Part shown: positions 1-58,129 of the stretch, piece by piece
How the letters are laid out: each line of letters begins with the position of its first letter
Position numbering within the stretch: position 1 is the stretch's first letter
NCBI GenBank assembly: GCA_020628085.1
Contig: JAHDFQ010000008.1
Span: 1-58,129 of the forward strand
Source of the DNA: Saprospiraceae bacterium
GTDB taxonomy: Bacteria; Bacteroidota; Bacteroidia; Chitinophagales; Saprospiraceae
Reading direction: 5' to 3'
Length of the DNA: 58,129 nt
Made by a program: the position numbers and the translations under genes
Notes under the pieces: generated by a model
What the model saw: only the letters and a program-made list of their open reading frames with translations
Told to the model about the DNA's origin: nothing
The model's database searches: none

Positions 1-1223
1 GCAAAAGCAATCGTCGTCAAAATCAAACCATACATAAATACAGCATAACAGATGCTGAGGTAGCGATATTTTTTGGCAAGTACCACACCGAGATAATATA
101 AATCACGAGTCATAGAACTATATAAAAAGTCGCTGTCTTTAATCATTTCCATCATGCCCCAGTGAAAATCGGTGACTTTCATATTATAAAAATTACCAAA
201 AAAGAGGAGATTAGAGCGTTTCTTTTCGATGTCTTCTCTCGTAAATTTTCCTTCGGTGATCTTCGGGCGAGTCGAGAGTGTCGCATAGACAATAGAAGTC
301 AACGATACAATCAGCAACATAATCGTTGGAACGATCAAACGAGGATTATCATTGAACTGTGGAATCAAAGTAGATAACGTTATAGAAACAATAATCGCAT
401 TAACACTCAGCATGATATTCGCCTTGTTATCGGCAATCGAACTCAGGTTGATATGTGTTTTATAAGTGGTTCGATACATGGTTTCTACACCACGACCGAG
501 ATTCATTTCTTTTAATTCAGAATCCTTTTCATAAATATTTTTCTTGGACTTTGAACGTTTAGAAGATTTTTTGGGCTTCCAATTCGGGTCAGTAGGCATC
601 ACTTCGCTAGCTCTTGGATTTAGTCGAAGTTTTTGTTTAAGCAATCGACGAATGTGTTTTTTCTTACGCTTATTATATAAAGCTTGAGCAACATCCGTAA
701 AAAATTGATGGTTCTCCATAAAACCCAATTCAAAATCGACCCATTCTTGTTCCGACATAATGCGGTTTTGTGTCAAAACCATTTCTTGGCGCACCCGTCC
801 ACACCTATCCCAATATGACTTTTTACCCAAATGACTTAAATCGGCATCACAAATAATTTCTTGAAGCAGATTTTCAGGTTTTTGAGGTAATTTAGTGACC
901 AAAATTAGTTTTTTGATAGTCTCTAATTCTGCTTCAGTCGTTGCATTTTTTTCTCTGTAAAAAGCTAAAGCATAGTCCGCACTGCGCATTTCATGATCTT
1001 TCGGCCCTTTATCATAACCCGTATCGTGAAACCAAGCTGCCATTTGCAGCAATTCAATTTCTCGCTCACTTAATGAAAAACCACGTCCGATTTCCACTAC
1101 TGCGTTCACCACATTTATGGTATGTTGCAAGTCATGATACACGTATTCTGGAGAAATATTTTTTTCAAAAAAAGCAGTAACATATTGCCTAATTTCGTCC
1201 AATAAAGAATATTTTACTTCCAT
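1..1223 (-). CDS. HD-domain phosphohydrolase fused to Pycsar-effector-like membrane domain (partial, 3' end off window)
   Basis: My reverse-strand translation gives 407 complete codons starting at ATG 1221-1223, with no stop before the window edge. Residues about 25-190 are an HD domain: H34, the H66-D67 pair in AAWFHDTGYD, and D126/D128 in ICDADLSHLG are the expected metal ligands of HD phosphohydrolases. A basic linker (about 183-230, KKSSKRSKSKK) follows. From about 240 the protein matches the Bacteroidota Pycsar-effector family (DUF5706-like): the stretch THINLSSIADNKANIMLSVN runs into a membrane helix (about 268-288), then a second helix (296-316) and a third near the edge (388-407). In Pycsar defence such membrane proteins respond to cCMP or cUMP; here the fusion to an HD enzyme and the lack of a visible cyclase leave the role open. 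It is divergent from the MGMT-like gene. Family assignment is from recognised motifs, not a search. Confidence 0.8.
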   Translation of the reverse strand, partial: MEVKYSLLDEIRQYVTAFFEKNISPEYVYHDLQHTINVVNAVVEIGRGFSLSEREIELLQMAAWFHDTGYDKGPKDHEMRSADYALAFYREKNATTEAELETIKKLILVTKLPQKPENLLQEIICDADLSHLGKKSYWDRCGRVRQEMVLTQNRIMSEQEWVDFELGFMENHQFFTDVAQALYNKRKKKHIRRLLKQKLRLNPRASEVMPTDPNWKPKKSSKRSKSKKNIYEKDSELKEMNLGRGVETMYRTTYKTHINLSSIADNKANIMLSVNAIIVSITLSTLIPQFNDNPRLIVPTIMLLIVSLTSIVYATLSTRPKITEGKFTREDIEKKRSNLLFFGNFYNMKVTDFHWGMMEMIKDSDFLYSSMTRDLYYLGVVLAKKYRYLSICYAVFMYGLILTTIAF

Positions 1224-1280
1224 AATAAGATTCAATCGAATATTGTGAGTGATGAATGGGCTTATTTAAACCAACACAAA

Positions 1281-1288
1281 TATAGTTG
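1281..1288 (+). promoter_or_regulatory. possible -7 box for the MGMT-like gene
   Basis: TATAGTTG is one mismatch from the Bacteroidota -7 consensus TANNTTTG and lies 43 bases before the ATG at 1332. No good TTG -33 element is seen at the right distance, so this is weak. It would argue against the longer reading frame that starts at 1245. Confidence 0.25.
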
Positions 1289-1331
1289 CGAAAACTATGC
1301 CGCTCAAAATAGGAAAATAAATGAACAGAAC

Positions 1332-1823
1332 ATGGCACAACAACAGGTTTTTTATCAATCGCCCATTGGTTGGATCAGCGTGATCGGTACAGCCAACGGT
1401 ATTCAATCCGTCAAAAGAGTAGAAGTAGCCGAAAAAAGTGATGCAAATGCACCTGATTTGCTGCTTCAATGCGTAACACAGTTAGAAGAGTATTTTGAAC
1501 GTAAAAGAACCGTTTTTGACCTCAAAATAGATTGGAAAAACGCTACACCATTTAATCAGTCGGTATGGAATACTTTACTAGAAATTCCGTATGGACATAC
1601 ATGCAGTTATTCAGATATTGCAAATAAGATCAATAACCCAGCAGCCGTCCGAGCCGTCGGATTGGCCAACCGAAATAATCCCATTGCCATTATCGTTCCT
1701 TGCCATCGAGTGATCGGAAAAAACGGAGATTTAACGGGCTATTTTTACGGAGTGGATATCAAGCGACAACTATTAGAATTAGAAAACCCAATGAGTTTCG
1801 CTCAGCAAGGTAGTTTGTTTTGA
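1332..1823 (+). CDS. methylated-DNA--protein-cysteine methyltransferase (MGMT/Ogt family)
   Basis: 163 residues. Removes alkyl groups from O6-alkylguanine by transfer to its own cysteine. The active-site motif IVPCHRVIG is present with C124; N-terminal QSPIGWISVIG and the helix-turn-helix part (PYGHTCSYSDIANKI, then NNPAAVRAVGLANRNNP) match the family. The residues after the active site (GDLTGYFYGVDIKRQ) differ slightly from the usual GYAGGLxRK but keep the pattern. The frame is open from ATG 1245, but the first 29 residues of that version (MSDEWAYLNQHKYS...) look unlike the family, so I prefer M30 at 1332. Short for the family (about 165-180), which fits a single-domain enzyme without the Ada regulator part. 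Divergent from the HD-Pycsar gene. Confidence 0.9.
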   Translation: MAQQQVFYQSPIGWISVIGTANGIQSVKRVEVAEKSDANAPDLLLQCVTQLEEYFERKRTVFDLKIDWKNATPFNQSVWNTLLEIPYGHTCSYSDIANKINNPAAVRAVGLANRNNPIAIIVPCHRVIGKNGDLTGYFYGVDIKRQLLELENPMSFAQQGSLF

Positions 1824-1839
1824 AATGATGTGCTAGTGT

Positions 1840-1998
1840 ACTCGTGTGTTCATGTGTTCACGTTTAAAACGCTCTTTGAACATAAACACCAGAACACCTT
1901 CAAAACATGAACACGCAAGAAAACGCTCTTTGAGTCTGCGCACGTTAACACACGAACACGTGCGCACTTGCCTGCGGCAGGCAGGCGTTAACACGTTT
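1840..1998. repeat. intergenic island of direct and inverted repeats
   Basis: The 175 bases between two convergent genes are built of short repeats. AAAACGCTCTTTGA occurs at 1866-1879 and again at 1920-1933. A perfect 9-bp hairpin TGCGCACGT (1937-1945) / ACGTGCGCA (1958-1966) is followed at once by the palindrome GCCTGCGGCAGGC (1970-1982), and GTGTTCATGT (about 1848-1857) recurs inverted as ACATGAACAC. Base content is clearly richer in G and C than the surroundings. It probably ends both transcripts and looks like a dispersed intergenic repeat element; whether it recurs in the genome cannot be seen here. Confidence 0.65.
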
Positions 1999-3963
1999 TT
2001 ACCCTCTACTCCGAACACCCACTGTCGCTACCAAATACATGATTTTGTCATACAGTTCTTGTGGAACAAACGGTTTGGACATATAATTATTAATACCAAC
2101 TTTAAGGCAACGATCTTGCTCTTGCTTGGAAGAATTAGCCGTCAAGGCAATAATCGGAACATCACTTTGTTCTCTGATTTTTCTAGATGCTTCAATACCA
2201 TCCATCACAGGCATCTGAATATCCATGATGATAATATCATAGTGGTGCGCTCGATGTTTTTCAACGGCGACTAGACCATTTTCAGCAATATCAACACTTA
2301 CAAAGTCAGACCAAGCTTTGAGTACTTTTTTATGTGCAATTTGATTAAGGAAGTGATCTTCTACTAACAAAATACGAAGCTCTGATAGAGGTTGACCAAT
2401 ATTCAGCATCGATACAGATTTGATGACCTTGACAGGAATTTCAACGATAAAGGCCGTTGCGGTGTTTGATTTATTGCTGATTTCTAGTCGTCCACCCAAA
2501 AGTTTGATGAGTTTCAATGCCACTGCCATATTAATAGCATTATCACCTTGTTCAGAATTATTGGGGTCATATACTTCCAGAAGTTTTTCAGAAGCAAGTA
2601 AATCTCGAACTTGTGCAACAGGCAATCGTAGCCCTGCTCGTTCAAACGATAAACGTAAGTTGGTATCTTTGGTAGCCGAGGTAGAAATTTCAGAATAAAT
2701 ATTGACCTGTTTACCCGAAGCTTCATTTTCCTGAGTCAGGTAATTAACGATATTATAAAAAATAAGGGTCAACTTTTTAGGATCAACACTTATTTTTTCG
2801 GGAATAGATGCCGCAATATCAAATTCAAAAGAAGTATTGGTACTATCTGAACGAATTTGTAATACTTTTTCATTGCTTGTGAAGAAGTCTTTAATCTTGA
2901 AATCCTCTTCTTCTACTTTCAATTCTTCCGTTGCCAAAACTGCAAAATTGAACAAGCTATTCATTCCCATCGACATATCATCAACAGAAACTTTCAATGC
3001 ATTGAGTAGTTCGTGTTGCTGTGGTGATAAGGGTGTGTTTTTTAATAAATAGGCAAAATTGACAATAGAAGAAAGCGGCGTTCGCACATTAAAACTCATA
3101 TCAGAAAGAGCCTGCTGCATGATTTTGGTACTTCGATTAGAGAAGTTTTTCTCTACGATCAACTGCTCATTGAGCTTACGTTCAGTGATGTCTTGTATAA
3201 CACCAATTAGAATCAATTTCCCACTTAATTCTTCAAAATGAACCTTCCCACGAATAGATACATGCTTCGTAATATGCCCATCAATCACGATTCTATGTTC
3301 CAACTGATGTAACTTACCATCCTTACCCGCATACTCGAAAAAATCTTCTACTTTTCCTCGATCTTCCGTATAAATATAATTAATGTATTCGGACAAGGTA
3401 GGTTTGAAACTATTCGGTTGAAAGCCAAAAATACGATAGACTTCTTCCGTCCATTGCATTTCGTTGTTGACTATATCCATCTCCCAATTTCCAACATGCG
3501 CCATTTCCTGCGCTTCTACATATCTTTTTTCATTCAATGCCAGTGTAGAGGCTTTCTGCTGAAGTTTATGTTGCGATTTAAAGCGTTGAATAGCAAAACG
3601 AATAGATCGACCAAGCGTCATTGCTTCAAATTGATTTTTAACCAAAAAATCTTGTGCACCTGCCTTAATAGACTGATTTCCAACAATTTCATTATTGGTT
3701 TCTGATAACACAATAACGGGAACATCGGGAACGCGTTCTAAATAACTGGTCAACGTTTTAAATCCGTTACTATCAGGCAGCGTCAAATCTAATAGAGCAA
3801 TATCAATAGGTTGATTCTGAATCTTGTCAAACCCATCATATAGCGCATCTACCTTATGAATAATGCATTTTAAAGATAGACGTTCTAGTTTTTGTTCTAT
3901 CTTTTGTGCATCAGCCACATTATCTTCTATTATTAATATATGTATTTTAGCCTTGGAATTCAT
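1999..3963 (-). CDS. hybrid sensory protein REC-PAS-(degenerate kinase)-REC
   Basis: 654 residues, no membrane helices. Residues 5-125 are a receiver domain (acidic E13-D14, phosphoacceptor D59 in LLDLTLPDSNG, K109 in FLVKNQ). Residues about 145-262 are a PAS/PAC fold ending ILIGVIQDITERK. The kinase core follows at 280-520, but where histidine kinases have MSHEIRTPL this one reads MSFNVRTPL: the phosphoacceptor His is F291 and the following Glu is N292. The N-box (FYNIVNYLTQ) is also eroded and no DTGxG motif is visible. The C-terminal receiver (531-654) is intact: E535, D536, phosphoacceptor D581 (IIMDIQMPVMDG), T608-A609 and K630 in MSKPF. I infer a phosphorylation-controlled scaffold or a target of other kinases, not an active kinase. 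No output DNA-binding domain and no partner kinase nearby. Confidence 0.85.
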   Translation of the reverse strand: MNSKAKIHILIIEDNVADAQKIEQKLERLSLKCIIHKVDALYDGFDKIQNQPIDIALLDLTLPDSNGFKTLTSYLERVPDVPVIVLSETNNEIVGNQSIKAGAQDFLVKNQFEAMTLGRSIRFAIQRFKSQHKLQQKASTLALNEKRYVEAQEMAHVGNWEMDIVNNEMQWTEEVYRIFGFQPNSFKPTLSEYINYIYTEDRGKVEDFFEYAGKDGKLHQLEHRIVIDGHITKHVSIRGKVHFEELSGKLILIGVIQDITERKLNEQLIVEKNFSNRSTKIMQQALSDMSFNVRTPLSSIVNFAYLLKNTPLSPQQHELLNALKVSVDDMSMGMNSLFNFAVLATEELKVEEEDFKIKDFFTSNEKVLQIRSDSTNTSFEFDIAASIPEKISVDPKKLTLIFYNIVNYLTQENEASGKQVNIYSEISTSATKDTNLRLSFERAGLRLPVAQVRDLLASEKLLEVYDPNNSEQGDNAINMAVALKLIKLLGGRLEISNKSNTATAFIVEIPVKVIKSVSMLNIGQPLSELRILLVEDHFLNQIAHKKVLKAWSDFVSVDIAENGLVAVEKHRAHHYDIIIMDIQMPVMDGIEASRKIREQSDVPIIALTANSSKQEQDRCLKVGINNYMSKPFVPQELYDKIMYLVATVGVRSRG

Positions 3964-4450
3964 ATGAACACGTTACGATTGTATATAGATTGAATAATGG
4001 GGTGTAGTAGTCACGTGATGTTTGATTAGGTTTGTTCGGTTATTAGTTTGAAAGAATGTAGTAAATCCTATTCTTGTACTTCAGAAAGAGTACTTTTGCT
4101 TAGATTTCAGACGAGGGGTACTTTTAGAAAAATTTTATAAGTTATTGTGACTCAAATATGATGCCTAAATTGCTTTGTTATTATTAAAATCATCCCTATT
4201 TGAATAAAAATGTATGATCTACGTATTTATACACAAACTTAAATAGACTTTCTGCGGTTATTTTTATACTTAAATTCTATAGAACATCAAAAAAACATAA
4301 ATTGTCATTTTGCTATATTATTGTGACATGGATTCGTTTGTGTTTATAGTATTTTATTTTCTTTTTTAAGATTACTTTTCTTCAAATCAATACAAAAAAC
4401 TATATTGTCTTTTCAACTCGAAATTGTTATTTACTATTGAATAAGCATGT
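3964..4450. other. AT-rich divergent intergenic region
   Basis: Non-coding spacer of 487 bases between the divergently transcribed hybrid regulator and polyprenyl synthetase. It must hold both promoters, but I find no convincing TTG/TANNTTTG pair. The decamer TTATTGTGAC occurs twice in the same orientation (4142-4151 and 4318-4327), which could be an operator pair. No ORF or RNA structure recognised. Confidence 0.5.
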
Positions 4451-5428
4451 ATGAGAACTGTACCAGAATTATTTAGCCTTTTACAAAACGAATTATCTAC
4501 AAGAGCTTACTATAAAGAGCCACAAGAACTGTATGATCCTATTAATTATATTATGAAAATTGGAGGGAAACGACTCCGTCCGATTTTGTTATTAATGGCG
4601 TATGAACTGTTTGATTCAAGTGTTGAAAATGGCTTACCTGCCGCCTATGCGATAGAGATTTTTCATAATTTTACGTTGGTACACGATGACATAATGGATG
4701 AAGCGAATTTGAGGCGTGGGAAGGACACTGTTCATCACAAATACGATATAAATACAGGAATACTTTCTGGTGATGTGATGCTTATCTATGCGTATCAATC
4801 CTTGATGGAACTTCAAGAAAATAAAGCTATCAAAGCTATATTGAACGTCTTTAATGAAGTAGCAATAGGTGTTTGTGAGGGGCAGCAAATGGATATGAAT
4901 TTTGAAACCCGTGACGATGTACAGTTGGAAGAATATCTTAAAATGATACAACTTAAAACAGCGGTCTTACTCGGCGGAGCAATGCAAATTGGAGCATTAG
5001 CTGCTGGTGCTTCTACTGAAGATGCGCAACATGCCTATGAGTTTGGAGTCAATACAGGCATTGCATTCCAACTACAAGATGATCTATTGGACTCTTTTGG
5101 TGATCCAGAAAAGTTTGGAAAGAAGGTCGGTGGAGATATCATTCAAAATAAAAAAACCTACTTGGTTTTAAAGTCTTTGGAATTAGCAGATGATGTAACC
5201 AAAACAGAACTACTCTACTTGATGTCAACGACCAATATGGAGGAAGTCAAAAAAGTAGAAGCTGTTAAAGCAATATTTACTAAATTGGATATTCCAAACC
5301 AAACCAGCGAGATCAAAAAATTATATCAAGAGAAAGCATTCGATCATTTAAACAAAATCAGTGTTCCCGATGAAAAAAAGCAACGTATTAAAGTTCTGGC
5401 AGAAGAAATGTTAGGCAGAGAGGAATAA
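4451..5428 (+). CDS. polyprenyl synthetase (isoprenyl diphosphate synthase)
   Basis: 325 residues, normal length. Condenses isopentenyl diphosphate with allylic diphosphates to make the chains used for menaquinone, carotenoids or wall lipid carriers. Both catalytic Asp-rich motifs are complete: D79-D80-I-M-D83 followed by the RRG signature, and D210-D211-L-L-D214; GGKRLRP (38-44) is the diphosphate-binding motif. The aromatic F74 five residues before the first DDxxD suggests a short product (C15-C20) by analogy with chain-length studies in this family, but this is only an inference. Transcribed alone; the GNAT gene downstream converges on it. Confidence 0.93.
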   Translation: MRTVPELFSLLQNELSTRAYYKEPQELYDPINYIMKIGGKRLRPILLLMAYELFDSSVENGLPAAYAIEIFHNFTLVHDDIMDEANLRRGKDTVHHKYDINTGILSGDVMLIYAYQSLMELQENKAIKAILNVFNEVAIGVCEGQQMDMNFETRDDVQLEEYLKMIQLKTAVLLGGAMQIGALAAGASTEDAQHAYEFGVNTGIAFQLQDDLLDSFGDPEKFGKKVGGDIIQNKKTYLVLKSLELADDVTKTELLYLMSTTNMEEVKKVEAVKAIFTKLDIPNQTSEIKKLYQEKAFDHLNKISVPDEKKQRIKVLAEEMLGREE

Positions 5429-5670
5429 AAAAAAGGAGCAACCACAACAGTAGTTACCCCTCACACTATGAAACACTATTATTTTTATTAATTTAAGACC
5501 TAACAAATAAATTATAATATCTAAATGACGTCATAATTTGAGGTTAAGTATAGTAAAGTTAATAATATATTGATGAAAGTTCAAAGTTTTTATGCCGTTT
5601 ACTAGTCAAAAATACCATGTTTAGGGTAATAAAATCGGTCATATTACAGAATTATGACTCATAATGTACG

Positions 5671-6117
5671 TCATTCAAAGTAAATTTTGCAATTCAACCA
5701 TTCAGCTTCAATGATACTTTTATTCTTTTTATAAAATTCAATGGCGGGTTGATTCCAATCCAATACTTGCCATTTTAAAAGTCGCACTTCCTTACGAATA
5801 GCTTCTTTTTTCAAAGCATCAAATAAAACTTGACCAATCCCTTTTTTTCTGAAAGAGGCTTTCACCACGAAATCTTCTAAATAGAGCATCTTGCCCTTCC
5901 AAGTTGAATAAGTCATATAGTATAAAACCATACCTGCAACCTCACCGTTAACTTCAGCTAAAAGCACTTCAAAAATACGTTCATCAAATGCTTGTTCGTA
6001 ATCTGATAAGGTAGCAGTAACGGCATCTGGTTCTTTTTCGTATACCGCGAGCTCAATGACAAGATCAAGGACAGTCACCATGTCTTTTCTTGTGGCTTTT
6101 CTTATGTGGATGTTCAT
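5671..6117 (-). CDS. GNAT acetyltransferase, diamine/SSAT-like
   Basis: 148 residues from ATG 6115-6117 (MNIHIRKATRKDM); the frame extends 17 codons upstream but the family begins at this Met. The fold order is clear: N-terminal IRKATRKDMVTVLDLV, the YEKEPDAV helix, LYLEDFVVKASFRKKGIG as acetyl-CoA pyrophosphate loop (R/Q-x-x-G-x-G/A type), then WQVLDWNQPAIEFYKKN. YLEDFVV and WNQPAIEFYKK are typical of the spermidine/spermine or thialysine N-acetyltransferase group, so a polyamine-like amine is a plausible substrate, not shown. Single gene upstream of and divergent from the ribosomal cluster. Confidence 0.85.
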   Translation of the reverse strand: MNIHIRKATRKDMVTVLDLVIELAVYEKEPDAVTATLSDYEQAFDERIFEVLLAEVNGEVAGMVLYYMTYSTWKGKMLYLEDFVVKASFRKKGIGQVLFDALKKEAIRKEVRLLKWQVLDWNQPAIEFYKKNKSIIEAEWLNCKIYFE

Positions 6118-6450
6118 AACGTAAGGTTTAATATTATATTTCAAACTAGTAAAAGAAGATTTTTTCAATCCTAAAAATAATTACTCAACTTTGCTAGATG
6201 TATAATAGTTTCTCAATTTTATTCCAAATTAATGCTCAAAATAATTGTTCTGTAAGAAAAAGTTAAAATAAGTAACATAATTATAAGATTTATAGGGAAT
6301 TATTTGCAATCATGCCTTTGTTTTCTATAAAAATAATTATACCTTTGCAATCGCTTTTGAGACAAGTGTTGAGAATTAAGTTTTTTACACATCTTATAAG
6401 CTGTATTTCAGTAAGTTGAATTTTTAGTAAGAAAATAAAAAATAACACAT
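6118..6450. other. leader region of the str operon and divergent spacer
   Basis: 333 bases without a gene between the GNAT gene and rpsL. The main content is the rpsL promoter (6318-6347) and about 100 bases of A/T-rich untranslated leader. No Shine-Dalgarno motif is present before the rpsL ATG, as expected in Bacteroidota. Confidence 0.6.
6318..6347 (+). promoter_or_regulatory. Bacteroidota-type promoter of rpsL-rpsG-fusA
   Basis: TTG at 6318-6320, a 19-base spacer, and TACCTTTG at 6340-6347 give a perfect match to TTG-N19-TANNTTTG. Transcription should start near 6354, leaving a leader of roughly 95 bases. Confidence 0.8.
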
Positions 6451-6825
6451 ATGCCTACTATTAATCAGTTGGTGCAAAAAGGCAGAAAGAAAATTGTAAT
6501 GGCGAGTAAGTCACGTGCATTAGAGGGCAACCCTCAAAAGCGTGGTGTATGTACTCGTGTATACACAACAACTCCTAAGAAGCCAAACTCTGCACTTCGT
6601 AAAGTAGCTAAAGTTCGTTTAACGAATGGAGTCGAGGTGATCGCTTATATCCCAGGGGAAGGACACAATTTACAAGAACACTCTATTGTGTTAGTTCGTG
6701 GTGGTCGTGTAAAAGATTTACCAGGTGTACGATATACGATAGTTCGTGGTGCTTTGGATACGGCAGGTGTTGCTGGTCGTCTACAGAGTCGTTCTAAATA
6801 TGGTGCGAAAAGACCTAAGAAATAG
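6451..6825 (+). CDS. rpsL: 30S ribosomal protein S12 (uS12)
   Basis: 124 residues, first gene of the str operon. Decoding-centre protein. The conserved loop [12 protein letters not shown] and the second loop KDLPGVRY are intact, with lysines at the positions where streptomycin-resistance changes usually fall, so a sensitive wild-type form is expected. C-terminal [11 protein letters not shown] is typical. Start at ATG 6451 is fixed by the family sequence MPTINQLV. rpsG follows after 47 bases. Confidence 0.98.
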
Positions 6826-6872
6826 TCAGGTAATATATTTGTATAATAATCAAGGTAACGATATAATAAGTT

Positions 6873-7340
6873 ATGCGTAAAAGAAAACCTAAAGTTCGGA
6901 TAGTACAACCAGATCCTAGATTTGGTGATCCAATGGTAACGCAGTTTGTGAATAATCTAATGTTTTCTGGTAAGAAGTCAACAGCTTTTGCTACATTCTA
7001 CCAAGCAATGGATATCATTCAGGATAAAACAACTGAAGACCCACACGGCATTTGGAAAAAAGCATTAAACAATGCTATGCCACAGGTGGAGGTTAGAAGT
7101 AAAAGAATCGGTGGAGCTACTTTCCAGATTCCTACAGAAATTCGTGCAAAACGAAAAATTTCTATCGGAATGAAATGGTTAATCCGTTTTGCTCGAACAA
7201 GAAGTGGTAAGGGAATTGCTGAAAAATTAGCTGCTGAATTAATGGCTGCTAGTAAAGGGGAAGGGGCTGCTGTGAAGCGTAAAGAAGATACGCACAAAAT
7301 GGCAGAATCGAACCGAGCATTCGCACACTTCAAAGTGTAA
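6873..7340 (+). CDS. rpsG: 30S ribosomal protein S7 (uS7)
   Basis: 155 residues. Nucleates assembly of the 30S head and lines the E site. MRKRKPKVRIVQPDPRFGD and the RSKRIGGATFQIPTE motif identify it; C-terminal NRAFAHFKV is the conserved tail. Second gene of the str operon, with fusA 116 bases downstream. Confidence 0.98.
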   Translation: MRKRKPKVRIVQPDPRFGDPMVTQFVNNLMFSGKKSTAFATFYQAMDIIQDKTTEDPHGIWKKALNNAMPQVEVRSKRIGGATFQIPTEIRAKRKISIGMKWLIRFARTRSGKGIAEKLAAELMAASKGEGAAVKRKEDTHKMAESNRAFAHFKV

Positions 7341-7456
7341 GCATTCTACAAAACAAGCGAACTACACCATTAACTTAATTCATTTATTGAGTCAATATAT
7401 ACTTTATATATTGATAAATGATCTCATAATATCTCTAAAACTTTAAGTTTTTTGTC

Positions 7457-9592
7457 ATGGCGAAGTCATTAAAATTCACTAGAAACATTGGTATTGCTGC
7501 GCACATTGATGCGGGTAAGACTACCACAACTGAACGTGTATTGTTCTACACGGGAATGAGTCACAAGATCGGAGAAGTACACGATGGTGCTGCTACGATG
7601 GATTGGATGGAACAGGAGCAAGAAAGAGGAATTACAATTACCTCTGCTGCAACTAAAACCAATTGGACTTGGAAAGGACAAGATTATCCAATGAATATCA
7701 TTGATACTCCTGGTCACGTTGATTTTACTGTTGAGGTAAATCGATCATTGAGAGTATTAGATGGTTTGGTATTCTTGTTTTGTGCAGTATCTGGTGTAGA
7801 GCCTCAGTCAGAAACAAACTGGCGTTTGGCAGATAACTATAAAGTACCACGTATCGGATTCGTAAATAAAATGGATCGATCTGGTGCAGATTTCTTTAAT
7901 GTGGTTAAAGATGTTAAAGAAAAATTAGGTTCGGAAGCTATTCCATTACAAGTACCAATCGGTGCTGAAGAAGAGTTTAGAGGTGTTGTCGATTTGATTA
8001 CAAATAAAGCAATCATCTGGAACGAGCACGATATGGGTTCTACTTTCGAGGAAATTCCAATTCCTGAAGACTTAGTAGATACTGTGATGGAGTGGAGAGA
8101 GAAGTTACTGGAAGCAGTTGCTGAATATGACGAGGCACTGTTAGAGAAATTCTTTGAAGACCCAGATAGTATTACAGAACAAGAAATGATTGATGCAGTA
8201 CGTGGTGCAGTATTGGACGCGAAGTTCGTTCCAATGATGTGTGGTTCTGCATTTAAAAATAAAGGAGTTCAAGCTGTATTGGATGCAGTATGTGCATTTT
8301 TACCTTCACCAGAAGATATTGATGATGTAAAAGGTACTGATCCAGCAACAGATGAGCCGATCACTAGAAGACATTCTGTAGAAGATCCTTTCGCTGCATT
8401 AGCATTTAAGATTGCTACTGATCCTTTCGTAGGGCGTTTGGCGTTTTTCCGTGTATATTCTGGTGTGCTAGATGCAGGTTCGTATGTTATGAACACACGA
8501 TCAGGTAAGAAAGAACGTATTTCTCGTTTGTACCAAATGCATTCAAACAAGCAAAATGCAATTGAGAAAGTAGAAGCGGGAGATATTGCAGCAGGTGTTG
8601 GTTTTAAAGACATCCGTACTGGAGACACTCTATGTGATGAGAAACACCATATCGTTTTAGAATCTATGGTATTCCCTGAACCAGTAATTGGTGTAGCGGT
8701 TGAGCCTAAGAGTCAGAAAGATATGGATAAATTGGGTATGGCTTTAGCAAAATTAGCTGAAGAAGATCCAACATTCAAAGTTAGATACGACGAAGATACC
8801 AACCAAACAATCATCTCAGGAATGGGAGAATTGCACTTGGAAATTATCATTGATCGTTTAAAGCGTGAGTTCAAAGTTGATTGTAATCAAGGAGAACCTC
8901 AGGTAACATACAAAGAAGCATTAACGTCGGAAGTAACACACCGTGAGCGTTTGAAAAAACAATCGGGTGGATCTGGTTTATTTGCCGATATGGAATTCAC
9001 ATTAGGTCCAGCCGATGAAGAGTTCTTGGAAAGTGATGACTTCAAAGCAGGAAAAGAGAAATTGCAGTTCGATTGGGGAATTGTTGGAGGTTCTATCGAT
9101 AAGAACTACATCAAACCAATTAGAGATGGTTTCAAGTCAATGATGAATAACGGTGTTTTAGCTGGTTATAACATTGATAGCATGAAAGTAAGAGTATTTG
9201 ATGGTTCTATGCACGCCGTGGATAGTAAGCCATTAGCATTCGAGCTTTGTGCGAAAGAAGGTTTCAAGGCAGCTGCCAAACAAGCTAAACCAGTATTGTT
9301 GGAGCCCATTATGAAATTGGAAATCATCACTCCTGAAGAATATGTAGGTTCTGTAATTGGTGATATGAACAGACGTCGTGGATTGCCTAAGGGTCAAGAG
9401 ACTTTAACAGGTGGTGCAGTGAAAGTATCTGCTGATGTTCCATTGGCAAATATGTTCGGCTATGTTACTGATTTACGTACAATTACATCTGGTCGTGCAA
9501 ACTCTACAATGGAGTTTAGCCACTTCGCACCAGCTCCAAAAGGTATTGCAGATGAAATTATCGCAAAATCTAAAGGAGAAGTAAAAGTTTAA
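7457..9592 (+). CDS. fusA: elongation factor G
   Basis: 711 residues. GTPase that drives translocation on the ribosome. G1 AHIDAGKTT (15-23), G2 RGITIT, G3 DTPGHVDF, G4 NKMD are all present, followed by domains II-V including [18 protein letters not shown] and the C-terminal [10 protein letters not shown]. Last gene of the str unit: a strong hairpin with a T run lies 23 bases after the stop. The usual neighbour tuf is not here, which is common in this phylum. Confidence 0.98.
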
Positions 9593-9614
9593 TAAAAATA
9601 ATTAGGAAATAACG

Positions 9615-9643
9615 AAAAGGAGTGCTATATTTGCACTCCTTTT
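9615..9643 (+). terminator. terminator after fusA, with a promoter box in its loop
   Basis: Perfect 11-bp stem AAAAGGAGTGC (9615-9625) / GCACTCCTTTT (9633-9643), 7-base loop, closing T run. The loop together with the first base of the right arm spells TATATTTG (9626-9633). Confidence 0.85.
9626..9633 (+). promoter_or_regulatory. candidate -7 box for rpsJ
   Basis: TATATTTG fits TANNTTTG exactly and lies 48 bases before the rpsJ ATG. No proper TTG -33 element is seen about 20 bases upstream (nearest is TTA at 9602-9604), so the promoter would be one-sided. It sits in the loop of the fusA terminator. Confidence 0.4.
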
Positions 9644-9680
9644 TAACGCTCCCTTGAGGAGTTCATTTTTAAATAAGGTC

Positions 9681-9989
9681 ATGAATCAGAAAATTAGGAT
9701 TAAACTTCGTTCATACGATCACAATTTGGTTGATAAATCAACAGAAAAGATCGTAAAGACAGTACGCACAAGTGGTGCTGTTGTGACTGGTCCGATTCCG
9801 CTGCCTACCGAGAAGAAAATCTTCACTGTCCTGCGCTCACCGCACGTCAATAAGAAATCTCGCGAGCAGTTCCAGTTACGCACACACAAGCGTTTAATTG
9901 AAATTTATACTCCTACTCAAAAGACAGTCGATGCATTGTCTAAGTTGGAACTGCCAAGCGGTGTTGACATTCAAGTCAAGTTGACGTAG
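9681..9989 (+). CDS. rpsJ: 30S ribosomal protein S10 (uS10)
   Basis: 102 residues from ATG 9681 ([15 protein letters not shown]); a frame extension to 9654 adds nine residues foreign to the family. S10 sits in the 30S head and, in well-studied bacteria, also joins NusB in antitermination. [19 protein letters not shown] is the signature. Codon use is unlike the neighbours: CTG, CGC, GTC, CCG and GAG are frequent and the stop is TAG, whereas flanking genes prefer TTA, CGT, GTA, CCA and TAA. The protein itself looks ordinary for Bacteroidota. Confidence 0.97.
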
Positions 9990-10180
9990 TTTTTACTTTT
10001 TATTTAAGTTGGAATATTATATCTGATTCTAAAGATTTCAATAATTAAAAGCATTTTTGCTTCTAAATTTATTGGATAATCTTTAATCTATATCGGATAG
10101 ATTATTAAAAAAAAACGGGACAATTAAGAATCTATTTAGGTAGGTTGTAAACGTCTTTTAACCATAAAATTCATTTTATA

Positions 10181-10837
10181 GTGAACGGAATTATTGGTAA
10201 AAAAATAGGTATGACCAGTATTTTCACCGATGCTGGAAAAAATGTAGCTTGTACTGTAGTTGAAGCTGGGCCATGTGTAGTAACACAAGTCAAAACAGTT
10301 GAATCAGATGGATATGCTGCTTTACAGTTAGGTTTTGGTACTGCTAAAGAGAAGAATACTTCAAACGCATTAGTTGGGCATTTCAAGAAAGCCGGTACAT
10401 CTCCAAAAAAAGATGTAGTAGAGTTTAGAGATTTTGATGTGGATGCATTGTTGTTTGAAGAAGGTTCAGAGCCCAAAGAAGTTGCCTTAGGTTCCGAAAT
10501 AAAAGTAGATGAAGTTTTCGCAGAAGGCGATAAAGTAAGTGTACTTGGAACATCTAAAGGTAAAGGTTTTCAGGGTGTTGTTAAAAGACATGGCTTCCGA
10601 GGTGTAAACGATGCGACACATGGTCAGCACAACAGACTTCGTTCTCCTGGATCTATTGGTGCGGCTTCTTACCCTGCAAAAGTATTCAAAGGAATGAGGA
10701 TGGCAGGTAGAATGGGTGGTGACAACATTACGGTCAAAAACCTTGAAGTATTGAAAATCTATGCTTCTAAAAATCTTATTCTTGTAAAAGGTGCAATCCC
10801 AGGTCATAAAGGGGCAACTGTAGTCATTGGAAAATAA
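10181..10837 (+). CDS. rplC: 50S ribosomal protein L3 (uL3)
   Basis: 218 residues with a GTG start at 10181 ([15 protein letters not shown]). One of the two proteins that initiate 50S assembly. The hallmark [16 protein letters not shown] and the loop reaching the peptidyl transferase centre, [15 protein letters not shown], are present. It is separated from rpsJ by 191 bases, longer than most gaps in the cluster, which leaves room for a regulatory leader. Confidence 0.97.
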
Positions 10838-10870
10838 ATAGGAGAAATTCTATTGTAAATATAGCTTATC

Positions 10871-11497
10871 ATGAAACTTGATGTATTAAACATTCAGGGT
10901 GGCAAAACAGGTAAATCAGTAGACTTACCAGACGGTGTATTCGGAATTGAACCGAATGAGCATGCTATTTACTTGGCAGTAAAACAATATCTTACTGCTC
11001 AACGCCAAGGTACACATAAATCGAAAGAGCGAGGTGAAGTTGCTGGTTCAACTAGAAAATTGAAAAAGCAAAAAGGAACAGGTGCTGCTCGTTTTGGTGA
11101 TATCAAGAATCCTTTATTTAGAGGTGGTGGACGTATTTTCGGGCCAAGACCTAAAAGTTATGGGATTAAATTGAACAAGAAAGTGAAAAATTTAGCACGT
11201 AACTCAGCGTTATCAGCTAAAGCAAGCACCGGTTCAGTGGTTGTTGTAGAGGATTTTACATTCGATGCTCCTAAAACTAAAGAATTTGTAAGTGTTTTGA
11301 ATGGATTAGATTTGAATGGAAAGAAATCATTATTCGTTACGGGCGACCACGACAAAATGGTTTACTTATCAAGCCGAAACGTTCCTAAAACACAGTTGGT
11401 TAGAGCAAATGACTTGAATGTTTATGATGTGATGAATGCGAATACTATCGTTTTATCAGAAAGTTCAGTTGAGCGTATTAAAGAAATTTTTGGATAA
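10871..11497 (+). CDS. rplD: 50S ribosomal protein L4 (uL4)
   Basis: 208 residues. Lines the exit tunnel and in enterobacteria represses the S10 operon; whether that holds here is unknown. The tunnel loop motifs GTGAARFGDIKNPLFRGGG and FGPRPKSYGIKLNKK identify it. In operon order, 33 bases after rplC and 27 before rplW. Confidence 0.97.
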   Translation: MKLDVLNIQGGKTGKSVDLPDGVFGIEPNEHAIYLAVKQYLTAQRQGTHKSKERGEVAGSTRKLKKQKGTGAARFGDIKNPLFRGGGRIFGPRPKSYGIKLNKKVKNLARNSALSAKASTGSVVVVEDFTFDAPKTKEFVSVLNGLDLNGKKSLFVTGDHDKMVYLSSRNVPKTQLVRANDLNVYDVMNANTIVLSESSVERIKEIFG

Positions 11498-11524
11498 AAT
11501 TTATCCAGTATAAATTTATAGAAA

Positions 11525-11824
11525 ATGGCAAAGAAAGTTGTTTTAGTAAAGCCAATGTTGACTGAAAAGTCAGAATATTTGTCTGAAAATTTGAATAAGT
11601 ATAGTTTCGTGGTGAACAAAAAAGCCAATAAACTAGAAATCAAAAAAGCAGTCGAAGACATGTATCAAGTGAGCGTAGAGTCTGTTAATACAGCTATTAT
11701 GCCATCACGTACAAAAAGTCGTAATACTAAATCAGGTCTAATTCGAGGTAGAGTTTCTTCTTACAAAAAAGCGGTTATAACTTTATCAGAAGGCGAAGAA
11801 CTTGATTTCTTTGGCGACATCTAA
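11525..11824 (+). CDS. rplW: 50S ribosomal protein L23 (uL23)
   Basis: 99 residues. Sits at the tunnel exit and docks trigger factor and SRP. KPMLTEKSEYLSENLNKYSF and KLEIKKAVEDMYQVSV are the family signatures. Follows rplD by 27 bases. Confidence 0.96.
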   Translation: MAKKVVLVKPMLTEKSEYLSENLNKYSFVVNKKANKLEIKKAVEDMYQVSVESVNTAIMPSRTKSRNTKSGLIRGRVSSYKKAVITLSEGEELDFFGDI

Positions 11825-11857
11825 TAAATTGTTGACTATCATTTAAACGGATATATA

Positions 11858-12694
11858 ATGCCAGTTAAAAAGTATAATCCAATAACTCCAGGTACAAGAA
11901 CTCGTGTAGGAAACGCATTTGCGGAAATTACAACGAGTAAGCCAGAAAAAAGCTTATTAGCACCTATCAAACGAACGGGTGGTCGTAACAACTCTGGTAA
12001 GATGACAGTTCGTAACCGTGGAGGAGGACACAAGAGACGTTATCGTATAATAGACTTCAATAGAAATAAAGATGGTGTAGTAGCTGTAGTTAAATCTATT
12101 GAGTATGATCCAAATAGAACAGCATTTATTGCATTGTTGGAATATACAGATGGCGAGAAAAGATATATTATTGCTCCAGATGGTTTAACAGTTGGAGATG
12201 AGGTTATGTCAGGTGAAACAGCTTTACCAAAAGTTGGAAACGCTATGTTTCTGTCAAAGATTCCTTTAGGTGCAGTTATCCATGCTATTGAAATGACTCC
12301 AGGTAAAGGAGCTGCTCTAGCACGAAGTGCAGGTACTTACGGTACATTGATGGGTCGTGAAGGTAAATATGCTATCGTACGATTACCTTCTGGCGAAGTT
12401 CGACGAATCTTACAAACTTGTAAAGCTACCTTTGGAACAACTTCAAACCCAGATCATGGATTAGAAGTTTACGGAAAAGCAGGCCGTAGAAGATGGAAAG
12501 GTCGTCGTCCAAGAGTAAGAGGTGTAGCAATGAACCCTGTTGATCACCCAATGGGTGGAGGTGAAGGTCGAGCATCAGGTGGACACCCACGATCTCGTAC
12601 TGGAATTATGGCAAAAGGACAGAAAACAAGAAATAATAAGAAGCACTCTACTAAACTTATTATTTCTAAGAGAAAGTCAAAATCTAAAAAATAG
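11858..12694 (+). CDS. rplB: 50S ribosomal protein L2 (uL2)
   Basis: 278 residues. Essential for subunit joining and peptidyl transfer. [20 protein letters not shown] near the N-terminus and the C-terminal [15 protein letters not shown], which carries the conserved His implicated in peptidyl transferase function, are intact. Ends in a basic tail (KRKSKSKK). Next gene rpsS after 57 bases. Confidence 0.98.
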
Positions 12695-12751
12695 TAAATA
12701 GTACAAGTATTACTTTTTGAGTCATTAAATAATACTTTAAAATATAAAAGA

Positions 12752-13018
12752 ATGCCACGTTCATTAAAAAAAGGACCTTATATTTTTCATAAATTATTGA
12801 AAAAGATTGACATCGCTAATGAGTCTAATAAAAAGACAGTCATTAAAACATGGTCAAGATCTTCAATGATTATACCTAATATGGTAGGAAAAACAATAGG
12901 AGTACACAACGGTAAAACTTTCGTTCCTGTTTTTGTAACTGAAAACATGGTAGGACACAAACTAGGAGAGTTTTCACCTACAAGAAACTTTAGAGGTCAC
13001 GGAGGTAAAAGGAAATAA
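12752..13018 (+). CDS. rpsS: 30S ribosomal protein S19 (uS19)
   Basis: 88 residues. Head protein near the A site. [19 protein letters not shown] and [18 protein letters not shown] are diagnostic. Normal order between rplB and rplV. Confidence 0.97.
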
Positions 13019-13079
13019 TACGTCATTAAATTATTGGAGCTTTTTGTTGAGTTTCATTAATTATAATCCATCATAAAAA

Positions 13080-13454
13080 ATGGAAGCAGTAGCTAAGTTA
13101 AAAAATTGTCCAATGTCACCACGTAAGATGCGTCTTATAGTTGACAATATTCGAGGAAAGAAAGTCGATGATGCATTGAATATCTTGAAGTTCACAAAGC
13201 AAGAAGCATCGATCTGGTTAGAGAAAGTCGTACTTTCTGCGATTGCAAACTGGGAACATAAAAATGATTCTGTTTTGAATGCAGACGATTATGATCTTAT
13301 TGTCAAAACAGCTTTCGTAGATGAGGGGACAATGTTAAAGCGGTTTCGACCAGCTCCACACGGTAGAGCACACCGAATTCGTAAAAGAACAAACCATATT
13401 ACGATTATTGTAGAGAACCAAATTCCTATCGAGGAAACTGTTTCAGAAGAATAA
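13080..13454 (+). CDS. rplV: 50S ribosomal protein L22 (uL22)
   Basis: 124 residues, ATG at 13080. Its hairpin helps form the tunnel constriction ([21 protein letters not shown]). The N-terminal part, [20 protein letters not shown], is typical. A short acidic tail (VSEE) ends the protein. rpsC follows after 25 bases. Confidence 0.96.
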
Positions 13455-13479
13455 AAGACTAATACTTAAATTAATCATA

Positions 13480-14241
13480 ATGGGTCAAAAGACAAATCCA
13501 ATTGGTAATCGTTTAGGAATCATTCGTGGTTGGGATTCTAGCTGGTTTGGAGGCAATAATTTTGCTGACAAAGTTGTAGAAGACGAAAAAATTCGTAAAT
13601 ATCTACGTGCCAGAATTCATAAAGGTGGTGTTTCAAAAATCATCATTGAACGTACACTTAAACGTATTACTGTTACAATAAGCACTTCACGTCCAGGTAT
13701 TATTATCGGGAAAGGAGGTCAAGAAGTTGATCGTATTCGTGAAGAGTTGAAAAAATTGACAGGACAAGATACTCAGATTAATATTCTCGAGATTAGAAAG
13801 CCTGAATTGGATGCATACATAGTTGCAGAATCTATTGCTAAGCAGTTGGAAGCACGTATTAACTATCGTCGTGCAATCAAAATGGCTATTCAATCAACTA
13901 TCCGTGCAGGTGGTGAAGGAATTAAAGTTCGTATTTCTGGTCGTTTGAATGGTGCAGAGATGGCACGTTCAGAGGAATATAAAGAAGGACGTACTCCTTT
14001 ACATACATTCCGAGCAGATATTGATTACGCATTGTGTGAAGCATTGACAGTCTATGGAAAAATTGGAATTAAGGTGTGGATCTGTAAAGGTGAAGTCCTA
14101 GGAAAACGTGATCTTTCTCCATTAGCAGGTATGAACTCTAAAGATAAAGGAGGCCGAGGTGGTGATAGAAGAAGAGGCGGTCGAGGTGACAGAAGAGGTG
14201 GTGGTGATAGAAGAGGCGGCGGAAGACGCAATAAAAATTAA
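13480..14241 (+). CDS. rpsC: 30S ribosomal protein S3 (uS3) with Gly/Arg-rich tail
   Basis: 253 residues. Forms the mRNA entry channel and carries helicase activity with S4. The KH domain is clear ([20 protein letters not shown]). After the usual core ending near PLAGMNS the protein gains about 30 residues almost only of Gly, Arg and Asp ([20 protein letters not shown] type), an RGG-like disordered tail. S3 tails are variable in Bacteroidota; this one is long. A 159-base gap with a possible promoter follows before rplP. Confidence 0.97.
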
Positions 14242-14269
14242 ATAGCTAGTATAATAGTAAAAAAAAATG

Positions 14270-14277
14270 TACCTTTG
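14270..14277 (+). promoter_or_regulatory. candidate internal promoter -7 box before rplP
   Basis: TACCTTTG matches TANNTTTG exactly and lies 124 bases before the rplP ATG in the longest gap of this part of the cluster. No TTG is found 19-21 bases upstream, so the match is partial. Confidence 0.4.
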
Positions 14278-14400
14278 CAGAACTTTTGAACAAAGGTGTT
14301 TTTTTGACTTGAAATATAGCTTAATTCACTTGAAATCAATTAATTATAAGTTTCTCGTGAATATTCAAAATAAATATACCGGATTTAAAATACATTCGTA

Positions 14401-14820
14401 ATGTTACAGCCAAAAAGAACGAAGTATCGTAAGATGCAAAAAGGTCGAAATAAAGGAATTGCCCATAAAGGGAGTACGATTTCATTCGGTTCTTTCGCAC
14501 TAAAATCATTGGATACAGCATATATCACAAATAGACAAATTGAGTCTGCTCGTATTGCAATGACAAGGTACATGAAGAGAGAGGGTAAAGTATGGATTAG
14601 AATTTTTCCAGACAAACCAATCACTGCTAAGCCTCTTGAGGTACGTATGGGTAAGGGTAAAGGGGCTCTAAGCCACTATGTTGCCCCAGTTCAGCCAGGC
14701 AGAATTATGTTCGAAATGGACGGCGTTCCTTTAGATGTGGCTAAGGAAGCATTGCGTTTGGCAGCTCAAAAGTTGCCAGTTTTAACAAAATTTGTTGTAC
14801 GTAGAGATTACGTTGGATAA
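14401..14820 (+). CDS. rplP: 50S ribosomal protein L16 (uL16)
   Basis: 139 residues. Contacts A-site tRNA and organises 23S r[24 protein letters not shown] and the [20 protein letters not shown] motif are conserved. May begin a new transcript because of the preceding TACCTTTG box. Confidence 0.97.
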
Positions 14821-14868
14821 ATATTATAAAATGCTCGTTGTACATCAACGACATAAATATATATAAAA

Positions 14869-15132
14869 ATGGCAACGAAAAAATATTTAGAACTTCGAGA
14901 ATTTTCAGATGAAGATTTAACAGCAGAGTTGTCTGCAATGGAAGTACAATATCAAAAGTTGACTTTTGATCATGCTATCAAAGGATTAGAAAACCCTTTA
15001 GTGTTAAGAGAGGTACGAAGAGACGTTGCTCGAATTAAGACTGAAATCAGAAGCCGAGAATTACAAAAAATGGATGCTGATCAGTTAGCAAATCGCTCTA
15101 AAATTCGTCGTAGAAGAAAATCTAAATACTAG
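14869..15132 (+). CDS. rpmC: 50S ribosomal protein L29 (uL29), extended
   Basis: 87 residues, longer than the usual 60-70. Core: [20 protein letters not shown] and [24 protein letters not shown]. The extra length is a C-terminal basic stretch ([13 protein letters not shown]). Located at the tunnel exit beside L23. Order rplP-rpmC-rpsQ is standard. Confidence 0.94.
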
Positions 15133-15179
15133 GTCAATTCATTTTATATATTGTCCTGATAATTGTTAAAGAAAGTACA

Positions 15180-15437
15180 ATGGCAGATACTAAATTAAAG
15201 AAAACCAGAATTGGTGTTGTTGCAAGTTCAGCAATGGATAAGTCGATAACAGTAACTGTAGAAAGAAAGTTACGTCACCCAATCTATGGAAAGTTCGTAA
15301 AGAAATCAAAGAAATTCATGGCACACGATGAAAACAACGAGTGCAATGCAGGTGATTTAGTAAAAATCACAGAATCTCGTCCATTGAGCCGTCGTAAAAG
15401 ATGGAGTTTGGTAGAGATTATCGAACGAGCTAAATAA
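15180..15437 (+). CDS. rpsQ: 30S ribosomal protein S17 (uS17)
   Basis: 85 residues. Primary 16S rRNA binder. [39 protein letters not shown] and [16 protein letters not shown] are the family features. An 82-base gap containing a structured inverted repeat separates it from rplN. Confidence 0.96.
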
Positions 15438-15471
15438 ATATTGATAACAAGATTTGGAATAATATTCCAGT

Positions 15472-15502
15472 TTAGATAAGCAGGTTTACCTGAACTGTCT
15501 AA
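15472..15502 (+). other. interrupted hairpin in the rpsQ-rplN gap
   Basis: TTAGA (15472-15476) and CAGGT (15481-15485) pair with ACCTG (15488-15492) and TCTAA (15498-15502), giving a two-part stem with an internal loop. It ends 17 bases before the rplN ATG, so it could affect translation of rplN. No T run, so not a terminator. Confidence 0.4.
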
Positions 15503-15519
15503 TCGAAAGTATTCAGGTT

Positions 15520-15885
15520 ATGATTCAACAGGAAAGTAGATTAAAAGTAGCTGATAATAGTGGTGCAAAGGAAGTACTTTGTATCCGCGTGTTGGGAGGC
15601 TCAAAAAGAAGATATGCTTCTATTGGTGATAAAATAGTAGTAACAATCAAGGATACTTCTCCAGGAGGTGTCAAAAAAGGAGCTGTTTCTAAAGCGGTAG
15701 TGGTTCGTACAAAAAAGGAAATCCGCCGTAAAGACGGTTCTTATATTAGATTTGATGATAATGCAGTTGTATTGTTAACAGATTCTGATGAACCAAGAGG
15801 TACACGTATTTTCGGCCCTGTTGCAAGAGAATTACGTGAGAAGGATTACATGAGAATTGTATCACTTGCACCTGAAGTACTATAA
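15520..15885 (+). CDS. rplN: 50S ribosomal protein L14 (uL14)
   Basis: 121 residues. Forms an intersubunit bridge and binds the silencing factor Rsf[20 protein letters not shown] and [30 protein letters not shown] are conserved. rplX begins 23 bases later. Confidence 0.97.
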
Positions 15886-15908
15886 TTTATTTCAAAACGT
15901 ATTAAAGT

Positions 15909-16244
15909 TTGGCGAAAGTGAAAAGATTTAGTCCAAAATTAAAGATAAAAAAAGGCGATAAGGTTGTCGTAATTGCAGGTGCTGATAAAGGAAAACAAGG
16001 AGAAATTCTTCAGGTTTTTCCAGCAAAAAATAAAGCAATTGTAGAAGGTGTGAATATTCGTAAGAAACATACCAAACCAACTCAAGATACCCCAGGTGGT
16101 ATTAACGATATTGCGGCTCCAATTCATATTTCTAATTTGATGTTGGTTGATCCAAGATCAGGTGCGCCTACTAAAGTAGGAAGAAAAGTAGAAGGAGATA
16201 AGATTGTACGTTTTTCTAAAAAATCAGGAGAAATTATTAACTAA
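15909..16244 (+). CDS. rplX: 50S ribosomal protein L24 (uL24), TTG start
   Basis: 111 residues. Assembly initiator of 50S. KOW motif [20 protein letters not shown] is clear, followed by [20 protein letters not shown]. No ATG is available; the best start is TTG at 15909 ([16 protein letters not shown]), with GTG at 15918 as the alternative. Its stop overlaps the rplE start by one base (TAATG), which suggests coupled translation. Confidence 0.94.
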
Positions 16245-16801
16245 TGAGCTATATACCTAGACTTAAAACAAAGTATAAAGAAGAAATTGTTGACAAATTG
16301 ATGGAGCAATTTCAGTATAGTTCTGTAATGGAAGTTCCAAAACTACAGAAGATTTGTATCAACCAAGGTGTTGGTGGTGCTAGTGCTGACAAAAAGCTTG
16401 TTGACAACGCAGTCAAAGAAATGACAATGATCGTTGGTCAAAAGGTAGTTCCTACCAAGGCAAAAAAATCTGTCTCTAACTTTAAGTTGAGAGAAGGCAT
16501 GTATATTGGTGCAAGAGTAACACTTCGCAATGAACGTATGTATGAGTTTATGGATCGCTTAATCTCCGTAGCTCTACCTCGTGTACGTGATTTTAGAGGA
16601 ATCAACGATAAGAGTTTTGATGGTCGTGGGAATTATACCATGGGTGTAACAGAACAGATCATTTTCCCAGAAATTGTTTTGGATCAAGTATCTAAAATTA
16701 CGGGAATGGATATCACCTTCGTAACCACAGCGAAAACGGATGCAGAGGCACTTGCATTGTTAAAGGCATATGGAATGCCATTTAAAAATCAAAGAAACTA
16801 A
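16244..16801 (+). CDS. rplE: 50S ribosomal protein L5 (uL5)
   Basis: 185 residues. Binds 5S rRNA and P-site t[47 protein letters not shown] and [18 protein letters not shown] are diagnostic. Starts inside the stop of rplX; rpsN follows after 15 bases. Confidence 0.97.
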
Positions 16802-16816
16802 TTCAAATATATAGTT

Positions 16817-17086
16817 ATGGCACGTAAGTCACTTATAGCTCGCGAAAGAAAAAGAGAAAGGTTAGTTAAGAAGTATGCTGAGTTGAGAAAACAGTTGAAA
16901 GAAGAAGGACGTTGGGAAGAATTAGACAAATTACCTCGTAATTCAAATCCGATAAGACTGCACAACCGATGTAGATTGACAGGAAGACCTAAAGGTTATA
17001 TGCGTCAATTCGGTATTTCTAGGGTAGCATTTCGTAAAATGGCATTAGCTGGAAAAATTCCAGGTGTAACTAAAGCCAGTTGGTAA
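16817..17086 (+). CDS. rpsN: 30S ribosomal protein S14 (uS14), zinc-free type
   Basis: 89 residues, the long form lacking the CxxC...CxxC zinc ribbon of the short form (only one Cys, in [18 protein letters not shown]). [19 protein letters not shown] is the extra segment typical of the long type. Gap of 89 bases to rpsH with a small 7-bp hairpin (GATTTCA 17096-17102 / TGAAATC 17109-17115). Confidence 0.96.
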
Positions 17087-17175
17087 AAATGAATGGATTT
17101 CACATAGATGAAATCATAACAATATAGATGGGAAGCAGTAAATAATTTACTTGAACCCTTTCAAACGTTTATTTA

Positions 17176-17577
17176 ATGACAGTAACAGATCCAATAGCAG
17201 ATTTTTTAACACGAATCAGAAATGCCCAAATGGCAGGTCATCGTGTTGTTGAAATACCTTCTTCAAAAATGAAGAAAAGTATTACAGAGATATTGTACGA
17301 TCAGGGATATATTTTAAAGTATAAATTTGATGATGATGCTGGAAAGCAAGGTGTCATTTCTATTGCATTAAAATATGATAGTAAGAAAAATCCTGTAATA
17401 CAAGAATTAGGTCGAATTAGTAAGTCAGGTCTACGTAAGTATTCCAAAGCGAATGAGATTCCACCAATTATTAATGGATTAGGAATTTGTATTGTATCTA
17501 CGTCTAAAGGAGTAATGACTGACAAGAAAGCGAAGGAGCTTAACGTTGGTGGTGAATTACTTTGCTACGTTTACTAA
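17176..17577 (+). CDS. rpsH: 30S ribosomal protein S8 (uS8)
   Basis: 133 residues. Central-domain 16S binder and, in enterobacteria, the spc operon repressor. Begins [18 protein letters not shown]-terminal [33 protein letters not shown] is conserved. rplF follows after 22 bases. Confidence 0.96.
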
Positions 17578-17599
17578 TAATATTTAAAATAGTATTATC

Positions 17600-18148
17600 A
17601 TGTCTAGGATAGGAAAAGCACCTATTGCAATACCTGCTGGTGTAGAAATAAAAGTGAGTGATAGTAACTTAGTAACTGTAAAAGGTTCTAAAGGAACATT
17701 AACTCAGCAAGTAGATATGGATTTATCATTGAAAATGGAAGATGGTGAATTGACCGTATCTCGTCCAACAGATCAGAAACGTCATCGTTCTGTTCATGGT
17801 TTGTACCGTTCCCTTATCGCAAATATGATAGAGGGTGTATCTAATGGTTATGAATTAATCTTAGAACTACATGGTGTAGGTTATAGAGCAGGTAATAAAG
17901 GTCAGTTATTGGAATTGACCCTAGGTTATTCACACCCTATTTATTTCGCAATTCCACCAGAAGTGAAATTAGAAACGAAAATGGAAAAGGGTAATCCACC
18001 TACTATTATATTGAATAGTGCTGATAAGCAGTTAGTTGGTCAGATTGCTGCAAAAATTCGTGCTTTCAGAAAACCTGAACCATACAAAGGAAAAGGTGTT
18101 CGTTTCAAAGGCGAAGAAATCAGAAGAAAACAAGGTAAATCAGCCTAA
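17600..18148 (+). CDS. rplF: 50S ribosomal protein L6 (uL6)
   Basis: 182 residues. Near the factor-binding site. MSRIGKAPIAIPAGVEIKV, LELHGVGYRAGNKGQLLELTLGYSHP and the C-terminal KIRAFRKPEPYKGKGVRFKGE are signatures. Confidence 0.97.
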   Translation: MSRIGKAPIAIPAGVEIKVSDSNLVTVKGSKGTLTQQVDMDLSLKMEDGELTVSRPTDQKRHRSVHGLYRSLIANMIEGVSNGYELILELHGVGYRAGNKGQLLELTLGYSHPIYFAIPPEVKLETKMEKGNPPTIILNSADKQLVGQIAAKIRAFRKPEPYKGKGVRFKGEEIRRKQGKSA

Positions 18149-18202
18149 TCATAGTCTTGGTGTTCTGATCATAGTGTTCAGACTTGATAAATTTTAATAC
18201 AA

Positions 18203-18550
18203 ATGGCGTTTAATAAAGCAAAAAGTCGTAAAAGAATCCAGATGAGAATTCGTAAGAAAATCTCTGGAACAGCTACAAAACCACGTTTAAGTGTTTTTAG
18301 ATCAAATAAAGCAATTTATTGCCAATTGATAGATGATGTTACAGGTACAACCTTGGCAGCAGCTTCTTCAATAGCAACAGGTGCAACTGGTAATAAAACA
18401 GAACAAGCTAAGACTGTAGGGAAATCAATCGCAGAAAAAGCACAAGCTGCTAATGTTTCTGAAGTTGTTTTTGACAGAAGTGGTTATTTATATCATGGAC
18501 GAGTAAAGGCATTAGCTGATGCGGCACGTGAAGGTGGTTTACAATTCTAG
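18203..18550 (+). CDS. rplR: 50S ribosomal protein L18 (uL18)
   Basis: 115 residues. Binds 5S rRNA with L5. [31 protein letters not shown] and C-terminal [28 protein letters not shown] are conserved. Sits between rplF and rpsE as usual. Confidence 0.96.
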
Positions 18551-18585
18551 TATCAAATTAGGCTTAATTTTCAAATTTCAATATA

Positions 18586-19104
18586 ATGGCAGATAGAAAG
18601 TCAAATCGAGTAAAACCCAGCGAATCTGATTTAAAAGAAAAGTTGGTCAACCTCAACCGTGTTGCTAAAGTAACAAAAGGTGGTCGTACATTTAGTTTTG
18701 CTGCAATTGTAGTAGTTGGAGATGGTAACGGAAAAGTTGGTCAAGGTCTTGGAAAAGCTCGTGATGTTTCGGAATCAATTTCAAAGGCAGTTGATGATGC
18801 CAAAAAGAATTTAATACAAGTACCATTATATAAAGGTACAATTCCACACGAGCAAAAAGGTAAATACGGTGCTGGAAAAGTATTGATGAAGCCAGCTTCT
18901 GAAGGTACAGGAGTAATTGCTGGTGGTGCAATGCGTGCAGTATTAGAAATAGCAGGTGTACAAAACGTATTGGCTAAATCACAGGGGTCTTCAAATCCTC
19001 ATAACGTTGTGAAAGCTACTATTGATGCTTTATCTAAACTACGATCTCCAATGCAAATTGCAAAAGCAAGAGGAGTTTCAATGGAAAAGGTATTCAAAGG
19101 ATAA
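18586..19104 (+). CDS. rpsE: 30S ribosomal protein S5 (uS5)
   Basis: 172 residues. Contributes to decoding fidelity and the mRNA channel. Double-stranded RNA binding part: [33 protein letters not shown]; then the [19 protein letters not shown] motif. The 69 bases to rpmD contain a strong hairpin. Confidence 0.97.
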
Positions 19105-19112
19105 AATATAGT

Positions 19113-19136
19113 ATGGTTTGGTTTAAACCAAACTAT
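19113..19136 (+). other. near-perfect palindrome between rpsE and rpmD
   Basis: ATGGTTTGGTTT (19113-19124) pairs with AAACCAAACTAT (19125-19136) over 12 positions with a single G-T mismatch and no spacer. There is no T run after it. It may be an mRNA processing or stability element, or a protein-binding site. Confidence 0.5.
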
Positions 19137-19173
19137 TTACTTTTATATATAATAGCTATTAATTTTTTGTATC

Positions 19174-19353
19174 ATGGCTAAAGTAAATATTACTCAGGTA
19201 AAAAGTGTAATCGATCGTTCTAAAAAGCAGAAGGATACTATGTTCGCACTTGGATTGAGAAAAATGAATCAAACTGTAAGTCACGAGGCAACACCTCAGA
19301 TTTTAGGAATGATCGCAAAAGTAAACCACTTGATTAAAGTGGAAGAAGTTTAA
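19174..19353 (+). CDS. rpmD: 50S ribosomal protein L30 (uL30)
   Basis: 59 residues (MAKVNITQVKSVIDRS to KVNHLIKVEEV), read directly from the sequence between rpsE and rplO. The family core is VKSVIDRSKKQKDTMFALGL and a second helix MNQTVSHEATPQILGMIAKV. Normal length and position for L30. Confidence 0.95.
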   Translation: MAKVNITQVKSVIDRSKKQKDTMFALGLRKMNQTVSHEATPQILGMIAKVNHLIKVEEV

Positions 19354-19390
19354 TAAAATTCCCATTAGGGGTTTATATTTTTTATATATC

Positions 19391-19837
19391 ATGGAATTAC
19401 ATAACTTAAAACCTGCAAAAGGATCTGTCAAAAAAGATAAACGTGTTGCTCGTGGTCAAGGATCAGGGCGAGGAGGTACATCCACACGTGGACATAAAGG
19501 GGCAAAATCTCGTTCAGGTTATAAAAGTAAGCGTAATTTTGAAGGTGGACAGATGCCTTTACAAATGCGTTTGCCGAAAAGAGGTTTCAAAAATATCAAT
19601 AGAGTAACTTACGTTCCTATCAATGTAGAACGTTTACAAGAAGTTGCAGATAAGTATAGCCTTACTACTATTGATATGAATACTTTAGTATCTAATGGCA
19701 TCGTTAGAAAGAATGATAAAGTAAAAATTCTTGGTAACGGGGAACTTAGTACTAAATTGGACGTAAACGTACATGCATGTTCTGCCACTGCTAAAGCAAT
19801 AATCGAGAAGCAAGGCGGTAGTGTAAATATCGTCTAA
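19391..19837 (+). CDS. rplO: 50S ribosomal protein L15 (uL15)
   Basis: 148 residues. MELHNLKPAKGSVKKDKRVARG, the Gly-rich RGQGSGRGGTSTRGHKGAKS and GGQMPLQMRLPKRGF are diagnostic. Late-assembly 50S protein. The 123-base gap that follows leads to secY. Confidence 0.97.
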   Translation: MELHNLKPAKGSVKKDKRVARGQGSGRGGTSTRGHKGAKSRSGYKSKRNFEGGQMPLQMRLPKRGFKNINRVTYVPINVERLQEVADKYSLTTIDMNTLVSNGIVRKNDKVKILGNGELSTKLDVNVHACSATAKAIIEKQGGSVNIV

Positions 19838-19960
19838 TACGGTTCAAGAAAATAATAATCTGAATTTCGTCACGTGGGATAGCCGAAAATTATAAGATTG
19901 AGTTTGAACTACATAGACGAGGTATAATTTTATTTTTTTGAGCAATATCAAATTCTACAA

Positions 19961-21322
19961 ATGAAAAAGTTTATTACTACGCTCCAGAATATTTGGAACA
20001 TAACCGAACTTAGAGAACGTATTATTCTCACTTTAGGATTGTTACTAGTATTCCGCTTCGGATCGTTTGTGGTTTTACCAGGTGTAATTCCCTCCGTTCT
20101 AGAAAGTGCTTCTGCCCAGAGTTCTGGTAATCAGGATTTATTGGGATTAATAAATACCTTTACAGGTGGTGCATTTAATAATGCTGCCGTTTTTGCCTTG
20201 GGTATCATGCCTTATATTACAGCATCCATTATCATACAATTATTAGGATTTGCTGTACCTTACTTTCAAAGACTTCAGCAAAAAGAAGGTGAAGCTGGAA
20301 GAAAGAAAATAACTCAAATTACACGTTTGTTGACCGTTGCAATCACTTTGGTACAAGGTGGTGGTTATCTAACATATATCAATAGTTTAGGAGCAGTTGA
20401 TCCTAATATTCCGACTTCCATTTTCTGGTTATGTAATATTATTATTCTATCAACAGGTACAATTTTTGCCATGTGGTTGGGTGAAAAAATTACAGATAAA
20501 GGAATTGGAAATGGTGTGTCATTATTGATTACTATAGGTATTATCGCAACATTACCAAAAGCACTAGCTGCTGAATTAATTACACAGTTAGATGGTAACG
20601 GTTTACTTATATTTGTTTTAGAATTAGCCGCACTGTTCTTCGTGATTCTCGCAACAGTTTTAATTGTTCAAGGAGTTCGACGGATACAAATTCAGTTTGC
20701 TAAGAGAATGGTTGGTCGTGGTTCAGACGAGTTACCAGCAGCTGGTACGAGAGACTATATTCCTTTAAAAGTAAACGCTGCTGGTGTAATGCCGATCATA
20801 TTTGCTCAAGCATTAATGTTTTTACCTGCAACTTTAGCTGGATTAGGTGGTGGCGGTGAAGGAAATGCAATATTAAGTGCATTCAATGATTTTACCTCAG
20901 TTCCATATAATGTTATCTTGTTCTTATTGGTAGTAATATTTACTTACATTTACACAGCATTGTTGGTAAACCCACAGCAGTATGCAGAGTATCTAAAGCG
21001 CCAAAATGCTTTTATTCCGGGAATCAAACCAGGTAATAGTACCGCTGAATATATTGATAGTATTACAACACGTATAACTTTGCCTGGATCTATTTGTTTA
21101 GGAATAATTACAATTCTTCCTGCTATAGCAGCATCTTTCGGAGTAAATATTGCGTTGGCAATGTTTTTCGGTGGAACATCATTATTGATCTTGGTTGCTG
21201 TAGTCTTAGACACTTTACAACAGATCGAATCATATTTGTTAATGAGAAAGTATGATGGTTTAGTAAAATCTGGAAAGATACAAGGACGTAGCCGCTTACA
21301 AGGCATAGGTGCTCCTATGTAA
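19961..21322 (+). CDS. secY: protein translocase subunit SecY
   Basis: 453 residues with ten hydrophobic segments, the core channel of the Sec translocon. N-terminal LRERIILTLGLLLVFRFGSFVVLPGV, the plug region around LGLINTFTGGAFNNAAVFALGIMPYITASIIIQ and the cytosolic loop motif GIGNGVSLLI are conserved. It is the last gene before a very strong terminator (21363-21402), so secY closes the S10-spc transcript. adk, present here in many bacteria, is missing. Confidence 0.97.
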   Translation: MKKFITTLQNIWNITELRERIILTLGLLLVFRFGSFVVLPGVIPSVLESASAQSSGNQDLLGLINTFTGGAFNNAAVFALGIMPYITASIIIQLLGFAVPYFQRLQQKEGEAGRKKITQITRLLTVAITLVQGGGYLTYINSLGAVDPNIPTSIFWLCNIIILSTGTIFAMWLGEKITDKGIGNGVSLLITIGIIATLPKALAAELITQLDGNGLLIFVLELAALFFVILATVLIVQGVRRIQIQFAKRMVGRGSDELPAAGTRDYIPLKVNAAGVMPIIFAQALMFLPATLAGLGGGGEGNAILSAFNDFTSVPYNVILFLLVVIFTYIYTALLVNPQQYAEYLKRQNAFIPGIKPGNSTAEYIDSITTRITLPGSICLGIITILPAIAASFGVNIALAMFFGGTSLLILVAVVLDTLQQIESYLLMRKYDGLVKSGKIQGRSRLQGIGAPM

Positions 21323-21362
21323 TATAGCGTTACAATACATTCAAAGTAAAAGTGCTTTGATG

Positions 21363-21402
21363 AAAAGCCTACATTTTATGATATATCAAAATGTAGGCTT
21401 TT
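21363..21402 (+). terminator. strong terminator after secY
   Basis: Perfect 15-bp stem AAAAGCCTACATTTT (21363-21377) / AAAATGTAGGCTTTT (21388-21402), 10-base loop, run of eight T. Located 40 bases after the secY stop. Confidence 0.93.
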
Positions 21403-21600
21403 TTTTGCCAAAATTGGAGTCTTTACAACAACACAACTTTATCCAGTTTAAAAGGTTTATAAGTAGTTATATAGAACTAAATAGGTGTTTACATAGATCG
21501 CATATTTGGCGTATAACACCGTACTATATTGATTAAAATTATATACGAAATGAATAAATCAAGTCGGTATTATTCATTTAAAAGTAAATGATTAGAATAC

Positions 21601-22422
21601 ATGATTTTTTATAAAACGGCTGAAGAAATAGAATTAATAAGAGAAAGTTGCTTACTAAATTGTAAGGCCTTAGAACACGTAGCTTCAGTAATTGGTCCTG
21701 GTGTAAAAGGATCTAAGATTGATAAGGAGGCAGAAGCACTATTAAGAGATCATGGAGCTGTTCCTGGATTTAAAGGTTATCGTGGTTTTCCAGCTACATT
21801 ATGTATTTCTTTAAATGAGCAGGTAGTCCATGGTATACCATCTGATTATGAATTTAAAGATGGAGATATCGTATCAGTAGATTGCGGAACATTTATCAAT
21901 GGATTTTTTGGAGACGCTGCTTATACTTTTGCATTAGGCGATGTTAACGAAGATGTGATGGAGTTACTTCGAGTTACTAAAACCTCATTATATAAGGGAA
22001 TTGATGCAGCAGTACGAGGAAATAGACTGGGTGATGTAAGTCATGCGATTCAAAGATATTGTGAGCAAGAACATAAATATGGTGTTGTAAGAGAATTGGT
22101 AGGACATGGGATTGGCAGAAACCTGCATGAAGCTCCAGAAGTACCTAATTACGGAAGAAGAGGACGTGGAATTAAGTTGAAGGAAGGCTTGGTCATTGCC
22201 ATCGAACCAATGGTAAATCTAGGTACTAAAGCAGTTCGACAACTCGATGATGGATGGACAATTATTACAAAAGATAAAAAGGTATCTGCACACTATGAAC
22301 ATACAGTAGCAGTAAAAGCTGGTAAAGCAGATATACTTTCTAGTCATGTTGGAGTTGAAAAAGCAATTTCAAATAATCCAAATGTTAAAGAAGTAGCACT
22401 CAAATCAGAAGTAGTAATTTGA
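21601..22422 (+). CDS. map: methionine aminopeptidase, type I
   Basis: 273 residues. Removes N-terminal Met from new proteins. Metal ligands are visible: two Asp in VDCGTFINGFFGDAAYTF, His in GHGIGRNLHEAP, Glu in AIEPMV and Glu in YEHTVAV. Somewhat longer than the usual 250-260 because of a C-terminal tail. Separated from secY by 278 bases with a terminator, so it needs its own promoter, which I could not place. Confidence 0.96.
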   Translation: MIFYKTAEEIELIRESCLLNCKALEHVASVIGPGVKGSKIDKEAEALLRDHGAVPGFKGYRGFPATLCISLNEQVVHGIPSDYEFKDGDIVSVDCGTFINGFFGDAAYTFALGDVNEDVMELLRVTKTSLYKGIDAAVRGNRLGDVSHAIQRYCEQEHKYGVVRELVGHGIGRNLHEAPEVPNYGRRGRGIKLKEGLVIAIEPMVNLGTKAVRQLDDGWTIITKDKKVSAHYEHTVAVKAGKADILSSHVGVEKAISNNPNVKEVALKSEVVI

Positions 22423-22469
22423 TTTTAAGTACTTTATAAAGGTTTGGATAGAGATTTTTTAATTTATTA

Positions 22470-22501
22470 TTGTGAGAAATAATAAATTTTATGTATCTTT
22501 G
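22470..22501 (+). promoter_or_regulatory. promoter for infA and the alpha cluster
   Basis: TTG at 22470-22472, 21-base spacer, TATCTTTG at 22494-22501. Start of transcription would be near 22508, giving an unusually short leader (about 12 bases) before the infA ATG at 22520. Confidence 0.65.
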
Positions 22502-22519
22502 CAACCCGAAATCAAAAAT

Positions 22520-22738
22520 ATGGCTAAGCAAGAATTAATTAAGCAAGATGGTATTATTGAGGAAGCATTGTCCAATGCAATGTTCCGAGTACGTCTTGAA
22601 AATGATCATGAAATCGTAGCAACTATCTCAGGCAAAATGAGAATGAACTATATTCGAATCTTACCTGGAGATAAAGTCGCAGTGGAAATGTCACCTTATG
22701 ATTTGTCTCGAGGTAGAATTACATATCGGTACAAATAG
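22520..22738 (+). CDS. infA: translation initiation factor IF-1
   Basis: 72 residues from ATG 22520 ([15 protein letters not shown]), the standard IF-1 length; the open frame reaches back to 22472 but that part overlaps the promoter. S1-like OB fold with [21 protein letters not shown] and [24 protein letters not shown]. Followed by rpmJ after 44 bases. Confidence 0.97.
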
Positions 22739-22782
22739 ATTCTTGAGTAGTTATTTTATAACATAATCTAAAATTCATTCAC

Positions 22783-22899
22783 ATGAAAGTTAGACCGTCT
22801 ATTAAGAAACGAACAGTAGATTGTAAAATCGTTCGTAGAAAAGGAAAATTGTATATTATTAACAAGAAAAATCCTAAGTTCAAGCAACGTCAGGGTTAA
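22783..22899 (+). CDS. rpmJ: 50S ribosomal protein L36 (bL36), zinc-free form
   Basis: 38 residues ([17 protein letters not shown] to NPKFKQRQG), too short for most ORF finders. Only one Cys remains of the CxxC...C...H zinc knuckle, so it is the zinc-independent type. Lies 16 bases before rpsM. Confidence 0.95.
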
Positions 22900-22915
22900 A
22901 ATTCACTAATAAGAT

Positions 22916-23293
22916 ATGGCTCGTATAGCAGGGGTAGATTTACCTAGAAACAAACGAGGTGTCATTGGTTTGACTTATATATTTGGTATTGGAAGTTCAA
23001 GAGCAAGAGAGATTTTATCTACTCTTAATATTGACGAAAGTACTAAAGTGACAGATTGGACAGATGATAATATTCGAAACCTTTCTAAGATAATTCAAGA
23101 TAATTATACTGTAGAAGGGGAATTGCGTTCAGAAGTTCAATTAAACATCAAACGTTTAATGGATATTGGATGTAATCGAGGACTTCGTCACCGTAAGGGA
23201 TTACCATTAAGAGGACAACGTACACAAACAAACGCTCGTACTCGTAAAGGTAAGCGTAAGACAGTTGCGAACAAGAAGAAAGCTACCAAGTAG
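22916..23293 (+). CDS. rpsM: 30S ribosomal protein S13 (uS13)
   Basis: 125 residues. Contacts P-site tRNA and the 50S bridge. [26 protein letters not shown] and [25 protein letters not shown] are diagnostic. Starts the S13-S11-S4 part of the alpha cluster. Confidence 0.97.
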
Positions 23294-23379
23294 TAATCTG
23301 ATTCCATCAATTGTTGCTTATTTTCTAGAAAAATATAGCATGGAAGCCTCAAAATGGTTTCTTCTAAATTAATAAAAAC

Positions 23380-23769
23380 ATGGCAAAAGGAAAAAAAGTT
23401 GCTAAGAAAAGAAATGTACGAATAGAACCAGAAGGTACTGTTCACATTCAAGCAAGTTTCAATAATATTATTGTTTCTGTTTGTAATAAAAAAGGAGATG
23501 TGATCTCTTGGGGTTCTGCTGGTAAAGCTGGTTTCCGTGGATCAAAAAAGAATACTCCTTATGCTGCACAGGTAGCAGCAACAACTGCTGCACAAGTTGC
23601 ATATGATGCAGGTATGAGAGCAGCAGAAGTATTTGTGAAAGGGCCTGGTTCTGGTAGAGAAGCAGCAATTCGTGCAATAGATCAAGCAGGGATTAAAGTA
23701 ACTCGTATCCAAGATATAACTCCAATGCCACACAACGGTTGTCGTCCACCAAAACGACGACGTGTATAA
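23380..23769 (+). CDS. rpsK: 30S ribosomal protein S11 (uS11)
   Basis: 129 residues. Platform protein. [42 protein letters not shown] and C-terminal [18 protein letters not shown] are conserved. rpsD follows after 36 bases. Confidence 0.97.
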
Positions 23770-23805
23770 TTATTTTATTTAAAAGTATTTTATTCCTTAA
23801 TAGTA

Positions 23806-24417
23806 ATGGCTAGATATACAGGTCCTAAGACAAAAAAGTCAAGAGCATTCGGCGAATCTATTTACGGTTTCGATAGAGCTTTCGAGAAAAGAAAATATCC
23901 ACCAGGTCAACACGGTAATGGTAGACGTCGTAAGCAAAAGTCTGACTATGCAAACCAGTTGATGGAGAAGCAAAAAGCTAAATATACATACGGTGTATTA
24001 GAGCGTCAGTTCCGAAACTTATTTGAAAAAGCAACACGTAAGAAAGGAGTTACAGGTGAAGTTCTACTTCAATTCTTGGAAGCTCGTTTGGATAATGTTG
24101 TATTCAGAATGGGTATCGCTCCAACAAGAAATGCTGCTCGACAATTAGTTACACACAAGCATATCGTGGTAAACGGTGTCGTGACGAATGTACCATCTTG
24201 TCAGTTACGTCCAGGTGATGTGATCGGTGTTAGAGGCAAATCTCAAGGTTTACAAGTCGTAGTAGACTCCGTAAGTGGAAGCAATGAAGCCAAAAAGCAT
24301 GGATTTGTTGAGTTTAACAAAGACAAAATGGAAGGTACTTTCATTGACTATCCAGAAAGAGAACAAATTACAGAGAAAATCAACGAGCAATTGATCGTTG
24401 AACTTTACTCTAAATAA
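23806..24417 (+). CDS. rpsD: 30S ribosomal protein S4 (uS4)
   Basis: 203 residues. 16S assembly initiator. [17 protein letters not shown] and the S4 RNA-binding domain [34 protein letters not shown] are clear. No N-terminal zinc Cys cluster. Two hairpins follow in the gap to rpoA. Confidence 0.97.
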
Positions 24418-24424
24418 TAAAAAT

Positions 24425-24466
24425 AAATGCCTTATCATTAAATTTCGATTTTTTGATAAGGCATTT
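24425..24466 (+). terminator. long hairpin after rpsD
   Basis: Perfect 13-bp stem AAATGCCTTATCA (24425-24437) / TGATAAGGCATTT (24454-24466) with a 16-base loop, 7 bases after the rpsD stop. The T run is short, so it may be an attenuator or stabiliser instead of a full terminator. Confidence 0.6.
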
Positions 24467-24475
24467 AATACATAT

Positions 24476-24500
24476 AGCAAGCTACACACAATAGCTTGCT
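24476..24500 (+). other. second hairpin in the rpsD-rpoA gap
   Basis: Perfect 9-bp stem AGCAAGCTA (24476-24484) / TAGCTTGCT (24492-24500), loop CACACAA, beginning nine bases after the first hairpin ends. No T run. Confidence 0.55.
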
Positions 24501-24599
24501 TCTGCATTTCTGTAAAAGGGTATTCCAAAAGATGTATTTAGTTAATATACTGAATATTTATCTATGAATCTTATTTAACAATTCCTCAAAGTAGAATTT

Positions 24600-25598
24600 A
24601 TGAGTATCTTAAATTTCCAAAAACCTGATAAGATAATAATGCAAAAAGCCGATGACTTTGAAGGGCTTTTTGAATTCAAACCACTAGAGCCAGGATTCGG
24701 TCAGACAGTGGGAAATTCGCTTCGTCGAGTTTTATTATCTTCTCTTGAGGGTTTTGCTATATCTGCAGTTCGTATTGCAGGTGTAGAACATGAGTTTGGA
24801 ACAATAAAAGGAGTAGTACAAGATGTAGTTGATATTATCTTGAACTTGAAGCAAATCCGTATCAAGCAATTAATTGCTGAGGAGGAAGTGACAAGTGAAA
24901 AAATATACTTAACCATCAATGGTCGAGACGAATTCAGAGCAGGTGATATTGAAGAGCATACCAATGTGTTCAAAATCATGAATCCTGACTTACTGATCTG
25001 TAATATGGAACCGTTTGTAAATCTTGAAATGGAGTTGACTATCACAAAAGGACGTGGTTACGTTCCTTCTGATGAAAACTTGCCTAAAGATGCACCAATC
25101 GGAGTAATTCCAATTGACGCTATTTATACTCCAATCAAAAATGTAGCTTACAGTGTGTCTAGTACACGGGTAGGGCAAAGAACGGATTACGAGAAATTAT
25201 CTATTGAAGTGAAAACGGATGGCACCATTCACCCAGAAGATGCGATCAAAGAGGCTTCTCGTATTTTAATCCAACACTTAATGTTAATCACTGATGAAAA
25301 CATCACATTTGATGATGCAGCGTCTCGTGAAGATAACATCGTTGACGAACATATCTTACACATGCGTAAGTTGTTCAAAACATCTTTAGAAGATTTAGAT
25401 TTATCTGTACGTGCATACAACTGTTTGAAAGCAGCGAAGATCAATTCTTTGGCAGAAATGGTGAAGTATGATACACACGAATTGTTGAAATTCAGAAACT
25501 TTGGTAAGAAGTCTTTGGTAGAAATCGAAGAGTTACTCCAAGAGAAAGGATTGACATTCGGAATGGATTTATCTAAGTATAAATTAGACGAAGAGTAG
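24600..25598 (+). CDS. rpoA: RNA polymerase alpha subunit
   Basis: 332 residues. N-terminal assembly domain (FEGLFEFKPLEPGFGQTVGNSLRRVLLSSLEG) and C-terminal domain from about 255 (LDLSVRAYNCLKAAKINSLAEMV, LLKFRNFGKKSLVEIEELL). Full length. The 182-base gap upstream with two hairpins suggests partly separate control from rpsD. Confidence 0.98.
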   Translation: MSILNFQKPDKIIMQKADDFEGLFEFKPLEPGFGQTVGNSLRRVLLSSLEGFAISAVRIAGVEHEFGTIKGVVQDVVDIILNLKQIRIKQLIAEEEVTSEKIYLTINGRDEFRAGDIEEHTNVFKIMNPDLLICNMEPFVNLEMELTITKGRGYVPSDENLPKDAPIGVIPIDAIYTPIKNVAYSVSSTRVGQRTDYEKLSIEVKTDGTIHPEDAIKEASRILIQHLMLITDENITFDDAASREDNIVDEHILHMRKLFKTSLEDLDLSVRAYNCLKAAKINSLAEMVKYDTHELLKFRNFGKKSLVEIEELLQEKGLTFGMDLSKYKLDEE

Positions 25599-25727
25599 TC
25601 GAAAGACATCTTTATAAATGCAGTTAATTAAAATTGCTGCGATGATAACTTTCTGGAAAGTTAATTTTCCAAGATTATTTTCAAACAACTTTACTGATTA
25701 GAATAGTGAAGTGTAAAAAATTAAAAA

Positions 25728-26219
25728 ATGCGCCACGGTAAAAAATTCAACCATTTAGGTCGTAAAACAGGACATAGAAAAGCATTGCTTAAAAACTTGT
25801 CCATCAATTTAATTGAGCACAAAAGAATCAATACTACACTTGCAAAAGCAAAAGCTTTACGTAAGCACATTGAGCCTTTAATTACTAAAGCAAAAACAAA
25901 TACAACACACTCACGTCGTGTCGTATTCAGTTATTTACAAAATAAAGAAGCAGTTAAAGAATTGTTTGAAGAAATCGCAGGAAAAGTAGCGGATCGTCCA
26001 GGTGGTTACGTTCGTATTTTAAAAACTGGTTTCCGTCAAGGTGATTCAGCTGAAATGGCGATGATCGAATTAGTAGATTATAATGAAGTGTACTCTGGAA
26101 AATCTTCTGGGGCAGAAGGTAAGAAGAAAACACGTCGTAGAAGAGGTGGTAAAAAATCAACTGCTGAAACTACTACAACTGAAACAACAAACGAAGCTGA
26201 AACAGCTACTGAAGAGTAG
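25728..26219 (+). CDS. rplQ: 50S ribosomal protein L17 (bL17) with extended tail
   Basis: 163 residues against about 120-130 for the core. [24 protein letters not shown] and [15 protein letters not shown]-like central part identify it. The last 40 residues are low complexity: a Lys/Arg block ([12 protein letters not shown]) then a Thr/Glu/Ala block ([16 protein letters not shown]). Last gene of the ribosomal cluster; a terminator follows 90 bases later. Confidence 0.96.
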
Positions 26220-26309
26220 TTTTGTAAATAAACAGAACTAGTCAATCATCAAATTTGTATGAAATTTCATTTTATTTGACGTTTTGACGGTAAAATATAT
26301 AAATAAGCC

Positions 26310-26340
26310 AAAGGCGATACTAATTTTTAGTATCGCCTTT
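26310..26340 (+). terminator. terminator after rplQ
   Basis: Perfect 14-bp stem AAAGGCGATACTAA (26310-26323) / TTAGTATCGCCTTT (26327-26340) with a 3-base loop, followed by CTTATTTTG. Closes the ribosomal cluster. Confidence 0.88.
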
Positions 26341-26361
26341 CTTATTTTGTGAAAGAACACA

Positions 26362-26377
26362 AATTTACATGTAAATT
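26362..26377. promoter_or_regulatory. 16-bp perfect palindrome upstream of the M1 peptidase
   Basis: AATTTACATGTAAATT is exactly self-complementary and lies 42 bases before the ATG at 26419. It could be an operator for a dimeric regulator. Confidence 0.35.
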
Positions 26378-26418
26378 AGAAGTTCAGTTTTACTTTTCAT
26401 AAAATCAATTCATTAGTT

Positions 26419-28857
26419 ATGAATCCACGTATCTATTCCTTATTCGTTTTTTTATTGATTTTTCATATAGGTGTTAATGCTCAGACCGAAGACGATCATG
26501 TGGGATGCCATCATGCACATGCCAAACGAGCACCATTGACTGCTGAAGCCGAAGCAAAAATGTTTGCCGAAGCAGAACGAAGTGATACGATTGATGTCAT
26601 AGACTATGCGATCACATTAGATGTAACAGATTTTTCAGGAAGAATTATTGATGGTGATTGTATCGTATCTTTTGCCTCAAAAATGGATAATATAGATCAT
26701 ATCAATTTAGACTTGCAAAACCTTACAGTAGATTCTGTTTTGATGGGAGATATGAATCTAACTTATGAATATGACGGATTACTGTTGACTGTTAATCTAC
26801 CAACTGTATTAAATACGGGCGATGAAGCAGCCGTTCAAGTATTCTATAATGGAACACCTGATACCGATCCAAGTGATTTTGGTGGTTTTGCCTTTCAAAA
26901 TGGATATGCGTATAACCTAGGAATAGGACTCACATCAAATCCACCCAATTTTGGGCGAAGTTGGTTTCCTTGTTTCGATAATTTTGTTGAACGAACAACT
27001 TATGAATTCAATATTACAAGCCGTTCGCCGAATCGAGCATACTGTGTGGGTTCATTTATAGAAGAAGTAGAACTTCCTGACAATTTAATCCGAAGAACCT
27101 ACCAAATGTCTCAACCTATTCCAACTTATTTGTCTTCTGTAGCTATTTCAAATTATGTTGAATCAAATGGAATGCACGAGGGAGTGGCAGGTATGCTGCC
27201 CACACAACTCATTGCACAACCCAATGATATAGATAATATGACCAGTACTTTCTCACAGTTAGGCGATGCCATTGATGCGTTGGAGTTTTGGTATGGGCCT
27301 TACGATTGGGAACGGGTGGGATATGTGGCAACGCCAGTTGGAGCAATGGAACATCCAACTAATATTGCATATCCAATATCTAGTGCTACAGGTGGAAATA
27401 CTTTTGGTCATAGACGACTAATGGCACACGAATTAGCACACTGCTGGTGGGGCGATATAGTAACGGTTGGCTCGGCAAGAGATATGTGGGTCAAAGAAGG
27501 TAATGCTGAATATGGAGCGCATCTAATGACCGAATTTACATTCGGTCACGAAGCTTTTATAGACCAAGTAAAAGACAACCATTTATCAGAGGTATTGATT
27601 GCTGCACATATAGATGATGGGGATTTTTTGCCCTTATCTAATATTCCTTTTGAACATATATATGGAACACATACTTACAGAAAAGGAGCGGCGATGCTAC
27701 ACAATATGCGTGGATATCTCGGAGATGAATTATTTAAACAAGGACAAAGAGCTGTACTAGAAAAGTATCGTTATGCGTCTGCTAGTGCGCAACAATATAG
27801 AGATGCATTGACAGAAGCAACTGGCTACGATATGACATCCTTTTTCAACGATTGGATATTAAACCCGGGGTATTCTGCATTTGAGACAACACATACATAT
27901 GCTTCTAATGGCAACGAATACAATGTGAATTTAGATATTTCTCAAAAAGTAAGAGCAGCACCCAGTTTACATACTGATGTTCCCATAGAAATTACCTGTA
28001 TTGATGCAAATGGTAATAAAGATATGCAACAAATAATAGCATCTGGTGAAATGACGAATGTCGACATTACTTCTTCTGTTGAGCCCGTTTGGATAACTGT
28101 CAATGAAAACAATAAACTAAATATGGCACATATGTCATATCAAACCAATTTAGAAGAAGTGGCCAGTGTTAATTTACCTTATGTAGAAATGGCTTTAAAT
28201 ATCACAAATTTACCTCAACCGACTTTTCTGCATGTCGATCATTATTGGGTAGCCCCTGATCCAATAGAAAATACAGATGAAGCAGTCATTTCGTCAACAC
28301 ATTATTGGCGAGTGATTGGCGATTTAGATAACGGTATACAGACGGGTGCATCCATAGAGTACACAACCATATTAGATAAAGACCTGACAGAAAATGGCGA
28401 AGAAAATGTAATTCTTGTGTATCGAAAAAATAAAAATGAAGCATGGGGCGAATATCCATTCTATAATAAACTTATATTGAGTCCTACAGATGGTAATGGG
28501 TTTATTCGATTGCAGGAAGTGATGGAAGGAGAGTATGCTTTTGCAAGTGGAGAATTACCGTTATATACAAGTCTAAAACAACTAGACATTGTAGAAACAC
28601 CATTAAACATATATCCGAATCCAGCTTCTGCTGAAATACAAATAGAACAAACTTATAAAAATCCAATTTCAACCATTCAAATGGAAGTAATTAATGTAGA
28701 AGGGAAACTGCTACATACAGAAGAAATGAATTTAAATTCAACTGATTTGAAGTATCAATTATCTGTTGAGGACTTTCCTGTTGGAACATATTGGGTTAAA
28801 CTAACCGATCAAAATGGATTCATTCTAGCGGGAGAAATGTTGGAAGTCATTCGATAA
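26419..28857 (+). CDS. secreted M1-family zinc aminopeptidase with T9SS sorting domain
   Basis: 812 residues. Signal peptide 1-21 (ending GVNAQ). Gluzincin core: the exopeptidase motif GAME-H (308-312), HELAH (H337, E338, H341) and the third zinc ligand E360 in WVKEGNAEYG at the exact 18-residue spacing. A beta-rich C-terminal part follows, and from residue 729 a type A T9SS sorting domain (LNIYPNPASAEIQIE ... GTYWVKL). So it is exported across the outer membrane or attached to the surface, cleaving N-terminal residues from peptides. An early His-rich stretch (CHHAHAKR, 30-37) is unusual. Own unit after the rplQ terminator; cupin and hydrolase genes follow closely. Confidence 0.93.
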   Translation: MNPRIYSLFVFLLIFHIGVNAQTEDDHVGCHHAHAKRAPLTAEAEAKMFAEAERSDTIDVIDYAITLDVTDFSGRIIDGDCIVSFASKMDNIDHINLDLQNLTVDSVLMGDMNLTYEYDGLLLTVNLPTVLNTGDEAAVQVFYNGTPDTDPSDFGGFAFQNGYAYNLGIGLTSNPPNFGRSWFPCFDNFVERTTYEFNITSRSPNRAYCVGSFIEEVELPDNLIRRTYQMSQPIPTYLSSVAISNYVESNGMHEGVAGMLPTQLIAQPNDIDNMTSTFSQLGDAIDALEFWYGPYDWERVGYVATPVGAMEHPTNIAYPISSATGGNTFGHRRLMAHELAHCWWGDIVTVGSARDMWVKEGNAEYGAHLMTEFTFGHEAFIDQVKDNHLSEVLIAAHIDDGDFLPLSNIPFEHIYGTHTYRKGAAMLHNMRGYLGDELFKQGQRAVLEKYRYASASAQQYRDALTEATGYDMTSFFNDWILNPGYSAFETTHTYASNGNEYNVNLDISQKVRAAPSLHTDVPIEITCIDANGNKDMQQIIASGEMTNVDITSSVEPVWITVNENNKLNMAHMSYQTNLEEVASVNLPYVEMALNITNLPQPTFLHVDHYWVAPDPIENTDEAVISSTHYWRVIGDLDNGIQTGASIEYTTILDKDLTENGEENVILVYRKNKNEAWGEYPFYNKLILSPTDGNGFIRLQEVMEGEYAFASGELPLYTSLKQLDIVETPLNIYPNPASAEIQIEQTYKNPISTIQMEVINVEGKLLHTEEMNLNSTDLKYQLSVEDFPVGTYWVKLTDQNGFILAGEMLEVIR

Positions 28858-28868
28858 AACAGTATGAA

Positions 28869-29261
28869 ATGAAGGAAATCAAACCCATCAATATACATGA
28901 TAGCTTTGCAAAGTTTGATAAACAATGGACACCACATATTATTGGTGAACTGAATAATCAGTACGTCAAATTATGTAAACTCAAAGATGATTTTGTTTGG
29001 CATAGCCACGAAAATGAAGATGAGTTATTTATGGTATTTAAAGGCACACTTTTAATGGATTTTAGAGATCATAGTGAAGAAATAGGAATACGAACGGTCG
29101 AAATCAAAGAAGGTGAAATTTTAATTGTTCCAAAGGGAGTAGAACACCGTCCGCATACCAATGGTGAGGTGGTTTTTAATTTACTGTTTGAACCAAAAGC
29201 AACGAAGCATACAGGTGAGGTCAAAAGTGATTTGACAGTAGAAGAAGAAATTTGGCTATGA
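28869..29261 (+). CDS. small cupin-domain protein
   Basis: 130 residues, single-domain cupin. Motif 1 is seen in WHSHENEDELFMVFKGTLLMDF (two His and Glu as metal ligands) and motif 2 in EGEILIVPKGVEHRPHTNG (third His). Such proteins are often isomerases, small-molecule binding proteins or of unknown role; the substrate is not evident. Begins 11 bases after the peptidase stop and overlaps the next gene by ATGA, so the three are probably cotranscribed. Confidence 0.88.
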   Translation: MKEIKPINIHDSFAKFDKQWTPHIIGELNNQYVKLCKLKDDFVWHSHENEDELFMVFKGTLLMDFRDHSEEIGIRTVEIKEGEILIVPKGVEHRPHTNGEVVFNLLFEPKATKHTGEVKSDLTVEEEIWL

Positions 29262-30178
29262 AGCAACTATTTAAACTTCTATTAGCAATTCTACTCGCCA
29301 TTTTAGCAGTTGTATGTTGGAATATCAAATCAGATATTCCAATTGAAGAACTAAAAGAAAAATACGCTAATGAAACTTCCAAATTTATAGAAATAGATGG
29401 GTTGAATGTCCATTATAGAGACGAAGGTGAAGGAGATGTGATTGTGTTATTACACGGCACAGGATCCTCTTTGCATACTTGGGATCAATGGGCTGCTAGC
29501 CTCAAAAAAGAATATCGGGTCATTCGTTTAGACTTACCCGCATTTGGTTTGACGGGAACGACCGACCGATTTGATTACGAAATAGAAAGTTACACAACGT
29601 TCTTAGAGACATTTTTGCAAAAAATAAAGGTAGATACGATGTATTTAGCGGGTAATTCGCTCGGTGGAGAAATTGCCTGGAACTATACCGCTACGCACAA
29701 TGATCAAGTTCAAAAACTGATCTTACTCAACCCTGCTGGATTTTCCTTTGGTAAAAAACTACCTTTTATTTTCAAATTAGCTCGAACTCCAATTCTGAAC
29801 AATTTTATTCGATATATTACCCCTCGATCATTTATTGAAAAAAACATTAAAGAAGTCTATTACGATGATAGTAAAATTACAGACGAAATAGTAGATACCT
29901 ACTACGATATTTGTCTTCGGGAAGGAAATCGACAAGCCTTTATCGACCGAGCGAAAATCAATAGGATAGATCAAACGGACAGACTGGAAAACATAACGAC
30001 TCCAACTTTAGTACTTTGGGGAAAAGAAGATGTCTGGATTCCTGTTTCACACGCCGATCATTTTATGAAAGCCTTGCCCAATGCTGAATTGGCTATTATG
30101 GAGAGAACGGGACATATTCCAATGGAAGAAACTCCCGAAAAAAGTCTAAAAATAGCCCTTGATTTTATAAAAAGATAA
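29258..30178 (+). CDS. membrane-anchored alpha/beta hydrolase
   Basis: 306 residues. Starts at ATG 29258 within the cupin stop (ATGA overlap); an ATG two codons upstream (29252) is also possible. Uncleaved-looking N-terminal membrane anchor (about 3-21), then the fold: oxyanion motif LLHGTGSSLHTW (65-75), nucleophile S134 in AGNSLGGE, D258 in WGKEDVWIP, H286 in RTGHIPME, so the catalytic triad is complete. Resembles haloalkane dehalogenase/epoxide hydrolase-type esterases, no substrate prediction. Converges with the M14 gene with a gap of only two bases and no terminator. Confidence 0.9.
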   Translation: MKQLFKLLLAILLAILAVVCWNIKSDIPIEELKEKYANETSKFIEIDGLNVHYRDEGEGDVIVLLHGTGSSLHTWDQWAASLKKEYRVIRLDLPAFGLTGTTDRFDYEIESYTTFLETFLQKIKVDTMYLAGNSLGGEIAWNYTATHNDQVQKLILLNPAGFSFGKKLPFIFKLARTPILNNFIRYITPRSFIEKNIKEVYYDDSKITDEIVDTYYDICLREGNRQAFIDRAKINRIDQTDRLENITTPTLVLWGKEDVWIPVSHADHFMKALPNAELAIMERTGHIPMEETPEKSLKIALDFIKR

Positions 30179-30180
30179 AC

Positions 30181-31929
30181 CTATTCCCACTTCAATCTTT
30201 CTACTGACCTTAATCGCCCAACAGGATATAAATTATGGGTGGGTTCATAGTGTGGTGTACGTTCATATACAAAATTGAGTTGAGCATATCCGTCTTTCGC
30301 AAATTCAGGATCGTCACGTTTCTTTTGTTCTAAAGCTGTTTTTAAATCAGGATTTTTAGCTAAATATTCAGCAGCTAAATCTTCAAAAACATAGGCTGAA
30401 AAATGCTCTTTCTGCATTAAAATACCATCAAAAAAGTTCCAAGCAAAGAACGAGTCAGGTGCTTGCGGTTCTAGCGTTTCCACAATGTAACGATTTGATG
30501 TTTGGTCGGTAAAAACCACGTAATCGCCCTCATGATATGTCCATTCTGTCGATTCTGTATTCACTTTTGTATCGTAATGCAAATAATGCCCTTCATAAGC
30601 ATTCCGAGTCTTAAAATCTTTAATCCGATACATTTCAACATCCAAAACCTGATCTGTTATGAGACGATGAACCGTTACACCATTCCAGCGTAAACGTTCC
30701 ACAACTTCTTGGTAGGCTTGTGGAATGATGTAAGCCACAGGTTTTTTGATACTCAAAGTTGGTTGATAATATCTAAAATAGGGAATCTCCTTTTCGTAAG
30801 GCGCATCATGATCGTAGTACAAACGATCTAATCCCGAAACGACACTTAGTTTATATTTAGCTGCGTAACCTTTAAAAAGTATGGTGTCTTGTCGTTCACG
30901 GTCAAGTGTCCAATTTAAATCAAACGTCGTTTGGTTAGGTACTTCCTCGAAGACTTTTGCACGAGCTGCTTGAATTTTATCTTTTTGCAAATGCATCGCA
31001 TTCAACATACTTGCCATAAAATGATAGGTGCTTTTAACACGATCTTGGTAAGGTTTGAGCATGTGTGTTTCGGGCATAAACGAAATCGCATGATGCACAG
31101 CTGCATAACCAGAAGAATATCTCGGCAAATCCAAAAATGCTGCGATACCATCATCGGGTGTGTTGCGAGCGTACACATACGGCGTCATTTCCCAATTGCG
31201 CTGTTCCATATCTTCGGATAAAAAAGGCAATAATTGATCCGTCATATAATCCGATAAAACAGGATGAAGTTTATTTTCTTGGGTGGCAATTAGTGTGAGC
31301 GTATATTGATAATCTGCACCATTAGAAGTGTGATTGTCAATAAAAATATCGGGTTGCCAAGTATTATAAATTTGGTTAAAGGTCTGTGCGTTTCGAGAAT
31401 CACATTTGATAAAATCTCGATTCAAATCCAAGTTTTTAGCATTGCCCCGAAAACCATGTTCTTTAGGACCGTTTTGATTAGTTCGGCTATGACTACCTCG
31501 ATTGAGTCCGCCACCGATGTTATAAAATGGAATACTCACCAAGACGGTATTTTCTAAAAGACGACTATCTATTTTTTCTTGTAAAATATCTCGAATCAGG
31601 AGCATCGACGCATCCACACCACAAGATTCACCTGAATGAATCGCATTATTTACAAACAAAACCATTTTCCCTTTTTTACGAATAGAAGCCTCATCGAAAT
31701 CTCCATCTAAACTTATAACTACCGTATGCAACGGATGTCCACTATCAGTCGTACCGTGTGGAAGCAATTGTAATTTTTTGGGGTAGGCTTTCGCTAAATT
31801 TTTATAAAACTCAATTGTCTCAAAATAGGTTGCTGTACTCGCAGGGTCTTTCTCGAAAGGGGTTTGAAAATCTTGTGCTTGTAGCGTAAAAGAACAACAA
31901 AGTAGGAAAGAAAAGAAAACGGATTTCAT
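30181..31929 (-). CDS. secreted M14-family zinc carboxypeptidase
   Basis: 582 residues. Signal peptide 1-19 (MKSVFFSFLLCCSFTLQAQ). Zinc ligands H98 and E101 in AIHSGESCG and H200 in FIDNHTSNG; LDLNRDF (168-174) carries the substrate-binding Asn-Arg; SFMPETHML probably supplies the catalytic Glu. The roughly 300 C-terminal residues have no recognised domain and no T9SS sorting motif, so a periplasmic protein is likely. Last gene of the minus-strand locus, 51 bases after the TonB receptor with a hairpin between them. Confidence 0.9.
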   Translation of the reverse strand: MKSVFFSFLLCCSFTLQAQDFQTPFEKDPASTATYFETIEFYKNLAKAYPKKLQLLPHGTTDSGHPLHTVVISLDGDFDEASIRKKGKMVLFVNNAIHSGESCGVDASMLLIRDILQEKIDSRLLENTVLVSIPFYNIGGGLNRGSHSRTNQNGPKEHGFRGNAKNLDLNRDFIKCDSRNAQTFNQIYNTWQPDIFIDNHTSNGADYQYTLTLIATQENKLHPVLSDYMTDQLLPFLSEDMEQRNWEMTPYVYARNTPDDGIAAFLDLPRYSSGYAAVHHAISFMPETHMLKPYQDRVKSTYHFMASMLNAMHLQKDKIQAARAKVFEEVPNQTTFDLNWTLDRERQDTILFKGYAAKYKLSVVSGLDRLYYDHDAPYEKEIPYFRYYQPTLSIKKPVAYIIPQAYQEVVERLRWNGVTVHRLITDQVLDVEMYRIKDFKTRNAYEGHYLHYDTKVNTESTEWTYHEGDYVVFTDQTSNRYIVETLEPQAPDSFFAWNFFDGILMQKEHFSAYVFEDLAAEYLAKNPDLKTALEQKKRDDPEFAKDGYAQLNFVYERTPHYEPTHNLYPVGRLRSVERLKWE

Positions 31930-31948
31930 AGATATTTATTTAGAGTGT

Positions 31949-31980
31949 AGTGAAATGGTGACTTCAGTCATCATTTCACT
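31949..31980 (-). terminator. hairpin directly after the TonB receptor stop
   Basis: AGTGAAATGGTGAC (31949-31962) / GTCATCATTTCACT (31967-31980): 14 positions with one G-T pair and loop TTCA. It abuts the stop codon of the receptor gene on the minus strand. The T run is poor; it may be a repeat-derived terminator or an mRNA stabiliser. Confidence 0.55.
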
Positions 31981-34422
31981 TTAGGGTTGCTTCGCCCACT
32001 GATACACCAAATTCACATAAAACGCCCGACCATCCGCAGAAATAATCCCTGGCCCAGGATATGCATTCGCACGACGAGTAAAATAAGCAGAATCTAACAG
32101 ATTATTGATATTGGCATTGATCGTCCAACGTTTAAATTCATAACTCAAACTCACATCATGTACCTGATAAGATGGAATAATACCACGTGTGGCATCAGGG
32201 AAAAATCGAGCATTGGTCGCATCTGTAAAATGTTCTTGGGTGTAGGAGTATTGATAACTAAATCCAAAATTTTGGTAACGCAGTTTCAATCCAGATTTGA
32301 TATTAAAAGGCGGAATGAGTTCAACATTTTTATTCAAAACGTCAGATGTTCCAGAGGTATATTTGCCATTGATAAATGCCATGTTAACGAACAATCGAGC
32401 GTCTAAGGCATGTTCTTTTGAGGTGAAAAACTGCTGCCGTCCTTCAATGTAAGATTCCAAACCATAAATACGAGCATTACCTATATTAGTACGATAAGCG
32501 GTAGCTCGTTGCAAACCACCTGCATCTTCCACAATGATGCTTCCAATACCAATACGGTCATTGTACCGAATCAGAAACAAACTTGCATCATAGACCAAAT
32601 GTCCATCTAACAACGAGCCTCGACTACCTAAATCCGCATTGAAACCACTTTCGTCTTGTAGTAAACTATCCACGATCAAGTTGACGTTGGCAATGGCCAA
32701 ATCCGTAAAATTGATAGAACGATAATTTTGTGAAATATTGGCATACACCTCTAAATTTTCGTTGAAACGATAGGAAGTTCCTAGACCTAACAATGCAAAT
32801 GAACGGGTATTGCTTCTATTGACAACAATTCTTTCTTCAGCAATAGTCATACCTCCTAGCTCAAATCGCTCCTTAAAATACCCATCGGCATTGGTGTCAA
32901 TATATTCCCAACGAATACCGGGTGTAACCGACCATTTTGAAGTAAGATTAAATAAATTTTCAGCAAAGAATGACACATTTTGACTTGGAAAATCATAATC
33001 CGATTCTTCTAAATCTGTTGGGTTTAGAAAACGAAAATTAGGATCAGCCGTATCATCTGCATCCCCTTGGCGACTTTCTGCAAATCCATTATAGTATCTT
33101 GCTCCAATTAAGAAATTATGGATATTTTCACTATTCTTAAACTGATAGCGTTTCAATAAACGAGTTTCTGCACCCCAATTTTGGTAATTTCCCTTGATTA
33201 AATCTCGTTCTCGTAAAGGATCGGGACGATTGATCGCACCTAAATCACCTAGAGCTTCACGGCTAGCATTGAGTTGGAAAATCCGAGTATTCCATTTAAG
33301 CGTTTCGCTGACTTTATAATCCAAATGTAAGGCAGCCAACTGCCAATTGACCTTAAACCAGTTGCGTTCTCTTTTGGATTGTCGAGGGTCTTGTTCAAAT
33401 TCAAAATCGACCAAACCACCCGGCTGTTGCGCCAAATAATTCATATACGTAAAATCGAATTTAGCACTAAATCGTTCCGAAAACGCATATCGAACACTCG
33501 CATACGCTGTATTTTGATCGAATTGGGCATTTTCTCGCCATCCGTCGCCTTGTTTTCGTTGATAAAAAGCGTAATATGACCATTTCTTAGAATGCCCTTC
33601 TATACTTGTGAAGCTGTTTAAAAACTGGAACGAACCCACTGTATTACTCAACGTTAACTTGAATGGTGCATCAATATCACCGTCTTTAAATTGAAAATTG
33701 AGCAAGCCACCAAATTGTGGACCAAACTGTAAAGAGGCTGCACCACGCACAACTTCTATTGTTTTGAGTGCTTCGGTTGGTGGTGTATAATAACTTTCGG
33801 GATAACCCAAGGCATCTGCACTAATATCGTAGCCATTTTGACGGGTATTGAAATTAGACGTTCGATTGGGGTCAAGCCCTCTTGCACCGATTCCGAGTTG
33901 TAAACCTGCGCCGTCATTTTCCCAAATATTTAGTCCAGGGACGGAAGCAAATACTTGACGAGGATTGTTAGTCGCTAGGTTGGCAATCAAATCCGTTAGA
34001 TCAATTTCTTCTGTTTTTTTGGATGCATATATTCCAAATCCATCCACATCTTTCAAGCGTTTGACCCGTAGATCATCCTCTCGTCCTTCCCGAACTTCGA
34101 CCGTTCCTAATTCCACATTAACGGCTTCTAGTTGAATGCGAAGATCATCGTTTTGTTCTTGGACTTCTAATAAAATCGTTTGGGAAGCATAGCCTGTTGA
34201 AAAAATATTAAGGGTGTAAGATGCTGTCTCTAAATCCGTCAATTCAAATGTGCCATTGACATCGGTTTCATATAATCGTTGTGTTTCTACTATGAAAATA
34301 TCCGCACCAATTACACCTTCATTTTCAGAATTGACGACTGTACCGCGCACGCTAATACCTTGTCCATAAAGCCATGAACTCAACAAGCAAAAACAGCAGA
34401 TAAAAATATATTTAGAACGCAT
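31981..34422 (-). CDS. TonB-dependent outer-membrane receptor, FecA-like
   Basis: 813 residues. Signal peptide 1-20, then a carboxypeptidase-regulatory-like beta-sandwich (about 22-100, ISVRGTVVNSENEGVIGADIF), plug domain (about 125-245, with VFASVPGLNIWENDGAGLQLGIGARGLDP and IEVVRGAASLQFGPQFGGLLNF) and a 22-strand-type barrel ending in the aromatic FYVNLVYQW signature. The plug most resembles ferric-dicitrate or siderophore receptors. Its company (imelysin, DUF4856, HTTM) supports metal uptake. Overlaps the DUF4442 gene by one base (TAATG), implying translational coupling. Energised by a TonB such as that at 46.1 kb (inference). Confidence 0.92.
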   Translation of the reverse strand: MRSKYIFICCFCLLSSWLYGQGISVRGTVVNSENEGVIGADIFIVETQRLYETDVNGTFELTDLETASYTLNIFSTGYASQTILLEVQEQNDDLRIQLEAVNVELGTVEVREGREDDLRVKRLKDVDGFGIYASKKTEEIDLTDLIANLATNNPRQVFASVPGLNIWENDGAGLQLGIGARGLDPNRTSNFNTRQNGYDISADALGYPESYYTPPTEALKTIEVVRGAASLQFGPQFGGLLNFQFKDGDIDAPFKLTLSNTVGSFQFLNSFTSIEGHSKKWSYYAFYQRKQGDGWRENAQFDQNTAYASVRYAFSERFSAKFDFTYMNYLAQQPGGLVDFEFEQDPRQSKRERNWFKVNWQLAALHLDYKVSETLKWNTRIFQLNASREALGDLGAINRPDPLRERDLIKGNYQNWGAETRLLKRYQFKNSENIHNFLIGARYYNGFAESRQGDADDTADPNFRFLNPTDLEESDYDFPSQNVSFFAENLFNLTSKWSVTPGIRWEYIDTNADGYFKERFELGGMTIAEERIVVNRSNTRSFALLGLGTSYRFNENLEVYANISQNYRSINFTDLAIANVNLIVDSLLQDESGFNADLGSRGSLLDGHLVYDASLFLIRYNDRIGIGSIIVEDAGGLQRATAYRTNIGNARIYGLESYIEGRQQFFTSKEHALDARLFVNMAFINGKYTSGTSDVLNKNVELIPPFNIKSGLKLRYQNFGFSYQYSYTQEHFTDATNARFFPDATRGIIPSYQVHDVSLSYEFKRWTINANINNLLDSAYFTRRANAYPGPGIISADGRAFYVNLVYQWAKQP

Positions 34423-34916
34423 TATTTTTTTCGTTTCTTAGGCACCCATGCCGAGGTTACTTTAATCAAAATGGGTTGAACGCCTGCTTCATCTGTAATT
34501 TTAACATTCAATTCTAGTTCACCTTTAGGCGTATTTTTAATATACTCAATTTGCTCATCCGTTAATTGAACCCTACCGACCATCGAACCCGTCGAGCGTT
34601 TGACAAACTGTGCATCAATAGATTTGACTAAAGGAATCGCATCTGCCGAAAGATTCATTGCCGTTATCAATACCCCAATACTTTCTGCAATCAAGATCAT
34701 TCCACACGCATGAATTTGCTTCAAATGGTTTTGAACTTTACGCCTATTTTTTAGCTCTGCTACCCACTCGTTAGGTGTCGTTTTTATAAAATTCAATCCA
34801 GATCGTCCAACATAAGGAACGGTTGAACCTAAGGCATAATTCTTTGCCCAACCACGTATAAAGGAAGGAAGTTTTTCTAATTTTTCTATGGAAGTAGCAA
34901 CTTGGCTTTTTTTCAT
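34422..34916 (-). CDS. DUF4442 family protein (hot-dog thioesterase fold)
   Basis: 164 residues, no signal peptide. Recognisable by the pattern GWAKNYALGSTVPYVGRSGLNF, then VQNHLKQIHACGMILIAESIGVL and C-terminal ITDEAGVQPILIKVTSAWVPKK. The family is related to acyl-CoA thioesterases (YiiD/PaaI-like hot-dog fold); no activity is proven for most members. Coupled by a one-base overlap to the receptor gene, an unexpected partner for a cytoplasmic enzyme. Confidence 0.8.
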   Translation of the reverse strand: MKKSQVATSIEKLEKLPSFIRGWAKNYALGSTVPYVGRSGLNFIKTTPNEWVAELKNRRKVQNHLKQIHACGMILIAESIGVLITAMNLSADAIPLVKSIDAQFVKRSTGSMVGRVQLTDEQIEYIKNTPKGELELNVKITDEAGVQPILIKVTSAWVPKKRKK

Positions 34917-34954
34917 TGGTGTTGGATTTGTTTTGTGTTTTGTAGAGTAGTAGT

Positions 34955-34969
34955 CCGACTTTAAGTCGG
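34955..34969. repeat. small palindrome CCGACTT-T-AAGTCGG
   Basis: Perfect 7-bp inverted repeat around one base in the gap between two minus-strand genes. The half TAAGTCGGT occurs again at about 46018-46026, so this may be one copy of a small dispersed element. Confidence 0.4.
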
Positions 34970-34991
34970 TTTACCACTTTTATTTGTAAAA

Positions 34992-35639
34992 TTAATGGGT
35001 AACTTTAATTATTTTGGATAACAGGGTTTCTGTAGTTTCGTTCGTACTAATTTTGAAATTATAAATTCCGTAGGTAAAGCCTTCAACAATATTATTTTCA
35101 ATATCTAGCCTACAAACATAATTATCTTTTCCTATAAAAATAGCAGTCGTATCATTCTGTGTTAATGGAAAGCCAAGTTCAGGAATAATAGAACTTATAT
35201 CTGAGCCGACACGTATTGATTTTCCAATTACTATATCTTTTGCAGTTAAATTCAACTCTATAAAAGTTTGATCTTGATCTTCTGCATCCCATCCATACCC
35301 TTTTTTATAATAAGTATGTGTAATTAATGTTCCAATTCTTTTAAGTCGTTTTTCTTTTTGCTTTTTATCAAAAAGAGTATAAAATACAAAAAGTCCATCT
35401 TCAGTTGGATTATAATAACTTTTTGAAGGAGCGTTTTCAACGACACCTGAAGTTTGGTAGTACTTCAGTATTGATGCTAATTTAGGTATTGGAAATTGCT
35501 TTATCTTTTGAATATCAAATTTTCGATCTTCTTTAATGCTAATACTATTGTTTTGTGGTCTAGATTCCTTATGTTTTTCTGTATTACAGGAAAAGCATGA
35601 GAAAATAAGCATTGGTATTGTGAAGATGTTACTATTCAA
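34992..35639 (-). CDS. putative lipoprotein of unknown function
   Basis: 215 residues. Hydrophobic N-terminus ending in FSCFSC-N (Cys at 15 and 18), a plausible lipobox, followed by a polar Lys/Glu/Asn-rich linker. The rest is a beta-strand-rich domain (GYGWDAEDQDQTFIELNLTAKDI, IGKDNYVCRLDIENNIVEGFTYGIY) that I do not recognise. Codon and base use is more AT-rich than the flanking genes, and it splits the HTTM gene from the receptor part of the locus, so it could be an insertion into an older operon. Confidence 0.7.
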   Translation of the reverse strand: MNSNIFTIPMLIFSCFSCNTEKHKESRPQNNSISIKEDRKFDIQKIKQFPIPKLASILKYYQTSGVVENAPSKSYYNPTEDGLFVFYTLFDKKQKEKRLKRIGTLITHTYYKKGYGWDAEDQDQTFIELNLTAKDIVIGKSIRVGSDISSIIPELGFPLTQNDTTAIFIGKDNYVCRLDIENNIVEGFTYGIYNFKISTNETTETLLSKIIKVTH

Positions 35640-35678
35640 AATTATTTTTAAATCATATCCTTATTTGATAAAAGCTAC

Positions 35679-37007
35679 CTACCGAAACGGTAAAATCCAT
35701 TTCTTTTGCACAAAACTATCTTTTTCTTTACTCAAATCAATAGTTGGATCAATAAATTGTTGACTTGCACGACTGTTTAGAGCCACATGTGCATTGACCG
35801 TGACAATTGGATCGTCAATGCCGTGATATAAACGATATTCTTCCGCCAAAAAATGAGCAAATTGTAAAATAAAATCAGGCTGAATCGCCATCTGTTTTTC
35901 TTGATATGGCGTTAGGTATTTACTGTTGATAATCTCAGCTTGGTTTCCAGTTTTGGGATCAGTAATAGAAAAAGTAGCCGTTCCAGATTTTTCAACGAGC
36001 ATCACACGCCAACCGAAACGATACCCTTCTTCTGTCCAATACAAATTACCCGAATAGAGGTGATGTCGAAAGGGTAGAATAATTTGTACGAGTAGAAAAA
36101 TAGCAAAAAACGGAATCAATATTTTAGAGCCTACATAATTTTGAGTAGAAACAATTTCTTTTTGAAACCTTGAGTAGAAAAATTTATAGTGCGTTTCCGA
36201 AGGAAAAAAGATCAAGGTGTTAAACACCATAATCAGCGGAAACAAACCAATATTAAATAGTAAATACGTCAAAAAATGAAAAACAATGACCATGGCATAA
36301 GCAAAAGGTCGAGTTTTGCGAAACATCAAAAAATAAGCAATGGTCAGATCATAGATCGCTCCGCCCCAGCTAAAGACGTAACCGCACCAATCTTGTTTGA
36401 AGAAGTAACCCAATAAAGGTAAATCAGCGTGTTCGGGCAACCAAATCCGCAAAGGTAAACCATACACCATCCAGTCTGTATTGAGTTTAGCTAGACCCGC
36501 ACAGGTGTACACAATAGTTAATTGTGCAATAATAACATCAATGTAATACGCTGGAATTTTAGTGATGGGAGCGATTCCACGCCAACGAACATCTAGTGAA
36601 AAATTACGATGTGCTGGTAAAAAGATAAGCAGAAAAGCGAGTACAATAACGAGGTAGTAATGGTTGAGATAATTAGTCGCATCAATGAGTTCTTTATAGG
36701 TAAAACAGCAAAAAAAAATAAAGATAGCTATTCGATAAAAAAGTCCGAATGCGATACAAAGTGCGCTAATAATAATAAGCGAAAAAACAACGTAAATTTG
36801 TGTTTCTGTAGGGTCAGGAATCCAGTGAAAACCATAAAACTTAAAAAAGAAATCGGGTTCCAAATAGAGCTTTTCGATCCAACCATTTGACCAAGCTCGA
36901 ATCCCACCAAACGCCATTAATAATCCGAATAAAATCCTAAACGTCACTAAGGGATAAATTCCCTTAGTGACGTTTAGATAATTAGAAATAGCTTGTTGGA
37001 ATGACAT
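35679..37007 (-). CDS. HTTM-domain membrane protein (vitamin-K-dependent gamma-carboxylase-like)
   Basis: 442 residues. About six to eight hydrophobic segments in the first 300 residues, then a soluble C-terminal domain (from about 320). N-terminal PLVTFRILFGLLMAFGGIR, the stretch YKELIDATNYLNHYYLVIVLAFLLIFLPAHR (104-134) and TIVYTCAGLAKLNTDWMVYG mark the HTTM/VKGC family, whose animal member carboxylates glutamates using vitamin K. In Bacteroidota this family often follows imelysin-type genes; function there is undetermined. Starts three bases after the imelysin stop. Residues 11-24 are encoded by a perfect 17-bp inverted repeat. Confidence 0.88.
   Translation of the reverse strand: MSFQQAISNYLNVTKGIYPLVTFRILFGLLMAFGGIRAWSNGWIEKLYLEPDFFFKFYGFHWIPDPTETQIYVVFSLIIISALCIAFGLFYRIAIFIFFCCFTYKELIDATNYLNHYYLVIVLAFLLIFLPAHRNFSLDVRWRGIAPITKIPAYYIDVIIAQLTIVYTCAGLAKLNTDWMVYGLPLRIWLPEHADLPLLGYFFKQDWCGYVFSWGGAIYDLTIAYFLMFRKTRPFAYAMVIVFHFLTYLLFNIGLFPLIMVFNTLIFFPSETHYKFFYSRFQKEIVSTQNYVGSKILIPFFAIFLLVQIILPFRHHLYSGNLYWTEEGYRFGWRVMLVEKSGTATFSITDPKTGNQAEIINSKYLTPYQEKQMAIQPDFILQFAHFLAEEYRLYHGIDDPIVTVNAHVALNSRASQQFIDPTIDLSKEKDSFVQKKWILPFR
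36937..36977. repeat. perfect 17-bp inverted repeat inside the HTTM coding sequence
   Basis: CTAAACGTCACTAAGGG (36937-36953), 7-base spacer, CCCTTAGTGACGTTTAG (36961-36977). It lies within codons 11-24 of the HTTM gene, in frame and without damage to the reading frame. Confidence 0.9.
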
Positions 37008-37010
37008 AGA

Positions 37011-38141
37011 TTAATCCGAATCTGAAGGATTATCTATGTAGGTAATAGAAATACAGAGCGTTGAGGGCATGTCTGTTTTTAAGTATAAAACTTGTTGTGC
37101 ATAATCTGTATAAGCTTCACGAACGGCGTTGTTATCGTTTTCAATAGCTTGTGCCAAAGAGGCGTTAATATTATTTAATTGTTGAGCCGCTGTTTCAAAT
37201 TGCGTTAAAATCACCTCGTTCAGAGAAACATCTCCCTTCTGTGCATCTACAAAACCTAACAAGTCATCTAAACCTTCTTTATTTTGACCATTCTCAAAAC
37301 CAATTCCTTTATAAATATCCGCAGATGCTTCTAAAGATGCTTTTAGTAAGTCAATAGAAAGGTCGCTATAATAAGCCTCTACACCTTCTGGATAGGTAAT
37401 TCCGAGTGCATTGACACCCGCAGGATCACCGAGGCGGTATCTTTTTGAATATTCATAATTTTCATTTAAAGCATTGATAATGACACTCAAAGAACTACCT
37501 GCATCTGTTCCTCTATTATCAATGAAGCTAGCTCTATCTGTATTCCAATCCGCCTGAATTGTCGTAATACGATTTTTCATATCGGCAATAATAGCGAGAA
37601 AATAGTTTTGTAGATTTTCATCAGTTTGCAAGGCTGTAACTAAATCATTTTCTGAATTTTGATGACCATACAATAAATAATCTAAAGCAGGAAACCCTTT
37701 ATCGTAATCTAGACTTGAACCCGCTGCCGCAAAATCATACACTCCTGTTTCAATATTAGATTGAATATCATCAGTGTTAGGTGGAAAATTATTGAAGTTC
37801 GCTCTGAATTCTAATTCATCGGCTGTGCCTATTTCAAAATTTGAAGTATGTTGAAAAGTGGTGTAAGCTGATACAAACGCACTTTTAGTTGCTTCTATAG
37901 TTGCAGCCGAAGGTTGAGCAACCAATTCATTGATAGCGTTTTCAAGAGTCGTTACATCATTACCAAATTGATTGTAAGAAGGCGTTATGATATTATCAAC
38001 TATATTTGTCAACAAATCCTGTTGGTCATATCCTTTTGTACAAGTTAATGGATCATTGCTATCATCGTCTTTACAGGCATTAATAGTGAAGAGAAAACCT
38101 CCAATAAATCCCAATAAAATTATCTTTTTTAAATCCTTCAT
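37011..38141 (-). CDS. imelysin-like lipoprotein (peptidase M75 family, Bacteroidota type)
   Basis: 376 residues. Lipoprotein signal with lipobox INAC, lipidated C23, followed by DDDS. All-helical imelysin fold expected: TPSYNQFGNDVTTLENAI near the start is the typical first helix, and YDKGFPALDYLLYG (147-159) is the motif region. In classical imelysins this reads GxHxxE; here it is G149-F-P151-A-L-D154, so the His and Glu are replaced. The family is linked to iron uptake (IrpA) by expression and structure studies; it is not a proven peptidase. Second gene of the locus, 66 bases after DUF4856 with a strong hairpin between. Confidence 0.88.
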   Translation of the reverse strand: MKDLKKIILLGFIGGFLFTINACKDDDSNDPLTCTKGYDQQDLLTNIVDNIITPSYNQFGNDVTTLENAINELVAQPSAATIEATKSAFVSAYTTFQHTSNFEIGTADELEFRANFNNFPPNTDDIQSNIETGVYDFAAAGSSLDYDKGFPALDYLLYGHQNSENDLVTALQTDENLQNYFLAIIADMKNRITTIQADWNTDRASFIDNRGTDAGSSLSVIINALNENYEYSKRYRLGDPAGVNALGITYPEGVEAYYSDLSIDLLKASLEASADIYKGIGFENGQNKEGLDDLLGFVDAQKGDVSLNEVILTQFETAAQQLNNINASLAQAIENDNNAVREAYTDYAQQVLYLKTDMPSTLCISITYIDNPSDSD

Positions 38142-38161
38142 GTTTGGTAATTATTTTAGAA

Positions 38162-38193
38162 ACTAGAAAGCATTTTTCAAAATGCTTTCTAGT
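38162..38193 (-). terminator. strong hairpin between DUF4856 and imelysin genes
   Basis: Perfect 15-bp stem ACTAGAAAGCATTTT (38162-38176) / AAAATGCTTTCTAGT (38179-38193). On the minus strand it lies 14 bases after the DUF4856 stop. It could reduce read-through, so that the first gene is made in excess over the rest of the operon. Confidence 0.7.
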
Positions 38194-38207
38194 CGAAAAA
38201 TTTACGT

Positions 38208-39317
38208 TTAAAACTGATCTTTTATAGCTTCAAAACCATAATATTCAGCTAGTTTATCTTTCGCTGTTTGTAAATCAGCGACAGCTGTATTGTACAAGTT
38301 CATATTTTCAAAATCACTTGATCCAGCTATCAAAGTCAAAATTTCATTGATTTGAGCTAAATCAATTTTACGTCCTTCATTGAACTGCAAACTGTATACA
38401 AACCCAATAGCTTCTGACAAATCGTGTGATCTCAATGCCATATCATCAAAATCAGCGATACCGCCATTTAGGTAGTGTAGAGCCGTTCCAACTGAAACTT
38501 CTTCCCAAGCTGCTCGTGCTTCTGTAATCGCTTCGTCTCTTGCTGTCAAGTCATCGTTGCTAATCGCTGCACGACCTTTCAACATGGCATCCATTAAAGT
38601 TTGGTTTGAATTTAAAAGATCATTTCGTCTGTTGGTATAAGTACCCCAAAAGACTAAGCCACTTGTATTAACTGGAAATTCTTTAGGTACACCCAAATAT
38701 CCAAATGCTTCGTCCCAATGATGCTCCATTGCTGTTCCTTCTCCTGGTTCAACTATTTCATTATCGACATTCATACGATCATCGCCCATATAAACAGATG
38801 TACCTTGATAATAAAAACAAGCACCCATCAACCCTTTTTCGATAACTTGTGCATGATCGAGTCCATCTTCACCAACTAGATATGATTTTGCACCGTCGTT
38901 GCTTTCAATGACACCAGAAACACCTTCCGAACCAGCTACAGTTGATGCACTTGCTGCTGCTAATTCATCAATCAAGGCTTCAAAGTCAGTTTGAACAGCC
39001 TCGAACGTTTTACTTTTAATTTGCTTTGGATATTCTTGTGAAAATCCAGCACCTTCTGCATTCGCAAACATGGCTTTCATGCGATCAGCGTCTAAAGCAA
39101 CTCCCATCGTTTTGGAAGTTCCCATATATGCTTTCCACTCTGTCAACATATTTAAACGACTTGTTTGTCCTGTATAGCTAACGTTGTCAAAGTTGTAGAA
39201 TGTAGGTATTTCGTAAGAAGGAGCTACATCTACATTAACATCATCTTCCATATTGCAAGAAGCCAACATAGAAATAATGAATAGCAAAAATAAGTTTTTT
39301 AGGTATAAATTTTTCAT
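38208..39317 (-). CDS. DUF4856 lipoprotein of an iron-associated locus
   Basis: 369 residues. Lipobox LASC, lipidated C21, then an acidic linker. FDNVSYTGQTSRLNMLTEW and EHHWDEAFGYLGVPKEFP (198-215) are characteristic of DUF4856, a Bacteroidota family usually found beside imelysin. The HWDE element (H200-E203) has the HxxE spacing of the imelysin GxHxxE motif, and the protein is predicted helical, so a related metal-binding fold is possible (inference). First gene of the locus, directly after a good promoter. Confidence 0.85.
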   Translation of the reverse strand: MKNLYLKNLFLLFIISMLASCNMEDDVNVDVAPSYEIPTFYNFDNVSYTGQTSRLNMLTEWKAYMGTSKTMGVALDADRMKAMFANAEGAGFSQEYPKQIKSKTFEAVQTDFEALIDELAAASASTVAGSEGVSGVIESNDGAKSYLVGEDGLDHAQVIEKGLMGACFYYQGTSVYMGDDRMNVDNEIVEPGEGTAMEHHWDEAFGYLGVPKEFPVNTSGLVFWGTYTNRRNDLLNSNQTLMDAMLKGRAAISNDDLTARDEAITEARAAWEEVSVGTALHYLNGGIADFDDMALRSHDLSEAIGFVYSLQFNEGRKIDLAQINEILTLIAGSSDFENMNLYNTAVADLQTAKDKLAEYYGFEAIKDQF

Positions 39318-39338
39318 GGTTTAATATAGTTATTTTTA

Positions 39339-39355
39339 TTTAGATCAATTCTTAA
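39339..39355. promoter_or_regulatory. possible Fur-like operator in the leader of the DUF4856 locus
   Basis: TTTAGATCAATTCTTAA is a 17-base imperfect palindrome (TTAAGA-N5-TCTAAA on the minus strand, one mismatch) just downstream of the -7 box. Position and AT-rich dyad would suit an iron-responsive repressor; no consensus for this organism is known to me. Confidence 0.25.
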
Positions 39356-39361
39356 TAAGCA

Positions 39362-39392
39362 CAAATATAGAAGAGGATTTGACTTTATACAA
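39362..39392 (-). promoter_or_regulatory. promoter of the DUF4856-imelysin-HTTM locus
   Basis: On the minus strand: TTG (39390-39392), 20-base spacer, TATATTTG (39362-39369), a full match to the Bacteroidota consensus, 45 bases before the DUF4856 ATG. Confidence 0.75.
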
Positions 39393-39537
39393 GTTTTTAG
39401 ATTTATTTTTTGAAAAAATGACAATTGATGAAATCAGTATAAAAAATGCTTTTTTTAGGGAAAGATGCTTACATTTAAGACTCAAGGTTAAGTTGCCAAA
39501 AACTTGATCTGTCATTATTAAACAAAACATACTAGCA

Positions 39538-41232
39538 GTGCAAACAAAATGGAATTTCTTATCCGTTGACGAAAACGAAGTGGAGTCTTTACAGAGGGAC
39601 TTGGGTATTTCTCCGCTTTTATGTCAATTATTAGTTCAAAAAGGCATCAAAACCTACGATCAAGCCAAACAGTTCTTTCGTCCAAAACTACAGCATCTCC
39701 ACGATCCTTTTTTGATGAAAAATATGCAAAAAGCTGTTGCCCGACTAGAGCGAGCAATTGAGCAAAAACAACGGATTTTGCTATATGGCGATTACGATGT
39801 GGACGGCACTTGTTCAGTGGCGTTGATGTACACGTTTTTGAAATCATATCATAAAAATCTCATCTATTATATTCCAGATCGTTACAAAGAAGGTTATGGA
39901 ATTTCTAAACAAGGAATCGAATTTGCCAAATCAGAAGGTGTCCATCTTATTGTTGCAATGGATTGTGGTGTCAAAGCCATTGCCGAAATAGATTTAGCCA
40001 ATTCATACAAAATAGATTGTATTGTTTGCGATCATCATCTACCAAGCGATGAATTGCCTGATGCTTACGCCATGTTAAACCCCAAACAAGCCGATTGTCC
40101 ATATCCCTATAAAGAACTAACAGGTTGCGGCATTGCGTTTAAATTAGCACAAGCCTATCAAACTCGAATAGCTATTGATTGGAGTGAATTGGAGAATTTA
40201 TTGGACTTGTTAGTGGTCAGTATTGGTTGTGATATAGTACCTATTACAGGTGAAAATCGAGTCATGGCATATTTTGGTTTGAAAAAACTGAATACTAATC
40301 CAAGGCAGGGTTTGCAAGCTTTGATCGAAGTTTCTGGACAACGAAAACCGCTGTCGATACGAGATGCTGTCTTTGGTTTAGGCCCATTGATAAATGCGGC
40401 AGGTCGTCTATCCGATGCGAAATTAGCCGTCGATACAATGCTTGCTGAAGAATCAACTGAGGCTAAGAAGGCTGCACAAGTTTTAGTAGATTTGAATATA
40501 TCTCGAAGAAATATTGAATTACTGAATGTGGAATCTGCCAAAGAACAGTTTACCTCCTTTTCTAATTGGGAGAATCGGAAAAGTATTGTTCTGTTTGATC
40601 CTGATTGGAATAAAGGCGTAGTTGGTATTGTGGCGGCTCGCATGGTTGATACTTTTTATCATCCATCCATTGTTTTAACCCAGTCAGAAGGAAAAGTCGT
40701 TGGTTCTGCTCGTTCCGTTCGAGGGTTTAATATTCATCAAGCCATTCAACGATGTAGTGATTTGTTGCTAGGATATGGTGGGCATCAACACGCAGCGGGC
40801 TTAACTATGTTGCCTGAAAATATTGAAGCTTTCCGAGAACGTTTCGAAAAAGTCGTTCAACAAACCAGATCAATAGAGCAAATTCAACCAGAGATGGATA
40901 TTGCAGCTTGCCTCAAGTTAGAAGATATTACGCCTGCTTTTTGGAAGATTTTAAAACAGTTTGCTCCGTTTGGGCCCAAAAATCGAAATCCTATTTTTGT
41001 AACAAAAAACGTTTTCAATACACCTCGAACAAGGGTTTTAAAGAATAATCATTTGAAATTAGAAGTATATCAGCACGAATCACCTGTTTTTAACGGAATT
41101 GGCTTTGGTTTGGCAGATCATTATGAAGCAATTAAGGACAATGCTTTTGACATCTGTTACAATATAAATGAGAATATATGGAAGGGTAAAACTACCTTAC
41201 AATTAAATGTAAAAGACATTAAAAAACCATAA
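39538..41232 (+). CDS. recJ: single-stranded-DNA-specific exonuclease RecJ
   Basis: 564 residues, GTG start at 39538 (no in-frame ATG fits). 5'-3' exonuclease of recombination and mismatch repair. DHH-phosphoesterase motifs: LLYGDYDVDGTCS with D85, D87, D89; VAMDCGVKA; and D165-H166-H167 in VCDHHLPSDELP. The DHHA1 part has GYGGHQHAAGLTM, followed by the OB-fold. Normal length. Divergent from the iron locus; a 153-base gap follows before the HU gene. Confidence 0.95.
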   Translation: MQTKWNFLSVDENEVESLQRDLGISPLLCQLLVQKGIKTYDQAKQFFRPKLQHLHDPFLMKNMQKAVARLERAIEQKQRILLYGDYDVDGTCSVALMYTFLKSYHKNLIYYIPDRYKEGYGISKQGIEFAKSEGVHLIVAMDCGVKAIAEIDLANSYKIDCIVCDHHLPSDELPDAYAMLNPKQADCPYPYKELTGCGIAFKLAQAYQTRIAIDWSELENLLDLLVVSIGCDIVPITGENRVMAYFGLKKLNTNPRQGLQALIEVSGQRKPLSIRDAVFGLGPLINAAGRLSDAKLAVDTMLAEESTEAKKAAQVLVDLNISRRNIELLNVESAKEQFTSFSNWENRKSIVLFDPDWNKGVVGIVAARMVDTFYHPSIVLTQSEGKVVGSARSVRGFNIHQAIQRCSDLLLGYGGHQHAAGLTMLPENIEAFRERFEKVVQQTRSIEQIQPEMDIAACLKLEDITPAFWKILKQFAPFGPKNRNPIFVTKNVFNTPRTRVLKNNHLKLEVYQHESPVFNGIGFGLADHYEAIKDNAFDICYNINENIWKGKTTLQLNVKDIKKP

Positions 41233-41385
41233 ATTATAGTATGGTTTAGCTAAGTCGTTGAAAATAAACAAGAAAAGTCAAAATAATTTATTGAATTACT
41301 TTCTTTTAATGAATAAAATTCCGAAATTTGTGGCTCGTTTCTCGAAACGGATCATTTGTAACTTATTCTAAACCAAATAGTAATA

Positions 41386-41691
41386 ATGAGAAAAGCTGAT
41401 TTAGTCGCAGCAATATCGGAAAAGACGGGCGTGCCGAAAGTAGATGTTTTGGTTTCTTTAGAAACATTCTTCAAAGAGGTGAAAACGTCTCTTTCTGAAG
41501 GAGAGAATGTGTATATAAGAGGGTTTGGTTCTTTTGTTATTAAGAAAAGAGCAAAGAAAATCGGTCGTCATATTAAGAAAAATGAAGCTATCGAAATTCC
41601 AGAACACTATATTCCTTCTTTTAAGCCTGCAAAGGTATTTGTAGAGCAAGTAAAAGAGAATGTAACCTCATTACCTGACGAAGATAAATAG
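41386..41691 (+). CDS. HU/IHF-family DNA-binding protein
   Basis: 101 residues. MRKADLVAAISEKTGVPKVDV, NVYIRGFGSFVIKKRAKKIGRHIKK (the DNA-bending arm) and IPSFKPAKVFVEQVKE are standard; the usual arm proline is in EIPEHYIP. More like IHF-beta than HU in its N-terminus. Ends eight bases before the TPR gene, so cotranscription is likely. Confidence 0.93.
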   Translation: MRKADLVAAISEKTGVPKVDVLVSLETFFKEVKTSLSEGENVYIRGFGSFVIKKRAKKIGRHIKKNEAIEIPEHYIPSFKPAKVFVEQVKENVTSLPDEDK

Positions 41692-41698
41692 TCAACTG

Positions 41699-42481
41699 AT
41701 GAATAAAACGCAGCTGATTCTGGTCGGAAGTGCCGTTCTTTTATTTCTAGGTTTATATTTTGGAGCTAATACAAAACCCTCTGATTATAGTAAAATAGAA
41801 AAAAAGAGAGCTTTGAGTGCCGAAAGTACAGGGATTAATTCGCTGTTGCTAGAAGCCAAGCCGGAACTGAGCAATAAAGAATCAGCGTTTATTTTATCTT
41901 TAGAAAAGCAAATCGCAGAAACAGCTACAGATTCTGTAAAGATAGCGGGGTATAAAAACCTAGCCAGTAAATGGTTTGAATATAATCGTGCCGATATTTC
42001 AGGTTATTATGCCGAAAAAGTGGCCTCTTTAGATCAAACCGAAGAGGCTTGGTCTATTGCAGGAACAACATATATGATCGGTGCTAGAAAAGCAACGGCC
42101 GATAAAATTAGAAAGTTTTGTTCAACAAAAGCTGTTCAGGCATTTGAAAGTGCTATTTCGATTAACCCTGACAATATAGCGCACAAAGTAAATTTAGCGA
42201 CTGCTTATGCTGAAAATCCACCCGCAGATAATCCTATGAAAGGAGTACTAATGTTGTTGGATTTAAACAAAGCGAATCCTGAAAGTGTTCCTGTATTGGT
42301 GAGTCTAGGTCGATTTGGAATACAAACGGGTCAGTTTGATAAAGCATCAGAGCGACTTAAAAAGGCGATCAACCTTGATCCAATGAATAAGCAAGCGCAT
42401 TGCTATTTAGCAGAAGCGCTAACAGCTTTAGGCGATCAGGCTGCTGCAAAAGATGCACAGTTAAAGTGTAGCACGTTATAA
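41699..42481 (+). CDS. membrane-anchored tetratricopeptide repeat protein
   Basis: 260 residues. One N-terminal membrane segment (5-23, LILVGSAVLLFLGLYFG) and a soluble, probably periplasmic, helical part. TPR-like helices are visible around AVQAFESAISINPDNIAHKVNLATAYAE and GQFDKASERLKKAINLDPMNKQAHCYLAEALTALGD. Sits between the HU/IHF gene and the small basic protein. Scaffold role unknown. Confidence 0.88.
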   Translation: MNKTQLILVGSAVLLFLGLYFGANTKPSDYSKIEKKRALSAESTGINSLLLEAKPELSNKESAFILSLEKQIAETATDSVKIAGYKNLASKWFEYNRADISGYYAEKVASLDQTEEAWSIAGTTYMIGARKATADKIRKFCSTKAVQAFESAISINPDNIAHKVNLATAYAENPPADNPMKGVLMLLDLNKANPESVPVLVSLGRFGIQTGQFDKASERLKKAINLDPMNKQAHCYLAEALTALGDQAAAKDAQLKCSTL

Positions 42482-42520
42482 AAAGAAATTATTTTAAATA
42501 CATCATAAAGAATATTAAGT

Positions 42521-42616
42521 ATGCCTTGTGGAAAAAAAAGAAAGCGTCATAAGATTGCGACGCACAAACGTAAAAAAAGACTTCGTAAGAATAGACATAA
42601 AAAGAAGGGTAAATAG
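42521..42616 (+). CDS. 31-residue very basic COX24/mS38-like ribosomal protein candidate
   Basis: Reads MPCGKKRKRHKIATHKRKK then RLRKNRHKKKGK; more than half the residues are Lys, Arg or His. The pattern KKRKRHK...HKRKKRLRKNRHKKK resembles the AURKAIP1/COX24 C-terminal domain found in mitochondrial mS38 and the short bacterial 30S protein bS22. It lies 39 bases after the TPR gene, upstream of RNase G. The homology is by eye over a low-complexity stretch, so moderate confidence in function but good confidence that it is a gene. Confidence 0.7.
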   Translation: MPCGKKRKRHKIATHKRKKRLRKNRHKKKGK

Positions 42617-43218
42617 TCCATATTTTATTTAGAGGACTATACTTATGGTTCGCTAGTTATTTTATGATTATTTGATTTACACGAACTAGGTTTTATCTTG
42701 ATGATGCTCCTAGTTCGTGTTCCCTATTTTGAATAGTTTTGTTTTTTAGAGAAGTATATGCTCTTTTGACTTGTTCAAATGTTTTGTTGATTTACACCGA
42801 AAATCGTATAAAGTTGGGGTTTTTCTAGCGAAGAAAAAATATCCATCCAACTATATTTAAAAGTCCTTTTTAGTAATCTATTCAGCACGATAGCTTATGT
42901 AATAAAGGCGTTTAATAAAATAGATCGAATAGAATATTCATAAGCCCAAGATTCAAGAAAATAAAATAAGAATTAAAATTTAGATGTTCGAGAATCAAAA
43001 ATTCCGAATAATGCTCTTTTAGTTTTTATAAAATATTCTAACTCGTCTTTATCATCATATATTTAGGTTTATAATTAACCTGTTTTCGGTTCAAATCTGA
43101 CCAATTGCTGTGTGACAATTTTGTTGAATTCTTTTGTCAAGATTATTATCAATTTCGAAAAAAATCAAACTGTTTTCTTGTCTCAATCGTGTGTATTCAC
43201 GGGTGATTCCCTGTTTAT
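42617..43218. other. 602-base non-coding region before RNase G
   Basis: Holds a hairpin at 42679-42720 near the start and then AT-rich sequence without a convincing ORF, promoter or RNA gene. RNase E/G genes commonly have long leaders that the enzyme itself cleaves to limit its own expression; that could explain the length, but I see no specific structure that proves it. Confidence 0.5.
42679..42720 (+). terminator. hairpin after the small basic gene
   Basis: Perfect 12-bp stem ACACGAACTAGG (42679-42690) / CCTAGTTCGTGT (42709-42720), 18-base loop, followed by TCCCTATTTTG. Likely ends the HU-TPR-small protein transcript. Confidence 0.7.
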
Positions 43219-44826
43219 ATGTTGACAGTGGAGTTGTTTGTGTCAAGTACACAACAAACAGAACACGTAATTGTGGAAAAAGAACTTATTATAAATTCTA
43301 CGCCTACCGATGTCGAAATTGCACTATTGGAGGATTCTAAATTGGTAGAGTTACACTATCAGAAAACAAACACCAATTTTACCGTAGGCGATATCTTTGT
43401 CGGAAGAATCAAGAAATTGATGCCTGGCTTAAATGCTGCATTTGTTGATATTGGGCATAAAAAAGATGCCTTTCTACACTATACCGATCTTGGTCCAAAA
43501 CTACGAACATTGCTAAAATTTTCTAAAGATTCAATGGATGGTCGTCATCAGACCCACCGTTTAGATCATTTTGAATTTGAGCCTGAAATCGTAAAAACAG
43601 GTAAGATCGACCAAGTGCTTAAAAAACAGCAGCCTATTTTGGTTCAAATACTAAAAGAACCTATTTCTACTAAAGGGCCTCGACTGAGCTGTGAAATTAC
43701 TATTCCTGGACGTTATTTAGTTTTGACACCATTTTCAAATACAATCGCTGTTTCAAAGAAAATTGGTAATCCCGATGAGCGCAACCGCTTAAAATTGTTG
43801 GTGGAAAGTATCCGTCCAAAGAATTTTGGATTGATTGTTCGAACAGCAGCCGAAGGAAAACGAGTAGCTGATTTACATGAAGAGTTGAATGGCATGTTGT
43901 CTAAATGGGAGCAGATTCATCAACAACTACACAAAAGCAAACCACCACTTAAACTATTGAGTGAGTTAGATAAAGCTTCCAGTATTTTGCGTGACCTGTT
44001 GAGTGATTCGTTCAATAAAATCGTAACCAACGATAAAGAGTTGTATCATAACGTAAAAGACTTATTGGGTAATATCGCACCCGATCAAGTTGGTATTGTT
44101 AATTATCATAAATCCAAAACACCTATTTTCGAGGTACATGGTGTCAATCGTCAAATTAAGTCTTCTTTTGGAAAGACAGCAACCATGGCAAGTGGAGCGT
44201 ACTTAGTGATCGAGCATACCGAAGCGATGCACGTCATTGATGTGAATAGCGGACACAAAATGGCCAAAAACGCTAATTTGGCAGAAGCGGTGTTAGCGGT
44301 TAATCTGGAGTCTGCGGCAGAAATTGCCCGACAATTACGCCTTAGAGATATTGGTGGAATTATTATTATTGATTTTATTGATATGCGAGTTGCCGATCAT
44401 CGTAAACAACTACTGCGTGAAATGCGGGAGTTTATGAAAAAAGATCGAGCGCAACATACTATTTTGCCGTTGAGTAAATTTGGTTTAATGCAAATTACAC
44501 GGCAGCGTGTGCGTCCAGAAGTGAAGATTAATACAGCTGAGGTTTGTCCGCAGTGTAACGGATCAGGTAAAGTCAATGCTACCATTTTATTGACAGATGA
44601 AATTGAACGAGATTTAGACTTTATTTTACAGTCTCGACCGAGTTCAAAATTGTATTTACAAGCACACCCATACATAGAAGCATATATCAAAAAAGGATTT
44701 CCGAGTATGCAAATGCGTTGGTTGATGAAATTCAAAAAATGGATTAAAATCCGTCCAAATACAGATTACGGATTGTCGAAATACAATTTTTATGATTCTA
44801 ACGACGATGAAATTCGTTTGAATTAA
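43219..44826 (+). CDS. rng: ribonuclease G (Rne/Rng family)
   Basis: 535 residues. Endoribonuclease for rRNA and mRNA processing. S1 domain VGDIFVGRIKKLMPGLNAAFVDIGHKKDAFLHY (about 47-80); catalytic Asp in MHVIDVNSG and in IIIIDFIDM; zinc-link Cys pair in VCPQCNGSG. No long C-terminal scaffold, so G-type. Start uncertain: ATG 43219 is the first, but family members begin near ELIINSTP (residue 22), so GTG 43243 or 43274 are alternatives. An unusual insertion of acidic/His residues (DSMDGRHQTHRLDHFEFEPE) follows the S1 domain; related proteins of this phylum also vary there. Confidence 0.93.
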   Translation: MLTVELFVSSTQQTEHVIVEKELIINSTPTDVEIALLEDSKLVELHYQKTNTNFTVGDIFVGRIKKLMPGLNAAFVDIGHKKDAFLHYTDLGPKLRTLLKFSKDSMDGRHQTHRLDHFEFEPEIVKTGKIDQVLKKQQPILVQILKEPISTKGPRLSCEITIPGRYLVLTPFSNTIAVSKKIGNPDERNRLKLLVESIRPKNFGLIVRTAAEGKRVADLHEELNGMLSKWEQIHQQLHKSKPPLKLLSELDKASSILRDLLSDSFNKIVTNDKELYHNVKDLLGNIAPDQVGIVNYHKSKTPIFEVHGVNRQIKSSFGKTATMASGAYLVIEHTEAMHVIDVNSGHKMAKNANLAEAVLAVNLESAAEIARQLRLRDIGGIIIIDFIDMRVADHRKQLLREMREFMKKDRAQHTILPLSKFGLMQITRQRVRPEVKINTAEVCPQCNGSGKVNATILLTDEIERDLDFILQSRPSSKLYLQAHPYIEAYIKKGFPSMQMRWLMKFKKWIKIRPNTDYGLSKYNFYDSNDDEIRLN

Positions 44827-44847
44827 TTCGAAATCAACTACAATACT

Positions 44848-45666
44848 ATGTTATTTGACCAAGTTCAAGAAAGTATTCAATTTATTCGTTCTAAGACGAC
44901 TTTGCAACCTCGTTTTGGAATCGTTTTGGGTACAGGACTTGGAAATCTAACAAAAGAAATAAAGGTAGATGTGGAAATTCCGTATCAGGACATTCCACAT
45001 TTTCCAGTCTCTACCGTTCAAAGTCATCAAAGTAAGCTCATTATTGGTCAACTAGGTGAACAAATAATTGTGGCGATGGCAGGTCGTTTTCATCACTACG
45101 AAGGGTATTCAATGAAAGAAGTGACTTTTCCTATTCGAGTGATGAAAATGCTAGGCATAGAACGACTTATAATCTCAAATGTATCTGGTAGTACAAATGC
45201 TGAAATTGAGGCAGGTGATATTGTGTTTGTAAAAGACCACATTAACCTCCAAGCTGCTAATGCGCTGCGTGGCGAAAACGATGAGCGTTTTGGACCACGT
45301 TTTCCAGATATGTTACATACCTATGACGCTACAATGATTGAATTAGCAGAACAAGTTGCTGACGAACATAACATCAAAACGCATCAAGGAGTGTATATTG
45401 CCCTTCAAGGTCCTAATCTTGAAACGCCCGCTGAATATCGTTTTCTCAATATTATTGGGGGCGACTTAGTAGGTATGTCCACCGTCCCAGAAGTAATCGT
45501 TGCCCGCCACATGGATGTTCCTGTTTTTGTGATTTCTGTAGTATCCAATAAGTGTTTTCCGATAGAATCAATTCAAAAAACCACGCTAGAAAGTGTCATA
45601 GAAGTCGCACGAGTTGCCGAACCCAAAATGACGACTATTGTCAAAGAAATGGTACAGCGATTGTAA
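44848..45666 (+). CDS. purine nucleoside phosphorylase
   Basis: 272 residues, the trimeric low-molecular-mass type. Splits purine (deoxy)nucleosides with phosphate for salvage. FGIVLGTGLGNLTKEI (phosphate loop), PVSTVQSHQSKL, AGRFHHYEGYSM, and GGDLVGMSTVPEVIVARHM are family motifs. 21 bases downstream of rng, so probably cotranscribed. Confidence 0.94.
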   Translation: MLFDQVQESIQFIRSKTTLQPRFGIVLGTGLGNLTKEIKVDVEIPYQDIPHFPVSTVQSHQSKLIIGQLGEQIIVAMAGRFHHYEGYSMKEVTFPIRVMKMLGIERLIISNVSGSTNAEIEAGDIVFVKDHINLQAANALRGENDERFGPRFPDMLHTYDATMIELAEQVADEHNIKTHQGVYIALQGPNLETPAEYRFLNIIGGDLVGMSTVPEVIVARHMDVPVFVISVVSNKCFPIESIQKTTLESVIEVARVAEPKMTTIVKEMVQRL

Positions 45667-45765
45667 TTTATTTTCCTTTCCTTCAAGTATATTTTCAAAA
45701 AAAAATAATCAAGTACACACCAAAATAGAACTTTGTGTAATCTATAAAGACATACTTATAAAGCT

Positions 45766-45954
45766 ATGAAAAGGTATGTTTGTCGATATATATGTTGTTG
45801 GTTGTTACCAATATTGTTCACACAGTGTCATCTGATTTCAGATGCTCCAAGAAAGGTGATTTTGATGCGAGAACTAAGCAACCAAGAAGATGTATATCGA
45901 GATTCATTAGAGCAAATTCCAGAACCTGCTGGTCATATTGTAAATAGGGAATGA
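45766..45954 (+). CDS. small putative lipoprotein
   Basis: 62 residues (MKRYVCRYICCWLLPILFTQCHLIS...). Hydrophobic signal with lipobox-like FTQC (C21), then a short acidic body ending EQIPEPAGHIVNRE. No homolog recognised. Could be real or a chance ORF; the signal-peptide shape and the ATG after an AT-rich gap favour a gene. Confidence 0.5.
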   Translation: MKRYVCRYICCWLLPILFTQCHLISDAPRKVILMRELSNQEDVYRDSLEQIPEPAGHIVNRE

Positions 45955-45970
45955 GTTATTTCCTAAAATC

Positions 45971-45994
45971 AAGTGATAACTTTAGTCACCATTT
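45971..45994. repeat. imperfect hairpin related to the one at 31949-31980
   Basis: AAGTGATAAC / GTCACCATTT around TTTA. The 11-mer AGTCACCATTT (45984-45994) is the exact reverse complement of AAATGGTGACT at 31953-31963. Probably two copies of a small dispersed palindrome. Confidence 0.4.
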
Positions 45995-46104
45995 GATAAG
46001 TTAAATTTTTCATTTTTAAGTCGGTCACTACCAAGTTGTTGAAGTATTACACTACTTCAATTAGCCTGACTATTCTATATTTTAAAACTAAAATTATACA
46101 GATT

Positions 46105-46869
46105 ATGACACGTCTTGATATTTCAAAACTCAAAAAAAATCGTCCTATTTATCTCAAAGTCGGATTGATTATTTCTTTATCTTTTGCACTTTTTGCCTTC
46201 AATTATACGATATATGATATTGAACCAGAAATGGAATTAGTTGAAATTGATGAAGTAAATTTCGATGACATTCCTGTGATTCGAACACCTCGTGAACGAA
46301 AACCCATTCCAATACCACCTGCTATTGAAATCTCTGACAAAATAGAGGAAATTGAAGAAGAAGAATTTATTGAAGAACCAGAACCCGACATTTTACCAAC
46401 GGATGTTATTGTAGATGAACCTGTGGACGTACCTGTAATACCACGTCTTGCTGCTCCAAAACCTAAAAAACCAGTGGTTGTTCCTGATGATCCAGCCGAG
46501 GACTTGGTTGATCCGACTATTTATACCAGAGTAGAACGAATGCCAGAGTTTGGAGACATTGATCCATCCATAACAGAAAAAGAACGCCGTCAATTATCGG
46601 ATAAAAATCTACTATCGTTTATTTATAAAAACATCAAATATCCAACCTTAGCTTTAGAAAATGGCTATTCAGGAAAAGTCTTTGTACGATTTGTTGTTAA
46701 TGAACAAGGAGTAGTGCAAGACGCTGAAATTCTTCGTGAGCCAGGTGGAGGATTAGGCAAAGAGGTATTACGAGTTATTGGGAAAATGCCAACTTGGAAA
46801 CCAGGAAAACAAGGAATGCGAAATGTGAAAGTTATGTTTACCTTACCCGTTGAGTTTTCAGCTAGGTAG
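46105..46869 (+). CDS. energy transducer TonB
   Basis: 254 residues from ATG 46105 (MTRLDISKLKKNRP); the open frame extends 23 codons upstream but that part is not TonB-like. One membrane anchor (about 19-33), a long acidic/proline-rich periplasmic spacer (about 50-140, PIPIPPAIE, EEFIEEPEPD, PVIPRLAAPKPKKP) and the TonB C-terminal domain (about 165-254: NIKYPTLALENGYSGKVFVRFVV ... PTWKPGKQGMRNVKVMFTLPVEF). It passes proton-motive energy to receptors such as the one at 32-34 kb; exbB/exbD are not in the window. Ends before a clear terminator. Confidence 0.93.
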   Translation: MTRLDISKLKKNRPIYLKVGLIISLSFALFAFNYTIYDIEPEMELVEIDEVNFDDIPVIRTPRERKPIPIPPAIEISDKIEEIEEEEFIEEPEPDILPTDVIVDEPVDVPVIPRLAAPKPKKPVVVPDDPAEDLVDPTIYTRVERMPEFGDIDPSITEKERRQLSDKNLLSFIYKNIKYPTLALENGYSGKVFVRFVVNEQGVVQDAEILREPGGGLGKEVLRVIGKMPTWKPGKQGMRNVKVMFTLPVEFSAR

Positions 46870-46918
46870 AAACAAAGATATTTTAAAATGTAAAAACTTG
46901 GTAGTTTTTCGACAATTT

Positions 46919-46953
46919 GAAGTGCATGCCTGCTGTTACAGAACATGCACTTC
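46919..46953. terminator. terminator after tonB, convergent with the BNR-repeat gene
   Basis: Perfect 10-bp stem GAAGTGCATG (46919-46928) / CATGCACTTC (46944-46953), 15-base loop, then six T. Works for the plus strand; it lies 26 bases beyond the stop of the minus-strand gene and could serve both. Confidence 0.8.
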
Positions 46954-46978
46954 TTTTTTGTCAGCACTCAAATATATT

Positions 46979-49390
46979 TTACTGTTTAATGATGGTTTCA
47001 ATAAACATATTTCCGTTGGATTGATCTTGAATATTTACAAAATACAATCCAGTTCCCAAATTTGAAATGTCAATAATTACTTCATTGTTGGAGCTAGTAA
47101 GCGACTGAACAACCTGTCCCATACTATTCACAATATTTATAGAAACATTCCCCAATAATCCAGAGATAACAAAATAATCATCTGTCGGACAAGGATAAAT
47201 TTCAATACAACTGGCACTCACATTAATATTTGGAACAGTCGTATCTATCAATTCATGATAAACAAATCCATTTCCAGCAAAACCAACAAACAAACGACCG
47301 AACTCATCCATATCGGCTTCCATAATTTTAGCTTTATCATAAATTCCTAATGGATAATCACCAATTTGATTCCAGGTTATACCTTCATCTGTAGACATAA
47401 AATAGCCAAATATTCCATTGACCCGTCCTTGAATATAGATCGTCGGATAACTAGAACCAGCGGCAGCTTTTCCAATGGCTACATTGAGTACTTCGTTGGT
47501 ATTTGGGAAAGTTGACCATGTTTGTCCTCCGTCCACTGAACGCATCAATCCATGAATATTGCTGATACTTTGTTCTGCCCCACGTGCATAAATCAAGTGA
47601 TTCGCATGATCGGGTACTGCCATGATTTTACAATTAAAAGCAAATGCAGGTAATACATTATTAAAATTATTCCAAGTTGCTCCACCATCAGTTGAGCGAT
47701 ATACGTTTCCATTACCAAAATCATAGATGTAAAAAGTATTATCTAAAACCCGATCTGCGGTTAGTGAATTTCTATCAAAAAAATTAGCTCCTGTACAACA
47801 ACTTCCAGAATTATTAGGCAGAGTAGCCTGTGTCCAAGTATTGCCTCTATCGGTGGTAAAATAGGGTTCAAGATCAAAAGAAGGTAGCCAAACAATGTTG
47901 TCATTGTCGTTCGCTGAAACAGTGATATATCCAAAAATATTATCCCCAATCGGATCAGGTTGCGTGGCAAAGGTCGTCCATGTTTGTCCACCATCTGTAG
48001 AATATCCAGAACTTCTGCGTTCAGCATCATAGCAACAATAACGATGGTCTTCAATGATAGCGACTAGAAAATCTGGGTCACTAGGACTGCGATCTATATC
48101 CCAAGCAGAATTAAAGCGGTTTGTAGGTTGCTGAGTTGCAGGGAAAGCATCGAGATCACTATGATAAAACAAAGGTCGATCCCAATGAGCCGTAACGACT
48201 CTATTATTGGGCAGTACGACAATATCATTAGAAACTAAGTGTTCCTGTCCAGCCGCATATTCTGTCCAAGTAACATCTGCATCCGCCAAATCAGATGTTT
48301 TCCAAGTACCCACTCCGTCAGCTTTCCAAAGTTCATTAGGCACAGCAGGATTGAAAACGACTTCTCCGATAGTAAACCAATTCAATTCGGCTACATTCAT
48401 CCAACCAATATCGTTCGCTTGATTAGATGTCGTCATATAAGTCCAGTTCGGAGATGTATTGGTCGCATTTAAAGTTCGATAAGTATCTGAAAAGCCATAA
48501 GAAAATACTAATAAACGATCAGCATCAAAAGGATCAATGGCTACTTCACCGAAAGCAGTGAAATCATCAGGAGAAATATTTGCCCAAGTCATACCATCGA
48601 AACGCTGGACGAGATAATCCAAATCGTCTTCCCCACAAAAATAGACATACCCATTGGAGGCCATTTCAGCATCGTAAAAAATAGGATTGATATACGATGA
48701 AATTAAAGACCAAGTACTACCTGCATCGGTAGATTGATAAATACCTATTCCATCAACAAAAGCATAAATGGTGTTGGTTATTCCCGCTGTTACTCCTGAA
48801 CTAGCATCAAATAATATTTGCCGTACACCCCGATCTGTCGTTCCACTAGATATACCAGTAACAACGTTCCATGTGCTACCTCCATCTGTACTACGCCAAA
48901 GACCATCGTTGATTGAACCAAAATATACATTGTCAGCATCATTGGGGTCAACGGCAATACGTTCTCCTGAAGTTTTCGATGCATCATCATTGGCAGGCAT
49001 ATTGATCGTCGGAAAGTTAGTACGCTGCCAGCTATCTCCTTGGTCATTGCTTCTATAAATGCCATCGCCATAAGCCATGTATGCTCTATTGGCATCAGAT
49101 GGTGCTGAAACTATACTTAACACACCTTGATAGTTATTCCAATAAATATCCGTCGATGGCATAGAACTGCTCGTCAGAATGTTTACCCATCTTTGATTGG
49201 TTTCGTTCCAACGGTAAGCACTACCTACATCAACACGTGCATATATGGGCGTTCCACTAGGATGAATATCCATACCAGTAGCCCAACCACCAGCACCAGT
49301 TTTGAGTGGTTTCCAAAAACTAGAATTCTGGGAAAAACTATTCGTAACAATGAATAATAGTACAATTAGAATATTTAAAGAATAGCGCAT
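46979..49390 (-). CDS. secreted GH74-like BNR-repeat protein with T9SS sorting domain
   Basis: 803 residues from ATG 49388-49390 (MRYSLNILIVLLFIVTNSFSQ, signal peptide); the frame is open 63 codons further upstream, outside the family. WATGMDIHPSGTPIYARVDVGSAYRWNE matches the first repeat of GH74 xyloglucanases and related two-propeller proteins; many Asp-box repeats follow (STDGGSTWN, STDAGSTWS, STDGGATWN, SVDGGQTWS, STDEGITWN). The C-terminal 75 residues (EIYPCPTDDYFVISG ... TGLYFVNIQDQS) are a T9SS sorting domain. Catalytic Asp assignments are uncertain, so it could be a glycosidase or a surface sugar-binding propeller. Single gene facing tonB. Confidence 0.87.
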   Translation of the reverse strand: MRYSLNILIVLLFIVTNSFSQNSSFWKPLKTGAGGWATGMDIHPSGTPIYARVDVGSAYRWNETNQRWVNILTSSSMPSTDIYWNNYQGVLSIVSAPSDANRAYMAYGDGIYRSNDQGDSWQRTNFPTINMPANDDASKTSGERIAVDPNDADNVYFGSINDGLWRSTDGGSTWNVVTGISSGTTDRGVRQILFDASSGVTAGITNTIYAFVDGIGIYQSTDAGSTWSLISSYINPIFYDAEMASNGYVYFCGEDDLDYLVQRFDGMTWANISPDDFTAFGEVAIDPFDADRLLVFSYGFSDTYRTLNATNTSPNWTYMTTSNQANDIGWMNVAELNWFTIGEVVFNPAVPNELWKADGVGTWKTSDLADADVTWTEYAAGQEHLVSNDIVVLPNNRVVTAHWDRPLFYHSDLDAFPATQQPTNRFNSAWDIDRSPSDPDFLVAIIEDHRYCCYDAERRSSGYSTDGGQTWTTFATQPDPIGDNIFGYITVSANDNDNIVWLPSFDLEPYFTTDRGNTWTQATLPNNSGSCCTGANFFDRNSLTADRVLDNTFYIYDFGNGNVYRSTDGGATWNNFNNVLPAFAFNCKIMAVPDHANHLIYARGAEQSISNIHGLMRSVDGGQTWSTFPNTNEVLNVAIGKAAAGSSYPTIYIQGRVNGIFGYFMSTDEGITWNQIGDYPLGIYDKAKIMEADMDEFGRLFVGFAGNGFVYHELIDTTVPNINVSASCIEIYPCPTDDYFVISGLLGNVSINIVNSMGQVVQSLTSSNNEVIIDISNLGTGLYFVNIQDQSNGNMFIETIIKQ

Positions 49391-49734
49391 AGTTTGTAAG
49401 TTTTTTCGGTATAAATGAGAATGAAAAAAAACTGCAATACGGAAAAAAAGTAGTGGACATAACTGGGCAATTACTCCGTAAAGAGATATTTTTGGAATAA
49501 TTACTACATGAAGATGTTTGTTTGTTGAGTAGTAAGTGTAGATTGCTAATTGCTTCGTTAAGATAAGCGGTTTTTCCAAAAAATCAAATCCAAATTCTTC
49601 TGAATGAAAAGGATAAGTAATAAATGACGTTTAGTTAACAATCTTTATTTTTGGAGTTTCGTTTATGAAAATGACCACCTTTTAAGAATATTTCGTCTTT
49701 ATAAAGAAGGTATTTTTTATCAAAAAAAAAATTC
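49391..49734. other. divergent intergenic region
   Basis: 344 bases between the BNR-repeat gene and the TlpA-like gene. A TATTTTTG box at 49646-49653 could be a -7 element for the latter, without a good -33 partner. Nothing else recognised. Confidence 0.4.
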
Positions 49735-51150
49735 ATGTATAAAAATATATTTTGGATTCTTAACTTATTTTTACTCAATATCATTTCTAATCATACCTAT
49801 GCTGCAATCGTACCTATAACAGCTAAAATAAGCCAGCCTACCGACTCTGTTATTGGCTTTTCTTACAAAAAAACTAAAAATGCTACCAAGCGTAGTTACT
49901 TTCAAATGAATTTGAATGCTCAAGGTGAGGCAAGGTTTGAATTAAATATAGAAGGAGCAACATTTGTTGAAGTACATCATGGCTATCAAACGGTGTTTGT
50001 ATATTTGGAAGAAGGTGACGATCTGAACCTGATGTTTGCAGGGAAAAAACTATTTGAAACGATCCAATTTGAAGGAAAAGGTGCAAAAAATAATAACGCT
50101 TGGGCGCAGTACCGACAACAGTTTCGTTCTCACGATCAACGCTTATACGAAGGTGGATATATACAAATACAGGCAGATGCGTTCGTATCTGAACAAGCAA
50201 ATCTACAAACGGCAATTGCCTACGCTAAATGGGTCGATCAACAACAACAGGCTCAAATACAACTTTTAAATCGACAACAAACTCAAATTTCTCCTGCTTT
50301 ATATACATTTCTAAAAACGGAGATCAACTATTCCAACGCTACCAACCGTATTGTTTGGTTTTTAGAACATCAATACGAAGATATTCAACGATCCAAGAAA
50401 GCAATAGATGTTTTAAGATCAGTCTCTTTGCGAAAAAAGGAACTATTAGAACATGGAGCGTATCAAAATTTCTTAAAAGCTTATTTGCTTTATTTATATT
50501 TGCCAGAAGATTTATCTCGGCAAAAAGTGGAGCATCCATTATATCAAATTGCTAGTCAACAGTTTACAGGAAAGGTTAAATACTTCTTACAAAAAGAATT
50601 ACTGTATCAAACACATTATCGTTCGGGAGACTTAGATTTAGGGCAAAAACACTTTGCTACTTTTTCGAATGAAAACCCCTATCCTAAATACACAGAAGAA
50701 GTGCTATCAACTTATGGAGGCACATTAAGTGGGCTAGAATCGGTGGCGGCACCCGATTTTGATATGGTTGATCCCAATCGAAACCTCATTGCATTGGGAG
50801 ATTATAAAGGAAAGGTTGTATATTTGAGTTTTTGGGCAAGCTGGTGCAAACCTTGTATTGAAGGATTTAAAAAATCGGCAAGTACAAGACAGCAGTTACA
50901 GGATATGGGCGTGGTGCTTTTAAATGTGTCAATCGACAAAAAAGAAAGTGCTTGGCGTGAGGCGATGATCCGACATAACCCCACAGGCATCAATGGTTTG
51001 GTATTATCTTTGGAAGATATATCTAAAAAGTATGATATATCGAGCATCCCGCTCTACCAAATAATTGATAAAAATGGCAAGTTCGCATACCTCTCCAGTA
51101 ATGGGCAACGCAATATCCTCGACGAGTTCCGACGATTGGTGGAACAGTAG
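49735..51150 (+). CDS. TlpA-type thioredoxin-domain protein
   Basis: 471 residues. Signal peptide 1-23 (ending HTYA). An N-terminal beta domain (DUF4369-like position, ARFELNIEGATFVEV), a helical middle, and a C-terminal AhpC/TSA thioredoxin fold from about 335: APDFDMVDPNRNLIALGDYKGKVVYLSFWASWCKPC with redox cysteines C371 and C374, then SSIPLYQIIDKNG with the cis-proline. A periplasmic or outer-membrane disulfide reductase is expected, typical of Bacteroidota. The WG-repeat gene begins 34 bases later. Confidence 0.9.
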   Translation: MYKNIFWILNLFLLNIISNHTYAAIVPITAKISQPTDSVIGFSYKKTKNATKRSYFQMNLNAQGEARFELNIEGATFVEVHHGYQTVFVYLEEGDDLNLMFAGKKLFETIQFEGKGAKNNNAWAQYRQQFRSHDQRLYEGGYIQIQADAFVSEQANLQTAIAYAKWVDQQQQAQIQLLNRQQTQISPALYTFLKTEINYSNATNRIVWFLEHQYEDIQRSKKAIDVLRSVSLRKKELLEHGAYQNFLKAYLLYLYLPEDLSRQKVEHPLYQIASQQFTGKVKYFLQKELLYQTHYRSGDLDLGQKHFATFSNENPYPKYTEEVLSTYGGTLSGLESVAAPDFDMVDPNRNLIALGDYKGKVVYLSFWASWCKPCIEGFKKSASTRQQLQDMGVVLLNVSIDKKESAWREAMIRHNPTGINGLVLSLEDISKKYDISSIPLYQIIDKNGKFAYLSSNGQRNILDEFRRLVEQ

Positions 51151-51184
51151 GTGCAGAACAACTACGCTTAATGCAAAACAGACT

Positions 51185-52207
51185 ATGGGAAACGAACTTT
51201 ACAAAATACGTGATAAAGGCAAGTATGGCTTTATCAATAAAGAAGGGCAGGTGGTGATCGAACCACAGTATTTCGAGGCAGAGGACTTTTATAATGGTTT
51301 TTCTAGAATTCGGTTTAATAACAAACTCGTACCACTCGATTCATTGGGGCGTCTCCTAATGAAGCACATTTTTAACTATGTAGGACGTTTTGAAGAAGGC
51401 TTAGCTAAAATACAATTGGTGTCTCAATGGGGATATATCGACCAAAGAGGAAGTATTGCTATTGAAGTACAGTATGAAGACGCAGATGATTTTAGTGAAG
51501 GTTTAGCAGCCATAAAAATGGATGGTACTTGTGGCTTTATTGATAAAGAAGGACATATCGTTATTGAACCTAAATTTGAAAAAGCGGGCTCATTTCGCTC
51601 GGGTTTAGCTCCTGTAATGATCGACGGATTATATGGCTATGTTGATACAAAAGGGCAACTCAAAATTAAACCACAGTTTGAAAAAGCATATCAGTTTCAA
51701 GATCATGTAGCTGTGATTGAAGCAGATGGAAAATGGGGATTGATCGACGCATCAGGAAAAATAATACAAACACCACAATTTGACAAAGAGGAAGGTTATA
51801 CCAATGGGGCGTTTTTTCATGGAATGGCTTTGACGGTAAAAGATGATAAATACGGATTCGTTAACCAAAAAGGGGAGATTGTTGTAGAGTCAATTTATGA
51901 TTTTGCAGGTGACTTTGGAGCAAGGCTAGCGGTGGTGGAGATCAATGGAGCTTACGGCTATATAGATAAAGCTGGGAAGTTGACTATTTTGCCTAAATAC
52001 GAAGATGCAGGTGTTTTTTCTGATGGTTTGGCGCAAGTTCAGGTGGATGGTGCGTGGGGATTTATTGACGAAAAGGGAAATATGGTGATTGAACCTAAAT
52101 TCCAAAAAGTATATCCATTCAAAAATGGCTTGGCACTAATCGAACATGGAGAGTTTTGGGCATATATTGACACAAAAGGAGGACTCGTCTGGCGAGAAAA
52201 AGCATAA
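51185..52207 (+). CDS. WG-repeat protein
   Basis: 340 residues from ATG 51185; the frame is open into the previous gene but that part lacks repeats. The protein is about eight repeats of roughly 42-46 residues with the pattern (Y/W)GFI(D/N)xxGxxVIEPxF(E)xAxxFxxGLAxV, e.g. YGFINKEGQVVIEPQY, WGYIDQRGSIAIEVQY, CGFIDKEGHIVIEPKF, WGFIDEKGNMVIEPKF. WG/KWG repeats form beta structures, function mostly unknown. No signal peptide at the chosen start. Likely cotranscribed with the TlpA-like gene. Confidence 0.88.
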   Translation: MGNELYKIRDKGKYGFINKEGQVVIEPQYFEAEDFYNGFSRIRFNNKLVPLDSLGRLLMKHIFNYVGRFEEGLAKIQLVSQWGYIDQRGSIAIEVQYEDADDFSEGLAAIKMDGTCGFIDKEGHIVIEPKFEKAGSFRSGLAPVMIDGLYGYVDTKGQLKIKPQFEKAYQFQDHVAVIEADGKWGLIDASGKIIQTPQFDKEEGYTNGAFFHGMALTVKDDKYGFVNQKGEIVVESIYDFAGDFGARLAVVEINGAYGYIDKAGKLTILPKYEDAGVFSDGLAQVQVDGAWGFIDEKGNMVIEPKFQKVYPFKNGLALIEHGEFWAYIDTKGGLVWREKA

Positions 52208-52253
52208 AAATACTGTTTTAGAGTATATTTTATGAAAATGGGTTATCTAAAAA

Positions 52254-52284
52254 TTGCCTAAGTTTAAAAATACACTTACCTTTG
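52254..52284 (+). promoter_or_regulatory. promoter of rpmH-rnpA
   Basis: TTG at 52254-52256, 20-base spacer, TACCTTTG at 52277-52284. Start near 52291, leader about 90 bases. Confidence 0.8.
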
Positions 52285-52379
52285 CCGTCCGAATTTGAAA
52301 GAGCATTGTTTTTTAAATCTTCTTTCATTATTGATAATACAAATAGCTGCATCGCAGTTTTTAATTAATATAATTTACA

Positions 52380-52535
52380 ATGAAGCGTACCTACCAACCA
52401 TCGAAAAGAAGACGTGTAAACAAACATGGATTTCGCTCAAGAATGAGCAGCAAAAACGGTCGTAAAGTACTGGCTCGTCGTCGTGCAAAAGGACGTGCTA
52501 AATTGACAGTTTCTGATCAAAGACATGTGAAGTAA
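52380..52535 (+). CDS. rpmH: 50S ribosomal protein L34 (bL34)
   Basis: 51 residues, [20 protein letters not shown] and [21 protein letters not shown]. Slightly longer than the classical 44-46. Read directly from the sequence upstream of rnpA, its standard partner. dnaA, usually adjacent in other phyla, is not here. Confidence 0.97.
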
Positions 52536-52608
52536 TAAAGGTTGAGTAAAGTTGAAGCTCAAACTTGGTTTGTGCTTCGCTATTATTCTATTTTTATGAT
52601 ACTTCAAT

Positions 52609-52986
52609 ATGACAAGCCTAGCGTTTTCTAAATTAGAACACCTCAAAAGTAAAGTCCGAATCGGACAACTGTTCAAAGAAGGCAAATCCTTTAGTAAATA
52701 TCCTATCAGAGTAGTTTGGTTGGAGCAAAAAGAAGTACATTCCACTGCTTTTCCAGCACAAATGGCACTCACCGTTCCTAAAAAGAACTTTAAGAAAGCA
52801 GTAGATCGGAATCGACTACGGCGACAGATCAGAGAAGCATATCGTCTCAACAAATCTATTCTATATCAACGCCTCACAGAAGCTGATAAATCTATATCGC
52901 TGATGTTTATTTATGTAGGAAAAGAAGCTACCTCCTACCAAAAAATAGAACGTTCGATGATTAAGATTTTAAATCAAATCGAATGA
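52609..52986 (+). CDS. rnpA: ribonuclease P protein component
   Basis: 125 residues. Protein subunit that assists the RNase P RNA in tRNA 5' maturation. RIGQLFKEGKSFSKYPIRVVW and the RNR signature KAVDRNRLRRQIREAYRLN are present. Transcribed with rpmH from the promoter at 52254. yidC does not follow; the next gene is ferritin on the other strand, with a shared terminator between. Confidence 0.95.
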   Translation: MTSLAFSKLEHLKSKVRIGQLFKEGKSFSKYPIRVVWLEQKEVHSTAFPAQMALTVPKKNFKKAVDRNRLRRQIREAYRLNKSILYQRLTEADKSISLMFIYVGKEATSYQKIERSMIKILNQIE

Positions 52987-52993
52987 TAAAAAC

Positions 52994-53023
52994 AACCAAG
53001 ATCTGCCAAAGCAAATCTTGGTT
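52994..53023. terminator. bidirectional terminator between rnpA and ferritin
   Basis: 9-bp stem AACCAAGAT (52994-53002) / ATCTTGGTT (53015-53023) with 12-base loop, in the 45-base gap between convergent genes. Confidence 0.7.
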
Positions 53024-53031
53024 ATCAGAGA

Positions 53032-53559
53032 TTATACTTCTTCTCCTGCCGCCTCAGCCGCTAATTCAGCTTTATTGATTTTTTCAATCTCTTTATCGAT
53101 ATAATATAACGATTGAGGTCCATCACCAATCAATTTAATTCGATCTAAAATAGAACGCATCAACGCTTCTTCTTCTCGCTGTTCATCAATGTACCACTGC
53201 AAAAACTGATAAGTAGTATGATCTTTCTCTTCTAAACTAATAGCCACTAAATCGTGGATAGACTTGGTTACTTTTTGCTCGTGTTTATACACTTCCTCAA
53301 ACATTTCTCTGATTGTTCCAAAATCGTGAGGAGCCTGAGCAATAGAAGGGGTTAAAGCATGTCCATCTACCTCATAGATATAATGAAATATTTTAAGCAT
53401 ATGCTCTCGTTCTTCGTCTGATTGACGGTGCATAAACTGCGCCGACCCTTCAAATCCTTCTTTATCACACCAAGAAGCCATAGATAAATATAAAAACGAG
53501 GCGTATCCTTCTAATCCGATCTGCTTATTCAAAGCAGCTAACATTCTGTCAGAAATCAT
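53032..53559 (-). CDS. ferritin (non-heme)
   Basis: 175 residues. Stores iron in a 24-mer shell. Ferroxidase ligands follow the FtnA pattern: E17, Y24, E50, H53 and the later Glu pair in YIDEQREEEALMRSI; LEGYASFLYLSMASWCDKEG is typical of prokaryotic ferritin. The acidic C-terminal tail (AELAAEAAGEEV) is longer than in E. coli FtnA. No Fur-like operator is clear in the upstream region. Confidence 0.95.
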   Translation of the reverse strand: MISDRMLAALNKQIGLEGYASFLYLSMASWCDKEGFEGSAQFMHRQSDEEREHMLKIFHYIYEVDGHALTPSIAQAPHDFGTIREMFEEVYKHEQKVTKSIHDLVAISLEEKDHTTYQFLQWYIDEQREEEALMRSILDRIKLIGDGPQSLYYIDKEIEKINKAELAAEAAGEEV

Positions 53560-53891
53560 ATATTTTCGGTTTTAATTAATTCAAAAAATTAGATGACCAT
53601 TTGCAGAATAATTTCTCAATCATTTTGTGGTCAATACAATAATAAGTTATTTTAGTAAATAAAGTTTTAAGTTTTTTATTGGATAAAATTTCCTTTATTT
53701 TTTTATTTCATAGTATTTTGATAATCAGTAATTTATAGATTATTTGGATTGGTTTCAAATTATAAAATGTACTTCTCTACAACTTTCTTATAAAGATATT
53801 CTACTTTAGAAGAATAGGGTACAAGGAAAAAAGAAATTTAAACATGTACATTTATTTGTATCCAACCGCTAACACAAAAAAGATGATCTAA
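53560..53891. other. AT-rich divergent region
   Basis: 332 bases between the divergent ferritin gene and the next gene. Contains no ORF and no promoter pair that I would stand behind. Confidence 0.5.
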
Positions 53892-54404
53892 ATGAAGAAG
53901 CCGTACATATTGTTCTTTTTTCTGACTATAATTGCCATGACCTCTGTTAACGCTCAACTCTTTCTGCAAATAGAAAAGGCAGGTAGTTTGAAAACTATAA
54001 AATATCAAATTGGAGATCAAGTGACGTTCAAGCTAAAAGGAGCGGAGCAAAACTACCGAACAGAATATATTGAAAATATTATTCCTGAGGAGAATATCAT
54101 TGTTTTTTCCAATGGTATGGCCAATCTTGATGACATCACCGCTATTCGCTCATTTCACCCTTCTCGATGGTCAAAACCCGTAGGAGCATCATTAATGTCT
54201 TTCGGTTTAGGTTGGGGTTTTTTCTCTTTAGTAGGAGCTGTAGTAGGAACACCGATGACCATCAGTACTGCTGTTGTAGTCGGTACGGGGTTTGGACTTG
54301 GATGGCTCATACAAAAAATATTTGTTCACAAAACATACCGCATTAAAAATAAAAGACGACTCCGAATCCTCGATTTACGTGTAATCGCCCCCATAACTGC
54401 CTAA
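53892..54404 (+). CDS. small membrane protein of unknown function
   Basis: 170 residues. Cleavable signal (MKKPYILFFFLTIIAMTSVNAQ), a beta-rich region (IKYQIGDQVTFKLKGAEQNYRTEYI and IIVFSNGMANLDDITAIRSF), two Gly-rich hydrophobic segments (about 97-120 and 124-143) and a basic tail (RIKNKRRLRILDLR). The pattern FKLKG...DDIxxIRSF resembles a recurrent Bacteroidota family that seems to sense or modify the envelope, without known role. Followed by a terminator. Confidence 0.75.
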   Translation: MKKPYILFFFLTIIAMTSVNAQLFLQIEKAGSLKTIKYQIGDQVTFKLKGAEQNYRTEYIENIIPEENIIVFSNGMANLDDITAIRSFHPSRWSKPVGASLMSFGLGWGFFSLVGAVVGTPMTISTAVVVGTGFGLGWLIQKIFVHKTYRIKNKRRLRILDLRVIAPITA

Positions 54405-54427
54405 TTACCTATCCAATAAGTATGAAT

Positions 54428-54445
54428 ATACCCGAAACAGGGTAT
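54428..54445 (+). terminator. terminator after the unknown membrane protein
   Basis: ATACCC / GGGTAT with loop GAAACA, then a T-rich tract (54451-54457). Confidence 0.65.
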
Positions 54446-54467
54446 TTCTATTTTTTTATCTTTAAAC

Positions 54468-54475
54468 TACCTTTG
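54468..54475 (+). promoter_or_regulatory. candidate -7 box for the giant surface protein gene
   Basis: TACCTTTG fits the consensus exactly; no TTG at the right distance upstream. It would give an exceptionally long leader (about 385 bases) that includes both palindromes. Confidence 0.4.
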
Positions 54476-54674
54476 TATTTAAGTAACAAGTAAGAGATAA
54501 ATAAGATCATCTCATTGCTGTTAGGAAAGAGAATTAAAATTTAAAAGGAAATTATCAAATCCATTTCTACTGAAAGAAAGTAATCTTCTGAATACTTTTA
54601 ATCTCTACCTACTATAATCTATAGTACTTCCCCTTTACCGTATTTTCATCCCAATCCGTTCAAAATAGATAAAT

Positions 54675-54730
54675 CACATTCAGTTGAATTATTCAACTCA
54701 ATGTGTTATGCTGTTTGGTATCATGCCAAA
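54675..54730. repeat. two adjacent palindromes in the leader of the giant gene
   Basis: CACATTCAGTTGAA (54675-54688) pairs with TTCAACTCAATGTG (54692-54705) with one mismatch around TTA. Nine bases later TTTGGTATCATGCCAAA (54714-54730) is an 8+1+8 dyad with one G-T pair. No T run follows either. Confidence 0.7.
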
Positions 54731-54867
54731 TAGTACTAATAAATTACATAGCACTAATTGAATTTCAAATTACACTGTGATCCTACTGAACAAATATCAA
54801 AAAGAATCTGAATTAATCGAAGAAGCAAAAAATCTATTATTGAGCAAATTTTAATCTGAAAAAGGAG

Positions 54868-57800
54868 ATGAAGAAGATTTACGTTTTATTTACAATGTTG
54901 TTAGCCCTCGGATTTGGCAACTTAATGGCACAAGGACAAGGTCTTTGTACATATAGTCAAGATTCCGTTAAGCAAACATTATTGAACCTTCCTCAACAAG
55001 ATGGGAAGTGTATTTATTTATTAGTGCTAGAAGATACAGGTGGAGATGGCTGGGATGGTGCATCAATTGATGTTTCTATTGCAGAAGGGGAAGATACCAA
55101 TTATAAGGTAACTCCACAAGATACGTTTTGTTTGACTATTCCTATTTATATAGAAGATGGACAAACGATTGATTTGACGTATTGGAATGGTGCAAATGAA
55201 GACGAGCATAGTTTTTATCTGTACGATTCAAATGGTGATTTAGCCGTTGACGACGAAGGTGTGATAATGGCTATTGGACCAAATATTCCTGCAAACGATC
55301 AGTTCCGTGTAAAGGCAACTTGCCCTTTCTCCAACTGTAACGGGGAATTAATAGAAACGAACATGTTCGTACAAGGACTATTATGTCCAGATGAGCCAGT
55401 ATTCTGGCAAATTTTGGATAGTAACGGTGATATCGTGTATGCTGCTGGGCCAACTATTGATATTGATGAATTACAACAAGACAGCATTTTCTTAGAAAAA
55501 TGTGAAGAATACACCTTAGTATTCGGTAGTTCTATTGGTACAGATTGGGCTTCATTGGCTTGGAGTTTGAGAACATTAGATCCTAATTACGGAGATTTAT
55601 TGTTCCAAGGCGTTCGCGCTATTGCTGGCGATAATCCTGCACCAGCAGACTTTGTTGATGGTATGTTAATGCAACAATTAACTATTCCTTGTGAGCCTAC
55701 AGCACAAGATTTAATCGTAATTGAAGGAGGTGATCCTGCTACATGTACTTACAATGGTATAGATACAGATGGTGATAATGTTTTAGAAACATTGATCAAT
55801 TTCCCATTAGTAGAACCAATTGCTTGTTACCCACAATTGGGGCACGTATTATGTGCGAGTCCTGCAGTAACAGTAGAATTGTACTTGCCATTTGATTTTG
55901 ATAACAATTTCGATAATGTAATTTTAGGTTCTTATAATTACGATCATTTAGGTGTATATTCAGACGCTACCAACCCAGCAGATGGTATGGTAGTAGATAC
56001 AAATGGTGACGGTGTTGTAGATGCAGTACAAATAGACTATTCTACAGCAACTCAAGGATTTAATCCAGCACCTTTCTTCCCTAATGGTATTGAAGCAGGT
56101 TCTTATGATGTTTGTTATCAAATGACGTATAACTGTCAGGATTTTAACGATCCAGTAACAGTAATGGATTGTACTAAATTCCAAGTAACAACGACTTCTA
56201 ATCCTGTTTTAGCTTGTAATGATTTAGTGAACATTTCACTAAACTATTCAGGAAGAGGATTACCTTTCTTCCAATTCTGTCAACAACAAGTTACGGCTGA
56301 TGATGTATTAGAAGACTTTACAGGTTGTGCAGGAGATTATGTGATTAATATTTTTGGCGCACCAACAAACTTTAGTGGTGATCCAGTAAATGGTGATTCA
56401 GATTTTATTGTTGCTGATATGGCAGGTGGAATCTACGATTATACCGTAACACATATTGCTTCTGGTAATAAATGTTGGGGACAACTGAGAGTAGAAGATA
56501 AAGAAGCTCCATTGTTGAGCTGTAACTCTTACGAAGCACCTTGTAATCACCCAGACGCACTAACTTTAGGTGGTTTTGCAGGTAACCAAGGATATTCTAT
56601 TGTAGAAGATTTCTGTGTTGGTGAGCAAGCGATTAAGTTTGGTGAAACTTCAAATGCGAACTTAATGCAGATTTCTGGTGGTAATCAAATTCCAATCGAA
56701 TTGGGATGTGCACCACTTGGTGAAATCGTGAAACAAGTTCAGTTAGTTATTACTATCGAGCACACGAAGCCAGAGGATGTAAAATTACATGTAACACCTC
56801 CAGGTGGATCTCAAATTCGTATCAACAGAACATTAGAATCAGGTGTTGAAGCTGTAATCAGAGTAAACATTATTCCTGGTCAATCTTATGATGCGTTGAA
56901 CGGAGAATGGATTTTACACTTGACAGATATTGAAGACGAAAATGAAGATGAGTGTACGATGATCGGTACTCCAGATGCAAGTTATGGTAAGTTAATCAAA
57001 GCTTGTTTGAGAGTAACACATGGTTACCCAGATCCATATCAGTTTACAGATTGTAACAGTGCTGGAAACCCAGTATTGTTGAATGAAAATATTATTGAAA
57101 CAGATTGTGATCAAAGCGAGTGGTATGGTATGACTGTTGAGCGTACTTGGCAAGCGGCTGATGATTTTGGAAATACATCTACTTGTATCCAAACAATTAG
57201 CTTAGTTGCTCCAACGTATAATGATATTGTTAAACCAGCAGACTCTGCTTTTGAATGCGGTTCGTTAACGAACGAAGCAGATCCTGATCCAATCGAAACA
57301 GGTATTCCTACTTATGGATGTTTTGACTTAGTTGATTCATTACACCATGGATTATGTGATATTTCTTTCACTTATGAAGATGCTACATTACCAACTTGTG
57401 GTAATGGTAAAAAAATCATCCGTACGTGGACGTTTGTCGCTTGGTGTTCAGGTGTAACACATACATATGAGCAAACTATTAAGATTGAAGATACTACTGG
57501 TCCAACAATTGATGTTGATGCTATCGTTTTAGAAAGTACAGAAGCATACGACTGTAATGCTGATGTAGATTTAATGTCTGCTGTAACTGACGGATGTTCT
57601 GGTGTAGCTTCAGTTACGGCAACTTATGTTGCTGGTGGTGGTGCATACAACCCATTAGGTACATTAGTATTTGTAAATGTAATGGCAGGTGAGCAATTGG
57701 AAAACCTTCCACTTGGTTCAACTGAGGTAAGCATTATAGCAAGAGATAGTTGTTTGAACGAAACAACTCAAATTGTAACAATTGAAGTATCTGATCAAAT

Positions 57801-58129
57801 CGCACCAATTGCAATTTGTGATGACAACTTACACGTTTCTTTAGGAGCAGACGGTACAGCTCGTATCTATGCTGCTGATTTTGACGAAGGTTCTTACGAT
57901 AATTGTGGTGATGTTACTTTATTAATCAACAACAATAGCTTCTTTGCTCAAAGAGATTATTATGAAGTGGATTGTGGCGATTTAGGAATGGTAACCTTAT
58001 ACTTATTCGTTGAAGACGAAAATGGTAATGAAAGCACTTGCTGGGCGGATATCCTAGTTGAAGATGCTTTGACACCAGTAATCACAGGGCCAGCGGATAT
58101 TACAATTACTTGTGATGATCCAGCCGTAC
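54868..58129 (+). CDS. giant Cys-rich multidomain surface protein (partial, continues past the window)
   Basis: 1087 codons are visible, no stop. Signal peptide 1-22 (MKKIYVLFTMLLALGFGNLMAQ). Residues about 28-150: a beta domain with GGDGWDGASIDVSI, a motif common at the start of Bacteroidota surface proteins. Around 615-720 a region resembling a proprotein-convertase P domain (VQLVITIEHTKPEDVKLHV, LNGEWILHLTDIEDENED). Then HYR/Ig-like repeats beginning DTTGPTIDVDAIV (about 874), DQIAPIAICDDNLHV (about 976) and ALTPVITGPADITITCDDPA (about 1066), with paired Cys. Such proteins usually end in a T9SS sorting domain and serve as adhesins or gliding surface proteins; the end is not visible here. 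No enzyme motif seen. Confidence 0.88.
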   Translation, partial: MKKIYVLFTMLLALGFGNLMAQGQGLCTYSQDSVKQTLLNLPQQDGKCIYLLVLEDTGGDGWDGASIDVSIAEGEDTNYKVTPQDTFCLTIPIYIEDGQTIDLTYWNGANEDEHSFYLYDSNGDLAVDDEGVIMAIGPNIPANDQFRVKATCPFSNCNGELIETNMFVQGLLCPDEPVFWQILDSNGDIVYAAGPTIDIDELQQDSIFLEKCEEYTLVFGSSIGTDWASLAWSLRTLDPNYGDLLFQGVRAIAGDNPAPADFVDGMLMQQLTIPCEPTAQDLIVIEGGDPATCTYNGIDTDGDNVLETLINFPLVEPIACYPQLGHVLCASPAVTVELYLPFDFDNNFDNVILGSYNYDHLGVYSDATNPADGMVVDTNGDGVVDAVQIDYSTATQGFNPAPFFPNGIEAGSYDVCYQMTYNCQDFNDPVTVMDCTKFQVTTTSNPVLACNDLVNISLNYSGRGLPFFQFCQQQVTADDVLEDFTGCAGDYVINIFGAPTNFSGDPVNGDSDFIVADMAGGIYDYTVTHIASGNKCWGQLRVEDKEAPLLSCNSYEAPCNHPDALTLGGFAGNQGYSIVEDFCVGEQAIKFGETSNANLMQISGGNQIPIELGCAPLGEIVKQVQLVITIEHTKPEDVKLHVTPPGGSQIRINRTLESGVEAVIRVNIIPGQSYDALNGEWILHLTDIEDENEDECTMIGTPDASYGKLIKACLRVTHGYPDPYQFTDCNSAGNPVLLNENIIETDCDQSEWYGMTVERTWQAADDFGNTSTCIQTISLVAPTYNDIVKPADSAFECGSLTNEADPDPIETGIPTYGCFDLVDSLHHGLCDISFTYEDATLPTCGNGKKIIRTWTFVAWCSGVTHTYEQTIKIEDTTGPTIDVDAIVLESTEAYDCNADVDLMSAVTDGCSGVASVTATYVAGGGAYNPLGTLVFVNVMAGEQLENLPLGSTEVSIIARDSCLNETTQIVTIEVSDQIAPIAICDDNLHVSLGADGTARIYAADFDEGSYDNCGDVTLLINNNSFFAQRDYYEVDCGDLGMVTLYLFVEDENGNESTCWADILVEDALTPVITGPADITITCDDPAV

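Follow-up and report, generated by a model that had tools for sequence, protein, structure and literature searches.

A gamma-carboxylase relative in a conserved, probably iron-regulated imelysin and TonB receptor cassette of Bacteroidota

What does a relative of human vitamin K-dependent gamma-carboxylase (GGCX) do in a row of bacterial genes for two lipoproteins and a TonB-dependent receptor? To our knowledge, the role of bacterial GGCX relatives is not settled. The biochemical role of imelysins, the family to which one of the two lipoproteins belongs, is called poorly understood in the excerpted text of PMC3143127. The locus that raises the question lies in a stretch of 58,129 nucleotides (the window) from a Saprospiraceae genome of 5.0 Mb in 284 contigs. 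A first-pass annotation had described seven genes behind one promoter, and had proposed that they form a metal-uptake system in which the gamma-carboxylase-like protein modifies carboxylates of the lipoproteins. All seven were recovered by open reading frame (ORF) and Pfam matches, each in its place on the minus strand, and the features of the locus are as follows.

39362–39392, minus strand: Bacteroidota-type promoter, read by eye, with −33 TTG (39390–39392), a 20-nt spacer and −7 TATATTTG (39362–39369)
39336–39358, minus strand: palindromic operator TTATTTAGA-N5-TCTAAATAA, one mismatch, near the expected transcription start
38208–39317, minus strand: DUF4856 lipoprotein, helical (PF16148, 1.1e-35)
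38162–38193, minus strand: hairpin between the DUF4856 and imelysin genes, 15-nt perfect stem
37011–38141, minus strand: imelysin (M75) lipoprotein, IPPA-like (PF09375, 1.4e-34)
35679–37007, minus strand: VKGC, that is HTTM plus the vitamin K-dependent gamma-carboxylase lumenal domain (PF05090, 1.5e-71; PF22777, 5e-52; both over the cut-off)
36937–36977: perfect 18-nt inverted repeat with a 5-nt loop, terminator-like, within the start of the VKGC coding sequence
34992–35639, minus strand: lipoprotein-like ORF with a TTG start and no Pfam family; local insertion, not core
34422–34916, minus strand: DUF4442 protein; local insertion, not core
31981–34422, minus strand: FecA-like TonB-dependent receptor; core
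31949–31980: inverted repeat between the receptor and M14 genes
30181–31929, minus strand: M14 carboxypeptidase; downstream neighbour, not core

The promoter expected ahead of the DUF4856 gene is represented by the −33/−7 pair, assigned by eye with the Bacteroidota consensus as guide. The inverted repeat downstream of the receptor gene may separate the M14 gene from the operon.

The HTTM protein is a genuine GGCX-family enzyme with its catalytic residues intact and a putative carboxylase activity; both Pfam parts, the kept residues and the fold bear out the relationship to gamma-carboxylases that had been suggested. The window VKGC matches human GGCX chains at ~3e-32, in two stretches. Its AlphaFold model (pLDDT 82, pTM 0.83) aligns with GGCX (VIA) at Z 30.2 and an rmsd of 2.7 Å over 426 of its 442 residues, covering human 43–506, while the best unrelated chain (VIA) reaches Z 5.5; most of the linker by the active site (324–337) has a pLDDT <50. 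With human numbering taken from the excerpted text of PMC12589487 and from an alignment of the window VKGC with GGCX, window residues K174, H116, N115 and W179 are equivalent to K218, H160, N159 and W223, and F243, F251 and F256 to F286, F294 and F299. According to the same excerpt, K218 is the catalytic base, N159 and H160 belong to the Glu pocket, and W223, F286 and F299 form the quinone pocket. All six are identical in the 65 VKGCs of our survey (48 from cassettes, 17 others), and F294, likewise of the quinone pocket, is kept in 64. The position of Y395 (window Y329) holds Tyr in 38 and Phe in 10 of the 48 cassette VKGCs and mostly His in the others. Other positions differ from the human enzyme: K217, to which PMC12589487 in the excerpted part assigns substrate binding rather than catalysis, is Ala (window A173) in all 48 cassette VKGCs and in 16 of the 17 others, N158 is Leu and N290 is Thr in cassette VKGCs, and M401 is Val in all 48. 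T247 and V335 are residues of their own, present throughout the 48. Nothing in the VKGC model matches the human residues after 506, among which are the arch and some of the propeptide-binding domain. We conclude that K217 and the C-terminal propeptide-binding part mark animal GGCX rather than the whole GGCX/VKGC family.

How far the gene order reaches was seen in 247 Bacteroidota genomes of at least 90% completeness, searched with the Pfam families of imelysin, DUF4856 and the VKGC lumenal domain. There are 65 VKGC genes in 56 of the genomes; by these matches 47 of the 65 are preceded, at a distance of about 1 kb, by a same-strand imelysin, 35 of them by DUF4856 as well, and 36 of 39 DUF4856 genes adjoin a VKGC. 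The remaining three DUF4856 genes are without VKGC, and one of them adjoins a receptor. An imelysin at −5520 in genome G084, counted as near, belongs to a second operon, and that genome also has a cassette imelysin. Three VKGC matches carry an internal stop, and one VKGC (L112) is split over two ORFs, the first of which alone was aligned. When ORFs of the other 64 VKGC loci were labelled with the window proteins and BLAST clusters, which recovered more DUF4856 genes than Pfam did, DUF4856, imelysin, VKGC and TonB receptor stood in a row in 43 loci (42 by script, and L080, missed because a receptor ORF masked its VKGC, by eye). Four further loci keep the order without a recognised DUF4856: the contig ends there in L102, an opposite-strand gene takes the place in L089 and L090, and L079 has short ORFs only. 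Together with the window, the order imelysin-VKGC-receptor is found in 48 of 65 loci, 44 of them with DUF4856 in front, across 12 families; conserved linkage in other genomes, which had been named as a test of the proposal, is thus present. ORF starts were set at the first start codon, and gene overlaps are therefore overstated.

The same survey shows which genes belong together. Relative to the other loci, the window has two extra genes inserted ahead of the receptor, and the lipoprotein-like ORF, DUF4442 and M14 received no phmmer label in the 64 relative loci (E 1e-4) or in the 17 nearest-relative loci (E 1e-3). These 17 have the same gene order as far as their contigs reach, with three exceptions: L003 has no DUF4856 or imelysin label, L007 has a receptor fragment only, and L008 (Phaeodactylibacter xiamenensis) has an opposite-strand ORF between DUF4856 and imelysin. 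Lewinellaceae bacterium SD302 (L010) is an environmental isolate that carries the cassette. It is well supported that only four genes, DUF4856, imelysin, VKGC and the FecA-like receptor, form the conserved unit, so that the idea of a single seven-gene unit holds for these four and fails for the other three. The VKGC is the most conserved protein of the cassette, with a mean identity of 52.5% over 44 loci against 34–47% for its partners. Distances between cassette proteins correlate at 0.92–0.96, which we do not use as evidence of linkage because common descent alone can give such values.

A shared operator suggests when the cassette is expressed. Its pattern was obtained by searching the regions ahead of 44 DUF4856 genes for palindromes and words. 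With at most three mismatches it occurs in 40 of the 44 cassettes; shuffles give 0.06, and of 356 regions upstream of other genes in these loci 7 have it. Since the pattern comes from the regions in which it was counted, the shuffle control overstates its strength; the other-gene control and the genome-wide sites are not affected by this. Across five genomes there are 39 sites with at most two mismatches and 19 for the reversed pattern, so some of the genome-wide sites are chance. Among 29 operator-bearing stretches outside cassettes (L147–L175), six sites fall in a called ORF, two of the six at the ORF start (FeoA and Fe-S assembly). Ten neighbours were picked by eye: an SdhC-like protein is below the Pfam cut-off, and nine are over it, namely FeoA (2), cytochrome c, NqrA (2), glutamyl-tRNA reductase, Fe-S assembly, a TonB receptor and a CarbopepD-domain protein. 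The hemA gene in these stretches is accompanied by an AraC-like gene. The operator looks like the mark of an iron regulon that takes in feoA, hemA, Fe-S assembly, nqrA, cytochromes and TonB receptors. Because 40 of the 44 cassettes share it with such genes, the cassette is probably iron-regulated, and the response to iron that had been proposed as a further test appears likely, as judged from a site common to iron, Fe-S and haem genes. The operator was found ahead of the ribF-like gene in none of nine VKGC loci of a different type (see below) and at none of the three DUF4856 genes without VKGC, and near imelysins in loci without VKGC it occurs within 500 bp in 6 of 14 and within 2 kb in 11 of 14. 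A fixed promoter spacing around the operator was considered and dropped: TAnnTTTG lies close to it in only 4 of 40 loci, and for this reason we make no claim as to repressor or activator. A literature search on the site gave nothing of use among the matches listed. In a related report (PMC9478572, as excerpted), mutation of the iron regulator MliR lowers one imelysin-like gene and one TonB receptor gene.

Expression within the operon may also be graded. In gaps of at least 30 nt between DUF4856 and imelysin, the hairpin z score is below −2 in 19 of 34. The same holds for 1 of 44 junctions between imelysin and VKGC, and for 8 of 44 stretches ahead of DUF4856. A hairpin after DUF4856 could help its mRNA to stay more abundant.

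The VKGC's partners are of iron-uptake type. The receptor has both plug and barrel, and its best solved relative is FecA (4.7e-20); it does not reach the FecA equivalog cut-off (93.9 vs 1100 bits), and "FecA-like" is an apt description in this sense. A simple lipobox pattern is matched by 43 of 44 DUF4856 proteins and 33 of 48 imelysins, and a Cys at the lipobox place is present in 44 of 44 and 47 of 48. In the DUF4856 family H298 is kept in 43 of 44 and E302 in all 44 members. Its model is helical (pLDDT 89), and its best VIA rows are FliS and alpha-catenin at Z ~8; no solved relative was found by Foldseek at E ≤0.001 or by a PDB profile search below 0.5. A fold shared with imelysin is a candidate reading: the match of DUF4856 to M75 is weak (0.0025 over 45 residues), hhalign aligned the two families over the signal peptide only, and the comparison of the model with 3n8u (Z 5.5) is not above background rows. 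The window imelysin has GFPALD at the place of the GxHxxE motif, and so without the motif His, akin to the GxxxxE that IPPA carries according to the excerpt of PMC3143127. Most cassette imelysins end in a DGD tail, as do three IPPA-type imelysins of peroxidase operons.

From these parts we propose an iron-regulated outer-membrane metal-uptake cassette of Bacteroidota in which the VKGC makes gamma-carboxyglutamate (Gla) on a cassette protein, a reading that we place just short of an even chance; carboxylation by the VKGC ranks first among the hypotheses, with odds close to even. Scarce iron would switch the cassette on, and the DUF4856 and imelysin lipoproteins, once at the outer membrane, would pass an iron complex on to the receptor. 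Earlier, as the lipoproteins move past the inner membrane on its periplasmic side, the VKGC would use menaquinol, O2 and CO2 to carboxylate at least one Glu in a protein of the cassette, with imelysin and DUF4856 the likeliest substrates, and the resulting Gla would serve as metal ligands. We count for this proposal the catalytic residues of the VKGC, the linkage, the operator, the FecA-like receptor and the presence in the source genome of PF02621, a menaquinone-synthesis family (menD is below the cut-off).

Several observations weaken the idea of carboxylation. The lipoproteins had been called Asp/Glu-rich, which is right for Asp and Glu together (15.4% and 15.2% in the window proteins) and wrong for Glu itself: mean Glu is 5.5% in imelysin and 6.4% in DUF4856, against 6.3% in 284 neighbour proteins. 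The tethers of both are Asp-rich rather than Glu-rich, as fits an ordinary surface-export signal, and no Gla-like Glu-rich segment was found in the overall composition or in the tethers. VKOR, considered as a partner of the VKGC, shows no association: it occurs in 11 of the 56 genomes that have a VKGC and in 47 of the 191 that have none (counted by hand), and the source genome has 0. The loss of K217 and of the part after human 506 counts against it as well, as do a lone VKGC in one genome and the nine ribF-side VKGCs (both treated below) and the three DUF4856 genes without VKGC. A Glu specific to VKGC-linked imelysins was sought as the modification site and none is clear. E230 is Glu in 47 of 48 VKGC-linked imelysins; one comparison group has Asp or Glu there in 9 of its 11 members, and six other imelysins do not conserve it. 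E255 is Glu in all 48 and in 11 of 11 of one comparison group, and the acidic DGD tail is shared with three IPPA-type imelysins of peroxidase operons. E230 and E255 of imelysin and E302 of DUF4856 remain candidate modification sites.

The alternative that survives best comes from imelysins that have no VKGC. Twenty imelysins are not near a VKGC, and 17 of them lie in the 14 loci examined, the three left out being those of G136 (contig cut), G105:C3 (weak) and G154 (inside L061). In 13 of these 14 loci a protein of ~460 aa with two CxxCH motifs is close to the imelysin, and all three such proteins tested are DHOR (PF06537). Only 2 of 46 VKGC cassettes have one nearby, both beside a second imelysin, and the window cassette contains no DHOR/EfeB peroxidase partner. 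On these counts VKGC and DHOR look like alternative imelysin partners, operon by operon. Imelysins are tied to EfeB-like peroxidases by Xu 2011 (PMC3143127, as excerpted). The VKGC might then be the redox partner of imelysin rather than a protein carboxylase, performing menaquinol/O2 chemistry on an iron complex or ligand in DHOR's place, which we regard as unlikely, though worth keeping in mind. It sits poorly with the Glu pocket, whose residues N159, H160 and Tyr or Phe at 395 are kept; quinol oxidation alone would have no use for them. We also know of no metal reduction among the chemistry of GGCX.

A second alternative places the substrate of the VKGC outside the cassette, with operon membership serving co-regulation only, and it draws on VKGCs that live elsewhere. 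Nine VKGCs of family f5 (L078, L082, L085, L091, L092, L094, L095, L104, L106) follow a ribF-like gene without any cassette partner, and a serS-like gene is downstream in seven of the nine (ribF and serS named by eye from sequence). They form one clade (100/100) and keep N158 as in human GGCX. In genome G108 (L087) a VKGC without the three partners, together with a degenerate site that differs from the operator by four mismatches, occupies the chromosomal position of the full cassette in the related G203 (L074). In a tree of 68 VKGCs, 49 cassette members stand on one side of a 100/100 branch together with this one orphan, whose position indicates a loss of linkage; the 48 cassette VKGCs from genomes in the tree represent 12 families. 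Such lone genes speak for an outside substrate, but the cassette VKGCs are one group with T247 and V335 of their own and a single loss of linkage on the tree, and the IPPA-type imelysin that G108 has elsewhere, in a peroxidase operon, could itself be the substrate. We consider this reading rather unlikely, a rank below that of a redox partner. The source genome has a second VKGC gene, on contig C142 (L105), which is outside the cassette group and adjoins an acetyltransferase-like gene (by eye). Outside Bacteroidota and among plasmids, four plasmid records match VKGC. On a Paracoccus albus plasmid (L176) no imelysin is annotated within 15 kb, and this alphaproteobacterial VKGC-type HTTM protein adjoins DUF393 and AraC genes. 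A Bernardetia plasmid has no cassette within 13 kb of its VKGC, and Persicobacter plasmid NZ_AP025293 has two imelysin-type ORFs ahead of the VKGC and no receptor match within 11 kb; the fourth record is also from Persicobacter.

The VKGC could also be a non-catalytic helper in assembly of the lipoproteins or the receptor. That no substrate is known, and that the protein lacks K217 and some of the propeptide site, would suit such a role; the catalytic Lys, the His and the quinone pocket are nevertheless invariant, and the VKGC is more conserved than any of its cassette partners, which makes a helper improbable. That all seven genes are one system including thioesterase-fold and carboxypeptidase parts is very improbable, for although they share a strand and short gaps in the window, three of them have no relative in the 64 and 17 related loci and an inverted repeat stands ahead of M14.

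Returning to the cassette and the Gla that it may make for metal uptake, we can set it beside known systems. The VKGC shares with human GGCX the HTTM and lumenal domains, the fold, the catalytic Lys, His and Asn and the quinone pocket. It differs in that it ends at human 506, without the later propeptide-binding and arch parts, has Ala for K217, Leu for N158 and Val for M401, and adjoins genes of iron-uptake type; the absence of VKOR from the source genome sets it apart from a vertebrate-type vitamin K cycle. The Leptospira carboxylase homologue is, by description, another bacterial GGCX relative, with a presumed horizontal origin (PMC4555120, as excerpted). Closer in layout are the ICMP-DHOR-IPPA operons (Pseudomonas aeruginosa PA4370-PA4373), in which, going by the excerpt of PMC3143127, two imelysin-type proteins and one redox-type enzyme are encoded under Fur regulation. 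The cassette imelysin is IPPA-like with a DGD tail, whereas in the cassette VKGC replaces DHOR, DUF4856 replaces ICMP, and the receptor is within the operon. The FecA ferric dicitrate receptor is the nearest solved counterpart of a cassette receptor that falls far below the equivalog cut-off. A FecA homologue and four imelysin-like lipoproteins are abundant in Tenacibaculum maritimum vesicles (PMC10288586); the resemblance is by description, and no VKGC is named in the excerpt of that paper. In a search of the open-access literature, with most subscription papers outside its scope, we found no paper with imelysin and DUF4856, with imelysin and HTTM, or with DUF4856, and two that mention an HTTM domain.

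A GGCX relative thus has three partners in an operon that is conserved widely and appears to be regulated by iron, so that its substrate and function can be tested directly. For imelysins, the VKGC adds a second enzyme partner to the di-haem peroxidase. The complete chain of a bacterial Gla system, from iron shortage through a menaquinol-driven gamma-carboxylase to Gla on surface lipoproteins that feed a FecA-like receptor, is a tentative picture, and we think it somewhat more doubtful than probable. If it is true, the family of the blood-clotting enzyme helps bacteria to capture metal, and imelysins or DUF4856 proteins are its bacterial substrates. The cassette hints at such a use of vitamin-K chemistry for metal capture in bacteria.
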